Shown here piece by piece: positions 1 through 64,000 of a stretch of 64,000 bases of DNA. Under the pieces are notes generated by a model. That model was not told where the DNA came from. It saw only the letters and a list, made by a program, of their open reading frames with translations, and ran no database searches. A program made the position numbers and the translations under genes. Source of the stretch: an uncultured bacterium (GTDB lineage: Bacteria > Edwardsbacteria > AC1 > EtOH8); the NCBI GenBank assembly GCA_937863685.1, contig CALMGM010000005.1, positions 1,076,217 through 1,140,216 on the forward strand, read 5' to 3'. Within the stretch, counting starts at the first letter, position 1; each line of letters begins with the position of its first letter.

Positions 1-569
1 TGGCTTCATTCACCGGAGCATTGGATAACGGGCAAGTGGTGCTTAAATGGATTACATTCTATGAATCAGCCACCATGGGCTGGAGGATAGAGAGATCAAC
101 TCTCTCGGAAGGGCCGTATCATTTGTCTGGTGAAATCGAATCCTACGGCCAGCCTCACCACTACGTATGGGTCGACAACAGCGCAGCATCCAATAATGTT
201 TATTATTATCGCATTGGGCAGGTTGATGTCGGGGAAAAAGTCACCTATTACGGGCCGGTGATGGTTAACAGCGGTTCGTCAGTCAAATTGTCTGCGAAAC
301 TTCTTTTCTGCGGCCCAAGCCCGTTCAGTTCCTCTGCCAGGATCAGTTACCAGGTGGGACAGAGTGCCTCCGAAGTCAGGCTGATCGTTTACAATATCGT
401 AGGACAGGCCGTTCACGTCAGGAATCTTGGCTACAAGAGTTCAGGCACCTATGAGATATATTGGGATGGATCAGACGACCAGGGACGCAAACTGTCCACG
501 GGGGTATATTTTGTCAACCTAAAGATCGGCCCGTCCAATTTCATGAAGAGACTGACCCTGCTCAGGTGA
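1..569 (+). CDS. C-terminal end of a secreted protein with FlgD/Por-type sorting domain (partial)
   Basis: The reading frame is open from the left edge (codons in phase with base 3) to the TGA at 567-569, so the start lies outside the window. The first half looks like a fibronectin-type beta domain (alternating aromatic residues, a YYYRIGQVD strand). The last 70 residues match the FlgD-like/Por-secretion C-terminal domain: KLLFCGPSPFSSSARISYQV, then VRLIVYNIVGQAV, GTYEIYWDGSDDQG, LSTGVYFVNL and a terminal basic KRLTLLR. In FCB bacteria such tails sit on exported proteins, either as type IX secretion signals or as FlgD-type Ig caps. The catalytic or binding part, if any, is not visible. It ends 14 bases before a strong shared terminator. 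Confidence 0.75.
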   Translation, partial: ASFTGALDNGQVVLKWITFYESATMGWRIERSTLSEGPYHLSGEIESYGQPHHYVWVDNSAASNNVYYYRIGQVDVGEKVTYYGPVMVNSGSSVKLSAKLLFCGPSPFSSSARISYQVGQSASEVRLIVYNIVGQAVHVRNLGYKSSGTYEIYWDGSDDQGRKLSTGVYFVNLKIGPSNFMKRLTLLR

Positions 570-583
570 TTTTTATTAAAACC

Positions 584-615
584 GAAAAGGGACAGGCTTA
601 AGCCTGTCCCTTTTC
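584..615. terminator. Bidirectional intrinsic terminator
   Basis: A perfect 32-base palindrome with a GGGACAGGCTT arm lies between the convergent genes ending at 569 (+) and 627 (-). A T-rich tract follows on both strands. Confidence 0.9.
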
Positions 616-626
616 TTTTGGGTATA

Positions 627-1835
627 TTAAAAATATTTTCTGTAGGAAAGATAATAGATGTCAGGATATGAGCCGAATTCCGATCCGATTTGAATTAAGC
701 CGGTCAAAGTCTTATCAGTTCCTTTTCCCAAGCCTTTAAAAAATCCATAAGACAGATAGCTGTTCTGGGTAAGGTTGTATTCGAATTGCTGGTTTAAAAC
801 AACCGATATGTCGTCAAGGTTCACTATCGGCTGGGTGCCGGAGTTTATCAAAGGGGTCAGTTGGTAATTAAAACCGAGAGTGAGATAGTTTTGAGCCATA
901 AGATAGACAGCTTTCTCGCTGTACGCTTGTTTTAAGTAATTCTTAGTATAGTCCGAAGCATTCAGCTCTCCGAACCCGTTGAAGTGATACTCTCCAAAGG
1001 CGTAAGTCTTGTCGCTTAACTTATAATCAGCACCAACCGATAACCTCAACGCATTTTCGGAAGTTTCTTCGAAATCGATATATCCAGCCTCCATCCACAC
1101 TCCGGCGCCTCCCAGGGACCTGGAAATATCGATCCCATAGAGCCTGTTTTTTTTGAATTCCATCAGAACCAAAGCGAGATCGGTCTTCATAAGATAGAAT
1201 TTAGGCCTCAGGTATAAGGTGCTGTTTTCCATGTCAAAATCTTTGCCGGCAATGAAGCCCAAACCAATCTCCGACATCTGCCCCAGAGGAATATTCACCC
1301 TTGCCGCATCGACACCGATCCGATCTTCGGTATCCAACTCCCGGAAACCATATGGGGCCACGATATCGGTGGGATTTGCAAATCGGGCACTGCCCCAGGC
1401 GATGGGCTGGCGGCCCAGGTACAGGTCGACCCAATTCGCCGATATTCTGACATAAGCCCGGTCAAGATTATGCCAAAGCGAAAGTTTTTTGGGGTCATCG
1501 CTTGCTTCCGGCCATATTCTGGCATCAAGGTCCTTGAAACGATTTTGCCCGGCAACGGATAATCCCGGTTCATCGAATAATACCGCCGGGCTGTTCCAAT
1601 GAGGCGATATTACATATGTCAGGTTAAAGGACAGGTATTCGCGGGGCACATAGGATAGTTTTAAAGCCCAGGGATTGGTCAATGTCCAGCTATCACTGCT
1701 TGCAATGTTAGAGTGCTGATAATGCACAAAAGATTTGGCATATCCGCTGAATTCAAATTGCCCGGCAAAGCAGGCCGCTGGGATCAGCAAAAGCACCACT
1801 GAAAATATATATTTTGCAGCGCGGTTCATATCCAT
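627..1835 (-). CDS. Predicted outer-membrane beta-barrel protein (DUF1302-like)
   Basis: 402 residues. A signal peptide covers about residues 1-24 (basic start, VVLLLIPAACFA, cleavage near A24/G25). The rest is an alternating polar/aromatic beta pattern with many Tyr and Trp and ends in a terminal Phe (YRKYF), the usual recognition end for BAM-assembled barrels. The stretch LYLGRQPIAWGSARFANPTD resembles the conserved segment of DUF1302-type barrels, which accompany LolA/LolB-like carriers in some lipid-export clusters. It is the last gene of the tetR-led operon, with its ATG two bases after the ATPase stop, so it is probably the outer-membrane component of that transport module. The cargo is unknown. 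The family call is tentative; the barrel call is firmer. Confidence 0.7.
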   Translation of the reverse strand: MDMNRAAKYIFSVVLLLIPAACFAGQFEFSGYAKSFVHYQHSNIASSDSWTLTNPWALKLSYVPREYLSFNLTYVISPHWNSPAVLFDEPGLSVAGQNRFKDLDARIWPEASDDPKKLSLWHNLDRAYVRISANWVDLYLGRQPIAWGSARFANPTDIVAPYGFRELDTEDRIGVDAARVNIPLGQMSEIGLGFIAGKDFDMENSTLYLRPKFYLMKTDLALVLMEFKKNRLYGIDISRSLGGAGVWMEAGYIDFEETSENALRLSVGADYKLSDKTYAFGEYHFNGFGELNASDYTKNYLKQAYSEKAVYLMAQNYLTLGFNYQLTPLINSGTQPIVNLDDISVVLNQQFEYNLTQNSYLSYGFFKGLGKGTDKTLTGLIQIGSEFGSYPDIYYLSYRKYF

Positions 1836-1837
1836 TC

Positions 1838-2542
1838 TTATTTGACTTGGTCGCTGTCTATCCGGCCGTCCTTGATGGTCACGATCCGCTCGGCCTTGTC
1901 CATCACCAGCTTGTCGTGGGTGGAGAAGATGAAGGTCATCCTGGTCTTGTGGTTCAGCTGGTGCATCATCTCCATCAGGGCCTCGGCGGTCTTGGAATCC
2001 AGGTTGGCGGTGGGCTCATCGGCCAGGATGATGGAAGGCCGGGCCACCATGGCCCTGGCCACCGCTACCCGCTGTTGCTGGCCGCCGGAAAGCTTGGGCG
2101 GCAGGCGGTTCTGGTAGCCCTCCAGCCCCACTTCCTTAAGGATGTCCAGCACCCTTTGATGCCGCTCCCCTTTGGGAATGCCCTGAAGCAGCATTACGTA
2201 TTCGACGTTCTCCTCCACCGTAAGCACCGGGATCAGGTTATAGGCCTGAAAAATGAAGCCGATATTGTCCCGGCGGAAATCGGAAAGCTCCTTGCCGGAC
2301 ATCTGAGAGATGTCCCGGCCGTTGAGCCAGACCTGCCCGGAGGAGGGGTTGTCCAGCCCGGATATCAGGTTCAAAAAGGTGGTCTTGCCCGAGCCCGACG
2401 GCCCCACCAGGGCCGCGAACTCTCCGGAGTGTATCTCCAGATCTATGCCCCGCACCGCTTCCACCGGAAGCCCGTTGTCCTGATATGTTTTGACCAGTTC
2501 TTTGGCGGCCATCATGTGTTCGTTATCGTTAAAATGCTTCAT
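1838..2542 (-). CDS. ABC transporter ATPase, LolD/MacB family
   Basis: 234 residues, the normal length for a LolD/MacB-type ATPase. Walker A GPSGSGKTT is at 47-55, the Q-loop is near FQAYN (98-102), the signature LSGGQ is at 151-155, Walker B with catalytic Glu is IILADE at 171-176, and the switch His is in STHD. The insert between Walker A and the signature contains the LIPVLTVEENV segment typical of this subfamily. It should power the two FtsX-type permeases encoded immediately upstream. The ATG follows an AAGGA ribosome site 22 bases after the preceding permease. In this family ATP hydrolysis works as a mechanical lever on substrates at the periplasmic face rather than moving them through a channel. 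The substrate here is not known. Confidence 0.93.
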   Translation of the reverse strand: MKHFNDNEHMMAAKELVKTYQDNGLPVEAVRGIDLEIHSGEFAALVGPSGSGKTTFLNLISGLDNPSSGQVWLNGRDISQMSGKELSDFRRDNIGFIFQAYNLIPVLTVEENVEYVMLLQGIPKGERHQRVLDILKEVGLEGYQNRLPPKLSGGQQQRVAVARAMVARPSIILADEPTANLDSKTAEALMEMMHQLNHKTRMTFIFSTHDKLVMDKAERIVTIKDGRIDSDQVK

Positions 2543-2564
2543 TATATTTCCTTTTGATGCTGGT

Positions 2565-3788
2565 TTAAAAACTTTTCCGCATGGCCTTGGCCGGTTCTAT
2601 GCGGGCGGCGTGGATAGCCGGATATATCCCGATGACCAAGGTAAAGATAAAGACCCAGAAGGGGTAGATGATATACTGCATCACCCGGAATTCCGGCCGG
2701 ATGGACTCGTTGAAGGTCAGCCCGTAGAATTCCGCCCCGCCGTAGTTTATGCCGATGGCCGCCAGGATCAGAGTGCTGGCCAGCCCCAGCAGGGCTCCCA
2801 ATACGATGCTAATGACGGCCAAAGACCCTGCCTCCAACAGTATCAGCTTGGAGATCCCGAAGGCCCTGGTGCCCAAGGCCCGCAGCACCCCGAACTCGAA
2901 CATCCGTTCGAAGATGGACATGAACAAAGTATTCAGGATCACGAAGGCCACCACGCCGATCAATATCACCGCCATGATCAGGGTGCTGACCTGGGAGAGG
3001 TCTATCATGGATTTCACCTGGGGCATCAATTGCATCCAGGAGAGGACCTGGTTGCCGTGGGTGGAATACTTTTTCCAGAACGGCAGGTTCAGGTCTTCGC
3101 TGGTCTTGGGATCCTTGAATTTGATGGCTAGCTGATGGATATTGTCACCCAGCCCCAGCATTTTCTGGGCCCGGCCCAGGCGGATGAAGGCCATGCCGGA
3201 GTTCATGGTCCGGTCCTTCATGTCGTATATGCCAGAGATGCGGAACATCTCCTGGGAAAGATCGCCGCTATGGGCCTGGGAGACTGTCACCACTATGCGG
3301 TCACCCAGCTCCCCTTCCAGTATCTCGGCCAGCTTGACCCCCAGTACGATCTCCCGGTCGTCATCGCCGGAAAAATAATTACCCTGCACCACGGCCTCGT
3401 CTATCTTGGATAGATATTTTTCCCGGGATGGGTCCACCCCGATCAAACTGACCCCGCTGACGTTGGCCGGGGAGCTGATCATGGCCAGGCTCAGGACCCG
3501 GGGGGAGAATTTATCCACCAATTCCTCCTGCGCCAGGCTGTTGATCACGCCGTTTTGATCAATGATCACCTGCTGCACACCCTGGGTCCGGCGAAAATCG
3601 GCATTCTGTATCTGGGCTTCGCCCAGGAACGAGGAGGTGGCCAGCTTGACCATGACCCTGACCAGGCCGAGCATCACCCCGTCGCTGAGGATCAGGGCCG
3701 CCAGACCCAGGCCTATGGCCAAACTTGAAATCAGGGTTCTCCGCTTGTTGCGGAAGAGGTTTCTCCAGGCGAGTTTTATAAATATCAT
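2565..3788 (-). CDS. FtsX-like ABC transporter permease (second of two)
   Basis: 407 residues with the MacB/LolCE layout: one N-terminal membrane helix (about 22-42), a large periplasmic domain (about 45-260), then three C-terminal helices (about 270-295, 320-345 and 370-395). The FtsX segment with FGVLRALGTR, the cytoplasmic coupling region, is visible before helix 3. It is a paralogue of the next permease upstream, and together they could form a LolC/LolE-like heterodimer. The 18-base gap to the upstream gene and the downstream ATPase argue for one transcript. It is not called LolC or LolE because the flanking genes differ from the classical lol locus. Confidence 0.9.
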   Translation of the reverse strand: MIFIKLAWRNLFRNKRRTLISSLAIGLGLAALILSDGVMLGLVRVMVKLATSSFLGEAQIQNADFRRTQGVQQVIIDQNGVINSLAQEELVDKFSPRVLSLAMISSPANVSGVSLIGVDPSREKYLSKIDEAVVQGNYFSGDDDREIVLGVKLAEILEGELGDRIVVTVSQAHSGDLSQEMFRISGIYDMKDRTMNSGMAFIRLGRAQKMLGLGDNIHQLAIKFKDPKTSEDLNLPFWKKYSTHGNQVLSWMQLMPQVKSMIDLSQVSTLIMAVILIGVVAFVILNTLFMSIFERMFEFGVLRALGTRAFGISKLILLEAGSLAVISIVLGALLGLASTLILAAIGINYGGAEFYGLTFNESIRPEFRVMQYIIYPFWVFIFTLVIGIYPAIHAARIEPAKAMRKSF

Positions 3789-3806
3789 CTTAAATATCCT
3801 TTGGGA

Positions 3807-5018
3807 TCAATGTAAACGCATGGCCCGGGCGGGCTGGATCTTCGAGGCCATCCTGGCCGGGAACAGGCTGACCAGCAAAGCGGAAAAGAACACCAGCAGG
3901 GCCGGGGTGTAAAAGCTCTGGGCGTTGATCTCGGATCTCATGGTATCCATCACGATCCCGCCCACCTCGGTGGGAGGGATGTTAAAACCGTAGATGGAAA
4001 AGATATAGTTGGTCAGAAGCCCCAGCAGGCTGCCAGCCACCAGGCTGATCGCGGTCATGGCCATCACCTCGATCACCACCATCCGGAAGATCTGCGAAGG
4101 CTGGGTGCCCAGGGCTTTGAGCACCCCGTATTCCCGGGTGCGCTCCAGCACCGCCATCAGCACCGTGTTCAGCACCCCGATGGAAACAATCAGCATGATG
4201 ATGAAATGGAATACGACGTTGCCCTGCTTGTCGGCCTGCATGCTGCGGTAGAAGGTCTTGGCCACCTCCTGCCAGGGCTCCACGTCCAGGCCGCGCCCAT
4301 CCAACGCCTCCCGTATCCCCTTGGTTATGGCCGGCACCTTTTTGATGTTGGAGACATTGATGCTTATCTGGTGGACCCGGCCTTCCAGCACCATCAGCTC
4401 CTGCATGTCGGTTATATGCAGATACAGAGACATCCGGTCGCTGATCTCGTCCCCGCTGTCCATGATGCCGCAAACGGTATAGATATCGTTGGCCATGGAG
4501 CCGTCGGCGGCCTGGGATACTATCACCACCTGGCTGTCGATGTCCGCCTTGAGGGTCTGGGCCAGGCCCTTTCCCATGATAGCAAAATGACCGGATTGTT
4601 CCGGAAACAATTTTCCCTGTTTGATCTTCTTGTCGAAATTGGTGGTGGCCGACTCGCGCCGGGGATCTATCCCGATCATCTGTACGGCGCTGCTTTTGTC
4701 GTTCAGCGAGGCCAAGCCGGGTGCAAATATCTGGGGGGACCACGACTCCACGCCTTTGACACTCTGGATCTTTGCTCCCACTTCCTGGTATCCGTCTATG
4801 GTCTTATAAAGCGACGGCTTGTCCAGGTAATCGCCCTGGTGGACCTGGATATGGCCGGTCTGGGTGCGAGTGAATACGTCTATCAGATGGTTGTAGGAGC
4901 CGTCGGCGATGCCGATGCTCAGCGAGGCCAGGACAAACCCGCCCACCATTGTCAGCACCGTGAAGACCGTGCGACGTTTCTGGCGGAAAATATTTCTCAG
5001 GGCTAATTTAAGTATCAT
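3807..5018 (-). CDS. FtsX-like ABC transporter permease (first of two)
   Basis: 403 residues. One helix near residues 18-40, a periplasmic domain to about 270, then three helices. The coupling motif REYGVLKALGTQPSQIF precedes helix 3 and FPARMASKIQPARAMRLH ends the protein, as in LolE/MacB-type permeases. The periplasmic part contains MacB-like strands (GVESWSPQIFAPGLAS, IGIDPRRE). It begins nine bases after the LolA-like gene. It probably pairs with the paralogous permease downstream and with the ATPase at 1838-2542. Confidence 0.9.
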   Translation of the reverse strand: MILKLALRNIFRQKRRTVFTVLTMVGGFVLASLSIGIADGSYNHLIDVFTRTQTGHIQVHQGDYLDKPSLYKTIDGYQEVGAKIQSVKGVESWSPQIFAPGLASLNDKSSAVQMIGIDPRRESATTNFDKKIKQGKLFPEQSGHFAIMGKGLAQTLKADIDSQVVIVSQAADGSMANDIYTVCGIMDSGDEISDRMSLYLHITDMQELMVLEGRVHQISINVSNIKKVPAITKGIREALDGRGLDVEPWQEVAKTFYRSMQADKQGNVVFHFIIMLIVSIGVLNTVLMAVLERTREYGVLKALGTQPSQIFRMVVIEVMAMTAISLVAGSLLGLLTNYIFSIYGFNIPPTEVGGIVMDTMRSEINAQSFYTPALLVFFSALLVSLFPARMASKIQPARAMRLH

Positions 5019-5027
5019 AAGAGTATC

Positions 5028-5771
5028 TTACCGGCCTTTTTTCAGGTTGCGCAGGGAAAAAATATCCTCTTTCAGGGGAATGTCGAAATCGGTCTTCAGG
5101 TAACGGATGACCGTTTTGTTGCCCTCTTTGTTCTGGGGGATCAGTTCCATCACCGTGGGAATGGTCTTGCCGCCCATTTGCTTGATGTCCTTGAACTCCA
5201 TCAGCCGCATCATCCGGCCCTTCTCGTCGTAATATTCCTCTTTGACCGGCAGGTAATCCTTCTCCCTGACGGTCAAGATGATCTTGCCCCACACCACGGC
5301 CGTATTCTCCTTGGGGGTCATCTCCAGGCTCAGCGTCCCCGGCTCCGGCTCCGCGGGAGATATCATCTTGTAGGTGTAGTCGTCCAGCATCGAGCTCTCC
5401 CGCACCAGGTCGTCGTTGTTGAAGTCCGAGCCCATCCAGGAGCCCATCATCATCGAGGGCGGCACCTTTATCACCTTGGCGGTCTGGGGCAGGTAGTTCC
5501 ACATCTCGTTCTTGAGGCGCAGGGTGGCGGTGCCGCTTTCCTTCTTGGGCGAGTTGATCAGGATGAAGGTCTTGTCGGTGCCCTGGGTCCAGGCCTCCAG
5601 CGAAAGGGTCCGCTGCCAGTGAGGGGTGCTGATTTCCATTTCCATTTTGGCGTAACTGCTGGCGCTACGGTACAGCTGGTCCACTTTTTTGATTATCTCC
5701 CGGGCCTGGTCAGCCCTTAATTGTCCTGCCAATAGAATGATCGGCACTAAAATTATTCTTATAACCCTCAT
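5028..5771 (-). CDS. LolA-like outer-membrane lipoprotein-sorting protein family member
   Basis: 247 residues. A short signal peptide (about 1-20, ending near QLRA) predicts a periplasmic location. The fold pattern is the LolA/LolB-like half barrel of the COG2834 type: MEMEISTPHW, strands of about ten residues, FILINSPKKESGTATLRL, the Trp-Tyr segment EMWNYLPQTAKVIKVPP, and MMGSWMGSDF as in the DUF4292/PF17131 group. Such proteins bind lipid or other hydrophobic molecules and are often encoded beside RND or ABC exporters. Here it is the second gene of the operon, overlapping tetR by four bases (ATGA) and followed by the permeases. A periplasmic shuttle between the FtsX complex and the barrel is the natural inference; classical lipoprotein transport is not shown. 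Confidence 0.85.
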   Translation of the reverse strand: MRVIRIILVPIILLAGQLRADQAREIIKKVDQLYRSASSYAKMEMEISTPHWQRTLSLEAWTQGTDKTFILINSPKKESGTATLRLKNEMWNYLPQTAKVIKVPPSMMMGSWMGSDFNNDDLVRESSMLDDYTYKMISPAEPEPGTLSLEMTPKENTAVVWGKIILTVREKDYLPVKEEYYDEKGRMMRLMEFKDIKQMGGKTIPTVMELIPQNKEGNKTVIRYLKTDFDIPLKEDIFSLRNLKKGR

Positions 5772-6448
5772 TTAAGTTTTCCTTTCTTGCCTCTAAGCCG
5801 GTAATTGGCATTTGTAACATGGGACCTGATGAAAGATTCCAAGAAATATTTTTTGGCTTTTTCCTCGGTTATCTTAAAGTGCCGGGCCCATTGGTCATGA
5901 AATACGATGAAAGTCATCATGGGCACAGAACCTGTAAAGAACTCATAAATCAACTCTTGGGCTCCGGCAGTGTAAAATATCCCCTTGGCCCTCATTTTAG
6001 CCATCTGGTCGCGAAACAGGGTTTCGAATAACCCGAAGATGGCGGGGTAATCCGAGGAGGTTTTGATAGATTCCATAAATATCAGCTTCAGAGCGTTGCG
6101 GTGCACCTCCAGAAAATCGATCATATTCCGGATGAACCTTTCCATATACTCCATTATGGATCCTTCCAAAGCTGCTTCGATGCCTTGGTCAGATATCTTG
6201 CGAAGTTGTTCCGGAGGGATTTCCGCTTGGAAGCGGTCCATGAAATCGATCAGGTCCTGCTGAACATGCTTATACAGCGCCTTTTTTAATCCTTCTTTGC
6301 TCTCAAAATAATAATATATCAGTGCTTTATTTACCCTTGCCTTGGCAGCGATCTGATCCATGCTGGTGGCATCGTACCCTTGCCTGGCGAACAGCGTCTC
6401 CGCGGTCGATAGTATTTTTGCCTTGGCATCGTTTGATGCAGGTCTCAT
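5768..6448 (-). CDS. TetR/AcrR family transcriptional regulator
   Basis: 226 residues. The N-terminal TetR helix-turn-helix is clear (AKAKILSTAETLFARQGYDA, then TSMDQIAAKARVNKALIYYYF, residues about 8-50). The C-terminal two thirds is a helical ligand-binding domain with no recognisable ligand signature. It is the first gene of the envelope operon and overlaps the LolA-like gene by ATGA. A perfect 20-base palindrome lies 14 bases upstream of its start and overlaps the predicted transcription start, so autorepression and control of the whole export operon are likely. Relief of repression by a hydrophobic ligand would fit the neighbours but is inference. Confidence 0.93.
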   Translation of the reverse strand: MRPASNDAKAKILSTAETLFARQGYDATSMDQIAAKARVNKALIYYYFESKEGLKKALYKHVQQDLIDFMDRFQAEIPPEQLRKISDQGIEAALEGSIMEYMERFIRNMIDFLEVHRNALKLIFMESIKTSSDYPAIFGLFETLFRDQMAKMRAKGIFYTAGAQELIYEFFTGSVPMMTFIVFHDQWARHFKITEEKAKKYFLESFIRSHVTNANYRLRGKKGKLK

Positions 6449-6462
6449 AAATCTCCTGTAGT

Positions 6463-6482
6463 TTAACTAACCGGTTAGTTAA
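6463..6482. promoter_or_regulatory. TetR-type operator, perfect 20-bp palindrome
   Basis: TTAACTAACC followed by its exact reverse complement. It lies just upstream of the tetR ATG (6448) and covers the transcription start predicted from the adjacent promoter. The CTAACCGGTTAG core is typical of TetR-family autoregulatory sites. Confidence 0.85.
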
Positions 6483-6483
6483 T

Positions 6484-6512
6484 ATAATAACAAAAATCAT
6501 AAATTTTGTCAA
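6484..6512 (-). promoter_or_regulatory. Sigma-70 promoter of the tetR/LolA/ABC/barrel operon
   Basis: On the minus strand TTGACA (6512-6507) is separated by exactly 17 bases from TATTAT (6489-6484). The predicted start near 6477 falls inside the palindromic operator, so bound regulator would block initiation. Confidence 0.85.
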
Positions 6513-6545
6513 TACCCGTATTCTACATCAAATAAATATTAATTA

Positions 6546-6574
6546 TTGACACTTTTAATGATATAATGTTATCT
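6546..6574 (+). promoter_or_regulatory. Possible promoter for the IMPACT-family gene
   Basis: TTGACA at 6546-6551 followed after 17 bases by TTATCT (6569-6574). A perfect TATAAT also occurs at 6562-6567, but only ten bases from that -35 box, so the assignment is uncertain. Confidence 0.35.
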
Positions 6575-6603
6575 TTACAATAGATTAGATAATGATTTAA
6601 TTA

Positions 6604-6984
6604 ATGGAAGGCTTAGCGCAAATAAATCCTTTTGTTGTGGATCGGCGTTCCAGATATGCGGTTAGTTCTTTTACGGTTGTTTCGGAGGTCGATTTCAAAG
6701 AAAAGATGAAATCATTTTTGAAGGATAAGAAATTCCGCCAAGCCGACCATAATATAGTGGCCTATAGGGTCAAAGGAAAAGATGGCAGGATTTCAGAATA
6801 TAAGAATGATGGCTATAACTCGCCTTCCAAGGAGACCGGAGCCGGAATGATGATGCTGGAGATAATGCGGAACAAGAAGGCCGAGAACTTGTGCATCGTG
6901 GTCACCCGCTGGTACGGTGGTGTACACCTGGGAGCAGACCGGTTCAAGCATGTCCGGGATGCGACAGTTGAAATATTAAAATGA
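6604..6984 (+). CDS. YigZ/IMPACT family protein
   Basis: 126 residues corresponding to the IMPACT N-terminal domain (UPF0029). Visible family marks are the early RSRYAVSSFTVVSEVDF strand region, the central DGYNSPSKETGAGMMMLE segment (usually D-DGEP-GTAG-P in longer homologues) and the highly conserved CIVVTRWYGGVHLGADR. Bacterial YigZ proteins are about 200 residues with a second domain; this is a one-domain version. The molecular role is poorly known; eukaryotic IMPACT regulates Gcn2 signalling through ribosomes. No convincing ribosome site precedes the ATG. It lies six bases before the TatD/radical-SAM gene. Confidence 0.85.
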   Translation: MEGLAQINPFVVDRRSRYAVSSFTVVSEVDFKEKMKSFLKDKKFRQADHNIVAYRVKGKDGRISEYKNDGYNSPSKETGAGMMMLEIMRNKKAENLCIVVTRWYGGVHLGADRFKHVRDATVEILK

Positions 6985-6990
6985 GATTTG

Positions 6991-8376
6991 ATGAACCAGC
7001 CTGATAAAATAAAAATCATCGACACCCATGCCCACCTGACCAAAAGCGATTACAAAAGCGACCGGGACCAGGTCGTCAAAAGAGCGCAGGATGCAGGCGT
7101 TGAATACATCATAAACGTCGGCTACAATCTGAAGACCAGCATCGCTTCGGTGGAGCTGGCCGAGAAGTATGATAGCTGCTATGCTGCGGTGGGTATCCAT
7201 CCCCACGATGCCAAAACGCTGGATGAAAAAACATTCAAAGAGTTGGAGGCATTGGCCAAGAATCCCAAGGTTGTGGCTATCGGCGAAATGGGGCTGGATT
7301 TTCACCGAAATCTGTCCCCGAAAGAAATCCAGATAGAAGCTTTCAATAAACAACTGCTTTGGGCGGAGACCCTGAACTTGCCGGTGGTGGTGCATGATCG
7401 CGACGCCCATCAAGCGACGATGGATATCCTGAAGGAACACTCTGATCTCAAGGTTGTTCTACATTGTTTTGCCGGAGATGCCGAGATGGCTAGAGAGGCC
7501 AAGCAAAGGGGGTATCTTCTATCGATCGGAGGTCCGGTGACCTTCAAGAACTCCAAGCATCTTCCGGAGGTATTGAAGATCGTAGAACTGGAGAATCTGA
7601 TGCTGGAAACCGATTGTCCCTACCTGACCCCAGAGCCTCATCGTGGTCAACGCAATGAACCGTCTTATCTGCCAATCATTGCCAGAAAGGTATCTGAACT
7701 GCTGACGCCCCTTACTTATGAAGATGTCTGCCGGGTGACAAGTCTGAATGCCAAGAAGTTCTTCAATATAGGCAGAATAGATCCAGCCAAGATCGCTTAT
7801 CAAATAAGGGACTCGCTTTATCTGAATATCACCAACCGCTGCACCAATGCCTGCGTGTTCTGCATCCGACAGAAGACGGACTTCATCAAGGGGCATAACC
7901 TGCGGTTGGAGCGGGAGCCGAATTTTCAAGAAGTGATTGATGCCATCGGTGATCCGTCAAAATACAGGGAGGTGGTCTTCTGCGGCTACGGCGAGCCGAT
8001 GTTACGGCTGGATCTGGTTAAACAAGTGGCCGGCTGGCTTAAAAGCAAAAATGCCCAAGTGCGGATAAACACCAACGGGCATGGCAATCTGATAGCCGGG
8101 CGTGATATTATTCCCGAATTGAAAGACTTGGTGGACGAAGTTTCCATCAGCCTCAATGCCGGGGATCAGGAGACCTACGACAGGATCTGTCCCAGCCGTT
8201 TTTCAAATAAGGCTTTTGCGGCGTTGCTGGACTTTGCCGAGGGATGCCGGTTGGCGGGAATAAAAACAACGGTGACGGTGATGGATATGCCGGGGGTGGA
8301 TCTGGAATTGGCTAAACAGACAGCCAAGGACCTGAGGGTCAATATCCGCATCAGGCATTTTGATGTGGTTGGTTGA
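6991..8376 (+). CDS. TatD-family metal-dependent hydrolase fused to a radical SAM domain
   Basis: 461 residues from the ATG at 6991 (an in-frame TTG one codon earlier is less likely). Residues 8-260 are a TatD nuclease-like TIM barrel: DTHAH (HxH at 13-15), GEMGLDF (98-104), VVVHDRDAH, HCFAG and LETDCPYLTPEPHRG with the final metal Asp. Residues 275-461 are a radical SAM module whose cluster Cys are C284, C288 and C291 (CTNACVFC), followed by FCGYGEPMLRLD and INTNGHG. TatD-linked radical SAM proteins are normally encoded as separate neighbours; here they are one chain. The target is unknown. It lies between the IMPACT gene and a membrane protein. Confidence 0.9.
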   Translation: MNQPDKIKIIDTHAHLTKSDYKSDRDQVVKRAQDAGVEYIINVGYNLKTSIASVELAEKYDSCYAAVGIHPHDAKTLDEKTFKELEALAKNPKVVAIGEMGLDFHRNLSPKEIQIEAFNKQLLWAETLNLPVVVHDRDAHQATMDILKEHSDLKVVLHCFAGDAEMAREAKQRGYLLSIGGPVTFKNSKHLPEVLKIVELENLMLETDCPYLTPEPHRGQRNEPSYLPIIARKVSELLTPLTYEDVCRVTSLNAKKFFNIGRIDPAKIAYQIRDSLYLNITNRCTNACVFCIRQKTDFIKGHNLRLEREPNFQEVIDAIGDPSKYREVVFCGYGEPMLRLDLVKQVAGWLKSKNAQVRINTNGHGNLIAGRDIIPELKDLVDEVSISLNAGDQETYDRICPSRFSNKAFAALLDFAEGCRLAGIKTTVTVMDMPGVDLELAKQTAKDLRVNIRIRHFDVVG

Positions 8377-8432
8377 ATGCTCAACACAAGGTAAAATCAA
8401 GGCGCAACAGGATCATTTCCCCTGAAAAAGCA

Positions 8433-9257
8433 ATGAAAAATATATTTCAAATACTACTTTTTCTTTTATTATTTATTTTCGGTCTTTTCCTGATCATTCG
8501 TAGTTATCAGCACGTGATACTGATGCCCGGACTGATCGGCCTGACGCTGGTTCTGGGACTGTCATTTATGGCTGTATTCAGGGCTACGGTTATCCGTAAA
8601 ATCCAAGGGCCGAAAGGCAGCGCTCTACTGGCTTTTTTCAAATTTCTATTCGGCAACATCCGGCCAATGAATCTGTGGTTTTCGCTCCCGTTTATTTTGT
8701 TCGGGCTGATCTTTTTCCTATTGTTTTATGGCCTTCAGCACGGTGCCTCTTCGGCCATGAATTTGGGTTTGTTCCTACGATACTGGTATATTAACGAATT
8801 GCTAGCCTTGCTGTTGTCGCCATTCATCATATGGAGCTTCGTGCGCGACGAATCCACCCCGGCTTGGCAGCGGGCCGTTTCGGCTCCCATCATCCTGCTT
8901 TTTTTCGGCGGCGTAGTATTTTTAGTGAAAATATTGCAATGGGCTTGGGCCTTTGTAGCTTTCAAGTGCATTCACCTTTATTTTCAGCGTCCCGACTCCA
9001 AAGAGCATCTGATCGGGTGCCTGCAGAGCGTGTTGAATATCATTATTTGGGTAGTGCTGGGCATTTTGCTGTTGAACCGCCACGATTACACCTACGGCGC
9101 GCTGGAAAACCTGCCGCTGCCGGTCCGGGCCCTCGGGGCCTCGATGCTTTTCGGATGCGTCTATTATTGTGTTTTAGGAATTTCCGAGATATTTTACCGT
9201 CCGTTATTATTCGCCATTTATTATTTTGACCCCAAGAAACAGACCATGCAAAATTAA
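8433..9257 (+). CDS. Multi-spanning membrane protein of unknown function
   Basis: 274 residues from ATG 8433; an in-frame TTG at 8373 overlapping the previous stop is possible but would put a polar stretch before the first helix. About seven hydrophobic segments are visible, at the N-terminus (ILLFLLLFIFGLFLII), near 35-50, 85-105, 115-140, 160-180, 205-225 and 235-255. No transporter or enzyme motif was recognised. It sits between the TatD/radical-SAM gene and rsmA in the same direction. Confidence 0.65.
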   Translation: MKNIFQILLFLLLFIFGLFLIIRSYQHVILMPGLIGLTLVLGLSFMAVFRATVIRKIQGPKGSALLAFFKFLFGNIRPMNLWFSLPFILFGLIFFLLFYGLQHGASSAMNLGLFLRYWYINELLALLLSPFIIWSFVRDESTPAWQRAVSAPIILLFFGGVVFLVKILQWAWAFVAFKCIHLYFQRPDSKEHLIGCLQSVLNIIIWVVLGILLLNRHDYTYGALENLPLPVRALGASMLFGCVYYCVLGISEIFYRPLLFAIYYFDPKKQTMQN

Positions 9258-9277
9258 TGATCACAAAATAAACCATT

Positions 9278-10081
9278 ATGCTCCATCCCCCTTTAAAAAA
9301 GTTCGGCCAAAATTTTCTTATTTCTCCGGCGGTAGCCAAGAAGATTGTGATTGCTGCCGAACTTAAATCGAGTGACACGGTGCTGGAGATCGGACCCGGT
9401 AAAGGCGTGCTGACAGCACTGATGGCCGACCAGTGTCACAGGGTGTGGGCGGTGGAGATAGATCCCCGGATGACAGAAACCCTGAAAACGACGTTCGGAC
9501 ATAACGACAAGGTGAGGATAGTCAATCAAGATATCCTGCGGTATGATTTCGATGATATCATAAAAGGATCCGGCGGGTCATTCAACGTAGTGGCTAATTT
9601 GCCTTACAACATTACCGTACCAATTCTGGAAAAACTGATAAATTGCCGCCAGCATATTGCCCGCATAATAGTGATGGTCCAGAAGGAGATGGCCGACCGC
9701 CTATCGGCCAAACCCGGCAACAAGAATTATGGATCGCTATCTATATTCGTTCAATATTATTTAACTGTTGAAAAACTGTTTCTTGTTTTGCCGGGTTCTT
9801 TTTTCCCCAAGCCCAAGGTAACATCTTCGGTGATAAAATTAATACCGCATGAAATGCCATCGGCGATATTGGAAGATGAAAGTGATTTTTTCAATTTCGT
9901 AAAATCCTGTTTTTCCCAGAGGAGAAAAATGCTACGGTCGGGGCTGAAACAGCAAAATAAATGGGGCCAGGGTGATGTTAGCCGGGTATCGACAGAATTG
10001 GATCTTACCCGGCGGGCGGAGACCCTCAATCTATATGAATTCGTTAAGCTGTATAATCTATTAAGAACGGACCAGCAATGA
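9278..10081 (+). CDS. rsmA: 16S rRNA dimethyladenosine transferase RsmA (KsgA)
   Basis: 267 residues, the usual length. It uses SAM to dimethylate the two adjacent adenosines in the helix 45 loop of 16S rRNA late in small-subunit assembly. Visible marks are KKFGQNFL at the start, the SAM-binding EIGPGKG at 37-43, the acidic AVEID motif and the catalytic NLPYNIT at 107-113. The C-terminal helical domain with FSQRRKMLRSGL is typical of the family. The gene overlaps the prenyltransferase by four bases (ATGA), so the two are translationally coupled. Confidence 0.95.
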   Translation: MLHPPLKKFGQNFLISPAVAKKIVIAAELKSSDTVLEIGPGKGVLTALMADQCHRVWAVEIDPRMTETLKTTFGHNDKVRIVNQDILRYDFDDIIKGSGGSFNVVANLPYNITVPILEKLINCRQHIARIIVMVQKEMADRLSAKPGNKNYGSLSIFVQYYLTVEKLFLVLPGSFFPKPKVTSSVIKLIPHEMPSAILEDESDFFNFVKSCFSQRRKMLRSGLKQQNKWGQGDVSRVSTELDLTRRAETLNLYEFVKLYNLLRTDQQ

Positions 10082-10947
10082 TAAAAAATATTTTCATTTC
10101 TCTACGGCCCAGGCAATGGATAAAGAACCTGATAATATTTGCCGGGCTGATCTTTTCCCAGAATTTGGGGCATCCTCAGATGCTGATCAAGGCGGTATTG
10201 GCTTTCTTGCTATTCTGCGGAATATCCAGCACCGTATATTTATTCAACGATCTGCTGGATTGCAGATCCGATCGGATGCATCCTGTCAAGAAGCGCCGCC
10301 CTATTGCCAGCGGCGCCCTATCACAGTCAGCCGCTTTGGCAGCAGCAGTGATACTGGGCTTTGTTGGGAGCGCCCTTTCTTTCCTGATTAACCAGCAGTT
10401 CGGGATCGTGGCGCTTTCTTATCTGTTATTGATGCTGGGCTACAGCCTATGGCTAAAACGCTTAGTGATAATTGATGTATTTTTGATCGCTACCGGGTTC
10501 GTCCTGAGGGCGGTGGCCGGGGCCGAGGCCGTCAGCGTGCCTATCTCCGACTGGCTGCTGATTTGCGTGATATTATTGTCGCTTTTTCTGGCCCTGGCCA
10601 AGAGGAGGCAGGAGATGAAAACCATGGTAAATGTTGCCATCATTTCCCGTCAAGCCCTTTCCGATTATAGCGATAAACTGCTAGACCAGATGATCGCGGT
10701 GGTCACTGCTGCGGTGGTCGTCAGTTACAGTCTTTACACAATGTGGCCGGAGACGGTGGAAAAATTCGGTTCTAGTGATTTGAAATATACTATACCTGTC
10801 GTGTTGTACGGTATATTCAGATACCTTTACCTCATCTACCGGAGAGATCAGGGGGAACAGCCGGAAACGGTTCTTTTGACCGACCGCTGGTTGTTGTCCA
10901 GCTTGATGGTGTTTGTTTTGGCGGTGTGGCTGATAATCTACCAATAA
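10078..10947 (+). CDS. UbiA-family prenyltransferase, decaprenyl-phosphate phosphoribosyltransferase-like
   Basis: 289 residues with about eight membrane helices. The first Asp-rich motif is NDLLDCRSDRMHPVKKRRP, which matches the DPPR-synthase group (NDxxDxxxDxxHPxKxxRPIASG) better than ubiquinone or menaquinone prenyltransferases. The family start SLRPRQWIKNLIIFAGLIFS is also present. Such enzymes join phosphoribosyl pyrophosphate to polyprenyl phosphate, the first step to decaprenyl-arabinose-type donors, and homologues are widespread without arabinogalactan. The usual reductase/oxidase partners are not adjacent, so the pathway is open. It overlaps rsmA by ATGA. Confidence 0.85.
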   Translation: MIKNIFISLRPRQWIKNLIIFAGLIFSQNLGHPQMLIKAVLAFLLFCGISSTVYLFNDLLDCRSDRMHPVKKRRPIASGALSQSAALAAAVILGFVGSALSFLINQQFGIVALSYLLLMLGYSLWLKRLVIIDVFLIATGFVLRAVAGAEAVSVPISDWLLICVILLSLFLALAKRRQEMKTMVNVAIISRQALSDYSDKLLDQMIAVVTAAVVVSYSLYTMWPETVEKFGSSDLKYTIPVVLYGIFRYLYLIYRRDQGEQPETVLLTDRWLLSSLMVFVLAVWLIIYQ

Positions 10948-10950
10948 AAA

Positions 10951-10974
10951 AGGCTCCCTGTAATTAGGGAGCCT
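10951..10974 (-). terminator. Intrinsic terminator of rpsU
   Basis: Nine-base stem AGGCTCCCT/AGGGAGCCT with a six-base loop. On the minus strand it is followed by a run of T, so it terminates rpsU; it may also slow read-through from the plus strand. Confidence 0.8.
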
Positions 10975-10991
10975 ACGATTTCAATGATGTT

Positions 10992-11174
10992 TTAAATTCC
11001 GATCTTGGCTTTTCTGGTTCTGGCCTTTGCCGACTTCAGTCTCTTGCGAACGCTGGGTTTCATGAAATACTCGCCTTTGCGGATATCTGCCAGTAAACCT
11101 TCTTTGATACACTTGCGCTTAAAGGTTCTTAAAGCTTTATCGAACGAATCATTGCTTTCAACGGTTACCTTCGT
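10992..11174 (-). CDS. rpsU: 30S ribosomal protein bS21, apparent ACG start codon
   Basis: 60 residues. The sequence reads (M)KVTVESNDSFDKALRTF, then KRKCIKEGLLADIRKGEYF and MKPSVRKRLKSAKARTR, a clear bS21. No ATG, GTG or TTG is available: the frame is closed by an in-frame TGA at 11183-11181 and the codons after it are TTT, AAT, ACG, AAG, GTA. ACG at 11174-11172 lies nine bases after GGAGG of a near-perfect Shine-Dalgarno (GGAGGTGAT, 11188-11180), exactly where a start is expected. bS21 sits beside the 3' end of 16S rRNA, so a weak start with a strong Shine-Dalgarno could be regulatory; a single C-for-T sequence error would also explain it. It has its own promoter and terminator. Confidence 0.88.
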   Translation of the reverse strand, partial: TKVTVESNDSFDKALRTFKRKCIKEGLLADIRKGEYFMKPSVRKRLKSAKARTRKAKIGI

Positions 11175-11245
11175 ATTAAATCACCTCCGATTCTCAATAA
11201 TGAAAGCAAGTTAGAATATAATATTTGCTTTTTAGTTAGATTTAC

Positions 11246-11274
11246 AATATACAATATTTTAAGCGATTTGTCAA
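11246..11274 (-). promoter_or_regulatory. rpsU promoter
   Basis: Minus-strand TTGACA (11274-11269), 17-base spacer, TATATT (11251-11246). The predicted start near 11239 gives a leader of about 65 bases before the ACG start. Confidence 0.8.
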
Positions 11275-11363
11275 GTTTTATTTTGCATTGCTAATCCCAA
11301 GCATTGCATATATATAGAAGCAGAACATTTAAAATTATAATTGGAAAATCATCAAATCACATT

Positions 11364-12266
11364 ATGTATATAGTTATATCTCTGATTATTATAATAGCAC
11401 TATTATACGGTTTGCTTCTTGTAGGGTATTTGATCTGGCGGTCAAAGTTCGGCAAACCGGCAGATAATTATATCCCCATTCTAGCCTACCATAAAGTTGA
11501 TAAAAAATTTGAGATAGGAGGGACGTGGACCACTCCGGGACAATTCCAAAAACAAATGGCCTATATCAAAGCCAAGGGTATAACTCCGGTAACGCTTTCC
11601 CGGGCGGTGGAATTGATGAAAAGCAAGGAGAGCAGAAATAAAAAATATGTCTGTATAACTTTCGATGATGCGTATGAGGGGTTGTATAATTATGCTTGGC
11701 CCGTTCTTCAAAAGTACGGCTTTCCGGCCACCATTTTTGTGGTCACCGATTATGTGGGAAAGGAGAATGACTGGGATGTCAACTGGGGGGGGCGTAAATT
11801 CAGGCATCTCGGATGGCAACAGATCATCAATATGTCGAAAGCCGGAATCGAATTCGGATCCCACACCAGATCGCATCGGGATCTTCGCCGAGGTGATGAT
11901 GAAGATTTAAAATATGAACTGGCCGGATCTAGAATTATTCTAGAAGAGAGATTGGGAAAAAAAATCAAAACTCTGTCCTTCCCTTTCGGACGTTATAACC
12001 ATAGGGTGATAACTGCCGCTGTCGAATTCGGCTATGAGACGGCTTGCAGCCTTTCACCACAACAGAGAAATAACCAGATAAATTTTATGGCTCTGCGCCG
12101 CAGCGGAATTTATATCACCGATAGTATGTGGGATTATCAAAATAAAATATTTCAGGAAGGAAGATGGTATTGGCTACAGGATCTGTGGTCCCGCATTGTA
12201 AATTTATGTGCCGGGGGCACAATTGTCGTGCAGAATATATTAAATACATCTCATGAAAAAAAGTGA
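11364..12266 (+). CDS. Membrane-anchored polysaccharide deacetylase (NodB domain)
   Basis: 300 residues from ATG 11364; a TTG 60 bases upstream is in frame, but the ATG places a membrane anchor at once (MYIVISLIIIIALLYGLLLV). The extracytoplasmic part has the carbohydrate esterase 4 motifs: ILAYHKV, TFDDAYEG (catalytic and metal Asp), the metal-binding SHTRSHRDL and SFPFGRYN. This family removes N-acetyl groups from peptidoglycan, chitin-like or other surface glycans at the cell envelope. The exact substrate cannot be read. The gene stands alone and is AT-rich compared with its neighbours. A perfect hairpin 150 bases downstream probably ends the transcript. Confidence 0.88.
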   Translation: MYIVISLIIIIALLYGLLLVGYLIWRSKFGKPADNYIPILAYHKVDKKFEIGGTWTTPGQFQKQMAYIKAKGITPVTLSRAVELMKSKESRNKKYVCITFDDAYEGLYNYAWPVLQKYGFPATIFVVTDYVGKENDWDVNWGGRKFRHLGWQQIINMSKAGIEFGSHTRSHRDLRRGDDEDLKYELAGSRIILEERLGKKIKTLSFPFGRYNHRVITAAVEFGYETACSLSPQQRNNQINFMALRRSGIYITDSMWDYQNKIFQEGRWYWLQDLWSRIVNLCAGGTIVVQNILNTSHEKK

Positions 12267-12416
12267 CTTTTTCAAATTGATTTTATACTAAAACCCCTAA
12301 GATACAGTATTTACAATACTTGCGAATTTTTTAATAAAGTCATAACCGCTGAACATATTGATATTAAAGGCTTTGCTGTACATCTTGAAGAAAATCTTAG
12401 AAAAATATGATTTTTC

Positions 12417-12455
12417 ATATCCACAACACAATATATTGTGTTGTGGATATTTTTT
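12417..12455 (+). terminator. Perfect 34-bp palindrome with T-tract
   Basis: An exact 17-base inverted repeat (arm starting ATATCCACAACACAATA) with no spacer, at 12417-12450, followed by TTTTT. It is a good intrinsic terminator for the deacetylase transcript, although it is unusually long, perfect and AT-rich. Confidence 0.7.
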
Positions 12456-12491
12456 CATCTATAGTTATCGATAAATAACCATATAGCTTGT

Positions 12492-12517
12492 AAAGCCTTG
12501 ATTTTAAAGGCTTTTTT
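12492..12517 (+). terminator. Second terminator-like hairpin in the same gap
   Basis: AAAGCCTT/AAGGCTTT with a seven-base loop followed by T residues. The 432-base gap 12267-12698 otherwise holds only the preceding palindrome, the promoter at 12581 and the leader of the small peptide genes. Confidence 0.6.
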
Positions 12518-12580
12518 AAAATATTATGAGATCTTGATAAAATTTATTTAAAAGAATCTAAAAAATATAAAATATTTTTC

Positions 12581-12608
12581 TTGACAAAAATACAATATGT
12601 TGTATATT
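12581..12608 (+). promoter_or_regulatory. Promoter of the Lys/Ala-rich peptide genes
   Basis: TTGACA at 12581-12586, 16-base spacer, TATATT at 12603-12608. The start near 12615 leaves an 84-base leader before the first ATG. Confidence 0.75.
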
Positions 12609-12698
12609 TATAAACAAATAACACAAGAATATTAGAAGTGGTCAAACTATTTGGGAAATCGGTAAAAATCGGTTTCTAATAAAAAGGAGGTGAAAAAA

Positions 12699-12776
12699 AT
12701 GGCTTGTGCAAAGAAAGCTCCGGCAAAGAAAGCAGTAAAGAAGGCAGTAAAGAAGGTTGCTAAAAAGAAAAAATAA
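12699..12776 (+). CDS. 25-residue Lys/Ala-rich basic peptide (histone H1-like tail)
   Basis: The peptide is MACAKKAPAKKAVKKAVKKV followed by AKKKK: 12 Lys, 7 Ala, no acidic residue. The ATG is preceded at ideal distance by a full AGGAGGTGA Shine-Dalgarno (12685-12693). A consensus promoter lies upstream and a strong terminator follows the second peptide, so this is a complete transcription unit rather than chance. The composition and KKA/KKAV spacing resemble the C-terminal tails of bacterial histone H1-like proteins (Hc1/AlgP type), which bind nucleic acids. Function is inferred from charge only. Confidence 0.7.
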   Translation: MACAKKAPAKKAVKKAVKKVAKKKK

Positions 12777-12833
12777 CCGCAGGCTAGCATGAATGACCCA
12801 AACCAATAAACAACTATTAATGGGAGAATCAAC

Positions 12834-12908
12834 ATGCCAGTAAAGAAGAAAGCCGCCAAGAAAGTCGTCAAGAAGGCAGCCAAGAAGACCGCCAAGAAGA
12901 AAAAATAA
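12834..12908 (+). CDS. 24-residue Lys/Ala-rich basic peptide, paralogue of the preceding gene
   Basis: The peptide is MPVKKKAAKKVVKKAAKKTA followed by KKKK. A GGGAG ribosome site stands nine bases before the ATG. It shares the KKA(A/V)KK period of the peptide 57 bases upstream but differs at codon level, so the protein pattern rather than the DNA is kept. The same pattern recurs in the N-terminal extension of the methylmalonyl-CoA mutase at 47202. It is the last gene before the terminator at 12933. Confidence 0.7.
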   Translation: MPVKKKAAKKVVKKAAKKTAKKKK

Positions 12909-12932
12909 CTGATTGAGAAATCAGGTGTGCTC

Positions 12933-12963
12933 AAACGCCCCGGCTATGCCGGGGCGTTTTTTA
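12933..12963 (+). terminator. Strong intrinsic terminator
   Basis: A 12-base perfect stem AAACGCCCCGGC with a TAT loop and the complementary arm, then TTTTTT. It ends the basic peptide unit. Confidence 0.93.
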
Positions 12964-13000
12964 TCGGTTAATTATATACAGTTCCGGAGGGAGTGTTTGC

Positions 13001-13030
13001 TTGACTTTGTAATTTGATATAACTTATAAT
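13001..13030 (+). promoter_or_regulatory. Promoter of the ABC/PhoU/PiT operon
   Basis: TTGACT at 13001-13006, 18-base spacer, perfect TATAAT at 13025-13030; the ATG of the ABC gene follows at 13066. Confidence 0.75.
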
Positions 13031-13065
13031 ATGCATTCATGTTGTTTCTGATAAGATCATAATAA

Positions 13066-14814
13066 ATGAAAGAACTGTTAAAGCTTAAAAAATACATCGG
13101 GCGCCATAAATGGAAAATGATGGCCGGGCTGCTGTCGCTGATAGCGGTGGATGTCTTTCAGCTTTTCATACCCCAGGTGCTTAAATTGACCATTGACGCC
13201 TTAGCCGGAGGTGCCGCCACGTCGGGGCTGATCCTGACTTACGGTTGGTGGATAATTATCATTGCCCTGGGTATGGGGGTGGGGCGCTTCTTTTGGCGGT
13301 TTTTCATCATCGGCTCGGCCCGCCGGATAGAACGTGAACTGCGGCAGGAATTTTTTTCACACCTGGCTTTCCTGGATTTTCCGTTCTTTGACGAACACAA
13401 GACCGGCGACCTGATGGCCCACGCCACCAACGACATCAATGCGGTGCGGATGGCCCTGGGTTTCGGCCTGGTGATACTGACTGATATCATAGTGTTGGGG
13501 GTAGCGGCACTTTATTTTATGTTTCAGATCTCCCCCCGACTGTCGTTCTATGCCTTGATCCCTCTTCCTTTCTTGAGCCTGGTGGTGGCCTTCTTCGGGC
13601 AGATGATCAGAAAACGTTTTGAGCACGTCCAGGCCTCCTTCTCGGAGCTTACCGAAAGGGTCCGGGAAAATATCTCCGGCATCCGGGTGGTAAAGTTCTT
13701 CGTGCAGGAGGAGCCGGAGAAACAGCGGTTCCAGGAATCCAGCCGGGATTATTATGCCAAGAACATGAAATTGGTAAAAATATGGGGCGCGTTCTTTCCT
13801 GTCATAATGTTCATTGCTTCGCTTTCCCAGGGAATAACATTTCTAGCCGGAGGGAAGATGGTGATATTCGGCAGTGTTTCTCTGGGCGAATTCGTAGCCT
13901 TCTCGGCCTATCTGGGAATACTTATCTGGCCGATGATCGCCATCGGCCAGGCCATCAACGTGTTCCAGCGCGGGGCGGCCTCGCAGGGTAGGCTCAACCG
14001 GATCTTTGCCACCAAGCCCGAGATTGTCAACCGGCCGGGATGTCAAAGGCTTGAAAGAATTCAGGGCCGGTTGGTATTTGAGAATGTCACATTCTTTCAT
14101 AACGGCAAGTCATTGCCGGCCCTGAAGGAGATATCCCTGAAAATAGAGCCGCAACAGTTGATAGGCATCACTGGGGCCATTGGTTCGGGAAAATCCACGG
14201 TCGTTAATTTACTGCTGAGATTGTACCAGTACCAAAGCGGAAAGATAATTTTGGACGGACGGGATATCTCCGATTATTCCATTGAGTCATTGCGAGCCCA
14301 GGCGGCCTTTGTGCCACAGGACAGCTTTTTGTTCTCCGACACCGTCAGGGAGAACATTTCCTTCGGCCGTCCGGAGCTGAAAAACACCGCCGAGATCGAA
14401 AAGGCAGCTAGGATTGCGGCGGTGCACGAGGAGATACTTTCCTTTCCTCGTGGGTACGAAACAGTGGTGGGCGAAAGGGGAGTGACCCTATCCGGTGGGC
14501 AGAAACAGCGGGTGGCCTTGGCCCGGGCCCTACTGATGGACCGGCCAATACTGATCCTGGATGATGCCCTGTCGGCGGTGGATGCCGATACCGAACGAAA
14601 GATATTGACCCATCTGTCGTCTGAGTTCTCGAAACGAATGGCCATAGTAATTTCGCATCGGATCTTCGCCATTCAAGATGCCGATCTGATCATAGTGCTG
14701 GAACAGGGACAGATAGCCGAACAGGGAAAGCATCAAGCCTTGCTGGATATGAAGGGCAGATATTATGAGATGTTCAAGCTCCAGCAGTTGGAGAGGGAAC
14801 TGGCAACAAAATAA
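13066..14814 (+). CDS. ABC exporter, MsbA/BmrA type (fused membrane and ATPase domains)
   Basis: 582 residues, the usual length for a half-exporter acting as a homodimer. Residues 1-310 carry six membrane helices with the ABC-membrane coupling segments; DFPFFDEHKTGDLMAHATND is the conserved first cytoplasmic element. The ATPase domain (about 330-575) has Walker A TGAIGSGKST, Q-loop FVPQDSFLFSDT, signature LSGGQKQRVALARAL, Walker B ILILDDALSAVD and switch ISHR. The usual catalytic Glu after Walker B is Asp here (LDDALSAVD), a substitution known in one half of heterodimeric exporters, so a partner may exist. The substrate is unknown. The phosphate genes follow on the same strand. Confidence 0.92.
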   Translation: MKELLKLKKYIGRHKWKMMAGLLSLIAVDVFQLFIPQVLKLTIDALAGGAATSGLILTYGWWIIIIALGMGVGRFFWRFFIIGSARRIERELRQEFFSHLAFLDFPFFDEHKTGDLMAHATNDINAVRMALGFGLVILTDIIVLGVAALYFMFQISPRLSFYALIPLPFLSLVVAFFGQMIRKRFEHVQASFSELTERVRENISGIRVVKFFVQEEPEKQRFQESSRDYYAKNMKLVKIWGAFFPVIMFIASLSQGITFLAGGKMVIFGSVSLGEFVAFSAYLGILIWPMIAIGQAINVFQRGAASQGRLNRIFATKPEIVNRPGCQRLERIQGRLVFENVTFFHNGKSLPALKEISLKIEPQQLIGITGAIGSGKSTVVNLLLRLYQYQSGKIILDGRDISDYSIESLRAQAAFVPQDSFLFSDTVRENISFGRPELKNTAEIEKAARIAAVHEEILSFPRGYETVVGERGVTLSGGQKQRVALARALLMDRPILILDDALSAVDADTERKILTHLSSEFSKRMAIVISHRIFAIQDADLIIVLEQGQIAEQGKHQALLDMKGRYYEMFKLQQLERELATK

Positions 14815-14851
14815 ATATCATAAGAAATTCATCATCTTGAAGGAGACAACC

Positions 14852-15478
14852 ATGGCTTTTAGTTTGATCCCCAAGGAAGTAAAATTCTTCGACCTGTTCG
14901 AACAACAGACCGCCATAATCACCTCGGCCGCCGCCTGCTTCAAGGAACTGGCCATCCAGGGGAAATTCGATGACCAGGGAATAGAACGGATGAGAGTGAT
15001 TGAACATCAAGGAGATGAGATCACTCATGAGATAGTGGATAAGCTCAATCGCTGTTTCATCACACCGTTCGATAGGGAGGATATTCACTGTCTAGCATTC
15101 GAACTGGATAATGTGATAGACGTTGTCTATACACTCACCAAGCGGATGCGGCTGTATAAACTTAATGTGGCCGATCCGGGCATGATAAAATTTGCCGAAC
15201 TTATAGAACAGGCTGTCTATTCCTTGGCCCAAGCCATCAAGGAATTGCGGGACACCAAGAACCCCAAAAAGATACTGAAGCACTGTATCGAGATCAACCG
15301 GCTGGAGAATATGGGCGATCAGCTGCGGGACAGCGTCATCGGAAAGCTTTTCGATGATGGGGCTGATCCCATTACGGTCATCAAGTGGAAGGAGATATAC
15401 GAAGGGGCCGAGACCTGCCTGGACATCTGCGAGGACATCGCCAACGTGGTGGAATCAATATTAGTGAAGCAGGGATAG
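14852..15478 (+). CDS. PhoU-like DUF47 protein, probable regulator of the adjacent PiT transporter
   Basis: 208 residues from the ATG at 14852, chosen because AGGAGA lies six bases upstream. It is all-helical with the DUF47 pattern: FFDLFEQQ near the start, EHQGDEITHEIVDKLNRCFITPFDREDIHCL in the middle with the conserved Glu/Asp metal-cluster residues, and ENMGDQLRDSVIGKLF. DUF47 proteins are routinely encoded next to low-affinity PiT phosphate transporters and are thought to modulate them. Here the pit gene begins four bases later. Confidence 0.93.
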   Translation: MAFSLIPKEVKFFDLFEQQTAIITSAAACFKELAIQGKFDDQGIERMRVIEHQGDEITHEIVDKLNRCFITPFDREDIHCLAFELDNVIDVVYTLTKRMRLYKLNVADPGMIKFAELIEQAVYSLAQAIKELRDTKNPKKILKHCIEINRLENMGDQLRDSVIGKLFDDGADPITVIKWKEIYEGAETCLDICEDIANVVESILVKQG

Positions 15479-15482
15479 GATA

Positions 15483-16469
15483 ATGAGCAGCTACGTCATC
15501 TTTTTGATAGCCCTGGCCCTGTTCTTCGATTTCCTCAACGGCTTCCACGACTCGGCCAATTCTATAGCCACCATAGTCTCCACCAGGGTTCTGTCTCCGC
15601 GCCATGCGGTGATATGGGCTGCTTTCTTCAACTTTGTGGCCTTTCTTTTCTTCGGTCTGCATGTGGCCGGGACCATCGGCCGGGGCATAGTGGATATTTC
15701 AGTGATGGATTCTCATATCATCTTTGCCACCCTGATCGGGGCCTGCCTGTGGGACATCATCACCTGGTACTTCGGGCTGCCCACCAGCTCATCGCACGCC
15801 CTGATGGGTGGTTTGATCGGCGCCGCCCTGGTCAAAGCCGGATCGGGAGCGCTGGTGTGGTCCGGGATATTGAAAACGGTGGCTTTTATCTTCATATCCC
15901 CGCTGCTGGGATTGCTGCTGGGGCTGGTGATGGGCGTAGCGGTGCATTGGATATTCAAGAACCAGGTTCCCTCCCAGGTTGACCACCTTTTCCGCAAGGG
16001 GCAGCTGCTTTCGGCCGCGCTCTACAGCCTGGGCCACGGGGGTAACGACGCCCAGAAGACCATGGGCATCATAGCCGGCCTCCTGTTCAGCGCCGGGATG
16101 CTGGGTGATAAATTCCACATACCGCTTTGGGTGGTGCTGTCCTGCCATTCGGCCATTGCATTGGGCACCCTGTTCGGCGGGTGGCGGATAGTGAAGACCA
16201 TGGGGCAGAAGGTGGCCAAGCTGCGCCCGGTGGACGGCTTCTGCGCCGAATTCGGGGCGGCCACCACCCTGTTCGTTTCCTCTTTCATGGGGGTGCCGGT
16301 AAGCACCACCCATACCATCACTGGAGCGATCATGGGGGTGGGGGCGCTAAAAAGGCTGACGGCGGTCAAGTGGGGAGTGGCCGGGCAGATCGTCTGGGCC
16401 TGGATACTCACCATCCCCTGCGCCGCCGTGATATCCGCCATAACCTATAAGCTGGTCACCTTGAAATAG
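15483..16469 (+). CDS. PiT-family inorganic phosphate transporter
   Basis: 328 residues with about ten membrane helices. The two PiT signature repeats are visible: GFHDSANSIATIVSTRVLSP (residues about 20-40) and LGHGGNDAQKTMGIIAGLL in the second half, plus VSTTHTITGAIMGVG. These transporters import phosphate as a metal-phosphate or cation-coupled complex across the inner membrane. It is directly coupled to the DUF47 gene. There is no sign of a Pho box. Confidence 0.94.
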   Translation: MSSYVIFLIALALFFDFLNGFHDSANSIATIVSTRVLSPRHAVIWAAFFNFVAFLFFGLHVAGTIGRGIVDISVMDSHIIFATLIGACLWDIITWYFGLPTSSSHALMGGLIGAALVKAGSGALVWSGILKTVAFIFISPLLGLLLGLVMGVAVHWIFKNQVPSQVDHLFRKGQLLSAALYSLGHGGNDAQKTMGIIAGLLFSAGMLGDKFHIPLWVVLSCHSAIALGTLFGGWRIVKTMGQKVAKLRPVDGFCAEFGAATTLFVSSFMGVPVSTTHTITGAIMGVGALKRLTAVKWGVAGQIVWAWILTIPCAAVISAITYKLVTLK

Positions 16470-16496
16470 ATCACTACAAATTTAAGGAGATAAAAA

Positions 16497-17036
16497 ATGC
16501 AGAAAGAAATGCCCCAGAAAGGCGACCTGATCGCCATCATAAAGACCAATCAGGGGGAGATGCATTTCCGCCTGTTCGACGGATTGATAACCGAGGGGGT
16601 CAAGAACTTCACCGAACTGGCCAGGGCAGGAAAATATAAAGATGTGCCTTTCCACCGCATCATAAAAGATTTCATGATCCAAGGCGGTGATTTTGCCAAT
16701 AAGAATGGCACCGGCGGCCACTCCCATAAAGGGCCCGGCACCACCATCGGCGACCAATACCATCCCGACCTGAGCCACATCCGGGGGGCTCTGTCCTATG
16801 CCAAGACCAGCCTGCCCAACAGCATAGGCTCCCAGTTCTTCATCGTCCATCCGGCCAAGGGGGTCCCTTTTCTGGATCATCCCGCCGACGGCGGCCCGGC
16901 CGAGGGGTATACCGTTTTCGGTCAGATGTACCAGGGCTTTGAGGTGCTGGATGCCATCGCCGGAACCAAGACCAAAGCCAATGATAGTCCGATTGAGCCG
17001 ATGACCATCATCGATATCGAGATAGGTAATTTCTAA
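16497..17036 (+). CDS. Cyclophilin-type peptidyl-prolyl cis-trans isomerase
   Basis: 179 residues without a signal peptide, so probably cytoplasmic. Cyclophilin marks are FHRIIKDFMIQGGD (catalytic Arg region), GALSYAKTSLPNSIGSQFFI and the closing FGQMYQGFEVLDAIAG. A ribosome site AAGGAG lies eight bases upstream. It sits between the phosphate genes and an ABC exporter, with no evident functional link. Confidence 0.95.
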   Translation: MQKEMPQKGDLIAIIKTNQGEMHFRLFDGLITEGVKNFTELARAGKYKDVPFHRIIKDFMIQGGDFANKNGTGGHSHKGPGTTIGDQYHPDLSHIRGALSYAKTSLPNSIGSQFFIVHPAKGVPFLDHPADGGPAEGYTVFGQMYQGFEVLDAIAGTKTKANDSPIEPMTIIDIEIGNF

Positions 17037-17065
17037 CCTGAAGCTGTCATTCAAAAGATCCACCA

Positions 17066-19165
17066 ATGTCCGATCAGAATCAACATAACGAGTTTGCCGA
17101 AGAATCGGCCCTGGGGAATATCTACGACGCCAAACTGGTGAAGCGGCTGCTTTCTCTGATGCGGCCTTACTGGTGGTATATTTCCCTGGCCATCGCAGTG
17201 CTGATCCTGGTTACCTCTTTCGACCTGGTCCTGCCGTATATCACCAAGGATGCCATCGACAATTACATAAAAGTTTCGGGCAAAAAGATGGTCGCCTCTC
17301 AAGCGATACCGGGGACTTTCCCCCTGACCGGGGACACAGTTCTGGTGGATGTCGCCCGGCTGAACAAAGGACAGCAGTACCAGGCTGGCAGCTGGGAGAG
17401 GCAAGGGAAGTTCGAAAAAGCCAGTTATTACTACTTTGTGCCGGACAGCAGCGATCAGGCAAAAAAAATCATTGAGGTCATTGGCCGAAAAGAGTCCCTG
17501 TTCCAGCGGTACGGGGATCTTTATCTGATAGATTATAACGACCTGAAAAACCTCTCCCCTTCCGAGATCGCCGTTCTGCGTCAAAAGGACATCAAGGGCG
17601 TGATCGACTTCGGGATGCTGTTCCTGCTGTTACTGGCAATCAGCTTCGTGCTTAATTTCCTGCAGATCATACTGGTGCAGCTGGTGGGGCAGAGGTTCAT
17701 GCACTCCCTGAGACAGAGGATATTCGCCAAACTACAGTCCATAGACATGTCATTCTTCGACCGCAATCCGGTGGGGAGGCTGGTGACCCGGGCCACCAAC
17801 GATGTGGACGCCATAAACGAGGCCTTCGTCTCGGTATTCGCCCAGCTGTTCCGGGATGTTCTGCTGGTGCTGGCCCTGATGGCCATGATGCTCATGCTGG
17901 ACGTCAAATTGTCGCTGGTGGCCTACCTGACGATACCATTGATCGCGGTGTGGACCATCTTCTTCAGGATCAAGGCCCGTGACATCTACCGCAAGATCCG
18001 GGTGCGGCTGGCCAGGCTCAACGCCACCCTGCAGGAGAATCTCAGCGGTATCCGGGTGATCCAGATATTCCAGAGGGAGAAGGAGAACATCCATCGCTTC
18101 GGCGAGATCAACGACGATTACCTCCGGGCCTCCCTGCAGGAGGTGCTGGTGATGTCGTTCTTCCGGCCGATGGTGGAGATAATATCGGCGGTGGGCCTGG
18201 CCCTGATAATCTATTGCGGGGGAGGCAAGGTGATGGCCAGCACCCTCTCCTTGGGGACCTTGGTGGCCTTCACCACCTACCTGCGGATGTTCTTCCGGCC
18301 CATCCAGGAGTTGACCGAAAGCTACACCGTCCTGCAGTCGGCCATGGCCTCCTCGGAGAGGGTGTTCCAGCTGCTGGACGAGCCCTCCAGGATAAAAAAG
18401 GCGGAAGAACCGGCGGATATCGGGCGGCCCAAGGGAGAGATCGAATTCAAAGATGTGGTGTTCGAATATGTTCCCGGGGAGCCGGTCCTGAGGAACGTCT
18501 CCTTCAAGGTATCGCCGGGGGAGAGGATCGCCTTCGTGGGAGCCACCGGTTCGGGCAAGACCACCATCATCAACCTGATCGCCAGGCTGTACGACATCAA
18601 AAGCGGGCAGATCCTGCTGGACGGGGTGGATATCCGGAAGCTGGACCTACGGAAATTGCGGGCATCTTTGGGGGTGGTGATGCAGGATGTGTTCCTGTTC
18701 TCCGGGGATATCAAGGGAAATATCCGTCTCAACAAACCGCTGAGCGACCAGGAGGTGGTGGATATCTCCCGGCAGGTTCATGCCGACACCTTCATCGAGC
18801 GTTTTCCCGGCCAGTACAGCGAGGAGGTCAAGGAGCGTGGGGTGACCCTTTCGGTGGGCGAACGCCAGCTGCTGTCCTTCGCTCGGGCCCTGGCCTTCGA
18901 TCCCCCGGTGCTGGTGCTGGACGAGGCCACCGCCAACATAGACACCCCCACCGAAAAGTTGATCCAGGACGCCCTGGCCAAACTGATGCAGGGGCGCACC
19001 TCCCTGGTGATAGCCCATCGGCTGTCCACCATAAAGCACGTGGACCGGATATATGTGATCCACAAAGGCGAGATCCGGGAGAGCGGGAGTCATCAGGAGC
19101 TTTTGAAAAAACGCGGTTTGTACCACAGCCTTTACCAGCTCCAGCTGGGGGGCGAACCGATATAA
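17066..19165 (+). CDS. ABC exporter with large extracytoplasmic insertion
   Basis: 699 residues, about 110 longer than the other exporter in this window. The extra sequence (residues about 65-180) lies between membrane helices 1 and 2, is hydrophilic with many Lys/Tyr, and faces the periplasm. The ATPase domain has Walker A GATGSGKTT, Walker B VLVLDEATANID and switch IAHR. The signature is LSVGERQ instead of LSGGQ, a variant seen in the YheH/YfiC-like exporter group. Catalytic Glu is present here, unlike the exporter at 13066, so the two could form a heterodimer, but they are not adjacent. Substrate unknown. Confidence 0.9.
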   Translation: MSDQNQHNEFAEESALGNIYDAKLVKRLLSLMRPYWWYISLAIAVLILVTSFDLVLPYITKDAIDNYIKVSGKKMVASQAIPGTFPLTGDTVLVDVARLNKGQQYQAGSWERQGKFEKASYYYFVPDSSDQAKKIIEVIGRKESLFQRYGDLYLIDYNDLKNLSPSEIAVLRQKDIKGVIDFGMLFLLLLAISFVLNFLQIILVQLVGQRFMHSLRQRIFAKLQSIDMSFFDRNPVGRLVTRATNDVDAINEAFVSVFAQLFRDVLLVLALMAMMLMLDVKLSLVAYLTIPLIAVWTIFFRIKARDIYRKIRVRLARLNATLQENLSGIRVIQIFQREKENIHRFGEINDDYLRASLQEVLVMSFFRPMVEIISAVGLALIIYCGGGKVMASTLSLGTLVAFTTYLRMFFRPIQELTESYTVLQSAMASSERVFQLLDEPSRIKKAEEPADIGRPKGEIEFKDVVFEYVPGEPVLRNVSFKVSPGERIAFVGATGSGKTTIINLIARLYDIKSGQILLDGVDIRKLDLRKLRASLGVVMQDVFLFSGDIKGNIRLNKPLSDQEVVDISRQVHADTFIERFPGQYSEEVKERGVTLSVGERQLLSFARALAFDPPVLVLDEATANIDTPTEKLIQDALAKLMQGRTSLVIAHRLSTIKHVDRIYVIHKGEIRESGSHQELLKKRGLYHSLYQLQLGGEPI

Positions 19166-19180
19166 TGGGAGCATAAGAGC

Positions 19181-19816
19181 ATGATCTATCAGAGTGCGCT
19201 GCGACAGCAAATCATAAAATGCTGTCGCCGTTTGGACCAATTGGGCTTTGTGGCGGCTACCGACGGCAATGTGTCCGTCAAACTAGACGGAAGCAGAATA
19301 TTGATAACGCCGTCGATGCTGTCGAAAGGCGAGATCGAGAAATCCCAGCTTTTGATCTGCAGTCCCGACGGAAAGGTGCTGGCCGGAAAAGGGGAACCAT
19401 CTTCCGAGATAAAGATGCACCTGTACGTCTACCGGATGCGGCCGGATATAAAAGCAATAGTGCATGCCCATCCGCCGGCGGCCACCGGTTTCGCCGCGGC
19501 CGGAAGAGCTTTGACCGACCCTGTTTTGCCCGAAGTGATCCTGACTGTCGGCCCGGTGCCCCTGGCAAAATACGCCACCCCCTCCACCGACGAGGTGCCG
19601 AAATCCATCGCACCATACATCAAAAAGCACAACGCCATTCTGCTGGCCAATCACGGGGTGCTGACCTTGGGAAAGGATGTTGCCGAGGCCCTGCACCGGA
19701 TGGAGAGGGTGGAGCACCTGGCCAGGATAATGCTGACGGCCGGGCAATTGGGCGGGGCAAAAAAAATGAATAAAAATCAGATCAAAAAGCTTCTTGACAG
19801 CTTCAAAATAATCTGA
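19181..19816 (+). CDS. Class II aldolase/adducin family protein (fuculose-phosphate aldolase-like)
   Basis: 211 residues. The family pattern is complete: LGFVAATDGNVSVKL near the start (phosphate site), ITPS, the catalytic Glu in GEPSSEIKMHLYVYR, the zinc-binding HAHPP and the third His in LANHGVLTLGKDV. Members cleave or epimerise sugar phosphates such as L-fuculose-1-phosphate, L-rhamnulose-1-phosphate or methylthioribulose-1-phosphate. Which one cannot be read, because no sugar pathway genes flank it. It begins 15 bases after the ABC exporter. Confidence 0.9.
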   Translation: MIYQSALRQQIIKCCRRLDQLGFVAATDGNVSVKLDGSRILITPSMLSKGEIEKSQLLICSPDGKVLAGKGEPSSEIKMHLYVYRMRPDIKAIVHAHPPAATGFAAAGRALTDPVLPEVILTVGPVPLAKYATPSTDEVPKSIAPYIKKHNAILLANHGVLTLGKDVAEALHRMERVEHLARIMLTAGQLGGAKKMNKNQIKKLLDSFKII

Positions 19817-19869
19817 TATCTTATTTGCAGGATACAAAAGGAATAATCAACCATTATAAAGGAGAATAA

Positions 19870-20682
19870 ATGAAAGCCCTAAAGATCTTTCTTTCCCTGT
19901 CCGCGGTGTTAATGTTGGTTATCAGTTTTGGCTGCAGCAAGAAAGAGGACCCGGTCGAACCGCCCGCTACAACCCTTACCACCACCCAGCAAACCACCTA
20001 TGCCTCCTTGGCAGAGAGCAATTCCGAGATGGCTATCGGGTTTGCCAAAGGCTTCTCGGGCGGCCTGTCCGGATGGACCCCCGGCACCAGCATCCCAGGC
20101 AAGAAGGATGAAAAAGCCCCACCGCAGGATTGGTATGGACCTGTTTCCCACTCCAACCACTGGAACTCCACGGCCGCCAGTGGCTGGTATTATTACAATT
20201 ACATCTATGATCTGGACAGCCTGACCAAGGATACCATGGTCTACTGGGTGAAATTCACCAATGACCTCTGGGCAGACTCCAGCGCAATTGTCACCAGGGT
20301 TGACTGGGAATTAAACCAGGCCACAGATTACACAACTACCGAATATTCGGCCTATGCCACCCAGCAACCAGGAGATTCGGTTCACAGCGGCGGGTGGTAT
20401 ATAGGGGTCAGTGCCTCCGGCGTGGTGGTGTCCTGGGTATTTACCTGGACCAATGTGACCGAGACCGGATGGATCGGCACTACCCGCACCTGCTCGGGCA
20501 GCTTCAGCTATACTGGGTACTTCGGACTGTCCGGCACGACAAGCTTTGCCAACGGCACCGGCACGGGCATTGCCAAGTATAACGGCGAGCAATTCGCCAA
20601 ATTCACTTATAACAATGATGGAACCGGTTATTATACCTTGGTCGGTGATAATTATATCCAGCATTATACTTTCGCCTGGTAA
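19870..20682 (+). CDS. Lipoprotein of unknown function
   Basis: 270 residues. A signal peptide of about 21 residues ends in VISFGC, giving a lipobox with Cys at about 22, then SKKEDP. The mature part is rich in Trp, Tyr, Thr and Ser with short beta strands (SGWYYYNYIYDLD, GWIGTTRTCSGSF), as in beta-sandwich or barrel-like surface lipoproteins. No family was recognised. A good ribosome site (AAGGAGAATAA) precedes the ATG, and a perfect terminator follows. Confidence 0.75.
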   Translation: MKALKIFLSLSAVLMLVISFGCSKKEDPVEPPATTLTTTQQTTYASLAESNSEMAIGFAKGFSGGLSGWTPGTSIPGKKDEKAPPQDWYGPVSHSNHWNSTAASGWYYYNYIYDLDSLTKDTMVYWVKFTNDLWADSSAIVTRVDWELNQATDYTTTEYSAYATQQPGDSVHSGGWYIGVSASGVVVSWVFTWTNVTETGWIGTTRTCSGSFSYTGYFGLSGTTSFANGTGTGIAKYNGEQFAKFTYNNDGTGYYTLVGDNYIQHYTFAW

Positions 20683-20694
20683 ACTATATTAATC

Positions 20695-20726
20695 AGAGAG
20701 GGCGCCTTGATCAAGGCGCCCTCTCT
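20695..20726. terminator. Bidirectional intrinsic terminator
   Basis: A perfect 32-base palindrome (arm AGAGAGGGCGCCTTGA) between convergent genes, with T-rich sequence on the plus side. Confidence 0.93.
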
Positions 20727-20727
20727 T

Positions 20728-24005
<3,278 letters not shown>

Positions 24006-24010
24006 TTACC

Positions 24011-24039
24011 TTGACGATATTAGGATACTACATTATAAT
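24011..24039 (+). promoter_or_regulatory. Promoter of rel
   Basis: TTGACG at 24011-24016, 17-base spacer, perfect TATAAT at 24034-24039; the ATG is at 24079. Confidence 0.8.
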
Positions 24040-24078
24040 AATCCACGTCAAGCCGTATATTTTAAAAAGAAAAGCACA

Positions 24079-26313
24079 ATGGCCAAAGCCCATATCGGAA
24101 ATAATCCCGCGCCGGACAGGATGTTCGGGCAGCTAAAGGAAAGCTTTCAGCGGTATGATAAGGAACCGGCCGATTGGGCCGTGCTGGAGAGGGCCTATCA
24201 GATGGCCAGCACCGCCCATGACCGGCAATCCCGGGCCTCCGGAGAGGAGTTCATCGTGCATCCCCTGGCAGTGGCCCTGGTGCTGGCCGATATCAGGATG
24301 GACGTCTCCACCATTGCCGCGGCCATATTACACGACGTGCTGGAGGACACCGGGGTGGGTTACCGGGATATCGCCGAGGGTTTCGGAAAACCGGTGGCCG
24401 ACCTGGTGGAGGGGGTGACCAAGCTGGCGGCCATCAGCCTGTCCAAGGAGAAGAGCCGGGACCTGAAACTGGATAAACAGGTGGTGGACCATCAGGCCGA
24501 GAACCTGAGGAAGATATTCCTGGCCATGGCCAAGGATATCCGAGTGATCCTGATAAAACTGGCCGACCGGCTGAACAATCTGAAAACACTGGAGTCCCTG
24601 CCCCAGGAAAAACGGGAGATGATCTCCCGGGAGACCCTGGAGATATTCGCTCCCATAGCCAGCCGGCTGGGAATGTGGGATTTCAAATGGCAGCTGGAGG
24701 ATCTGGCCCTTTCCCACCTGGAGCCCGAGGAATACCGGCAGCTTTCCCGAAAGGTGACCCAGAAACGTCAGGAACGGGAGAAGCAGATAGAAGAGATGAA
24801 AGCCATCCTGAAGAACAGCCTGGCCTCGGCCGAAATGAAGGATTTCATCATCGAGGGCCGTCCCAAGCATTTCTACGGGATCTACCGCAAGATGCGGGAC
24901 AAGGGCCGCAGCATCGACGACATCTACGACCTGCTGGCAATAAGAGTGATCGTGGAAAGCGTGCCGGAATGCTACCAAGTGTTGGGGATCATCCACAGCT
25001 TGTGGATGCCATTTCAGGACCGCTTTAAGGACTACATCGCCATGCCCAAATCCAACAATTACCGCTCCCTGCACACCACCATCTATGGCCCGGGCAACCA
25101 GCCGCTGGAGGTCCAGATCCGGACCCGCGAGATGCACCAGATCGACGAATACGGCATCGCCGCTCACTGGGCCTACAAGGAGAAAAAAACCGGCAGTGAC
25201 ATCAATCTGACAGGGGAGGTCTATCCCTGGATCAGGCGGATGCTGGACTGGAACGAGGAGTCGCGCGATGCCCGGGAATATATCGAGAACCTGAAACTGG
25301 ACATTTTGCAGAAAGAAGTGTTCGTATTCACTCCCAAGGGCCAGGTGGTGGACCTGCCGGCCGGCTCCACACCATTGGATTTTGCCTACCGGATACACAC
25401 CGAGGTGGGTCATCGTTTCATCGGGGCCAAGGTCAATTCCCGGATCGTACCACTGGAATTTAAGCTCAACAATGCCGACATTGTGGAGATCCTGACCTCC
25501 AAACAGAGCAGTCCATCGGCCGGCTGGCTCAAGGTGGTACGCAGCCCCCATGCCCGGAGCAAGATCCGGCAGTGGTTCAAAAAGGAGAGGCGGACAGAGT
25601 ATGTGGCCCTGGGCCGGGAATCCCTGCTCATGGAACTGAGGAAGAACCGGTTGGAGATCGGGCTGGATAATTCCGAGATCATGCACACTTTGGTAGAACA
25701 TTACAGATTCGCCGCCCCGGATGACCTCTTCGTGTCGCTGGGCTACGGAGAGCTGACTGCCGCGGCAGTGGTCAAGAAGATCAAGACCCTGATCAGTCCG
25801 GAACTGCCGGCTACGCCGATGATTGCCCCGCCCTCCGTTAAAAAAGCCGTCCAGCGGCCATCCGGGGTCGGCATGGCCGGGGTGGACAATGTGTCAGTGC
25901 GTTTTGCCCGCTGCTGTTCCCCGATCTTCGGGGATGAGGTGTTCGGCTATATCTCTCTGGGGAAGGGCATCTCGGTCCACCGGCGGGACTGCCCCAACTA
26001 TCGCAACCTGGCCTCCAATCCGGACCGGGTGGTCAAGTTATACTGGGTGAAACAGGAGCCGGGGGCTTCCTATACCGTCATCTTGAACATCGAGGGGATG
26101 GACCGGCCCGATCTGCTGTTCGATGTTGTCAATGCCATAAATCAAGCCAAGCTGAGGATCAAGGCCACCAAATCATCCACCAGGAGCAGCCGCCACAATA
26201 TCAGGCTTTCGGTGGAGATAAGCTCCCGGGAGCAGCTGGAGAACCTGATCACCGGACTGTCGCGCATAAAAGATGTCTATAATGTCTCCCGGATACGGAC
26301 CAGGGAAAAATAA
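24079..26313 (+). CDS. rel: Bifunctional (p)ppGpp synthetase/hydrolase (RelA/SpoT family)
   Basis: 744 residues from ATG 24079; the upstream in-frame extension would overlap the promoter. The HD hydrolase domain is intact (IVHPLAVALVLADIRMD, ILHDVLEDT). The synthetase domain carries RFKDYIAMPKSNNYRSLHTT, the RxKD form associated with bifunctional Rel enzymes rather than the ExDD form of monofunctional RelA. TGS follows (VFVFTPKGQVVDLPAGSTPLDF), then the Cys-containing zinc-finger-like region (RFARCCSPIFGDEV, HRRDCPNY) and a C-terminal ACT domain. It controls the stringent response, probably as the only long Rel protein of the cell. Confidence 0.96.
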   Translation: MAKAHIGNNPAPDRMFGQLKESFQRYDKEPADWAVLERAYQMASTAHDRQSRASGEEFIVHPLAVALVLADIRMDVSTIAAAILHDVLEDTGVGYRDIAEGFGKPVADLVEGVTKLAAISLSKEKSRDLKLDKQVVDHQAENLRKIFLAMAKDIRVILIKLADRLNNLKTLESLPQEKREMISRETLEIFAPIASRLGMWDFKWQLEDLALSHLEPEEYRQLSRKVTQKRQEREKQIEEMKAILKNSLASAEMKDFIIEGRPKHFYGIYRKMRDKGRSIDDIYDLLAIRVIVESVPECYQVLGIIHSLWMPFQDRFKDYIAMPKSNNYRSLHTTIYGPGNQPLEVQIRTREMHQIDEYGIAAHWAYKEKKTGSDINLTGEVYPWIRRMLDWNEESRDAREYIENLKLDILQKEVFVFTPKGQVVDLPAGSTPLDFAYRIHTEVGHRFIGAKVNSRIVPLEFKLNNADIVEILTSKQSSPSAGWLKVVRSPHARSKIRQWFKKERRTEYVALGRESLLMELRKNRLEIGLDNSEIMHTLVEHYRFAAPDDLFVSLGYGELTAAAVVKKIKTLISPELPATPMIAPPSVKKAVQRPSGVGMAGVDNVSVRFARCCSPIFGDEVFGYISLGKGISVHRRDCPNYRNLASNPDRVVKLYWVKQEPGASYTVILNIEGMDRPDLLFDVVNAINQAKLRIKATKSSTRSSRHNIRLSVEISSREQLENLITGLSRIKDVYNVSRIRTREK

Positions 26314-26332
26314 CAAACAATCGATATCAACC

Positions 26333-27220
26333 ATGCTCCATCAACCCCCCAAGCCGCCATACCTCTGGCCGGTGATGCTGTCCGGTATCACGGCCATATC
26401 CTTTGCCGCAGTGCTGATAAAAAGCTGTCAGGCCCCGCCTTTGGCCATTGCTTTTTACCGGCTGGGATTTGCATCGTTGCTGCTGCTGCCAGTATTCACT
26501 GCAAAAAAAGGGTTCCAACAGCTCCGATCAACCGACATCCTGTGGGCGGCATTGGCGGGCCTCTTTCTGAGCCTGCATTTTATCCTGTGGATCTATTCCC
26601 TGAGCTACACCTCGGTGGCCAGTTCGGTGGTTTTTGTCACCACCAACCCGCTGTTCGTCAGCTTGCTGGGCTGGCTGTTGTTTCGGGAGAAGCCTGGCAT
26701 CAGGATCTTCCTGGCCATAATGCTGGTGCTGCTGGGAGGCGGGCTGATAGCCGGCCGGTCCAGCCTTTCGGGCACCGCCAATTTCGGAAACCTGCTGGCC
26801 CTGGGCGGGGCGGTGATGGCCTCCTGTTATCTGCTGGTCGGACGCTATCTGCGGACCAGGATGGGCATACTGCCCTATATCACCATATGCTACGGAATCA
26901 CCGCTATTCTGCTGCTGACGGCCGCGCTGATTTTTAAGGTGCAGCTTTGGGGGTTCGCCGGACGGACCTGGATGTTCTTCCTGCTGCTGGCGCTGGGTCC
27001 GCAGCTGGTGGGCCACAGCGCCTTCAACTGGGGACTTAAATATTTCTCCACCCCCAAGATCGCCATGCTGATCATCACCGAACCGGTGGGCTCGGCCCTG
27101 CTGGCCTGGGCCATTTTAAGGCAGATGCCCACCGGCTTCGAGGCCGGGGGAGGCCTGCTGATACTGGCCGGGGTGTACCTGACCGTGACCGAAAAGCCGG
27201 TAAGGGCCACTCCCTTGTGA
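26333..27220 (+). CDS. EamA-family (DMT) transporter
   Basis: 295 residues from ATG 26333, placed 20 bases after the rel stop; the longer frame would overlap rel by 41 bases. Ten membrane helices form two EamA repeats, each with the family pattern (SFAAVLIKSCQAPPLAIAFYR in the first, SAFNWGLKYFSTPKIAMLII in the second). Such proteins export amino acids, nucleosides or other small metabolites; the substrate cannot be told. Confidence 0.88.
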   Translation: MLHQPPKPPYLWPVMLSGITAISFAAVLIKSCQAPPLAIAFYRLGFASLLLLPVFTAKKGFQQLRSTDILWAALAGLFLSLHFILWIYSLSYTSVASSVVFVTTNPLFVSLLGWLLFREKPGIRIFLAIMLVLLGGGLIAGRSSLSGTANFGNLLALGGAVMASCYLLVGRYLRTRMGILPYITICYGITAILLLTAALIFKVQLWGFAGRTWMFFLLLALGPQLVGHSAFNWGLKYFSTPKIAMLIITEPVGSALLAWAILRQMPTGFEAGGGLLILAGVYLTVTEKPVRATPL

Positions 27221-27227
27221 GAATACA

Positions 27228-27257
27228 AAAAGCGCCTTGGTATATACAGGCGCTTTT
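27228..27257. terminator. Bidirectional intrinsic terminator
   Basis: Ten-base perfect stem AAAAGCGCCT/AGGCGCTTTT with a ten-base loop, between the convergent EamA and TerC genes. Confidence 0.9.
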
Positions 27258-27272
27258 AGTTTTTCGGGTGTT

Positions 27273-28184
27273 CTATTCTTTTGGTCTTGCCAACAGCGAG
27301 GCCCCGATCGAACCGGCCAGTATCAGAGTGATAATGCCCAGCGACAGTCCAATGGGGATGTGAAAGACATCGGCCAAGATCATTTTGACCCCTACAAAGG
27401 CCAGGATCATCGCCACCCCATAATTGAGGAACCGGAACTTCTTGACGATATTAGCCAGCAGGAAATACAGGGCCCGCAGGCCCAGGATGGCGAAAATGTT
27501 GGAAGTGATGGCGATGAAAGGATCCCGGGTGACCCCCAGCACCGCCGGGATGGAGTCGACCGCGAAGACCAGGTCCGAAGCCTCCACCACCAGCAGGGAC
27601 ACGAAGAGCGAGGTGGCGCAAATTTTTCCGGCTTCCCTAATGAAGAACTTCTCGCCGTTTTCGGCGCAGCTTACCGGGAACAGTTTGCGCGACAGCCTGA
27701 CCATCAGGTGTTTCTCGATCTCGATATCCTTTTCTTCATCGAAGGCCATGCGGTAGGCCGTGAACAGCAGGATGGCCCCGAAAACATAGATCACCCAGTG
27801 AAAGGCCTGCATCAATGCCACTCCGAACAGGATCAGCACCACCCGCATTATGACGGCGCCCAGGATGCCCCATTTGAGCACCAGCGGCTGGCGGTCCGGG
27901 CCCAGCTTGAAGCTGGCAAAGATCATGATGAAGACGAACAGATTGTCCACCGAGAGAGATTTCTCTATTATATAACCGGTCAGAAACTCCAGGGCCCTCA
28001 ACCGACCCTGGAAATACCAGATGCCCAGACAGAAGACCAGGGCGGTGCTTATCCAGATAAGACTCCACATCAGGGCTTTTTGAGTGGACATGGAATGATG
28101 CCGGTGGCTGGTGGCGAACAGGTCGATAAACAGCATCCCGGTCACCAGCACCGAGAATACGGACCACATTAATAACTGATGCAT
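27273..28184 (-). CDS. TerC/Alx-family integral membrane protein
   Basis: 303 residues with about nine membrane helices. The two acidic intramembrane motifs are present: TGYIIEKSLSVDNLFVFIMI and VVEASDLVFAVDSIPAVLGV. Members of this family (Alx, TerC, MeeY/MeeF) are linked to manganese export and to metalation of exported proteins. No yybP-ykoY-type manganese riboswitch could be recognised in the short divergent gap to lpxB. A relic of a second TerC-like gene may exist at 49896. Confidence 0.93.
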   Translation of the reverse strand: MHQLLMWSVFSVLVTGMLFIDLFATSHRHHSMSTQKALMWSLIWISTALVFCLGIWYFQGRLRALEFLTGYIIEKSLSVDNLFVFIMIFASFKLGPDRQPLVLKWGILGAVIMRVVLILFGVALMQAFHWVIYVFGAILLFTAYRMAFDEEKDIEIEKHLMVRLSRKLFPVSCAENGEKFFIREAGKICATSLFVSLLVVEASDLVFAVDSIPAVLGVTRDPFIAITSNIFAILGLRALYFLLANIVKKFRFLNYGVAMILAFVGVKMILADVFHIPIGLSLGIITLILAGSIGASLLARPKE

Positions 28185-28312
28185 GGATGGAATTATAACC
28201 GCTCCAATATCATTGAGTCAAGAAAAACCGGAAGAAGGTTTTAATATTTATCTTGCCAGGGGAAGCGGATAATTGTTATACTTGGCGGACCCAAGAATTA
28301 ATATTATGTTTT

Positions 28313-29449
28313 ATGCCTAGAATAATGATCATTGCCGGAGAGACCTCCGGCGACCTGCACGGTGGGATGCTGGTGAAAGAGCTGAAAAAGATCGACCCCG
28401 GCCTGGAGATCTACGGCATCGGCGGGGATAGCATGCAGGCGGCCGGAATGGAGCTTAGCTACCACATCCGGGAGTTCTCTTTCATGGGGTTCGTGGAGGT
28501 GCTGGGCCACCTGCCGTTCATCAGATCGGTCTTTAAAAAATTAGAGGAATTGCTGGTTAGCCGCAAGCCGGATCTGTTGGTGCTGATTGATTATCCCGGA
28601 TTCAATCTGCGGTTTGGACGAATCGCCAAGCGGATGGGCATTGATGTCGTCTATTATATCTCCCCCCAGGTATGGGCCTGGGGCAAGCGGAGGATCGGGG
28701 TGATCAGACGTTTGGTAAAGAAGATGCTGGTGATACTGCCGTTCGAGGAAAAATTCTATCAACGCTTAAAAATTCCGGCCAGATATGTGGGAAATCCCTT
28801 AAGAGACACGGTCAAACCTTCTCTGAGAAAGGAGGAATTTTATCGGCAGCATGGATTGAATTCCAATGAAGCTTTGGTGGGAATACTGCCGGGCAGCCGC
28901 CGCCAAGAAGTGGAACGGATACTGCCCGTAATGTTGCAGGCTTGCCAGTTACTGTATAACGGAAATCAAAATATCCAATTTGCTCTGGGGGCGGCACCGC
29001 ATATTAACCGTCAGTATATAAAAGAGCAATTGGATCGCTGCAGCATCAATGTGGCCTTGGTAGAAAACCAGACCTACGATCTGATGGCCCATAGCCGTCT
29101 GATAATGGTGGCATCGGGCACCGCCACTCTGGAGACCGGCCTGGCGGGGACGCCGATGATCATCGTCTACAAGACCAATCCCCTGTCGTTCATCATCGGC
29201 AAGGCTTTGGTCAAATTGCCGTTTATTGGATTGGTGAACCTAGTGGCCGGAAAGAAGGTGGTTCCGGAGTTTTTGCAATGGGAGGCCAGACCGGGCGCCA
29301 TTTTTCTGATGGCCAGGATGCTGATGGACGAGGGCCCTCCGCGCCAGGCGGTGCTGGCCGAACTGGCCGGGATCCCGCAGATACTGGGAGAGCCGGGGGC
29401 GGCCCGACGGGCGGCGGTGGAGATAATGCAGGTTTTATCTGATGGATAA
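28313..29449 (+). CDS. lpxB: Lipid-A-disaccharide synthase
   Basis: 378 residues from ATG 28313. It condenses UDP-diacylglucosamine with lipid X at the inner membrane in lipid A synthesis. Family marks: IIAGETSGDLHGG at the start, GIGGDSMQAAGME, EFSFMGFVEVLGHL, DYPGFNLRF, YYISPQVWAWGKRR, YVGNPLRD, LPGSRRQEV and ASGTATLETGL. Its presence means the organism makes lipid A, hence an LPS-bearing outer membrane. It overlaps the next gene by eight bases. Other lpx genes are not in the window. Confidence 0.96.
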   Translation: MPRIMIIAGETSGDLHGGMLVKELKKIDPGLEIYGIGGDSMQAAGMELSYHIREFSFMGFVEVLGHLPFIRSVFKKLEELLVSRKPDLLVLIDYPGFNLRFGRIAKRMGIDVVYYISPQVWAWGKRRIGVIRRLVKKMLVILPFEEKFYQRLKIPARYVGNPLRDTVKPSLRKEEFYRQHGLNSNEALVGILPGSRRQEVERILPVMLQACQLLYNGNQNIQFALGAAPHINRQYIKEQLDRCSINVALVENQTYDLMAHSRLIMVASGTATLETGLAGTPMIIVYKTNPLSFIIGKALVKLPFIGLVNLVAGKKVVPEFLQWEARPGAIFLMARMLMDEGPPRQAVLAELAGIPQILGEPGAARRAAVEIMQVLSDG

Positions 29450-30446
29450 GCAGCCGGTCATATTGTTCATTAATTCCCATGAACCGGATTACCTTCAAGA
29501 TATATGTTACAGCGGATTGGCTGAAACATTGGGGTCCGAAAGGATAATCGATCTGCCTTGGAATCCGCATTTTCACGTAAAGGCTAGATTATATCCACGC
29601 AATCTGGGGTTGTATTCCGGCAGTACAATTTCCTCGATCAAGCAAAGATTCAAAAAAAGTCAATACGATGCGGTAATAGTGGGATCGGCCAAACCGCTTT
29701 GTCTGGAAGCATATTTTAAGATAGTCAAGAAGATACCAGCCCCCATCCCGGTAATTTTTATTGATGGCGGCGACTGGCCTGAAATCGGCGGCGATCTGAA
29801 AAGACTGAAGGCTTGGGACCTATATCAGGAGGTCATCAAAACCAGGCCTTTCGACATCATTTTTAAAAGGGAATACTTGGAGACTGTGGAATATCCGGGA
29901 AATGTTTATCCCCTGCCGTTCGGTTTCAATTATCACAGGCTGCCGGTAAATATCTCGGAAGCCCCATTAAAATACCAGGTGTCATTCTGGGCTGTTGAGT
30001 CAAACCCATTACGGACAAAGGCATTAGATATCCTGCAGAATAAATTCGACTGCCGGGAGAACGGCACCGTCCGCAAACAGGTGTTCAGCAAGTACCATCG
30101 AAAGGGAAAAAAGTATCTCGAAGAGCTGGCGGCCTGTCGCATCGTGATCAATATGCCGGGGGTGGGCTGGGATACCCTGAGATACTGGGAAGTGCCGGCA
30201 GTCGGTCGTTTGTTAATAAGTCCTAGACCCAAAATTGTGATTCCCGATAACTTTATCGACCGCCAAGAGATCGTCTTTTGCCGGGATGATCTTTCGGATC
30301 TGTTGGATTTATGCAGTTATTACTTGGAACACGAATCCGAAAGAGAAATAATAGCCAAGGCCGGAGCGGTAAAAGCCAGGCTGAAGCATTCTAATATAAG
30401 CAGAGCCCGGCAAATCATTGATATTATTGGCAAAACAATAAAATAA
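29442..30446 (+). CDS. Probable glycosyltransferase, CgeB-like
   Basis: 334 residues. The second half resembles the C-terminal glycosyltransferase domain found in CgeB-type proteins: YLEELAACRIVINMPGVGWD, then RYWEVPAVGRLLISPRP, then VFCRDDLSDLLDLCSYYLE. The first half has a Rossmann-like beginning (VILFINSHEPDYLQD) and an IDGGDWPEIGG loop. No signal peptide is present, so it acts in the cytoplasm. The eight-base overlap with lpxB suggests a role in glycosylating lipid A core or another surface glycan, which is inference. Confidence 0.65.
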   Translation: MDKQPVILFINSHEPDYLQDICYSGLAETLGSERIIDLPWNPHFHVKARLYPRNLGLYSGSTISSIKQRFKKSQYDAVIVGSAKPLCLEAYFKIVKKIPAPIPVIFIDGGDWPEIGGDLKRLKAWDLYQEVIKTRPFDIIFKREYLETVEYPGNVYPLPFGFNYHRLPVNISEAPLKYQVSFWAVESNPLRTKALDILQNKFDCRENGTVRKQVFSKYHRKGKKYLEELAACRIVINMPGVGWDTLRYWEVPAVGRLLISPRPKIVIPDNFIDRQEIVFCRDDLSDLLDLCSYYLEHESEREIIAKAGAVKARLKHSNISRARQIIDIIGKTIK

Positions 30447-30473
30447 TCCATAAGCTCCAACAGGAAACATCAA

Positions 30474-31508
30474 ATGAAAATAATAGATCTGCGTTCCGAT
30501 ACCGTCACCCGACCTACTCCGGCCATGATGAAAGCCATGATGGCCGCGCCTTTGGGCGATGATGTGCTGGGCGACGACCCCACCGTCATCAAGCTGCAAA
30601 ACGAGACCGCCAAACTGCTGAGCAAGCCGGCCGGGCTATTCGTTCCCTCCGGTACCATGGGAAACCAATTGGCCATAATGACCCATACCAGACCGGGCGA
30701 CGAGGTTATTCTGGATTACGAGTCGCATATCTTCCGCTACGAAGTGGCCGGGACGGCGGTGATGTCCGGGGTGCAGTTCAATGCCCTGACCGGTCCGGGC
30801 GGGGCATTGACCGTCGGTCAGATACAAAATGCCATAAGGCCGGAGGACATTCATCAGCCGGCCACCACCCTGGTCTGCTTAGAGAACACCCATAACCGGG
30901 CGGGCGGGACGGTCTATCCGCTGGAGGAGATCAAAAAAATATCCGCCGTTTGCCGGAAGAAGAAAATAAAAATGCATCTGGATGGAGCCCGCTTGTGGAA
31001 CGCCTCGGTGGCCACCGGGATCCCGCTCAAAGAATACGCCAAGTATTTCGATTCGGTGATGGTCTGCTTCTCCAAGGGGATGGGCTGCCCGGTGGGGTCG
31101 GCGCTGGTCGGAGAAAAAAAGTTCATTGCCGTAGCGGCCCGTAACCGCAAGATGATGGGCGGAGGAATGCGCCAGTCCGGGCTGTTGGCCGGAGCCGGGC
31201 TTTATGCCCTTAAGCATAACATCAATAGAATGGCCGAAGATCACCAGCGAGCCCAGACACTGGGCCGGATGATATCTCAATTGGCAAAGATCAAAATTGA
31301 TTTGACGAGCGTGCAGACCAACATTGTTATATTTGACATCAAACAGACCGGGCTGAATTCCGAACAGGCCATGGCCAGACTGGCCCAAAAGGGATTGTGG
31401 CTGGTATCTTTCGGGGCCACCAAGCTGCGGGCGGTGACCCATCTGGATGTGGATGACGGGGATATCGCCAGGGCGGGGAAGATATTAAGGAGTGTCTTCG
31501 AAAAGTAA
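30474..31508 (+). CDS. ltaE: Low-specificity L-threonine aldolase (PLP enzyme)
   Basis: 344 residues. Family marks: DLRSDTVTRPTPAMMKAM at the start, GDDVLGDDPTV, FVPSGTMGNQLA, HLDGARLWNA with the cofactor Asp, and the PLP-binding Lys in CFSKGMGCPVGS. It cleaves L-threonine or L-allo-threonine to glycine and acetaldehyde, fold type I, cytoplasmic. It starts 27 bases after the glycosyltransferase with AGGAAA as a ribosome site. Specificity between allo and normal threonine is not readable. Confidence 0.93.
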   Translation: MKIIDLRSDTVTRPTPAMMKAMMAAPLGDDVLGDDPTVIKLQNETAKLLSKPAGLFVPSGTMGNQLAIMTHTRPGDEVILDYESHIFRYEVAGTAVMSGVQFNALTGPGGALTVGQIQNAIRPEDIHQPATTLVCLENTHNRAGGTVYPLEEIKKISAVCRKKKIKMHLDGARLWNASVATGIPLKEYAKYFDSVMVCFSKGMGCPVGSALVGEKKFIAVAARNRKMMGGGMRQSGLLAGAGLYALKHNINRMAEDHQRAQTLGRMISQLAKIKIDLTSVQTNIVIFDIKQTGLNSEQAMARLAQKGLWLVSFGATKLRAVTHLDVDDGDIARAGKILRSVFEK

Positions 31509-31520
31509 ATAAGGGTGCGC

Positions 31521-32124
31521 ATGGCTTATATTTTCCTTGATGAGAGCGGTGATTTGGATTTTGATTTTACTAAAAGCAAGACATCAAAATACTTTATAAT
31601 CACTTTTTTATTTACCAAACAAAAGGGGCCGATAGAAAAAATCGTCAAAAAACATATCAAAACCTTTCCAAGATGGATGTCAAAGGGTTTCCGGGTATAT
31701 TGCATTGCAGCAAAGAAAGGCCCAGGACCAGAGAAAAGCTTTTATATTTATTGGGCGCCAAGGACGTTTCTATAATAACAATATGCCTCAACAAGAAAAA
31801 AGTATATACCCGGTTGCAGGATGAAAAACAGGTTCTCTATAATTATGTGACAAATATTTTACTTGATCGTCTATTCACTCGAAAAATGATAACCAAGGAC
31901 GAACCGATACATTTGATAGCTTCTCAAAGGGAAACCAACGCCTACTTTAACGATAACTTTAAAACGTATTACAGGTGGAAATAAAAAAACCCAATCAGGA
32001 AAAGTGTCTGCAAGTGGTCGACTTTGCCTGTTGGGCCATATACCAAAAATATGAGAATGGTGATTTGAAATATTACAATATAATAAAGGACCGGATCAAG
32101 GAAGAGAACATGCTTTACCCATAA
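31521..32124 (+). pseudogene. DUF3800 protein, broken by two frameshifts
   Basis: Three consecutive frames together give one DUF3800-like protein. Frame one from ATG 31521 has the signature FLDESGD and KTSKYFIITFLF. Frame two, entered near 31670-31690, gives KLLYLLGAKDVSIITICLNK and KQVLYNYVTNILLDRLF, and stops at 31984. Frame three continues from about 31975 with CLQVVDFACWAIYQKYENGD and IIKDRI to TAA 32122-32124, the expected C-terminus. DUF3800 has an RNase H-like fold and is common near mobile DNA. The sequence is AT-rich compared with ltaE. Either a decaying gene or a sequence with two indel errors. Confidence 0.75.
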
Positions 32125-32309
32125 AAACGATAAAACCTTATACGCTATTTACGAGGAACCTTCCGGATAACCAATTTTTAGCAAAAAGTCAAGAAAAAAT
32201 TTATTTTATTTTTACTGAACTTTGGCAAATTTACCACGCCTGCATGTTGGGAATTACTCCTTGATTTGCCATTGAAAAATCAATATATTTAGTTCAGATT
32301 CCTTTCATG

Positions 32310-32346
32310 AGTAAAAGGGCCGCCCTAAAAGGACGGCCCTTTTACT
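32310..32346. terminator. Terminator hairpin upstream of rpmH
   Basis: A 13-base perfect stem (AGTAAAAGGGCCG and complement) with an 11-base loop. Within the 350-base gap 32125-32474 this and the promoter at 32389 are the only features; the AT-rich first 180 bases show nothing recognisable. Confidence 0.75.
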
Positions 32347-32388
32347 ATGCTCCGATGTCCAAAACAACCCACAAACGCTTAAAAAACC

Positions 32389-32417
32389 TTGACTTTAGGG
32401 CTGTTTTAAGCTATCAT
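32389..32417 (+). promoter_or_regulatory. Promoter of the rpmH-rnpA-yidD-yidC-jag operon
   Basis: TTGACT at 32389-32394, 17-base spacer, TATCAT at 32412-32417; rpmH starts at 32475 after AGGAGG. Confidence 0.65.
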
Positions 32418-32474
32418 AATACGCTAATTTGCAAACTAGTCTACCCATATTATACAACCAAACAGGAGGATTAA

Positions 32475-32642
32475 ATGACCAAGAGAACCTACCAGCCAAG
32501 CCAGGTGAAGAGGGCCAGGAAGCATGGTTTTCGCAGCCGGATGGAAACGGCCGACGGCCGCAAAGTGCTGGCCCGGCGGCGGGCCAAGGGCCGCCACAAG
32601 CTGACGGTATCCGACGAAAAAGTCAGCCTAAAGCACACCTAA
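32475..32642 (+). CDS. rpmH: 50S ribosomal protein bL34
   Basis: 55 residues, starting [19 protein letters not shown] and containing [20 protein letters not shown], the bL34 signature. The C-terminus carries about ten extra residues ([10 protein letters not shown]) beyond the usual length. The ribosome site AGGAGG lies five bases upstream. It heads the classical conserved cluster with rnpA, and the rnpA start follows 26 bases after its stop. Confidence 0.97.
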
Positions 32643-32668
32643 GAGCCGGAAGTCGGCAGTTGACGGTA

Positions 32669-33019
32669 ATGGACCAGACATTCAAAAAGGATGAACGGCT
32701 GCGGAGATCGCAGGACATTACCGAGGTGCTGAAGACCGGCACCCGCCTGGGCCAGGATGGGATCTCCCTGATCTTCAGGGAAAGGAACGGAGCGCCCAGC
32801 ACCAGGGCCGGTTTTATCGTAAGGAAAAAGCTGGGAAAGGCGGTGTCCCGAAACCTGATGAAACGCAGGATGCGCGAAGCGTATCGCAGGATCAAATGCT
32901 CGGTCAAACCGGGATGCGACCTGGTATTCTCCGCAAATCAGATAATTGAATACATCAGGGTGCGGGAGGCGATGGCCGAACTTATCAAACGGGGAAAGAT
33001 CGAACCGGAGGATCAATAA
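32669..33019 (+). CDS. rnpA: Ribonuclease P protein component
   Basis: 116 residues from ATG 32669. Family marks: FKKDERLRRSQDITEVLKTG, RAGFIVRKKLGKAVSRN and the RNR motif region RNLMKRRMREAYRRI. It assists the catalytic RNA in removing 5' leaders from tRNA precursors. It follows rpmH and precedes yidD by three bases, the standard arrangement. Confidence 0.96.
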   Translation: MDQTFKKDERLRRSQDITEVLKTGTRLGQDGISLIFRERNGAPSTRAGFIVRKKLGKAVSRNLMKRRMREAYRRIKCSVKPGCDLVFSANQIIEYIRVREAMAELIKRGKIEPEDQ

Positions 33020-33022
33020 AAC

Positions 33023-33280
33023 ATGCTGAGAGGATTGCTGACAGCCATATTGGTATCCCTCATCCAACTCTACCGGATGACGGTGGGCTTGCTGTTGCCA
33101 AATTCCTGCCGGTACAGCCCCTCCTGCTCGGTCTATGCCATGGGGGCCCTTAGAACCCACGGACCGTGGCACGGGCTGTGGCTGGCTGTTCGCCGGGTGC
33201 TGCGCTGCCACCCGTTCCATGCCGGCGGTTACGATCCGGTTCCCGGTTTCAAAACAAAAGAAGGGAAGAATATTCAGTAA
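33023..33280 (+). CDS. yidD: Membrane protein insertion efficiency factor YidD
   Basis: 85 residues. The family pattern is complete: LIQLYRMTVGLLLPNSCRYS, PSCSVYAMGALRTHGPWHG and RRVLRCHPFHAGGYDPVP with three conserved Cys. It is a small peripheral inner-membrane protein helping YidC/Sec insertion. Its stop TAA overlaps the yidC ATG by one base. Confidence 0.95.
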   Translation: MLRGLLTAILVSLIQLYRMTVGLLLPNSCRYSPSCSVYAMGALRTHGPWHGLWLAVRRVLRCHPFHAGGYDPVPGFKTKEGKNIQ

Positions 33281-34869
33281 TGGATTCCAACAAGCGAACA
33301 TTTATCGCGCTGATCCTGATCCTGGGGGTATTTTTGGCGTTCCAGTATTTAAGCCCCAAGGGCAAAGCCCCGGTGCAACAAAAACAGGAACAACCGGTTG
33401 TCGTCAACCCCGAGACCGAGCCAATAGCAGAGCATCGGGAAGCCTTGATACCGGCTCATCCTCAAAAAGACGCTGACCTAAAGAATACCGTCCTCCAAAT
33501 ACCGGTGATCCAGTCAACGCTGGAGAACGCCGATTTCCGGGCGGTGTTCAGCAATCAGGGCGCCTGCCTGGTGGAGTACGACCTCAAGGGATACAAACTT
33601 CCGGACGGCAAAGGGGTTCAGTTGATCCCGGAGAACGGCCGGGCCCTGACCATGGATCTTACTGCCAACGGCGTTCCGGTGGATCTTTCGCAGTATGTAT
33701 TCATGGTGGTTGAGGAGACCGGCAAATCGGTGACCTACCAGATCAAACTGGGCAGCGGACTGATCGTTAAAAAACGCTATGCCGTACTGGACAAAGGCCC
33801 GGGCCTGGCCCTTAACATCTACCTGGAAAACCAGGCGGGCGTCGCCCTGGGCGGACGCTACCACCTTTTCTGGGATTGCGGGCTGAACTTCACCGAGAAG
33901 GACAAGAAGATAGACGAGAATGAATATGCCGCTGTTTCCATGCTGGGCAAGGAGCTGGTAAGCGACAAGGCCAAGAAACTGGCCAAGCCCGACATCGCCG
34001 AGATAGAAGGCGATATCATTTTCGGCGGGGTGCGCACCAAATATTTTTTGGCGGCCATGGTTCCGGTAAACAAGTCGGCGGCGGCGGTCAAGCAGGGGAT
34101 CGATATTGACAGGATCTCCAGCCGGCTTTCACTGAAGGCCGAACCGTCCGGGTACGACAGCATTGCAGTCTATCTGGGCCCCATCCATCATCAGATGCTA
34201 TCCCGGGTCCACCCCCAGCTTGATCGGGTGGCCGATACCGGATGGAAATTCCTGCAGCCGGTGTCACGCGGGATACTTTGGCTGCTGCTGTTCCTGCACA
34301 GTTTCATCCCCAATTATGGGGTGGTGATCATCCTGTTCTCCATCATCATCAAGCTGGCCTTCTTCCCGCTTTCCTACAAGGGCATGAAGTCCATGAAGCA
34401 TATGCAGCAGCTTCAGCCCAAGATGAAAAAGATCCAGGAGCAATACAAGAATGATCCCGGCAAGTTGAACCAGGAGACCATGGCTCTGTACAAGAAGCAC
34501 GGGGTCAACCCGCTGGGCGGCTGTCTGCCACTGCTTCTCCAGATGCCGGTGTTCTTTGCCCTGTACAGCGTGCTGGCCAACACCATCGAACTGCGTCAGG
34601 CCCCGTTCGCCTTCTGGATCAACGATCTGGCAGTCAAGGATCCCTATTATGTGCTGCCGGCCCTGATGGGGATAGCCATGTTCTTCCAGCAGAAGATGAC
34701 CACGGTGGATCCCAAGCAGAAATTCATGATCTACATGATGCCGCTGTTCATGGTGTTCATCTTCAGCAGCCTGCCGGCGGGCCTCAACCTCTACTGGCTG
34801 GTATACAACATACTTTCCATCGGCGAACAGTACATCATCCATATCCGTCACAAGCCGATCGAGGACTGA
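33280..34869 (+). CDS. yidC: Membrane protein insertase YidC
   Basis: 529 residues from ATG 33280, the Gram-negative form. An N-terminal helix (about 8-24) is followed by a periplasmic beta domain (about 50-330), then the 60KD_IMP insertase core with five helices: FIPNYGVVIILFSIIIKLAF, FPLSYKGMKSMKHMQQLQPK, GVNPLGGCLPLLLQMPVFFA and GLNLYWLVYNILSIGEQY. The positively charged amphipathic segment with KGMKSMKHMQ is typical. It inserts and folds inner-membrane proteins alone or with SecYEG. Coupled to yidD and followed by jag. Confidence 0.97.
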   Translation: MDSNKRTFIALILILGVFLAFQYLSPKGKAPVQQKQEQPVVVNPETEPIAEHREALIPAHPQKDADLKNTVLQIPVIQSTLENADFRAVFSNQGACLVEYDLKGYKLPDGKGVQLIPENGRALTMDLTANGVPVDLSQYVFMVVEETGKSVTYQIKLGSGLIVKKRYAVLDKGPGLALNIYLENQAGVALGGRYHLFWDCGLNFTEKDKKIDENEYAAVSMLGKELVSDKAKKLAKPDIAEIEGDIIFGGVRTKYFLAAMVPVNKSAAAVKQGIDIDRISSRLSLKAEPSGYDSIAVYLGPIHHQMLSRVHPQLDRVADTGWKFLQPVSRGILWLLLFLHSFIPNYGVVIILFSIIIKLAFFPLSYKGMKSMKHMQQLQPKMKKIQEQYKNDPGKLNQETMALYKKHGVNPLGGCLPLLLQMPVFFALYSVLANTIELRQAPFAFWINDLAVKDPYYVLPALMGIAMFFQQKMTTVDPKQKFMIYMMPLFMVFIFSSLPAGLNLYWLVYNILSIGEQYIIHIRHKPIED

Positions 34870-34937
34870 TCCGAGGTTCATCAAAAAGACGGGACCGACA
34901 TCACTTTAAATTAAGAACCAAATCAAAAGAGAACCAA

Positions 34938-35903
34938 ATGAGCGTATTCATAGAAAAAGAAGCCAAGACCGTTGAACAGGCCATTGACAAGGGCCTGATC
35001 CAGATGGGGATCCAGCGGGAGGACGTGGAGATCGAGATCATCAGCCTGGGCTCCGCAGGTTTTCTGGGAATCTTTGGCGGCAAACCGGCCAAGGTCCGGC
35101 TGAAAGTGCTTCCCCAGCCCAGGATTAAGCGGCTGGTGGAGGGCATCCTGGAAAGGATGGACATTCCGGGGATGATCAGCTCCTTCCACGAGGAAGGGAA
35201 CATTCTGGTAGCCACCATCGATTCCTTCGAAGGGGAGAAATACCTCAAGGCCAACCAGGGAATGGCCCTCAGCGCCATGGAGTATCTGGTGAACAAGATC
35301 TACCGCGATTCGGAATACGAGGTCCGGCTGGATATCGGAGGCTTCCGGGAAAAGCAGAACGACGACCTGAAATCCCGGGCACTGCAATTGGCAGCCAAGG
35401 TCAAGGAGAGTGGCCAGGAACACAAGATGGAACCGATGCCGCCCCACCAGAGAAAGATCGTCCACAAGGCCCTGGAGAACAGCCCCGACGTAAAGACCTT
35501 CGCTGTGGGCAACGCCGACCGCCGCCGAGTGATCATCGCCCCGCGATTGCCGGGAGAAAAACCGGGCCAGCGGACGGCCCCGCCGGAGCCTCGCAATGTG
35601 GGCGGGGACCGGGGAAGACCCAGGGGTCCAAGAAAGGACAAAGGGCAGCAACCCCGGCCGACCGGCCGGGGGCAATCCCAGGAAAGGCCCGCTCCGCCAA
35701 AACCCCAGCCCGCCAGGGAGCGGCCGGCCCCCCGGCCGGCGAATGATTTCAAATCGAGGAGCAAAAGCCCCAAGGGGCCCAGACCCCAGGCGGCGGCCAA
35801 AACCGACAATGCCCTAAGAAGCACCACCGTTGCCAGCGGCATGGCCAGCCGCCCGTCGGAACCATTCGTGCCCCGCGGCAAAAAGACCAAAGGCGGAAGA
35901 TAA
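34938..35903 (+). CDS. jag: Jag/KhpB-type RNA-binding protein with long basic Pro/Arg tail
   Basis: 321 residues. Jag N-terminal domain at about 1-55 (KTVEQAIDKGLIQMGI, GSAGFLGIFGGKPAKVRL), KH domain at about 57-145, R3H domain at about 148-205 (LKSRALQLAAKVKES, PMPPHQRKIVHKAL, RRRVII). Residues from about 205 to the end form a low-complexity tail rich in Pro, Arg, Gly and Lys, probably disordered and nucleic-acid binding. Usual Jag proteins lack a tail this long. It is the last gene of the rpmH cluster and ends before a terminator. Confidence 0.93.
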   Translation: MSVFIEKEAKTVEQAIDKGLIQMGIQREDVEIEIISLGSAGFLGIFGGKPAKVRLKVLPQPRIKRLVEGILERMDIPGMISSFHEEGNILVATIDSFEGEKYLKANQGMALSAMEYLVNKIYRDSEYEVRLDIGGFREKQNDDLKSRALQLAAKVKESGQEHKMEPMPPHQRKIVHKALENSPDVKTFAVGNADRRRVIIAPRLPGEKPGQRTAPPEPRNVGGDRGRPRGPRKDKGQQPRPTGRGQSQERPAPPKPQPARERPAPRPANDFKSRSKSPKGPRPQAAAKTDNALRSTTVASGMASRPSEPFVPRGKKTKGGR

Positions 35904-35955
35904 AAAAGCAATGTCAAGGACAGCAGATAAAAAGGCCGTGGATTGACGGACTTAT

Positions 35956-35989
35956 AAAACCTCTTCGTTATTTTAATGGAGAGGTTTTT
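35956..35989 (+). terminator. Intrinsic terminator after jag
   Basis: Stem AAAACCTCT/AGAGGTTTT with a 15-base loop and a T-run. A near-copy (same stem core, same loop length, loop ending ATGG) stands at 37945. Confidence 0.85.
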
Positions 35990-36033
35990 ATATAAACAAC
36001 CAGCCAATCAGACATTATTCAACTTTTCAAACA

Positions 36034-36996
36034 ATGAACAAACCTTCAGAGGTCATACTGATCCAAACCCTGGGAGTTCCCCGGGAGCTGGTGAAGAAGC
36101 GCTTTGCCGAAATACTGCCCGGACATTCCCTGGTTTGGAAGGGCTCCGAGCTGGCCGGGGGCAAGCCGCTGGCCGAGCTGGTGGGCGGCGCCAGGTATCT
36201 GATCACCGGCAGCCTGCCGATAGACGGCCAGACCATCCGCAACTGCGCGCTGTCCATGATCTCCATCTCCTTTACCGGGTACGACCATGTGGATCTGGCT
36301 GCCTGCAAGGAGAAGGGGATAGCGGTCTACAACACGCCGGGGTATTCCACCGATTCGGTGGCCGAACTGGCGCTGGGTTTGGCTTTGTCTCTCCTTCGCA
36401 GCATACCCAAGGGCGATGCCCACGCCCGCCGGACCGAGGAGAAGTTCTATGCCTTCCCCGATGGCGTCGAGCTCAATGGCAAGACGGTGGGCATAGTGGG
36501 CACCGGGGCCACCGGGCTGGCCGCGGCAAAACTGTTCGCCGCCTTCGGCTGCAAGGTGCTGGGGTATAACCGGGCCAAGAAGGAAGAGTTCGAAAAGCTG
36601 GGCGGGACCTATTGCAGTCTTGACGATCTGTTAAAAGACTCGGACATAATCTCCCTGCACCTTGCGCTCAATGCCGGGACCAAGCATATCATGAACGCGG
36701 AGCGGATCGCAAAAATGAAGCCCTCGGCTTATCTGATCAACACCGCCCGGGGCGGGCTGATCGACGAGGCGGCTTTGGCCCAGGCGCTTAACGATGGAAA
36801 ACTGGCCGGCGCCGGGCTGGACGTGTTCGGCAGCGAGCCGCCCAGCCGGGACAATCCCCTGCTGTCCGCGCAGAATACTGTGCTGACGCCGCATCTGGGC
36901 TACAAGACCCACGAGGCGCTGTTGAGGAAGCTGGAAGTGACGTTCAGGAATATTGCGGATTTTGAGAAAGGGATAGAAACTAACAGGGTGGCGTAA
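36034..36996 (+). CDS. D-isomer-specific 2-hydroxyacid dehydrogenase
   Basis: 320 residues. NAD-binding GIVGTGATG at about 151-159; catalytic Arg in NTARGGLIDE, Glu in DVFGSEPP and His in LTPHLGY. The substrate domain is split N- and C-terminal as usual. It is shorter than SerA and lacks ACT domains, so glyoxylate, hydroxypyruvate or phosphoglycerate-type substrates are all possible. It stands between two similar terminators together with the repeat protein and a sucC relic. Confidence 0.9.
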   Translation: MNKPSEVILIQTLGVPRELVKKRFAEILPGHSLVWKGSELAGGKPLAELVGGARYLITGSLPIDGQTIRNCALSMISISFTGYDHVDLAACKEKGIAVYNTPGYSTDSVAELALGLALSLLRSIPKGDAHARRTEEKFYAFPDGVELNGKTVGIVGTGATGLAAAKLFAAFGCKVLGYNRAKKEEFEKLGGTYCSLDDLLKDSDIISLHLALNAGTKHIMNAERIAKMKPSAYLINTARGGLIDEAALAQALNDGKLAGAGLDVFGSEPPSRDNPLLSAQNTVLTPHLGYKTHEALLRKLEVTFRNIADFEKGIETNRVA

Positions 36997-37101
36997 AAGA
37001 GTATGCCCTTGTCACTGTCAATCATATTCTGGCAGTATAGCACTAAACTGCTACGAACCGACTAATTAGCCGCGAACAATATTTTATCGGGAGGTTTTAG
37101 C

Positions 37102-37737
37102 ATGAAAAAGTTGTCAAATTTTTGGTTAGGTTTAATATTCGGTATTTGCATCGGGTTTCTATGCTGCTATAGCATTTATTACAATCGCATTGTTTCCTTT
37201 GAAAAGAAACTTTCAGCTTGGGATACCAATGGGGACAAGAAAGCCGATCAATGGAGAGAAAATAAAGGTGACAGCCTTGTTATACAAATTTCTGACAATA
37301 ACTTTGACGGCAAACCGGATAGTTGGACATACTATGAAAATGAAGTAATGGTTCGATCCTCATATGATACAAATTATGATAGTTTGCCAGACACCTGGTT
37401 TTATTTTTCGAATAATCGTCTAATAGAGCATACAGAATATGATGATAACTTTAATGGTAAAGTTGACGTTTGGACCTACTATAAAAATGGTATTATAGAC
37501 AGTACAGCTACAGATATTGATGAAAACGGTAAAGCCGATATTTGGTGCAAATACAATAACGGTAAAATAATTGAAGCTTATCAATCTTTCAACAATGATG
37601 CGGTTATTGATAAAAAAGATATATACAAAAATAGCCGGAAAATTGAAACATTGTTCGACCATAATAGAGATGGTACATTTGACGAAAAAGTTGTATTAGA
37701 TAGATATGAGATAATAATTAAGAGGATTAAGCTTTAA
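37102..37737 (+). CDS. Membrane-anchored protein with Asp/Asn-rich repeats (EF-loop-like)
   Basis: 211 residues. An N-terminal helix (about 8-27, NFWLGLIFGICIGFLCCYSI) anchors it; Cys residues at its end do not form a clear lipobox. The rest consists of about six repeats of roughly 22 residues with the core DxNxDGxxDxWxYYxNG (WDTNGDKKADQWRENKGD, DNNFDGKPDSWTYYENE, DDNFNGKVDVWTYYKNG, DIDENGKADIWCKYNNG, DHNRDGTFDEK). The Asp/Asn spacing resembles calcium loops of dockerin or thrombospondin type 3. Codon use is AT-rich compared with its neighbours, suggesting a different origin. GGGAGG precedes the start. Function unknown. Confidence 0.75.
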   Translation: MKKLSNFWLGLIFGICIGFLCCYSIYYNRIVSFEKKLSAWDTNGDKKADQWRENKGDSLVIQISDNNFDGKPDSWTYYENEVMVRSSYDTNYDSLPDTWFYFSNNRLIEHTEYDDNFNGKVDVWTYYKNGIIDSTATDIDENGKADIWCKYNNGKIIEAYQSFNNDAVIDKKDIYKNSRKIETLFDHNRDGTFDEKVVLDRYEIIIKRIKL

Positions 37738-37792
37738 AATGGGTCTCAACCTCGACAATAAAATACTTCAGTAATATATCTAACGGAACAAC

Positions 37793-37936
37793 ATGAACAT
37801 TCACGAATACCAAGCCCGCCAACTTTTGCGCGACCACGGGATCCCGGTCAAGCCGGAGAGCCTTTCCTATCCGGCAACAGAAGATTCACGGGCGGCAGAT
37901 AAAGCAGCAGACAATAAAGGTTCCGGCTATATATGA
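37793..37936 (+). pseudogene. Relic of a second sucC (first ~20 codons only)
   Basis: The 47-codon frame begins MNIHEYQARQLLRDHGIPVK, the N-terminus of succinyl-CoA synthetase beta; compare [20 protein letters not shown] of the intact gene at 41244. After about 20 codons homology ends and the frame runs through an Asp/Lys/Ala-rich stretch to a TGA. No ATP-grasp domain follows. The DNA differs from the intact gene at most third positions, so it is not a recent duplication. It is followed at once by a terminator with an eight-T run. Confidence 0.7.
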
Positions 37937-37944
37937 ATTTAACC

Positions 37945-37979
37945 AACCTCTTCACCGTACAGATGGAGAGGTTTTTTTT
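37945..37979 (+). terminator. Intrinsic terminator after the sucC relic
   Basis: Stem AACCTCT/AGAGGTT, 15-base loop, then eight T. It is closely similar to the terminator after jag. Confidence 0.85.
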
Positions 37980-38054
37980 CTTTACAAAACCGGACTATTT
38001 GTGTTTTAATATAATCAAATACCGAAGCCATTTAATGTGAAAGGAAATCAGGGT

Positions 38055-39509
38055 ATGGCGGATTTCGATTTAACCCTGAACAATCTGGAAGAATTGTTTC
38101 CGGCCGGTTTCACCCAGGAACAGCTGGCCAAGGGGAAAACGGTCCTGCTTAAAGAACTGGCCTACGACCTTCATAAATATTACGGCGGCAAGATGACCAC
38201 CCTGCCCAAGGCCGGACTGTACGGATTCAACTGGTTCAATATCTGGTATACCCCCGGCGTTTCCAAGATATCAACCACCATCAGAGACAACAACGATGCC
38301 TCGTTCGACCTCACCAACCGCGGCAATCTGGTGGCGGTGGTCTCAGACTCGACCAGGGTGCTGGGCGACGGGGACTGCACCCCTTCGGGCGGCCTGGGCG
38401 TGATGGAGGGGAAGGCATTTTTGATGAAATACCTGGGCGGCTGCGACGGAGTGGCCCTGTGCATTAACAGCTACAATGACAAGGGGGAGCATGATCCCCA
38501 GAAGATCATAGATTTTGTAAAAATGGCGGAGCCCAGCTTCGGGGCCATCAACCTGGAGGACATTTCACAGCCCAATTGCTATAAAGTGCTGGACACCCTC
38601 AGGGAGGAGTGCAATATCCCGGTGTGGCATGACGATGCCCAAGGAACCGGCTGCGTCACCCTGGCCGGCCTGATAAATGCTCTGAAGATCGTAGGAAAGA
38701 AGATGTCCGAGGCCAGGATCGTATTCTACGGCGCCGGAGCGTCCAACACCACCATCTTCCGTCTGATCGAGACCGACGGCGGCGATGCCAAGAACATGAT
38801 CATGTTCGACACCAAGGGCGCCCTGGGCCCATTCCGAGAGGACATCAAGGCCAACAAGGCCCATTACCGTAAGTGGGAGATCTGCCAGAAGACCAATCCC
38901 AAGAACATCAAGACCATGGACGATGCCATGAAAGGGGTCGACGTGCTGATATCCCTGTCCACCCCGGGTCCCGATGTCATCAAGCCGGAATGGATCAAAT
39001 CGATGGCCCCAAAATCCATCGTCTTCGCCTGTGCCAATCCGGTGCCGGAGATCTATCCCTACGCCGCCAAGGAGGCCGGGGCCTTTATCGTGGCCACCGG
39101 CCGGGGCGATTTCCCCAACCAGGTCAACAACAGCGTGGGTTTTCCCGGCATCCTGAAGGGGGCCCTGATGGTGCGGGCCAAGAAGATCACCGACAACATG
39201 GCCATAGCCGCGGCTCATTCCCTGGCCGGCACTGCCGAAAAGAAAGGGCTCAAGCCGGACTACATCATCTCCAAAATGAGCGAATGGGAATTGTTCCCGG
39301 CCGAGGCCCGCGACGTGGCCATGCAGGCCATCAAAGACGGGGTGGCCCGTGTAAAGATGACCGCCGAGGAGGCCTATGCCCTGGCCGAAAAGGATATCCG
39401 GGAGTCCCGGGAGATAACCGACAAGATGATGGCACAGGGCCTGATCAAAAAACCGCCGGTAGAAATGCTGGAAGCGGCGGTCAAGCGGGCCGTCAGCCAG
39501 ATAAAATAA
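38055..39509 (+). CDS. Malic enzyme (oxaloacetate-decarboxylating malate dehydrogenase)
   Basis: 484 residues from ATG 38055; a GTG six codons upstream is also in frame. It converts malate and NAD(P)+ to pyruvate and CO2. Visible marks: YTPGVSKISTTI near the start, VVSDSTRVLGDGD (catalytic loop), FGAINLEDISQPNCYKVLD with metal Glu/Asp, VWHDDAQGTG, the nucleotide fold VFYGAGASNT, and ATGRGDFPNQVNN near the end. It heads a run of C4-acid genes (fumarase, succinyl-CoA synthetase). Coenzyme preference is not clear by eye. Confidence 0.93.
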   Translation: MADFDLTLNNLEELFPAGFTQEQLAKGKTVLLKELAYDLHKYYGGKMTTLPKAGLYGFNWFNIWYTPGVSKISTTIRDNNDASFDLTNRGNLVAVVSDSTRVLGDGDCTPSGGLGVMEGKAFLMKYLGGCDGVALCINSYNDKGEHDPQKIIDFVKMAEPSFGAINLEDISQPNCYKVLDTLREECNIPVWHDDAQGTGCVTLAGLINALKIVGKKMSEARIVFYGAGASNTTIFRLIETDGGDAKNMIMFDTKGALGPFREDIKANKAHYRKWEICQKTNPKNIKTMDDAMKGVDVLISLSTPGPDVIKPEWIKSMAPKSIVFACANPVPEIYPYAAKEAGAFIVATGRGDFPNQVNNSVGFPGILKGALMVRAKKITDNMAIAAAHSLAGTAEKKGLKPDYIISKMSEWELFPAEARDVAMQAIKDGVARVKMTAEEAYALAEKDIRESREITDKMMAQGLIKKPPVEMLEAAVKRAVSQIK

Positions 39510-39577
39510 CGGCCGGTCACGGCGGTGACGAGTCAAAGCAAAGGGTGTTCTCTATCGAAGATGAAAGCAGAGAAGAT

Positions 39578-40423
39578 ATGCGGATCATTGAATACGAAAA
39601 AATAGTGGACACGGTCAAGGAGATGTGCCTGGAAGCCAACTACGACCTGCCAGCTGATGCGGTCGACGGTTTCAAGCAAGCCAGGGACAAGGAGAGCTCG
39701 CTCCTGGGCAAGTCAATCTTGGAACAGTGCCTGAAGAATGCCCAGATCGCCCGGGATGAAAGGGTGCCCATCTGCCAGGACACGGGCCTGGCGGTATTCT
39801 TCATAAACATCGGCCAGAATGCCAGGGTCGACGGGGGATTGCTAAAGGATGCCATTGACGAAGGGGTGCGGCAGGGGTACAAGGATGGCTACCTCAGAAA
39901 ATCATCACTGGACGACCCGCTGTTCTCCCGGGAAAACACCGGGGACAACACCCCGGCCATCATTCATCTGGACATAGTGGCCGGGGACAAGCTGGAGATC
40001 ACCCTGGCCCCCAAGGGCGGCGGGGCCGAGAACATGAGCCGGCTGGCCATGCTGCCGCCGTCGGCCGGGGAACAGGGAGTGATCGATTTCGTGGTGGACA
40101 CCATCGTCAGGGCCGGGGGAAATCCCTGCCCGCCCACGGTGGTGGGGGTGGGCATCGGCGGCACCTTTGAAAAGGTGGCCTACCTGGCCAAGAAGGCCCT
40201 GCTGTGGCCGCTGAACGCCCCCAACCAGGATGAGCGCTACCAACAGCTGGAGCAGAGGATCCTTCACCGGATCAACAATTCAGGGATCGGTCCCCAAGGT
40301 CTGGGGGGCAATGTCACCTCCTTTGCCATCCATATCGAGCATCATCCCTGCCATCTGGCTTCGCTGCCGGTGGCGGTAAATGTCAATTGTCATGCCCACC
40401 GGCATGCCCATCGCGTATTGTAA
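39578..40423 (+). CDS. Class I fumarate hydratase, alpha subunit (or L-tartrate dehydratase alpha)
   Basis: 281 residues from ATG 39578; a longer open frame upstream only overlaps malic enzyme and is rejected. The Fe-S cluster Cys are visible in VPICQDTG, NPCPPTVVGVGIGG and near the C-terminus (HHPCHLASLPVAVNVNCHAH). GGGAENMSRLAMLPPS is the conserved substrate loop. Two-subunit class I fumarases are oxygen-sensitive [4Fe-4S] enzymes typical of anaerobes. The beta subunit gene follows 12 bases later. Confidence 0.93.
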   Translation: MRIIEYEKIVDTVKEMCLEANYDLPADAVDGFKQARDKESSLLGKSILEQCLKNAQIARDERVPICQDTGLAVFFINIGQNARVDGGLLKDAIDEGVRQGYKDGYLRKSSLDDPLFSRENTGDNTPAIIHLDIVAGDKLEITLAPKGGGAENMSRLAMLPPSAGEQGVIDFVVDTIVRAGGNPCPPTVVGVGIGGTFEKVAYLAKKALLWPLNAPNQDERYQQLEQRILHRINNSGIGPQGLGGNVTSFAIHIEHHPCHLASLPVAVNVNCHAHRHAHRVL

Positions 40424-40435
40424 GAGAATCTTATC

Positions 40436-40996
40436 ATGGCAGAACCCAAAAAAATAACCACCCCCCTTACCGAGGAGACCGCGCGATCGCTCAAAATGGG
40501 CGACCAGGTCCTAATCACCGGATCCATCTATACCGGAAGGGATGCCGCCCACAAGAGGCTTTGTGAGGCCCTGGAAAAGGAAGGCAAGCTGCCGGTGGAT
40601 CTGAAAGGCCAGATCATTTACTATGTGGGACCGTCGCCGGCCAAGCCGGGGAAGGCCATCGGCAGCGCCGGCCCCACCACCAGCTACAGGATGGATGTCT
40701 ATTCCCCGGCCATGATCCATAAGGGCGGGCTGCGGGGCATGATCGGCAAGGGCGAGCGCAGCGAAGAGGTCATCAAGGCCATGAAGGAGAAAGGAGCGGT
40801 TTATTTCGCCGCCATCGGCGGGGCCGCTGCCCTGATCTCCAAGGCCATCAAGAAATCCACCCCCATCCTTTACGAGGAGCTGGGTCCCGAGGCGGTATGT
40901 AAATACGAGGTGGAGGACTTTCCGGCCATAGTGGCCACCGATACCGAGGGGAACGACCTGTATAAGGAAGGTCCCAAGAAATTCAAAAAAATTTAA
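40436..40996 (+). CDS. Class I fumarate hydratase, beta subunit
   Basis: 186 residues. Family marks: LKMGDQVLITGSIYTGRDAAHKR, YYVGPSPAKPGKAIGSAGPT, TSYRMD and GGAAALIS. It completes the two-part fumarase with the upstream alpha gene. Fumarate, tartrate or mesaconate hydratase activity cannot be separated by eye, but the position between malic enzyme and sucCD favours fumarate. Confidence 0.93.
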   Translation: MAEPKKITTPLTEETARSLKMGDQVLITGSIYTGRDAAHKRLCEALEKEGKLPVDLKGQIIYYVGPSPAKPGKAIGSAGPTTSYRMDVYSPAMIHKGGLRGMIGKGERSEEVIKAMKEKGAVYFAAIGGAAALISKAIKKSTPILYEELGPEAVCKYEVEDFPAIVATDTEGNDLYKEGPKKFKKI

Positions 40997-41021
40997 AATA
41001 TATCAGCGTGGGCATATTGAT

Positions 41022-41173
41022 GGCCATTAATGGCCTTGATTCCCATGGGCGTTCTTAACCCAGCCCTTAAGGACTGGGTTAAGAACAGAGGCTACTCCCA
41101 TCTTAGGCCGTTCAGGGCCTTTGCCTCATAACAGAATATTTGCCTAGCCGGGCCAGGACCGACCCAGCCCGGC
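41022..41173 (+). promoter_or_regulatory. Structured leader upstream of sucC
   Basis: The 247-base gap holds a 14-base perfect palindrome GGCCATTAATGGCC (41022-41035), a 13-base stem-loop with arm GTTCTTAACCCAG (41051-41086, loop of 10), and a third dyad GCCGGGC/GCCCGGC (41147-41173). None has a T-run, so simple termination is unlikely. No known riboswitch class was recognised. Confidence 0.45.
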
Positions 41174-41243
41174 AGGGGTTTTCTCGGATCAGGTTTGGCT
41201 TTAAATGACAACAATCATCAGTATAACATTGGGAGCAGGTTAG

Positions 41244-42428
41244 ATGAATGTCCACGAATATCAAGCCAAGGAATTGCTGAAAAGCTACGGCGTTCCGGTG
41301 GACCGGGGGTTCATGGTGCGGTCGCCCCAAGAGCTGGCCGGGGCGCTGGATCAGCTTCCGGGCCCCAGCTATGTGGTCAAGGCCCAGATCCACTCCGGGG
41401 GCCGGGGCAAGGGCGGCGGGGTCAAGCTGGCCCACGGTAAGGATGAAGCCCTGCAACAGGCCAAAAATATCCTGGGGATGAACCTGATCACCAACCAGAC
41501 CGGCCCCGCAGGAAGGCTGGTCAGCCGGCTGCTGATCACCGAGGCGGTGGACATCGACCGGGAATATTATCTCAGCCTGCTGATCGACCGGGCGGTCTGC
41601 AAATACGTCTTTGTGGCCTCCACCGAGGGAGGGATGGAGATAGAGAAGGTGGCCGAGGAAAGGCCCGACAGCATCATCAAGATCCACCTTGATCCCTTCA
41701 GCGGGTTCAAGAACTTTCATGGCCTGGAGATGGCCGGAAAACTGGGGTTCACCGGGGACCTGGCCAAGCAGCTGACCGGCATCATGAGGGGATTGTACAA
41801 TCTCTTTCTGGAAAAGGATGCTTCTTTGGTGGAGATCAATCCGCTGGTGAAGACCAAGGCCGGAAAGCTTCTGGCCATAGACGCCAAGGTCAATTTTGAC
41901 GACAACGGCCTGGGACGACATCCGGACATCCAGGCACTGCGGGATATAGATGAGGAGGACCCCAACGAGGTCCAGGCCTCGAAATACGACCTGAGCTACA
42001 TCAAGCTGGACGGCACCATCGGCTGCCTGGTCAACGGGGCCGGGCTGGCCATGGCCACCATGGACATCGTCAAATTCCACGGCGGCAGCCCGGCCAATTT
42101 CCTGGATGTGGGCGGCAGCGCCACGGCCGAAAAGGTGACCGAGGCCTTTAAGATCATTTTAAGCGACCCCAATGTAAAAGGGATCCTGGTGAATATCTTC
42201 GGCGGCATCATGAAATGCGACGTGATCGCCGAGGGGATCGTCTCGGCCTCCAGGACCCTGGGAGTGAAGGTGCCGATTGTGGCCCGGCTGGACGGCACCA
42301 ATGTGGAGCAGGGAAAAAAGATACTGGCTGAATCCGGTTTGAAAATAACCCCGGCCGGCTCGTTGAACGAAGCGGCCAAAAGAATTGTTGCGGAGGCTGA
42401 AGGCTATGGCCATACTGATCGATCATAA
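41244..42428 (+). CDS. sucC: Succinyl-CoA synthetase, beta subunit
   Basis: 394 residues. It joins succinate and CoA using ATP or GTP, or the reverse. ATP-grasp marks: [20 protein letters not shown] at the start, [27 protein letters not shown] and [14 protein letters not shown]. sucD overlaps its end by 23 bases. Together with the mutase genes at 47202 it links succinate to the propionate branch. Confidence 0.96.
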
Positions 42429-43281
42429 CACCCGGCTGGTCTGCCAGGGATTCACCGGGAAACACGGCACTTTTCATACCCTGAGATCGGCCGAATACGG
42501 CACCAAGGTGGTGGGCGGGGTGGTCCCCGGAAAGGGCGGGACCGTCCATGAGGGCTTCCCGGTGTTCGACACCGTGGCCCAGGCCCGGGAAAAGGGCGGG
42601 GCCAACGCTTCGATGATCTTCGTTCCGGCCAATTTCTGCAAGGAGGCCCTGATCGAGGCCATCGACGCCGAGCTGGAGCTGGTGATCTGCATCACCGAAG
42701 GGGTTCCGGTCAACGACATGATGTTCGTCAAACGTTATCTGATGGGCAAGAAGACCCGGTTGATAGGCCCGAATTGTCCCGGGGTCATCTCCCCCGGCCT
42801 GGCCAAGGCCGGGATCATGCCGGCCTCCATCCACAAGAAGGGCGGAGTGGGAGTGATCTCCCGAAGCGGCACCCTGACATATGAGGCCGTCAACCAGCTG
42901 ACCCAGATGGGGATCGGTCAATCGACCTGCCTGGGGATAGGCGGCGATCCGGTGATAGGCACCACCTTCATTGATGCTTTTGAGTTGTTCAAGAATGACC
43001 GCCAGACCAAGGCGGTGCTGATGATCGGGGAGATCGGCGGCTCCATGGAGGAGGATACCGCCCGGTGGATAAAGAGGAACTTCGACAAGCCGGTGGCGGC
43101 TTTCATCGCCGGGGCCACCGCTCCCAAGGGAAAGCGGATGGGACATGCCGGGGCCATCATCTCGGGAGGCAAAGGCACCTACCAGGAGAAGGTCAAGGTC
43201 TTAAAATCCTGCGGGATAAAGGTGGCCAGGACCCCGGCCGAGATGGGCAAGACCGTGAAGCAGTTGTTCAAGAAAACGTGA
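42406..43281 (+). CDS. sucD: Succinyl-CoA synthetase, alpha subunit
   Basis: 291 residues from ATG 42406, which starts [18 protein letters not shown] as expected; overlap with sucC is 23 bases. CoA-binding Rossmann fold at about 1-125 ([11 protein letters not shown]), the phosphohistidine in [13 protein letters not shown], and [11 protein letters not shown]. The stop overlaps a GTG start of the next gene (GTGA). Confidence 0.96.
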
Positions 43282-43994
43282 GGGAACAAATCATTTTAAC
43301 CGACAGGGACAGGGGATTCAGGGACCTTTTTATATCCCTGATCTGGGCATTGCTGCTGGGCGGAGTGCTGACGATACTGCTAATACCAGATACACGTGAA
43401 ATTTTCGTGGCGGCCACCCTATCCCATCCTTACCTGATGGGTCTGTCCAAGTTCACCCTGCTGGGGACCATGGGCGAACTACTGAGCTGGAAGATAGTGT
43501 CCGGCAAATGGCGGCTTTCGGGGATCCGGCTATGGCAGCGCGCCCTGGTCTGGGGTGTGCTGGGCCTGATGATGACCCTGGCCTTCCCCCTTTTTTCGGC
43601 CGGAATCGAAGGGCTGCTGGCCCAAGACTATCTTCCGGGTCTGGGCGTGGCCTGGTTGACGGCATTCTGGAAATCTTTTTTCTTTCAGGCGGTGTTCGCC
43701 TTTCCCTTCATGGTTTTTCACCGGATCACCGATACCTTGATCGAAAAGAACAAATTATTTTCCCGATGGCCCCTGGTCGAAACCTACCGGAATATTGACT
43801 GGGACAATATGTTCAAAGTAGTCGGCTGGACCATCATCTGGTTCTGGCTTCCGGTTCAATCGGTCAATTTCATGCTGCCTCCGGAATACCGGGTGGTGGT
43901 GGCGGCCCTGCTGGCGGTGGTCCTGGGCTTAATTCTGGGTCTGGCCAAGAAGCTTTCGGCCAAGAATGCCGCAGGAAATATTGCTGGGGCATAA
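43278..43994 (+). CDS. Membrane protein of unknown function coupled to sucD
   Basis: 238 residues from GTG 43278, which overlaps the sucD stop and gives a natural coupled start. About six hydrophobic segments are visible ([60 protein letters not shown] and others). The middle segment with [15 protein letters not shown] could be tested against Mpv17-like and similar families. No motif gives a function. Confidence 0.65.
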
Positions 43995-44051
43995 AAGCAG
44001 AGACAGTCAAACCATCACGGAAAAACAACTACAACTGCTCAAGGTGTTTTC

Positions 44052-45485
44052 ATGAAAGACAATTATAAGCTGATAATCGGGGGCCAGGAGGTTGGATCCG
44101 CTAAAACGCAAAAGGTATTTGACAAATATACCAACCAGGAGATAGCAGAGGTATCCATTGCCGGGCAGTCCGAAACCGATCAGGCCTTGTTCTGCGCCTT
44201 CAATGCCCGAAAGATCATGGCCGATCTGCCGGCCCATCGCCGGGCGGAGATCATCAGAAAAGCGGCGGCCATCCTGGATGGGAAAAAGGAGGAGCTGGCG
44301 ATCATGATCTCCCGGGAGGCCGGAAAGCCCCTGAGGTATTCACGGGCGGAGGCGGAGAGGTGCATAGAGAACGTTGAATACATATCCGAGGAGGCCAAGA
44401 GAATACACGGCGAGACCATGCCCATTGACGCCGGCCGGTCGGGAGAAGGCCGGGTGGGCTATTATGAGAAGTATCCCATCGGCGTAGTGGCGGCCATCAC
44501 TCCTTTTAACTTTCCCCTGAACCTGGCGGCCCACAAGGTGGCCCCGGCCATTGCCGCAGGATGTCCGGTGATCCTTAAGCCGGCCACTGCTACCCCCTTT
44601 TCGGGGATAGAACTGGCCAAAGCCTTCATCGAAGCCGGTCTGCCCCGTGAGGCCATAAGCGTGTTGCCGGGGCCGGGAGGCCAGGTGGGCGAGATGCTGA
44701 TCAAGGACCAAAGAGTGTCCAAAATCAGCTTTACCGGAAGCCGGGAGGTGGGCGAGCATATCATCAAGAACGCCGGATTGAAGAGGGTCACCCTGGAGCT
44801 GGGGTCCAACAGCGCGGTAGTGATTGATGAGGATGTCGAGGACCTGGATTACGCCGTAAAACGCTGTATCCTGGGGGCGTTTTACAATCAGGGGCAGGTC
44901 TGCATTTCTGTGCAGCGGATATATGTGCATCACCGCCGGCATCAGGAATTCCTGGAAAAATTCGCCGCCGGAACCCAAAAACTCAAGAGCGGCAATCCCC
45001 TGGACCAGGATACCGATATCGGCCCGATGATAGCATCATCGGAGGCCGACCGGGTCCAGGACTGGATAAGGGAAGCCGTTGTCCAGGGAGCCCGGATCAT
45101 CTGCGGCGGAAGCAGGGAGGGAAATGTCTGTCAGCCTACCATCATCACCGATACCAAGCCGGAAATGAAAGTGGTCAAGGAGGAGATCTTCGGGCCGGTG
45201 GCGGTGGTGGAAAAGATCTCCAGCTTCGAGGAGGGTATCAGGAACTGCGACCAGAGCCAGTACGGCCTGCAGGCGGGCATATTCACCTCCAATATCAACC
45301 GGGCCTTGACGGTTGTCAGAAGGATCGATGCGGGAGGCATCATGATCAATGACTTCCCATCCTATCGGGTCGACCACATGCCCTATGGAGGCAATAAAAA
45401 CAGCGGACTGGGCCGGGAGGGGGCAAAATTCGCCATCGAGGAGATGACCACCCTGCGGATGGTTATATTTAACATGAATAAATAA
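44052..45485 (+). CDS. NAD(P)-dependent aldehyde dehydrogenase
   Basis: 477 residues, a full-length ALDH. Cofactor site ITPFNFPLNLAAHKVAPAIA, FTGSREVG, general-base Glu in LELGSNSAVV, nucleophile Cys in NQGQVCISVQRIYVH, and EEIFGPVAVV. The GQVCIS context resembles the lactaldehyde/glyceraldehyde-3-phosphate (non-phosphorylating) group rather than succinate-semialdehyde dehydrogenases, but substrate is uncertain. Placed after the sucCD cluster with a 57-base gap. Confidence 0.92.
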   Translation: MKDNYKLIIGGQEVGSAKTQKVFDKYTNQEIAEVSIAGQSETDQALFCAFNARKIMADLPAHRRAEIIRKAAAILDGKKEELAIMISREAGKPLRYSRAEAERCIENVEYISEEAKRIHGETMPIDAGRSGEGRVGYYEKYPIGVVAAITPFNFPLNLAAHKVAPAIAAGCPVILKPATATPFSGIELAKAFIEAGLPREAISVLPGPGGQVGEMLIKDQRVSKISFTGSREVGEHIIKNAGLKRVTLELGSNSAVVIDEDVEDLDYAVKRCILGAFYNQGQVCISVQRIYVHHRRHQEFLEKFAAGTQKLKSGNPLDQDTDIGPMIASSEADRVQDWIREAVVQGARIICGGSREGNVCQPTIITDTKPEMKVVKEEIFGPVAVVEKISSFEEGIRNCDQSQYGLQAGIFTSNINRALTVVRRIDAGGIMINDFPSYRVDHMPYGGNKNSGLGREGAKFAIEEMTTLRMVIFNMNK

Positions 45486-45587
45486 GAGCTGCATCTTTCT
45501 GCAACCGATATTCAGTGACAGGTCTTTTGTGGTCTATATATGGGCCTCATTTCCGATAAATCATAATATATTGTTCGAGAGGAAAAG

Positions 45588-46061
45588 TTGGAAAATCATT
45601 CAAAGATAATTATAATAATATTGATTCTTATATCGGCGGCCGGCTGCCGTCAAGGTGCCGAAAAAACGTACCGACGGTATGAAACAAACCAAACCCAACC
45701 GGAGCGCCCGGGGAGAACCAAACTCAGCATAGCTAAAAAAGACCTGTGGGTGGAAGTGGTCGACGATCCCCGCAGCCGGGAGCAGGGATTGATGTTCCGG
45801 AAAAGTATGCCGGAGGACGAGGGAATGCTGTTCATCTTCGAATATTCACAGATGCAGTCCTTCTGGATGAAGAACACCTTCCTGCCACTGGACATCGCCT
45901 TCATCTCCGAACAGGGGGTGATCATCAACATTCTGACCATGAAGCCCCTGGACGAGGGACCTCGTTACCGGTCGCTGGCCCCGGCCCTGTATGTGGTCGA
46001 GACCAATGCCGGCTGGTTTGGCAAGAACGGGATCAAGGCCGGGGATAAGGTGAAATTTTAA
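45588..46061 (+). CDS. DUF192 family lipoprotein
   Basis: 157 residues from TTG 45588 with GAGAGGAAAAG upstream. A short signal peptide ends in LISAAGC (lipobox, Cys at about 20). The mature part is a DUF192 domain: VEVVDDPRSREQGLMFRKSM, MLFIFEYSQMQSFWMKNTFL, PLDIAFISEQG and VVETNAGWFGKNGIKAGD. The role of DUF192 is not established. It ends at a strong terminator shared with the PilZ gene. Confidence 0.88.
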   Translation: MENHSKIIIIILILISAAGCRQGAEKTYRRYETNQTQPERPGRTKLSIAKKDLWVEVVDDPRSREQGLMFRKSMPEDEGMLFIFEYSQMQSFWMKNTFLPLDIAFISEQGVIINILTMKPLDEGPRYRSLAPALYVVETNAGWFGKNGIKAGDKVKF

Positions 46062-46121
46062 ATGCTTACAACCAATCTGAGCCACAAAGAGACGTAAAAT
46101 ATATTTTATGGGCTCTGTTAA

Positions 46122-46159
46122 ATATAAAAAAGGGCGGCAAGAGCCGCCCTTTTTTATAT
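46122..46159. terminator. Bidirectional intrinsic terminator
   Basis: A 17-base perfect stem (ATATAAAAAAGGGCGGC and complement) with an AAGA loop between convergent genes. Confidence 0.95.
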
Positions 46160-46165
46160 CTGATA

Positions 46166-46543
46166 TCATTTACCTGAGGGCCTGGCCTTTTTTTCGATAT
46201 ATCCCTTCAGCAAACCCAGGTCATCGGGATAGATCTCCAAGAACTGCACGCCGATATTGTACTGGCCGTTCTTCAACGCTCCGCAGCGCACCACCCGTCC
46301 GATGGCCGCCAGGTCGTACTTGCTCTTGCCCCGGGTGAAGTCAAGCTTTAGTTGGAGGGTATCACCCTTGGCCATCCTGCCCGGAGAATTGAAAAGTATC
46401 CCGCCGGTGCTGAGATCCCGGGTCCTGGCCGGCTTGAGTCCGGCAGTATCTATCAGGCTGTCCAGATGCTTGAATTTCACCCTTATCTCCACCGGGAGCC
46501 GGATGAATTTTCTCCGTTCCTTAACGGCGGTCTTTTTTTTCAT
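46166..46543 (-). CDS. PilZ-domain protein (cyclic di-GMP receptor)
   Basis: 125 residues, a single PilZ domain. The c-di-GMP site is visible as RRKFIR (RxxxR) near residue 10 and DLSTGG (DxSxxG) near residue 43. The end has the usual GVQFLEIYPDD. The start ATG overlaps the stop of the methyltransferase gene (ATGA), so the two are co-translated, although the functional link is unclear. Confidence 0.9.
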   Translation of the reverse strand: MKKKTAVKERRKFIRLPVEIRVKFKHLDSLIDTAGLKPARTRDLSTGGILFNSPGRMAKGDTLQLKLDFTRGKSKYDLAAIGRVVRCGALKNGQYNIGVQFLEIYPDDLGLLKGYIEKKARPSGK

Positions 46544-47061
46544 AAATGTATCCCTTCGGTGAGTAACAGTTTTTTCTTGACCTTTATTCCCCAGGCAAAC
46601 CCGCCCAGCGAGCCGCCGGCGGCTATCACCCGGTGGCAGGGGATTATCACTGGGAGGGGATTGGCTCCCACCGCCCGACCCACCGCCCGGGCGGATTTGG
46701 GGCGGCCGATCTCCCGGGCCAACATGCCATAGGTGACCATCTGGCCGGGCAGCAATCCGGCCAGTTTCTTCCAGACGCTTCTCTGGAAGGCAGTGCCATG
46801 GCTCATATCGGCCCGGAATCTGAAGGCCACCGGCTGGCCCTTAAAATATCTGTCCAGTTGTTTTTTGATCGGGATGAAAGGCTTTTCGCTGTGCATCAGA
46901 TCGTAATGCCTTATCGGCAATTTTATCAGGAAGGACATCTCGGAGCCCTTTCCCGGAGCAATGCTCAACAAACCCTTATCGGTGGCAGCCAAGTACAGCT
47001 TGCCCAGAGGTGAAAGGTACTGGGTAAAATAGATTTTGGCATACTGGTTCATTGTCAGCAT
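46540..47061 (-). CDS. ogt: Methylated-DNA--protein-cysteine methyltransferase
   Basis: 173 residues from ATG 47061 (a GTG one codon upstream and ATG 47052 are alternatives). The active-site PCHRVIAAGGSLGGFAWG with acceptor Cys and the recognition helix SARAVGRAVGANPLPVIIP are complete. It repairs O6-alkylguanine by irreversible transfer to its Cys. First gene of a two-gene unit with the PilZ protein. Confidence 0.95.
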   Translation of the reverse strand: MLTMNQYAKIYFTQYLSPLGKLYLAATDKGLLSIAPGKGSEMSFLIKLPIRHYDLMHSEKPFIPIKKQLDRYFKGQPVAFRFRADMSHGTAFQRSVWKKLAGLLPGQMVTYGMLAREIGRPKSARAVGRAVGANPLPVIIPCHRVIAAGGSLGGFAWGIKVKKKLLLTEGIHL

Positions 47062-47121
47062 CACTTTCTGTTAAGAATAGTTGATTGGGGATATTTTGTC
47101 AATAAAATTAATAAATAATTT

Positions 47122-47150
47122 TTGCTTTTTAAATGGGGTAGTGATATAAT
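47122..47150 (+). promoter_or_regulatory. Extended -10 promoter of the mutase operon
   Basis: TTGCTT at 47122-47127, 17-base spacer, TGATATAAT (TGn extended -10, TATAAT at 47145-47150). The ATG follows at 47202 with AGGTGAG as ribosome site. Confidence 0.7.
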
Positions 47151-47201
47151 GAAAGTCCCTAATTCGTAACATTTAACAATCAATATATTTTTAGGTGAGA
47201 C

Positions 47202-48992
47202 ATGAAAAAAGCAGGGAAAACCCCCAAAAAGAAGATCATAAAAAAGGCTGCGCCGGCCCGTAAAAAATCCGTCCCAAAGGCCGCGGTCAAAAAAAATCTG
47301 ACCGCCAAGAAGCCGGCGGCCTCGAATCAAAAGAACGATCTATTCACCACTTTAACCGAGTGGAACAATACCTGCGTCCAGCCGATGCTGGCCAAGTACC
47401 CCGAGCGCAAAAAGCAGTTCCTGTCCACCTCGGGCGACGAGGTCAAGCGGGTCTACACCCCCTGCGAGACCGAGGGCCTGGACTACCAGAAAGACCTGGG
47501 CTTCCCCGGACAGTACCCCTACACCCGGGGCGTCCAGCCCACCATGTACCGTGGTAAGTTCTGGACCATGCGCCAGTACGCCGGTTTCGGCGACGCGGCC
47601 GAATCCAACAAGCGCTACAAATACCTTTTAGCCCAGGGCCAGACCGGGCTGTCCATAGCCTTCGACCTGCCCACCCAGATCGGTTACGACTCCGACGATC
47701 CCATGTCCGCCGGGGAGGTGGGCAAGGTGGGCGTGGCCATCGACTCCCTGGCCGACATGGAGATACTGTTCGACGGCATCCCGCTGGACAAGGTCTCCAC
47801 CTCCATGACCATCAACGCTCCGGCCGGAGTGCTGCTGGCCATGTATGTGGCGGTGGCCGAGAAACAGGGGGTAAAGGCCGATCAGCTGAACGGCACCATT
47901 CAGAATGACATCTTAAAAGAGTACATCGCCCGGGGCACCTACATCTTCCCGCCCACCCCCAGCATGCGGCTGATCACCAACATCTTCGAATACTGCGCCA
48001 AGCAGGTGCCCAAGTGGAACACCATCTCCATCTCCGGCTACCACATCCGGGAAGCGGGAAGTTCCGCCATCCAGGAAGTGGCCTTCACCCTGGCCGACGG
48101 CATCGCCTATGTCCAGGCGGCCATCGCCTCGGGCCTGAGCGTGGATGACTTCTCCTCCCGGCTGTCCTTCTTCTTCAACTCCCACAACGACCTTTTGGAA
48201 GAGGTGGCCAAGTTCCGGGCCGCCCGCCGGATCTGGGCCCGGATCATGAAGGAAAGATTCAAGGCCCAGAAGGCCTCGTCCCAGATGCTGCGCTTTCATA
48301 CCCAGACGGCGGGATCAACTTTGACCGCCCAGCAGCCGGACAACAACATCATCCGGGTCACCATCCAGACGCTGGCGGCGGTTCTGGGCGGCACCCAGAG
48401 TCTCCATACCAACTCCCGCGACGAAGCATTAGCTTTACCGACAGAGGACTCGGTCCGCATCGCCCTTCGCACCCAGCAGATCGTGGCCCACGAGTCCGGC
48501 GCGGCCGACACCGTGGATCCCCTGGCCGGCTCCTATTACGTGGAGGCCCGGACCAGCGAGATCGAGAAGGCGGCTTTAGCCTACATCGAGAAGATAGACA
48601 AGCTGGGCGGGATGGTCAAGGCCATCGAAAAGGGCTATGTCCAGAAAGAGATCCAGGACAGCGCCTACCGCTATCAAAAGGACGTGGAGGCCCAGGAGCG
48701 GATAGTGGTCGGGGTCAACAAGTTCACGGTCAAGGAAGAGGCCCCTAAAAATCTTTTAAAGGTCTCGCAGGCAGTGCAGGACGCGCAAATGAAGCGGCTG
48801 GCCGAGATGAAGGCCAAGCGCGACAACGCCGCGGTGAAGAAGGCGCTGGGCGAGATCCACCGGGCGGCCCACGGCAGCGAGAATCTGATGCCCTTCATCG
48901 TGGACGCTGTAAGAAAGTATGCCACCCTGGGCGAGATCTGCGGGGTGCTGAGAGAAGTGTTCGGGGAATACCAGGAATCTGTGGTACTATAG
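47202..48992 (+). CDS. Methylmalonyl-CoA mutase, catalytic subunit, with Lys-rich N-terminal extension
   Basis: 596 residues. Residues about 48-596 are the substrate-binding TIM-barrel subunit of a split mutase: [68 protein letters not shown] and [19 protein letters not shown]. It interconverts succinyl-CoA and (R)-methylmalonyl-CoA with the B12 subunit encoded at 50609. Residues 1-47 are an extra basic tail with [15 protein letters not shown] and [11 protein letters not shown], like the small basic peptides at 12699 and 12834. Normal family members start just before the WxxxxxxP segment, so the extension is unusual. Confidence 0.95.
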
Positions 48993-49009
48993 ACCGACCT
49001 AACCCCCGT

Positions 49010-49060
49010 CCCCTTCCCGATGCGGGAAGGGGCGGCCTAAGTCCCCTCTATAAGAGGGGA
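49010..49060. repeat. Two GC-rich hairpins, first copy of a repeat flanking the DUF486 gene
   Basis: Hairpin one: CCCCTTCCCG, ATG loop, CGGGAAGGGG (49010-49032). Hairpin two: TCCCCTCT, ATA loop, AGAGGGGA (49042-49060), followed by ACAAG. The second hairpin and its surroundings (TAAGTCCCCTCT ... AGAGGGGAACAAG) recur at 49437. Confidence 0.75.
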
Positions 49061-49081
49061 ACAAGGGGTGTGTCCTGAACC

Positions 49082-49438
49082 ATGAAACCATACTACCTAA
49101 CCACCGGCCTGCTGTGTGTCAGCAACATCTTCATGACCTTTGCCTGGTACGGACACCTTAAGAACATGTCCGGGCGCACCTGGTTCTTTGCCGCTTTGGT
49201 CAGCTGGGGCATTGCGCTGTTCGAATACTTAGTGCAGGTGCCGGCCAACCGCATCGGCTACCAGGTGATGAACGTGGGCCAACTGAAGATCCTGCAGGAA
49301 GTGATCACCTTAAGCATTTTTGTGCCGTTCTCCATTCTGTATCTGCGTGAGAAACCCAGCCTGGATTACCTGTGGGCGGGGTTGTGCCTGCTGGGAGCGG
49401 TGTTCTTTTTATTCCGGGCGAAGCTGTTTGGGAGCTAA
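49082..49438 (+). CDS. DUF486 family membrane protein (DMT superfamily)
   Basis: 118 residues with four membrane helices. Family marks: NIFMTFAWYGHLKN, FEYLVQVPANRIGYQ and LKILQEVITLSIFVPFSILY. DUF486 proteins are small DMT-type membrane proteins without known substrate. The gene is set between two copies of a hairpin repeat and separates the two mutase subunit genes. Confidence 0.9.
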   Translation: MKPYYLTTGLLCVSNIFMTFAWYGHLKNMSGRTWFFAALVSWGIALFEYLVQVPANRIGYQVMNVGQLKILQEVITLSIFVPFSILYLREKPSLDYLWAGLCLLGAVFFLFRAKLFGS

Positions 49439-49463
49439 GTCCCCTCTCGAGAGGGGAACAAGA
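49437..49463. repeat. Second copy of the flanking hairpin repeat
   Basis: TAAGTCCCCTCT then CGAGAGGGGAACAAG; the core is an 18-base perfect palindrome (49440-49457). It begins at the stop codon of the DUF486 gene and matches the copy at 49038-49065. Confidence 0.75.
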
Positions 49464-49559
49464 GCCTGTCTTGAGTATAGGGCAATTTTGTTGCTAACAA
49501 AAGGGTGCGTCTGCTGCTAAAAGCATACGGAATTACCCCATAACCGGATGTAAATGCCA

Positions 49560-49916
49560 AACTTGCCGGTTTGCGCGTCTCGGAAAACAAGTCCCGCATC
49601 CCGGAAAGGTGATCGTCTGTCCCGGAAAACCCACCCCGAGTGCCGGAAAACAGGTCCCGAGCGCCGGAAAACTCACCCCGAGTCTCGGAAAATGGTCCCC
49701 GAGTACCGGAAAATGCTTCCCGAGGGGCGGAAAGGTATACCTGAATGTTGAATATTGAATACTGAATACCGTAAATGGCACCCCGAGTGGCGGAAAATGC
49801 TTCCCGAGCCGCGGAAAACTGGTTGCGCGTCCCGGAAAGATGGTAATTAATGCCGAAAAGATGGCCCCGAATGCCGACGGGGTGGTCCAGAGCCCCGGAA
49901 AGGTGATCAAGCATAC
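49560..49916. repeat. Tandem repeat: 17 units of exactly 21 bp
   Basis: Units begin with CGGAAAA and contain CCCGAG (consensus about CGGAAAAYSSWCCCCGAGTGC). Starts counted at 49560, 49581, 49602 and so on every 21 bases to 49896, without one insertion or deletion although units differ at up to half their bases. Units near 49742-49769 are replaced by a 7-bp repeat TGAATRY that keeps the phase. On the plus strand units read RKTHPEC-like heptapeptides. On the minus strand two frames stay open over the whole array (FPALGxx and FSGTRGx heptads; 49435-49989 and 49533-49991). It could be coding on the minus strand, but no convincing start was found. Confidence 0.85.
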
Positions 49917-50022
49917 GCCCAAGGCGTATATATACCTGCCGATGGGCTTTGCCCTGCTGGTGGAGATGCTGCAGTTGAGGTATGAGCACAATAAGAAACG
50001 GAATATATCGTCTAATAATTAA
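49896..50022 (+). pseudogene. Possible relic of the C-terminus of a TerC-like membrane protein
   Basis: After the last repeat unit the plus frame reads KHTPKAYIYLPMGFALLVEM then LQLRYEHNKKR and a stop. This resembles the C-terminal helix of TerC/YgdQ-type proteins (IPKGYIYFAM-FS--VE-LN-R). Only this end is left; upstream is the tandem repeat. The complete TerC gene at 27273 lacks this tail, so it would derive from another paralogue. Confidence 0.4.
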
Positions 50023-50055
50023 CCTGTCATATTTAACTAGAGCAGGGGTTAATAA

Positions 50056-50574
50056 ATGTTTAACTTATTTGGACCGCCCAAAGTATCCGTAAAGGATCTT
50101 GGGAATATAAATAAAATGGTTTCGGTGGTCAATAGTTTAATAAAACATGATGAGACTATACAAAATATAATATTAAGCCCAATAGCAGAAAAATATTATC
50201 AACGTGAACTAAGACCAGTTTGTGGTGAAAAAAACAACCCCGAAGAAGTATATGGTCATATAGATAATTTTATTATGTGGGTATATTCAAAAGCAAATAT
50301 AGTACATACATTATTAGGCAATGATAAGGAAAAATGGATTGGGTATTTAAATTTCTTGTCAGAAAGGGCAGATGAAGCAAGTGCATATTTAAATACTACT
50401 TGCGACGAAAAAAATACAACGCTAACAATACTTGCAGATGAGATGTTGCAACAAACAGCAGATACCTTTCATATAATGATAATTGATTATTACGGATTAT
50501 TATCCGAACTAAGAATCCATTGCTATTACTATAAACAGATATTTTCCGAGTTATATAGATCCCCAAATCAATGA
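50056..50574 (+). CDS. Orphan AT-rich protein of unknown function
   Basis: 172 residues, mainly helical, soluble, without signal peptide. Features are a hydrophobic start (MFNLFGPPKV), an acidic middle and a Tyr-rich end (HCYYYKQIFSELY). Base composition is far more AT-rich than the mutase genes on both sides, with codons such as ATA and TTA frequent. It was probably acquired separately. No family recognised; the ATG lacks a strong ribosome site. Confidence 0.65.
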   Translation: MFNLFGPPKVSVKDLGNINKMVSVVNSLIKHDETIQNIILSPIAEKYYQRELRPVCGEKNNPEEVYGHIDNFIMWVYSKANIVHTLLGNDKEKWIGYLNFLSERADEASAYLNTTCDEKNTTLTILADEMLQQTADTFHIMIIDYYGLLSELRIHCYYYKQIFSELYRSPNQ

Positions 50575-50608
50575 CGTTTTATAAATAATAATAAATCGGA
50601 GCATTCAC

Positions 50609-50995
50609 ATGCCAAACAAGATCCGCATCCTCATTGCCAAGCCCGGCCTGGACGGGCACGACCGCGGCGCCAAGTACATTGCCCGGGCCCTGCGCGACGC
50701 CGGGTTCGAGGTGATCTACACCGGCCTGCGCCAGACCCCGGAGGCCATCGCCGCCGCCGCCGTCCAGGAGGACGTGCAGTGGGTGGGGCTGTCCTGCCTG
50801 TCCGGGGCCCACAATTCCCTGTTCCCCCGGGTGGTACAATTGCTCAAGGAAAAGAACGCCCCGGACATCAAGGTCTTCGGCGGCGGGGTGATCCCGGCCG
50901 ACGACATCCCAGGCCTCAAGGCCGCCGGGATCAAGGAGATCTTCACTCCCGGCACCTCATCCCAGCAGGTGGTGGATTACATCAATCAGAATTGA
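50609..50995 (+). CDS. Methylmalonyl-CoA mutase, cobalamin-binding subunit
   Basis: 128 residues. B12-binding motif DGHDRG (DxHxxG, D15-H17-G20), then GLSCLSG (SxL) and VFGGGVIP (GG). [20 protein letters not shown] is the family signature. His17 would be the lower cobalt ligand. Partner of the catalytic subunit at 47202, from which it is separated by 1.6 kb of accessory DNA. It has a good ribosome site (CGGAG). Confidence 0.96.
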
Positions 50996-51087
50996 TCCTT
51001 CGGTTTGTCGGGGAACAAGCCCGTCTCAGGATGACCTGGTAAAATTGTGTCTTGGTGCCTTAGTGGTTTAAATATTGCTTCAATTTT

Positions 51088-52032
51088 ATGAACGATCTGA
51101 CCGATAAAATAATTGCCGGAGACATCCGGGCCATCGCCCGGGGCATCAGCCTGGCAGAGAGCGGACAGCCGGAGGCGGTGGAACTGCTAAAAGATCTCTA
51201 TCCTCATACCGGCCGGGCCTATCTGATCGGCATCACCGGGCCTCCGGGCGGCGGCAAGTCCACCTTAGTGGACAAGCTGATCAAAATATACCGGGAACAA
51301 AAGAAGAAAGTCGGGGTACTGGCGGTGGATCCCACCAGTCCCTTCTCAGGCGGGGCCATTCTGGGCGACCGGGTGCGGATGCAGAAACATGCCACCGACG
51401 AGGGGGTCTACATCCGTTCCATGGGCAGCCGGGGGCATTTGGGCGGGCTGGCCCTGGCCACCTCCGATGCCGCCAAGATCCTGGATGCGGCCGGCTACGA
51501 TATCGTGATCTTCGAGACGGTGGGCATAGGGCAGTCCGAGGTGGAGGTGGCCGGACGGGTGGACACCACCGTGCTGGTGACCGTGCCGGGCCTGGGCGAC
51601 GACGTCCAGGTGCTTAAGGCAGGCACCATGGAGATAGCCGATATCTTCGCCATCAACAAGGCCGACCGTGAGGGCACAGAGCGCTGCGTGATAGAGCTGG
51701 AACAGCTGTTGTCGGTCAAGGAGATGGACGAAAATACCTTCCTGCCGCCCATAATCCAGACCATAGCCAAGGACAATCAGGGCACCGCAGAATTGACCGG
51801 GGCCATAGAAAAACACCGGGATTACCTGAATTCGGGCGGCCGGCTGGCCGAAAAAAGAAAGAAGCGCATCCAGGACGAGGTGCATACCATCATCACCAAC
51901 CAGTTGGACAAGTGGGCCGCATTAAGGCTGACCCATGATATGGAAACCAGGGAGAACCTGGATGATATCTATTCAAAAAAGACCGACCCCTACACGGTGG
52001 CCGGAGATATCATAAAAGAACTGCAGATTTAA
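51088..52032 (+). CDS. meaB: MeaB/ArgK-type GTPase chaperone of methylmalonyl-CoA mutase
   Basis: 314 residues. Walker A GITGPPGGGKSTLVDKLI, switch region VDPTSPFSGGAILGDRVRMQ, FETVGIGQSEVEVAG, and the guanine-specificity NKAD. MeaB proteins gate cofactor loading and protect the mutase from inactivation. It is located 92 bases after the B12 subunit gene, as commonly seen. Confidence 0.95.
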   Translation: MNDLTDKIIAGDIRAIARGISLAESGQPEAVELLKDLYPHTGRAYLIGITGPPGGGKSTLVDKLIKIYREQKKKVGVLAVDPTSPFSGGAILGDRVRMQKHATDEGVYIRSMGSRGHLGGLALATSDAAKILDAAGYDIVIFETVGIGQSEVEVAGRVDTTVLVTVPGLGDDVQVLKAGTMEIADIFAINKADREGTERCVIELEQLLSVKEMDENTFLPPIIQTIAKDNQGTAELTGAIEKHRDYLNSGGRLAEKRKKRIQDEVHTIITNQLDKWAALRLTHDMETRENLDDIYSKKTDPYTVAGDIIKELQI

Positions 52033-52042
52033 AAACGGGGTA

Positions 52043-53101
52043 ATGATTTTGACTGAATTTTTGAACCAAACTTTTTTAAACAACCGGGTGCTGGATTACG
52101 CGGTCAGTCTGGGCGTTCTGGTAGGAGCGGCCATAATAATCAAGATAACCGACCTGATCGTTATCGCCCGGATGAAGAAGTTGGCTGAAAAGACAGCCAA
52201 CCAATTTGATGACCGCCTGGTTGAAGCCATAGATAAGAAGATCGTTCCTCTGCTTTATTTGGGGGCGGTGTACCTGAGTATTCAGAATCTCAATGTCGTT
52301 CCCCTGGCGCACAAGGCCATCAACATTGCCGGAGCCATTATCCTGACATACTTGACGGCCAAGTTCATTCTGTCCCTGGCGGTTTATTCCGTTGAGTCCT
52401 ACTGGAAGAAGCGGGGTGGGGCGGACTCCTCTCAGAACACGGCCTACCGGGGGATACTGACCATTCTCAAGCTGGTGGTCTGGGTCCTGGCCCTGGTAGT
52501 CCTGTTGGACAACTTCGGAGTCAAGATCTCGGCCCTGGTGGCCGGGTTGGGCATCGGCGGTCTGGCATTAGCTTTTGCCGCCCAAAAAGTGCTGGGGGAC
52601 CTGTTCAGCTATTTTTCCATCTTCTTCGACCGGCCGTTCGAGATCGGGGACTTCGTGATAGTGGGAGAATTTCAAGGCACGGTGGAGCACATCGGGATCA
52701 AGAGCACCCGGATCCGCAGCTTGGGCGGAGAGCAGCTGATATTTGCCAACACCGACCTGACCAATTCCCGCCTGCGTAATTATAAGCGGATGATCAACCG
52801 CCGGGTGGTGTTCAAGATCGGGGTTACCTATGGCACTCCGGCCGCCAAAGTCAAGGAGATACCGGCCATGGTGGCTGAGATCATCAAGGGCATTTCCGGG
52901 GCCATCTTCGACCGGGCTCATTTTGCCTCCTACGGGGATTTCAGCCTTAATTTCGAGATCGTCTATTACGTGGAGGGCGGGGATTATCTTAAATACATGG
53001 ACATCCAGCAGGCCATCAACCTGGCGATAAAGGAGGCCTTCGCCAAAAAGAAGATAGACTTCGCCTATCCCACCCAGACCCTGTTTGTAAATAAAAAATA
53101 A
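52043..53101 (+). CDS. MscS-family mechanosensitive channel
   Basis: 352 residues. Four N-terminal membrane segments, then the pore helix and MscS core: [79 protein letters not shown]. It opens under membrane tension to release solutes. It is inserted between meaB and the epimerase with a ten-base gap, so it is co-transcribed with the propionate genes, an unexpected companion. Confidence 0.92.
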
Positions 53102-53132
53102 AATATTTAAAATTAAAAAAATGGAGTATCGC

Positions 53133-53537
53133 ATGTATATCAAGGGGATCGATCATATCGGCATTGCCGTGAAAAACCTGGAAGAGGCCCAGAAACTTTA
53201 CACCGAGGGTTTAGGCCTGGATCTGGAAGGGATCGAGACGGTGGAGAGTCAGAAGGTCAAAGTGGCTTTTATCCCGGTGGGCGAAAGTCGCATCGAACTT
53301 TTGGAATCAACCGCCCCGGACGGCAACATCGCCAAGTTCATCGAGGCCAAAGGCGAGGGCATTCATCACCTGGCTTTAAAAGTGGACAACCTAGAAAAGG
53401 CCCTGGAAGAACTGACAGCCAAGGGTTATCAGCTGATCGACAAGGCCCCCAGAGTGGGGGCCGGCGGCCACAAGATCGCCTTCGTCCATCCCAAATCCAC
53501 CAAGGGCGTCCTGCTGGAGCTTTCCGAGAGCCATTGA
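53133..53537 (+). CDS. mce: Methylmalonyl-CoA epimerase
   Basis: 134 residues from ATG 53133; GGAG seven bases upstream favours this over the ATG at 53121. Vicinal-oxygen-chelate fold: [20 protein letters not shown] (first metal His), [34 protein letters not shown] and [17 protein letters not shown] with the last metal Glu. It interconverts (R)- and (S)-methylmalonyl-CoA, completing the set with mutase and MeaB. Confidence 0.95.
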
Positions 53538-53615
53538 AATCCAGTCAGGGCCAGTTCATGCCGGGGAGCATTACGGGAGCCATATACGGAAATCGCCAAT
53601 AACGATTGGAGAATT

Positions 53616-54020
53616 ATGGAACGGGGCATTCAGGAGGTCATTCAGGTATTCTGCTCGATCTGCTCCCGAGGAGTACTGGTCCGCAACGAATCGATGTATA
53701 AATGCAAGAAATGCGGAAGGGAGATATGCCGGGGATGCTTTGATAAAGAGCACCGATTATGCCTGGAATGCGTAAAGGAAGCCATGCCGGAAACCGGCAG
53801 TAGAATGGAAATTTTCAAAGCTGCACAACCCAGCGGTATCGATGACCCCAAGGCTAGAAGGAAACAGCATGTTTGGATGATAATTGTTGGCATAGTAATG
53901 TTCGGGGGGGTACTGCTTTTAAGTGTCATCATCTATATTCCCGGTCTGGTGGTAATGGCTGTCGCTGCTGCCGGACTATATCTGGCGGTAAGGAATATGC
54001 TGAATATGCTGAAAAATTAA
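53616..54020 (+). CDS. Cys-rich zinc-ribbon protein with two membrane helices
   Basis: 134 residues. The N-terminal half has paired Cys (CSICSRG, CKKCGREICRGC, CLEC) that could form two zinc sites, somewhat like B-box or DUF-type ribbon domains. Two hydrophobic helices follow (VWMIIVGIVMFGGVLLLSVI and VVMAVAAAGLYLAV). The role is unknown. It follows the epimerase by 78 bases and ends before a terminator. Confidence 0.75.
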   Translation: MERGIQEVIQVFCSICSRGVLVRNESMYKCKKCGREICRGCFDKEHRLCLECVKEAMPETGSRMEIFKAAQPSGIDDPKARRKQHVWMIIVGIVMFGGVLLLSVIIYIPGLVVMAVAAAGLYLAVRNMLNMLKN

Positions 54021-54081
54021 AGCCAGATAACTTTTATAAAATAAATCACCTATTCGGTTATGTAATAGGCCCGTTAGGCCA

Positions 54082-54113
54082 CCCAGACCGCATCTGCGGC
54101 CTGGGTTTTTTTT
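54082..54113 (+). terminator. Intrinsic terminator
   Basis: Stem CCCAGaCCGCA/TGCGGcCTGGG with one mismatch and a two-base loop, then eight T. Confidence 0.85.
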
Positions 54114-54119
54114 ATTCTT

Positions 54120-54227
54120 CGTCATCCTGAGATTGGCAGCTTGCCGGGCTATCGAAGGATCCGATAGCTCTGCGTTTTGCCGGTAGATTCTTCGGTTGCA
54201 AAGTCAACAGCAAAACCCAGAATGACG
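54120..54227. repeat. Dispersed 108-bp repeat with inverted ends
   Basis: Ends CGTCATCCTGAG (54120-54131) and CCCAGAATGACG (54216-54227) are inverted repeats with 10 of 12 matches. Inside is a hairpin GCTATCG-AAGGATC-CGATAGC (54148-54168). Ends of this type (CGTCATCCTGAG, GAAGGATC, AGATTCTTCGG) are typical of non-coding intergenic repeats dispersed in many bacterial genomes. No ORF inside. Confidence 0.7.
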
Positions 54228-54286
54228 GGAGCAGTGATTATTATTGGAAGGATGCCGTCATCGCGATGTTGACTCTTTATTACACT

Positions 54287-54353
54287 GATGAAGCAATCCA
54301 AATAAAATAGATCGCTTCGTTTGGGGTGAATCGGGAATTTCTCGCAATGACTC
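54287..54353. repeat. Fragment of a second dispersed repeat type
   Basis: Contains GATGAAGCAATCC, AGATCGCTTCG and CTCGCAATGACTC, the words of another common intergenic repeat family. With the preceding element it fills the 353-base gap 54021-54373; no gene was seen there. Confidence 0.55.
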
Positions 54354-54373
54354 AGTAAAACAGAAAGGAAACC

Positions 54374-54964
54374 ATGAATAAATATGCACTGCTGGTGATA
54401 GACTGCCAGAACTATTTTTTTGACAAATCGTCGCCAGCATATCTGCCGGGCAGTATAAAGATCATGCCGAAGATAAACAGTTTGATTAAATACGCCCGGA
54501 TTAATGAATGGCCGGTCATCTATACCAGTCATAACGCACCAACAAAGCCCGGCAATCTTATGGCCGAACGTTGGGAGCATCTACCGGCGGGCTGGGAAAG
54601 CGAGCTGTATAATAAGTTGGATATCACTCCAGTCTTCTGTAGACTGAACAAGGAACATTTCTCGGCTTTTTTTAAAACTAAACTCGACACTCTGCTTAAA
54701 AAAGAGAAGATCAATCATCTGATCATTTGCGGGGCGATGACCCATCTGTGCGTGGACACCACCGTGCGACATGGTTTCATGTTTGGCTACCGGTCAACGA
54801 TAATAACAGATGCCTGTTGCTCAAAGAGCAAAGAATATCACCAGGCTGCGCTTCTTGCCTTAAAACACGGCTTTTGCCAAACATGTAATTTACAGGAATT
54901 TTGCAAATCACTGAAGAAAAACGACGGTCATTCCCGAAGAATCGGAAATCCAAGGAAAACATGA
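54374..54964 (+). CDS. Isochorismatase-family cysteine hydrolase
   Basis: 196 residues. Catalytic Asp in LLVIDCQNYFFD, a Lys in the KPGNLM/NKEHFSAF region, and the nucleophile Cys in ICGAMTHLCVDTTVRHGF, followed by ITDACCS. The family includes nicotinamidases, N-carbamoyl hydrolases and isochorismatases; the substrate is not apparent. GAAAGGAAACC gives the ribosome site. It overlaps the flavoprotein gene by four bases. Confidence 0.88.
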   Translation: MNKYALLVIDCQNYFFDKSSPAYLPGSIKIMPKINSLIKYARINEWPVIYTSHNAPTKPGNLMAERWEHLPAGWESELYNKLDITPVFCRLNKEHFSAFFKTKLDTLLKKEKINHLIICGAMTHLCVDTTVRHGFMFGYRSTIITDACCSKSKEYHQAALLALKHGFCQTCNLQEFCKSLKKNDGHSRRIGNPRKT

Positions 54965-55830
54965 AAATATACGACCTCATAATCATCGGTGCCGGGCCGG
55001 CCGGTCTGGGGGCCGGCATTCAGGCAGCCCACATGGGATTGGCCCATGCCGTCATCGAAAGGAAAGAACCGCAAAGCCGATTACTGCTGGCCCGAAAGGT
55101 GGAAAATTTTCCTCTGATAAGTGACGATGAGCGGTCAGGACCGGAACTGTGTCGTTCACTTATCGCTCAATCCCGGAAAAGCGCTGTAAATATTATCGCC
55201 GGCTCCGTTTTTCCCATTGAAAATAATAAAGGGGTATTCATTATCGTAACCGAACAAAAATCATATAAAGCCAAGGCGGTAATATTAGCCACCGGCCTTT
55301 TGCCCAAAAAACTAAGCAGAAAGGTGATTCCGAAAGGATTTGAAGGCAAAATGCTGTTTTACCGGTGGACAGACATCCCTGTGAGAAAGCGAAAAGAAAA
55401 GGTATTGGTGATTGGCGGCGGCGAGGTAGCCTTCGATCAGGCCTGCAGCCTGGCAGAAAACGGATCTGAAGTGACCATTGCCATCAGGGGTAAAAAGGAC
55501 AGGGTTTATGATTCACTTCGCCGGGAAGCCAGGGCGCTGGAAATATCTATAATTTATGATACACGGATAATGAGAATTTCGGAGACAAAAGAAGGAATAA
55601 AAGCCTCGCTGAAAAATGCCGGCAGGATGGTCGAGAGGCAATATGACCACTGTCTGGCAGCCATCGGCAGTTGCAAAAGCCCCTCATTGACGATGGGCCG
55701 GAATATTTCAGGGCTTTACTTGGCCGGGGATGCAGCCCACCCAAAAATAAAGCAGGCGGCCCTCGCTTTCGGCGACGGCATCAGAAGCACAATGGAAGCA
55801 TATGAATATATAAGGAATAACAGAAAATGA
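54961..55830 (+). CDS. Thioredoxin-reductase-like FAD/NAD(P)H protein lacking the CxxC motif
   Basis: 289 residues from ATG 54961. FAD motif IIGAGPAGLGAGIQAAHMG at the start, ATGLLPKK, NAD(P)H motif VIGGGEVAFDQACSLAENG, and GLYLAGDAAHPKIKQAALAF. Thioredoxin reductases carry CATC just before the second GxGxxG; here the region reads MLFYRWTDIPVRKRKEK, so no redox disulfide is present. That points to ferredoxin/flavodoxin-type or other electron transfer. Overlap of four bases with genes on both sides. Confidence 0.9.
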   Translation: MKIYDLIIIGAGPAGLGAGIQAAHMGLAHAVIERKEPQSRLLLARKVENFPLISDDERSGPELCRSLIAQSRKSAVNIIAGSVFPIENNKGVFIIVTEQKSYKAKAVILATGLLPKKLSRKVIPKGFEGKMLFYRWTDIPVRKRKEKVLVIGGGEVAFDQACSLAENGSEVTIAIRGKKDRVYDSLRREARALEISIIYDTRIMRISETKEGIKASLKNAGRMVERQYDHCLAAIGSCKSPSLTMGRNISGLYLAGDAAHPKIKQAALAFGDGIRSTMEAYEYIRNNRK

Positions 55831-56744
55831 GGATGATCGAAAAGAACGGAAGGAAGGATCTGGCCGTCGTATATCTGGCCGAGATGAAAAACGGCCGGAT
55901 GGTGGAGTTCGTGGACTCATGCGATCCGACCGTTGGCGGCAGGGATAAAAAGTGGGTGATCGTGGTCTCCAGCCAGTTCGGCTGTCCGGTTGGCTGCCTG
56001 ATGTGCGATGCCGGGGGAAATTTCAAGGGCAATTTGGCAAGGACTGAAATAATAAGCCAGATACAAAAGGTATTCGAAGAAAATCCGGAAGTGGATCCTA
56101 AAAAATGCAAAAAGCTCAAAGTGCAGTTCGCCAGAATGGGCGAGCCGGCCCTCAATGATGCGGTGATTGACGTCATCCACTGGCTGGCCGACAGCTATCC
56201 CGATGCCATGCCCTGCATTGCCACAATGGCCCCGGCAGGGCGGGAGCATTGGTTCGAATCATTATTGAATGCTTCGCAGAGGTTCCCCGAAATGCAGCTG
56301 CAGTTCTCCCTGAACACCACCGATCCGGAAATGCGAGACAAACTGATACCTTTTCCCAAGATGAGCTGGCCGCAAATGGACGATTTGGGCCAAAGATTTC
56401 ACCGTCCCGGCAGCCGCAAGCCGTCCCTTAATTTCGCCCTGTCCCCGGGGATCCCGGTGGAAGCAAAACGGATCGCCGGGTATTTTGACCCGGAAATATT
56501 TGCCATAAAGCTGACGCCGCTAAATCCAACGTACACGGCGGGAGAGAATTTCCTGCAATGCACAAAGGATCATGAAGAAGCCCAGCGACTGGTAACAGAA
56601 AAGGCCCAGGAGTTTTCTGTCTTGGGGTATCAGGTGATAGAATCAGTGGGGAATATGGAAGAGAATGCCATAGGCAGCAACTGCGGGCAGATGGTGAGGA
56701 AATTCAAAGCAAAAATGCCGGAATACGCGGAAGCCCTCGCTTAA
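55827..56744 (+). CDS. RlmN/Cfr-like radical SAM protein
   Basis: 305 residues. Cluster Cys C53-C57-C60 (CPVGCLMC), ARMGEPALN, and QFSLNTTDPEMRDKLIPFP as in RlmN. A late Cys in GSNCGQM (C286) corresponds to the essential methyl-relay Cys of RlmN/Cfr. It lacks the N-terminal RNA-recognition region of RlmN, being about 50 residues shorter, so the substrate may not be 23S rRNA. Coupled to the flavoprotein by ATGA, which may supply its electrons. Confidence 0.85.
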   Translation: MRMIEKNGRKDLAVVYLAEMKNGRMVEFVDSCDPTVGGRDKKWVIVVSSQFGCPVGCLMCDAGGNFKGNLARTEIISQIQKVFEENPEVDPKKCKKLKVQFARMGEPALNDAVIDVIHWLADSYPDAMPCIATMAPAGREHWFESLLNASQRFPEMQLQFSLNTTDPEMRDKLIPFPKMSWPQMDDLGQRFHRPGSRKPSLNFALSPGIPVEAKRIAGYFDPEIFAIKLTPLNPTYTAGENFLQCTKDHEEAQRLVTEKAQEFSVLGYQVIESVGNMEENAIGSNCGQMVRKFKAKMPEYAEALA

Positions 56745-56757
56745 GCGGGGGCTTTCT
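56731..56757 (+). terminator. Hairpin spanning the stop codon of the radical SAM gene
   Basis: AAGCCCTCGC and GCGGGGGCTT (one G-T pair) enclose TTAA including the stop; TTTCTATT follows. A weak intrinsic terminator. Confidence 0.55.
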
Positions 56758-56834
56758 ATTGCCGGGCAAATATCCACCCGAATGGTCATTTCGGCTTGAG
56801 TGCTTGTCCGCCGCAGCTTTAGCGTAGGCGAATC

Positions 56835-56877
56835 ATTCCCGCCCCGCATCATGTGCGGGATAAACTCCGGCGGGAAT
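56835..56877. repeat. Cruciform-type dispersed repeat
   Basis: Outer arms ATTCCCGCC/GGCGGGAAT (56835-56843, 56869-56877) enclose an inner hairpin CCCGCA/TGCGGG. It belongs to the common ATTCCCGCC...GGCGGGAAT intergenic type. The 296-base gap 56745-57040 has nothing else that I recognise. Confidence 0.6.
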
Positions 56878-57040
56878 CCAGGTTATTGAACTCAACCGAC
56901 CTGATCGGGAATCTATGCAGAAAATGGTGGTGTTATTTATTTGGGTTTTGTGTAAAACGCATATTCCCGTTAACGGAAAGCACTAACGGACAGTGTTAGG
57001 CGAAGTTTGTCGCGATTTAATCAACCTGGACAGTTTATCG

Positions 57041-58009
57041 TCACTTCAAATAAGCATCTAAATTCTTTTCCAGCCGATCTTTCACCGATTGGGTATCGTC
57101 GACTGAAAATTCCTGGCCGGTGATCATTTCGAAGAGGCGGATATACCGGTGCGACAGTTCGATGACGAGCTCATCGGGTGCGGGTGGTAGAATTTTATCT
57201 TTATAAGGGTCGCAATGCTCTTTGAACCAGAGTCTCAGAAATTCTTTATCAATATTCTCCGGTTCCTTTCCCTCGGCTATCCTCGATTCGAAAGTCTCTT
57301 TTATCCAATAGCGGGAAGAATCGGGCGTATGTATCTCGTCGATGAGACGGATCTCTCCTTTGTCATCAGTGCCGAGTTCGTATTTTGTATCTACAAGGAT
57401 CAATCCGTTTCTGGCCGCGATCTCCGTGCCCCTATTAAAAAGAGCAAACACGATTTTTTCCAGTCTCTCCCAGGTCTTTTTGTCGATCAGCCCTTTGTCA
57501 ACAATTTTGGCGGACGAAATCGATTCGTCATGGGCTTCTGATTTCGTTGTCGGAGTCAGGATCGGCTCCTTGAATTTTTGGTTTTTCGTCATTCCATCGG
57601 GAAGGATATTACCGCAAAAGTCTCGGATGCCTTTAGTGTATTGTGTCCAAGCCGAGGTGTCGGTCGCGCCCGTAAGATAAGCCCGCATGACGAATTCGAC
57701 TGGAAAAACTTTGCATTTTTTTCCTATGGTCACATTAGGGTCCGGGATTTTAATGACGTGGTTCTTTACGATATCCGCCGTATTTTCAAACCAAAAGGCG
57801 CTTACCTGGTTCAACACCTGGCCTTTAAACGGAATGCTGGCTAGAATCCTGTCAAAGGCGCTTTGACGGTCCGTGGTGATAAAGATGAGTGAATCACCCA
57901 GATCATATGTATTGCGGACCTTATCCTTCCTGAACCCGGGCAATTTCAGAAAGGTGGTATCATCGAGACAGTTCTTCAGGTTTTTTTGAATGGTTTCTTT
58001 GGATATCAT
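57041..58009 (-). CDS. purC: SAICAR synthase (phosphoribosylaminoimidazole-succinocarboxamide synthase)
   Basis: 322 residues, the long form of the family. Marks: GKVR-type region FRKDKVRNTYDLGDSLIFIT, TDRQSAFDRILASIPFKGQV, MRAYLTGATDTSAW, LTPTTKSEAHDESIS and LVDTKYELGTD. It adds aspartate to CAIR in purine synthesis with ATP. AGGAG lies eight bases upstream. Codon use is less GC-biased than its neighbours and no other purine gene is adjacent. Confidence 0.95.
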   Translation of the reverse strand: MISKETIQKNLKNCLDDTTFLKLPGFRKDKVRNTYDLGDSLIFITTDRQSAFDRILASIPFKGQVLNQVSAFWFENTADIVKNHVIKIPDPNVTIGKKCKVFPVEFVMRAYLTGATDTSAWTQYTKGIRDFCGNILPDGMTKNQKFKEPILTPTTKSEAHDESISSAKIVDKGLIDKKTWERLEKIVFALFNRGTEIAARNGLILVDTKYELGTDDKGEIRLIDEIHTPDSSRYWIKETFESRIAEGKEPENIDKEFLRLWFKEHCDPYKDKILPPAPDELVIELSHRYIRLFEMITGQEFSVDDTQSVKDRLEKNLDAYLK

Positions 58010-58172
58010 AAATGGCTCCTAAATATTTATCGCGCCAGATTTTACCTAACTAGTGGGTTTGCGAGATTATTGTGCAAACCAACTCAAAGGGGAAAGATTT
58101 GCGCAACTATTGCGTACAATCAGTATATGGTTTTTCAGGTTAAATCGTCAAGCGGGCTTTTAGCCAAAAAAT

Positions 58173-58195
58173 AAACCCGCCTGTTAGGCGGGTTT
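58173..58195 (-). terminator. Terminator of the response regulator gene
   Basis: Stem AAACCCGCCT/AGGCGGGTTT with a GTT loop; on the minus strand a run of six T follows. Confidence 0.85.
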
Positions 58196-58833
58196 TAAAA
58201 TCTTTCAGCTATAAATTTCCCTTGCGTCCACGACAACAGCAGGGGCAGTATCTCATCGCCTGACTGGCCGTCAAGGGTATACTTGGTGAGCATGGCATCA
58301 GTGATATCTATCCGGCCTTTCTTGCCGTCCGGGCTGGTCATCTCAATGAAGCCGCTCCAGCCTCCGATGGAGAACATGTCTATCAAGCTGAACACCGAGA
58401 TGATGGACAGGTCGCCCTGGAAGGTCTTGGCCTTCTGAGCAAACAGCTTTTTGGCCTCCTCGGAAAGCCGCAGGCGCATATCGATGGTCTTCAAAAGGTC
58501 CTGCCGGCCGCAGGGCTTGGTTATATATTTGGTGGCGCCCAGCACGTACCCCTGAATGCGGTTCTCCAGCCCGGTCTTGGCGGTCAGGAAAATAAAGGGG
58601 ATGCCCCGCAGGTTGGGGTCATTTTTGACCGCGCGGCACAGCTCATAGCCGTCCATATTTGGCATCATGATGTCCGACAATATCAGATCCGGAGGATTGT
58701 TTTTGATGATCTCCAGGGCTTCCTGTCCGTCAAAGGCGGTCGTCACCTGGTAGCCGCTCTTCTTGAGCTCAAACTCCATGATCTTTACGATATTCGGCTC
58801 GTCGTCGGCCACTAACACTTTGTAACTGCTCAT
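58195..58833 (-). CDS. Response regulator with receiver and DUF4388 (PATAN-like) domain
   Basis: 212 residues from ATG 58833; a longer start at 58854 would lie upstream of the predicted transcription start. Receiver at about 1-120: acidic pair ADDE, phospho-acceptor Asp in LILSDIMMPNMDG, LTA and the Lys in YITKPCG. The C-terminal part (FQGDLSIISVFSLIDMFSIG, then GFIEMTSPDGKKGRI) is a DUF4388-type module, which is not a DNA-binding domain and is found in signalling proteins of motility and c-di-GMP networks. No kinase is adjacent. Confidence 0.9.
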   Translation of the reverse strand: MSSYKVLVADDEPNIVKIMEFELKKSGYQVTTAFDGQEALEIIKNNPPDLILSDIMMPNMDGYELCRAVKNDPNLRGIPFIFLTAKTGLENRIQGYVLGATKYITKPCGRQDLLKTIDMRLRLSEEAKKLFAQKAKTFQGDLSIISVFSLIDMFSIGGWSGFIEMTSPDGKKGRIDITDAMLTKYTLDGQSGDEILPLLLSWTQGKFIAERF

Positions 58834-58842
58834 AGCTAAGAT

Positions 58843-58871
58843 AGTATAAACCAAGTAAATAGCATTGTCAA
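58843..58871 (-). promoter_or_regulatory. Promoter giving a nearly leaderless response-regulator mRNA
   Basis: Minus-strand TTGACA (58871-58866), 17-base spacer, TATACT (58848-58843). The start is expected near 58837, four bases before the ATG. Confidence 0.75.
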
Positions 58872-58994
58872 GAAATATTTAGGAGATGTTTTTTGGGATA
58901 CAGGTTTCCGCACAATTAAACAGTTCACCTTAAAAAAATTACGCACCTTTCCCCCAAATAACATATCCATGCAGATCCGTGTGCCATTATCATC

Positions 58995-59393
58995 TCAACT
59001 TTTAGACCAAAACTCCATCCACACCTGCCGTTGGCGGGGACCATCGAATTCGCAGAAATAGATGCCCTGCCAGGTGCCCAGTTGCAGCCGGCCGCCTATA
59101 ATCCTGACCGTCAGCTGGCAGCCCATCAGGCTGGATTTGATGTGGGCGGCCGAGTTGCCCTCGCCGTGCCGGTAGCCGTTTTCCCGGGGAACCATCCGGT
59201 CCAGCTGTTTTAAAATGTCCTCGACCACCGAGGGGTCGGCGTTCTCGTTGACGGTCAGCCCGGCGGTGGTATGCGGCACCCAGATGTGGCACAGTCCTTC
59301 GGTGAGCTTGATATCGGAGACCAGTTTTTGTAGCTGACCGGTGATGTCAATAAACTGGGTGTGGGCGCTGGTGGAAAGATTGATAGTGCCCAT
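58995..59393 (-). CDS. YjbQ family protein (UPF0047)
   Basis: 132 residues, whole-family length. Marks: GLCHIWVPHTTAGLTVNENA with conserved His, HIKSSLMGCQLTV, and LGTWQGIYFCEFDGPRQRQV. Some members have thiamine-phosphate synthase side activity, but the physiological role is unsettled. It begins 13 bases after the MFS gene and is probably co-transcribed with it. Confidence 0.92.
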   Translation of the reverse strand: MGTINLSTSAHTQFIDITGQLQKLVSDIKLTEGLCHIWVPHTTAGLTVNENADPSVVEDILKQLDRMVPRENGYRHGEGNSAAHIKSSLMGCQLTVRIIGGRLQLGTWQGIYFCEFDGPRQRQVWMEFWSKS

Positions 59394-59406
59394 TTTTTTA
59401 CTAAAA

Positions 59407-60603
59407 TCAGTTAATTTTAAACAGAGTACCTTTACGAGGTATTCCTATTAACAGAGCAACTGGACCCAGAGCTAAAAGCCACATGGCGATGTTCAATCCA
59501 AAGTTTTGGGCGATAAATCCCAAACCCATGGGGATCAAACCGTCTATCAAGCTGGATACATTGTTTACGGTCATCACCGTGCCGCTCTGGTTGGGCATGG
59601 AAGAATACAGCTTGGCCGCCAAGATAGAAAACCAGCCGGAATTGAGCAAACCCAACAACCCCAATAATATTATTTTGATCCAAAAATCAGGAATCAACAG
59701 AAAGGCGACGAAAACTATAAAAGTGCAGGCCGAACTCAATCGTAAATATTTCAAACCGTCAACCTTTTCTAATAGAGGGATCAAGAGAGCGTCCCCCAGC
59801 AGGCCCACCCCGGACCAGACCGCTACGGCCAAAGCCGCTTTTGCCGGGGAGGCTTTGGCAACATCGACAAAATAAAGGGCGATGAAACCCAGGAAGACAT
59901 CCAGCATCAGATCTGAGAACAACAGTAAGACCAACCAGCGGGTAACAGTTTTTCTTTTTAGCGCCACCCAAACGTTTAAAAACCCGTTTTTTATATGTCG
60001 GACTTCTAGTTTATTTGTTCTGCTGGGATAGGGAGCCCTCCAGGCAAAAGCTAAAACCGAAATCGTCAATATGGTAAAAACAATATACAGGCCTCGCCAG
60101 CCTACACCCAGGAAAACTGCCCCGCTTAAAACAAGCGGACCCAATACTACCCCTAATGAGCCGGCCAATGTCCATCTGGCCATATTATGCTCATGCCGTT
60201 TGGTATCCAGGTCCATCAGGGTAGCTTCAGATAATCCGACAAATGCGCCGGAAGAAGGGTAAAATAGAATAAACGAAAATAACAGCAAAGAGGCATTGTA
60301 ACTTATTGCTGTCAAGAAAAGCGATATGGCAAAGAAAACACCCCCGCCCAGGATCAATACTCTTCTTTTCCAGACGTCACCCAGAATGCCAAGAAATGAC
60401 TCTACTATATTGCCGATAACCATCGGCAGACCTATCAATAATCCTATCTGGGAATAATTCAAACCAAGGGACTGTTTGATCAGGGGCCAGGCTGCAGCAT
60501 GGGCCCCGCAAACCAGCTCGTCCAATAATTCGATAGCTAGTATTAAAAGAACAAAAGTATTAGCCTTTTTCTTGATGGAAGATAATATTTTAACAACAGA
60601 CAT
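59407..60603 (-). CDS. Major facilitator superfamily transporter
   Basis: 398 residues with 12 predicted helices. The segment after helix 2 reads GDVWKRRVLILGGGVF, the MFS loop 2-3 motif in relaxed form. The first helix has ELLDELVCGAHAAAWPLIKQ, as in fosmidomycin-resistance-like MFS members. Substrate not known. Second gene of the likely MoxR-MFS-YjbQ unit. Confidence 0.88.
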   Translation of the reverse strand: MSVVKILSSIKKKANTFVLLILAIELLDELVCGAHAAAWPLIKQSLGLNYSQIGLLIGLPMVIGNIVESFLGILGDVWKRRVLILGGGVFFAISLFLTAISYNASLLLFSFILFYPSSGAFVGLSEATLMDLDTKRHEHNMARWTLAGSLGVVLGPLVLSGAVFLGVGWRGLYIVFTILTISVLAFAWRAPYPSRTNKLEVRHIKNGFLNVWVALKRKTVTRWLVLLLFSDLMLDVFLGFIALYFVDVAKASPAKAALAVAVWSGVGLLGDALLIPLLEKVDGLKYLRLSSACTFIVFVAFLLIPDFWIKIILLGLLGLLNSGWFSILAAKLYSSMPNQSGTVMTVNNVSSLIDGLIPMGLGFIAQNFGLNIAMWLLALGPVALLIGIPRKGTLFKIN

Positions 60604-60638
60604 GATATATTTTTCGGGCTTTAATATTAGTTGTCTCT

Positions 60639-61622
<984 letters not shown>

Positions 61623-61739
61623 CGGAATGCACTCCTAAAAATCATTGGCTATTAGTCTAACAAATGGGAGCGGGATAAGTCAACGGAAATTTTGCCGGGG
61701 AGCGGGACGGGGAATAACCTTTGCAATGATATTTGTTTC

Positions 61740-61768
61740 TTGACATCCTTTTCCCGATATGTTAATTT
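61740..61768 (+). promoter_or_regulatory. Promoter of the TPR protein gene
   Basis: TTGACA at 61740-61745, 17-base spacer, TAATTT at 61763-61768; start expected near 61775. Confidence 0.65.
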
Positions 61769-61834
61769 TACAAATTAAGACGACCCGGTAAGATATTTCC
61801 CCATCGCGGATACATAAAACCCAAGGAGCGTGCC

Positions 61835-64000
61835 ATGTCCCCATTAGCCGATTTTTTCCTTCTATCCAAGGACCAGATCCTGCAGAAATCCGAGAAGCTG
61901 AGGAGCGAAGGCAAGCATTCCAAGGCAGCCGAGCTGCTGGCTTCGGGCCTGAAGAACAGCGCCGAGGATTACGAGCTGCTGCTGGCTCTGGCCTCCGCCC
62001 ATCTGGCTGATAAAAAGGGCCGGGATGCTGTGATGGCCCTGAAGAACGCAGTGACCCTGGTGCCCAGCCGCAGTAACGAGATAATGGAACTGGCGGAGAG
62101 GTTCTTTTTCTCCGACGGCCAGTTGCCGGAGATGGGCGATCTGGCCTTTGAGATGAATCTGGGGAAAAGAAATTTCGATGCTGCCGTCAAGCTGGTCAAG
62201 GAATTGGGCAGCCATGACGTGGACGTTATGTACGCCCGTTATAATAAGCTGAAGGAATCGCTGGACCATCACCAGGGGCCGGCCAAGCCGGCCGGGACGT
62301 TGGCCCGCGAGATGACCACCTATTACGGGGCGGCCCTGCTCACCGAGCGCCGGGGACAGATATCCCAGGCCCTGGACATTTTGGAGAACATTCTGATCCG
62401 CTCCCAGGACGAGGGGAGCAACGTATTGGCCGCCGCGGCCAAGCTGGCCGCCTACCATCCGGGGGATACCGATACCATGCTCAAGCACGGCGACATCCTG
62501 ATGTCGCTGGATAAAAAGGACCGGGCCCTGGAACTATACATAGAGGCGGCCAAGAGCGGCGCCTCCGACCGGGTAGCCAACAAACTGGAGAACGTCTCCC
62601 AGGGCGATCCTGAAAATATCGAGATCCTATCCCTGCTTACCCGGCTTTACCTGCAGAAGCCGGATGCCGCCAAAGCCCTGGAGAAGACAAAAAAACTGAT
62701 GGTCCTGGACAGACAGAATATTGATAATTGGATAAACATCCTGCGGGAGATCGTCAAGCTGGAGCCCGGGCTGGCCGAGGCCCATATGCTGCTGGGCGAT
62801 GCTTCGCTGGATTCAGACAAACTGGACCTGGCCATGGCCGGCTATGCCAAGGTGGCCGAGCTGGAACCCCAGAGGCTGGATGAGATATTGGACCGCTACC
62901 GCAAGATAATGGATAAATCCCCGGGCAATTTCGAGGCGGCCACCAAGATCATCGACGCCTATATTTCGGCCAAGCAGACCGACCGGGCCATTGCCGCCAT
63001 ACACCAGATCGTCGACAAGGACATTTCGCTGGTGGACCTGGCCCTGGAGAAGCTGGATCATATCCTGAAAGCAAACCTCGACCAGCCCGATGCCCTGGAT
63101 TATCTGGCGGAATGCTATCTGCTCAGGAAGGACACGGCCAAAGCCATTCCGGTCTACCGCTATCTGTCCGGTCTGGGGAAGGAACCCCAGGAAAGGGCCC
63201 TGTCGGGCCTGCAGAAGATGGTGGCCCAGGACCATTCCGAGATGCCGCCGATGATCGCCTTGCTGGATGTAATGGTAAAAGGCGGGCGTTTCAAGGAAAG
63301 CGTAATGTTCGGGACCGAACTGGCCAAGCGCCACCCGGCCAGCTGGGCCGAATATCTGCCCATCCTGGAAAGGGCTTCCTTCCAGGACGGGAAGGAGTTC
63401 AACACCTCGCTGATCGATATATGCAACCAGCTGGAAGCAGCGGGGCAGGCCCATCCGGCCATTGATTTTGTAAAGGCCTCAGCCCTGGCCGAGTCCGGGC
63501 AGTATCCGGGATCGGCCGAATTGATGTTGAGGCTGACCAGGGATCAGGGGACATCAGCCCTGGCCAGAGAATCCCTGGAGGAGGTCTCCAGGAAATATCC
63601 CCAAGCGGCCCACCTGCAGCTGGCCCTGGCCGAAAGTTACCAGGACCAGGGGAAACTGGAGGCAATGGCCTCGGCCCTGCTGGCGGCCATCAAGCACGAT
63701 AAAACCATGGTGCCAAAAGTAACCGATAAACTCAATCAGTTACTGGAAAAAAGCCCGGACAACGTTGAACTGCAGATGCTGCAGCTGGAACTGCTGTTCC
63801 AGGAGAAACTGCTGGACAAATCGCTCCAAAAAGCCGAACAGATAATCAACCGGTGGCCTGACCAGAAGGGGGCCAGGGCCCATTTGAGGCTGGGCCAGAT
63901 AGCCCTGGAAAGGGGCGAACTGACCAGGGCGGCCGGCAGCCTGATGAAGGCTTCCGAACTGGACAACGCCCTGTCGGCCGAGGCGGGCGAATCATTAAAA
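61835..64000 (+). CDS. Large TPR-repeat protein (runs off the right edge)
   Basis: At least 722 codons, open to the end of the window. The ATG at 61835 follows AAGGAG and gives MSPLADFFLLSKDQILQKSE, without signal peptide, so the protein is cytoplasmic. Almost the whole length consists of TPR-like helix pairs (GKHSKAAELLASGL, GQISQALDILENIL, DKLDLAMAGYAKVAELEP, RKDTAKAIPVYRYLS, GKLEAMASALLAAI), rich in Ala, Leu, Lys and Glu. TPR arrays serve as protein-binding scaffolds. The partner and any C-terminal domain lie outside what can be seen. Divergent from the MoxR gene. Confidence 0.88.
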   Translation, partial: MSPLADFFLLSKDQILQKSEKLRSEGKHSKAAELLASGLKNSAEDYELLLALASAHLADKKGRDAVMALKNAVTLVPSRSNEIMELAERFFFSDGQLPEMGDLAFEMNLGKRNFDAAVKLVKELGSHDVDVMYARYNKLKESLDHHQGPAKPAGTLAREMTTYYGAALLTERRGQISQALDILENILIRSQDEGSNVLAAAAKLAAYHPGDTDTMLKHGDILMSLDKKDRALELYIEAAKSGASDRVANKLENVSQGDPENIEILSLLTRLYLQKPDAAKALEKTKKLMVLDRQNIDNWINILREIVKLEPGLAEAHMLLGDASLDSDKLDLAMAGYAKVAELEPQRLDEILDRYRKIMDKSPGNFEAATKIIDAYISAKQTDRAIAAIHQIVDKDISLVDLALEKLDHILKANLDQPDALDYLAECYLLRKDTAKAIPVYRYLSGLGKEPQERALSGLQKMVAQDHSEMPPMIALLDVMVKGGRFKESVMFGTELAKRHPASWAEYLPILERASFQDGKEFNTSLIDICNQLEAAGQAHPAIDFVKASALAESGQYPGSAELMLRLTRDQGTSALARESLEEVSRKYPQAAHLQLALAESYQDQGKLEAMASALLAAIKHDKTMVPKVTDKLNQLLEKSPDNVELQMLQLELLFQEKLLDKSLQKAEQIINRWPDQKGARAHLRLGQIALERGELTRAAGSLMKASELDNALSAEAGESLK

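Follow-up and report, generated by a model that had tools for sequence, protein, structure and literature searches.

A conserved two-gene cassette in Candidatus Edwardsbacteria encoding minimal Lys/Ala-rich peptides, candidate free-standing counterparts of histone H1-type tails

A dedicated transcription unit with two tandem genes for Lys/Ala-rich (KA) peptides of 25 and 24 residues was identified in a genome of Candidatus Edwardsbacteria, and the unit was found conserved across three genera of the phylum. The peptides are most likely DNA-binding polycations similar to the tails of histone H1 but free-standing, a reading for which the comparisons of sequence give about even chances. The window, meaning the whole stretch of 64,000 nucleotides that was analysed, is G000:C5:1076217-1140216 of the 2.72-Mb genome, and it was compared with the other members of a set of 10 phylum genomes belonging to one family and four genera (labelled g1 to g4). 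Statements on genome-wide occurrence are the result of pattern searches of the genomes. The features of the locus, in positions of the window, are as follows.

12417-12450, no strand assigned: distal inverted repeat, perfect, 17-bp arms that are DnaA-box-like, ATATCCACA ... TGTGGATAT
12581-12608, plus strand: sigma-70-type promoter TTGACA-16-TATATT, 11/12 consensus matches
12590-12605, no strand assigned: NrdR-box-like dyad ATACAATATGTTGTAT in the promoter, 13/16 consensus matches
12621-12636, no strand assigned: second NrdR-like box, left half ACACAA, 31 bp downstream of the first
12654-12677, plus strand: leader hairpin 5' of Shine-Dalgarno 1, predicted fold
12684-12693, plus strand: Shine-Dalgarno 1, AAGGAGGTGA, perfect
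12699-12776, plus strand: ORF1, ATG at 12699 to stop at 12776, 25 aa, MACAKKAPAKKAVKKAVKKVAKKKK
12822-12827, plus strand: Shine-Dalgarno 2, GGGAGA, weaker than the AGGAGG of g2 and g4
12834-12908, plus strand: ORF2, 24 aa, MPVKKKAAKKVVKKAAKKTAKKKK
12933-12963, plus strand: intrinsic terminator, GC-rich hairpin (12933-12959) with 12-bp stem AAACGCCCCGGC, then a T run

Both adjacent mini-ORFs described in the sequence-only reading were confirmed, and all the signals that it had assigned to them (a consensus promoter, a Shine-Dalgarno for each ORF and a strong terminator) were found. The peptides are 48-62% Lys with the remainder A/V/T/P. When short ORFs were classed as KA-rich if K made up 40% or more and K/A/V/T/P 85% or more, ORF1 and ORF2 were the only ones among 1032 in the window, and 100 kb taken from outside the window in the same genome contained none among 1528 short ORFs. 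The usual limit for gene calling is 90 nt, and genes of this size fall below it. The 63-nt stretch of the terminator folds at -29.6 kcal/mol with a z score of -5.4. The promoter TTGACANNNNNACAATATNTNGTATATTT is single copy in this genome even with three mismatches allowed, and the promoter with its spacer occurs once per genome in nine of the ten, always at the cassette; an extra three-mismatch hit in G009 reflects this dyad as read on the opposite strand. The promoter sequence is also present in named records of Candidatus Edwardsbacteria and UBP2, and promoter-like DNA in G047 and G053 has no KA ORF beside it. Considered together, the promoter and Shine-Dalgarno sequences suggest that expression of the cassette is high.

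The locus was recovered by DNA similarity search in eight other family members. Absence of conservation in near relatives, together with absence of transcription, had been named beforehand as the outcome that would refute the proposal; the two-gene cassette is intact in eight of the 10 genomes, this one included, representing three genera. Promoter, Shine-Dalgarno, both ORFs and terminator are conserved across these genera, in agreement with the claim of a dedicated transcription unit. A ninth genome, G001, keeps promoter and Shine-Dalgarno, and its contig ends at ORF1 just past the latter; neither promoter nor ORFs were found in G005 (89% complete, 240 contigs). The AGGAGGTGA portion of Shine-Dalgarno 1 is invariant in the nine genomes, and GC-rich hairpins also occupy the terminator position in relatives. 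The ORF1 product ranges from 16 to 27 aa, always starts MACAKK or MPCKK and has an invariant Cys3, while that of ORF2 ranges from 13 to 24 aa and always starts MPVKKK or MPAKKK; the shortest, MPAKKKAAKKKKK of 13 aa, has an AGGAGG Shine-Dalgarno and is found in three genomes. Differences in ORF length are whole codons, whereas the distance from the -35 box to the ATG varies freely (82-118 nt). Codon changes in five genome pairs were 17 synonymous versus 7 nonsynonymous, with 22% synonymous expected (binomial P ~5e-7, for pairs that are partly dependent, one genome being common to two g1 pairs and another to two g4 pairs). Since length changes are whole-codon and substitutions mostly synonymous, the results argue for selection acting on the translated peptides, as had been proposed. 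The related proposal that the two ORFs have an amino acid pattern but not codons in common was borne out in part: the third base is different in most Ala/Val codons, but the Lys codons (AAG/AAA) are largely alike and the ORFs have in common a 68-nt repeat of 75% identity.

The cassette is flanked in g1 by genes for a polysaccharide deacetylase (PF01522) and an ABC transporter and in g4 by different genes, the downstream one convergent; the flanks in g2 differ from both. Since flanks vary among genera, the unit is self-contained and a role as attenuator or leader peptide is unsupported. Short Lys-rich ORFs with a terminator behind them, together with the leader hairpin in g1, are what would be expected of attenuator leader peptides sensing lysine or charged tRNA-Lys. 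However, the gene past the terminator is not constant, that of g1 has a promoter-like site of its own at 13001 (11/12 matches), the two ORFs are each separately initiated and no Rfam family was found at gathering score, sub-threshold matches being located at the hairpins. Attenuation is the least probable of the functions considered and can nearly be dismissed. The leader hairpin has counterparts in other g1 genomes and in G004 and none in g4; as a candidate conserved riboregulator it was judged weak and set aside, the z scores being mostly near zero outside this genome. A location of the cassette at the replication origin was also rejected, dnaA being at C5:802623 and the change in GC skew at ~800-930 kb, ~290 kb off. 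Two further features of the window were recorded. A single ORF at 6988-8376 encodes a fusion of TatD DNase and radical SAM domains and has a counterpart of 458-462 aa in G001, G002 and G003. Upstream of the cassette a direct repeat, TTGATWTTAAAGGCTTT, is present at 12358-12374 and 12498-12514; its TTGATTTTAAAGG is conserved in seven g1/g4 genomes, with one mismatch in G001.

The peptides are of low complexity, dominated by Lys and Ala with KKxx-type repeats, a composition that fits the free-standing histone H1-type tail of the sequence-only reading; the function so named is the likeliest one, although curated families and solved structures offer no match. Neither peptide matched Pfam or NCBIfam models at E values up to 1, searches in which short simple sequences are hard to detect, nor did peptide 1 match solved structure chains, and no family of free-standing KA peptides is described in the open-access literature searched. 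DNA binding by such sequences has precedents in the KPAA peptides of AlgP, which bind DNA in vitro (PMC9239181), and in the PAKK/KAAK tail of HupB, which stabilises DNA binding (PMC5676037). According to the mechanism proposed, the dedicated two-gene operon would yield two strongly translated Lys/Ala-rich peptides, the free-standing counterparts of H1-type tails, that bind nucleic acid, most likely chromosomal DNA, via the phosphate backbone and without sequence preference. Bound peptides would neutralise charge and help compact or protect the DNA, and the invariant Cys3 of peptide 1 could permit disulphide dimers. Peptides of only 13-27 residues may bind DNA weakly at the salt concentration of the cell.

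A conserved 31-aa gene of the same genomes, MPCGKKKKKHKIATHKRKKRLRANRHKKKLR, lies just downstream of a gene for an HU-like DNA-binding protein (G000:C2 ~47.8 kb; L059:1518-1613, also L056, L057, L058, L064, L065 and L072). Among the proteins of solved ribosomes, bS22/bL38 (AURKAIP1/COX24 domain) is matched by the product with an E value of 1.9e-9; Pfam and NCBIfam gave no match to it. A search for MxC..KK paralogues returned this bS22/bL38-type gene and the cassette locus, with no KA paralogue. The start of the 31-aa product, MPCGKK, recalls the MPCKK/MACAKK of peptide 1, and the size, charge and perfect Shine-Dalgarno of the KA genes would also suit accessory peptides associated with the ribosome or RNA, comparable to bS22/bL38 or bTHX. 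This reading, which with polyphosphate binding is the main rival of DNA binding, is nevertheless considered unlikely: low complexity and a length varying from 13 to 27 aa do not resemble a defined peptide that binds rRNA, the cassette has no ribosomal genes as neighbours and the solved chains gave no match. Binding of another polyanion is a still less likely explanation, under which the peptides would serve as counter-ions in granules of, for example, polyphosphate. The KPAA-repeat protein AlgP occurs in association with polyphosphate granules (PMC9239181), and a PHO4-type phosphate transporter is encoded 2.5 kb downstream of the cassette in this genome; however, in the other genomes examined the transporter does not neighbour the cassette, and the NrdR-like promoter would favour DNA synthesis instead. 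It is highly improbable that the peptides are membrane-active, either as cationic antimicrobials or as small toxins. The helical moment of the ORF1 product is moderately high in g1/g4 (0.42-0.62), as results from the KKxx period, but it is low in g2 (0.18-0.32) and in ORF2 of g4 (0.25), and there is no conserved neighbouring gene for an antitoxin or exporter. The main argument against membrane activity is hydrophobicity, the mean being between -0.33 and -0.72 and bulky hydrophobic residues being absent.

The promoter spacer is conserved across genera, which suggests the site of a regulator. The NrdR-box-like and DnaA-box-like elements described below, like the occurrence of comparable peptides in other families, had escaped the sequence-only reading. 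Scored against the NrdR-box consensus ACACWATATATWGTGT, the promoter dyad matches at 13-14 of 16 positions in all nine genomes and contains the conserved C and G; the second site, of which the left half is conserved in the nine genomes and the right half is not, has the C without the key G. NrdR boxes are paired 16-bp palindromes with conserved GC pairs and a spacing of 31-32 bp (PMC12051234, PMC2892513, PMC9110341). Two boxes are normally needed (PMC12051234), although a single box works at topA of P. aeruginosa (PMC4409342), a precedent for such control of a DNA-topology gene. The nrdR gene was identified above the curated cut-off in eight of the 10 genomes, this one included, just upstream of nrdD. 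The class III enzyme NrdD is the only ribonucleotide reductase (RNR) found in the phylum, class I/II (PF02867) being absent in the phylum genomes searched. The assemblies of G002 and G005 have neither gene, and gaps in the assemblies are likely because nrdD is missing as well as nrdR; G002 still keeps the promoter site. In all eight nrdR promoters one box is placed between -35 and -10 and a second follows 31-32 bp further on, forming a degenerate NrdR-like pair of the CCACATATGGTAG / CCACAAGATAAGG type (loci L129-L136; nrdD loci L157-L165). The KA promoter thus resembles the phylum's own NrdR-controlled nrdR-nrdD in the position of the box and the 31-bp spacing, but its second box is only half and its target is not an RNR gene. 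The first box begins 9 bp from the start of TTGACA at KA promoters versus 7-8 bp at nrdR, and the pairs score 22-23 versus 20-22 of 32. Random promoters with fixed hexamers reach the KA pair score in ~3e-4 of cases, a figure that serves as a guide only since the site was picked after inspection.

On balance, a different account of the dyad is slightly favoured, namely that it is the site of another regulator, or part of a strong constitutive promoter with a constrained spacer, and that its likeness to an NrdR box is coincidental. The half second box points in this direction, as do the A/T in place of C/G at positions 5 and 12 relative to box 1 of the nrdR promoters and the retention of the site in G002, where nrdR was undetected. 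Position in the promoter, spacing and pair score are, however, all as at nrdR, the score is rare in random promoters, and a gap is likely in the G002 assembly, in which no RNR at all was detected.

The distal inverted repeat sits about 100-160 bp upstream of the promoter. The 16-bp core at 12426-12441 is identical to the NrdR consensus and is the only site in this genome with two or fewer mismatches to it. The arms are conserved in g1 and g4 and degenerate in g2; the g4 version has an exact DnaA box, TTATCCACA, as one of its arms, and its core retains ACAC...GTGT without the centre. Enrichment of DnaA boxes was significant in four of nine genomes (g4 and G007, each with an exact box and additional near-boxes, P <=0.003) and not significant in g1 and G004. 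Genomes of g1 and g2 also have exact TTATCCACA boxes upstream of dnaA. An equally simple interpretation is that the repeat in g1/g4 is a terminator of the upstream gene, since a T run follows. Separately, in the sequence of this genome that was sampled outside the window, the highest-scoring NrdR-like pair with 31-32-bp spacing (21/32) is located upstream of dnaA (L156 ~2131 = G000:C5 ~802131), with three exact DnaA boxes beside it. The promoter site and the upstream DnaA-box-like sites raise the possibility that transcription of the cassette is coupled to DNA synthesis. It is doubtful, although conceivable, that the operon of minimal histone tails is timed by dNTP pools through NrdR and by replication initiation through DnaA, as a bacterial counterpart of replication-dependent histone expression in which DNA-binding polycations would be produced in step with new DNA; if so, charge neutralisation in the nucleoid would be linked to nucleotide supply.

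KA mini-ORFs beyond the phylum were sought in 386 genomes with a pattern comprising a Shine-Dalgarno, M-[ASTP]-x-K-K, 18-48 nt and K-K-stop. The strict pattern matched 27 of the genomes, and clear KA mini-ORFs of 15-22 aa, as judged by eye, were present in approximately ten unrelated families (genomes G029, G052, G073, G078, G203, G211, G220, G307, G334 and G349; loci L183, L186, L187, L196, L197, L198, L201, L202, L207 and L211). Examples are MAAKKKTKKKATKKKATKKKK (G052), MATKKKAKKATKKKK (G029), MAKKKVAKKKVAKKKVAKKKKK (G078) and MAAKKKAAKKKAKKK (G073). These ORFs lie behind strong Shine-Dalgarno sequences, several with a terminator-like hairpin after them, and encode peptides of the same size and composition as those of Edwardsbacteria, but they are single rather than tandem and without Cys. 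No convincing NrdR-like pair was found upstream of them (best 20/32); thus such control, if real, would be particular to the Edwardsbacteria phylum. Minimal KA peptides appear to be a recurring type with sequences too simple to judge common descent, and, the genes being below the calling limit, the class has possibly been widely missed. Longer KA proteins of 118-120 aa were observed in G034 and G044.

Bacterial H1-like tails are known mainly as portions of larger proteins, and chlamydial Hc1/Hc2 and other bacterial H1-like proteins, also Lys/Ala-rich, are much longer than the KA peptides. The ribosomal proteins bS22/bL38 and bTHX are as tiny and basic, but peptide 1 has no sequence match among solved chains. 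The KPAA tails of AlgP and PhaF from Pseudomonas are likewise of low complexity, built of Lys/Ala(/Pro) repeats some four residues long; there, however, the repeats form a 154-aa tail of a larger protein, whereas here the whole protein is 13-27 aa, encoded in tandem, Pro-poor and, in peptide 1, provided with Cys3. The same PAKK/KAAK-type basic motifs occur in the C-terminal tail of HupB from Mycobacterium and in the tails of eukaryotic H1/H5 (PMC5676037), from which the KA peptides differ in being without an HU or globular domain. If they bind DNA as proposed, a tail of as few as 13 residues here makes up the entire protein, which bears on the minimum length at which a DNA-binding protein can function.
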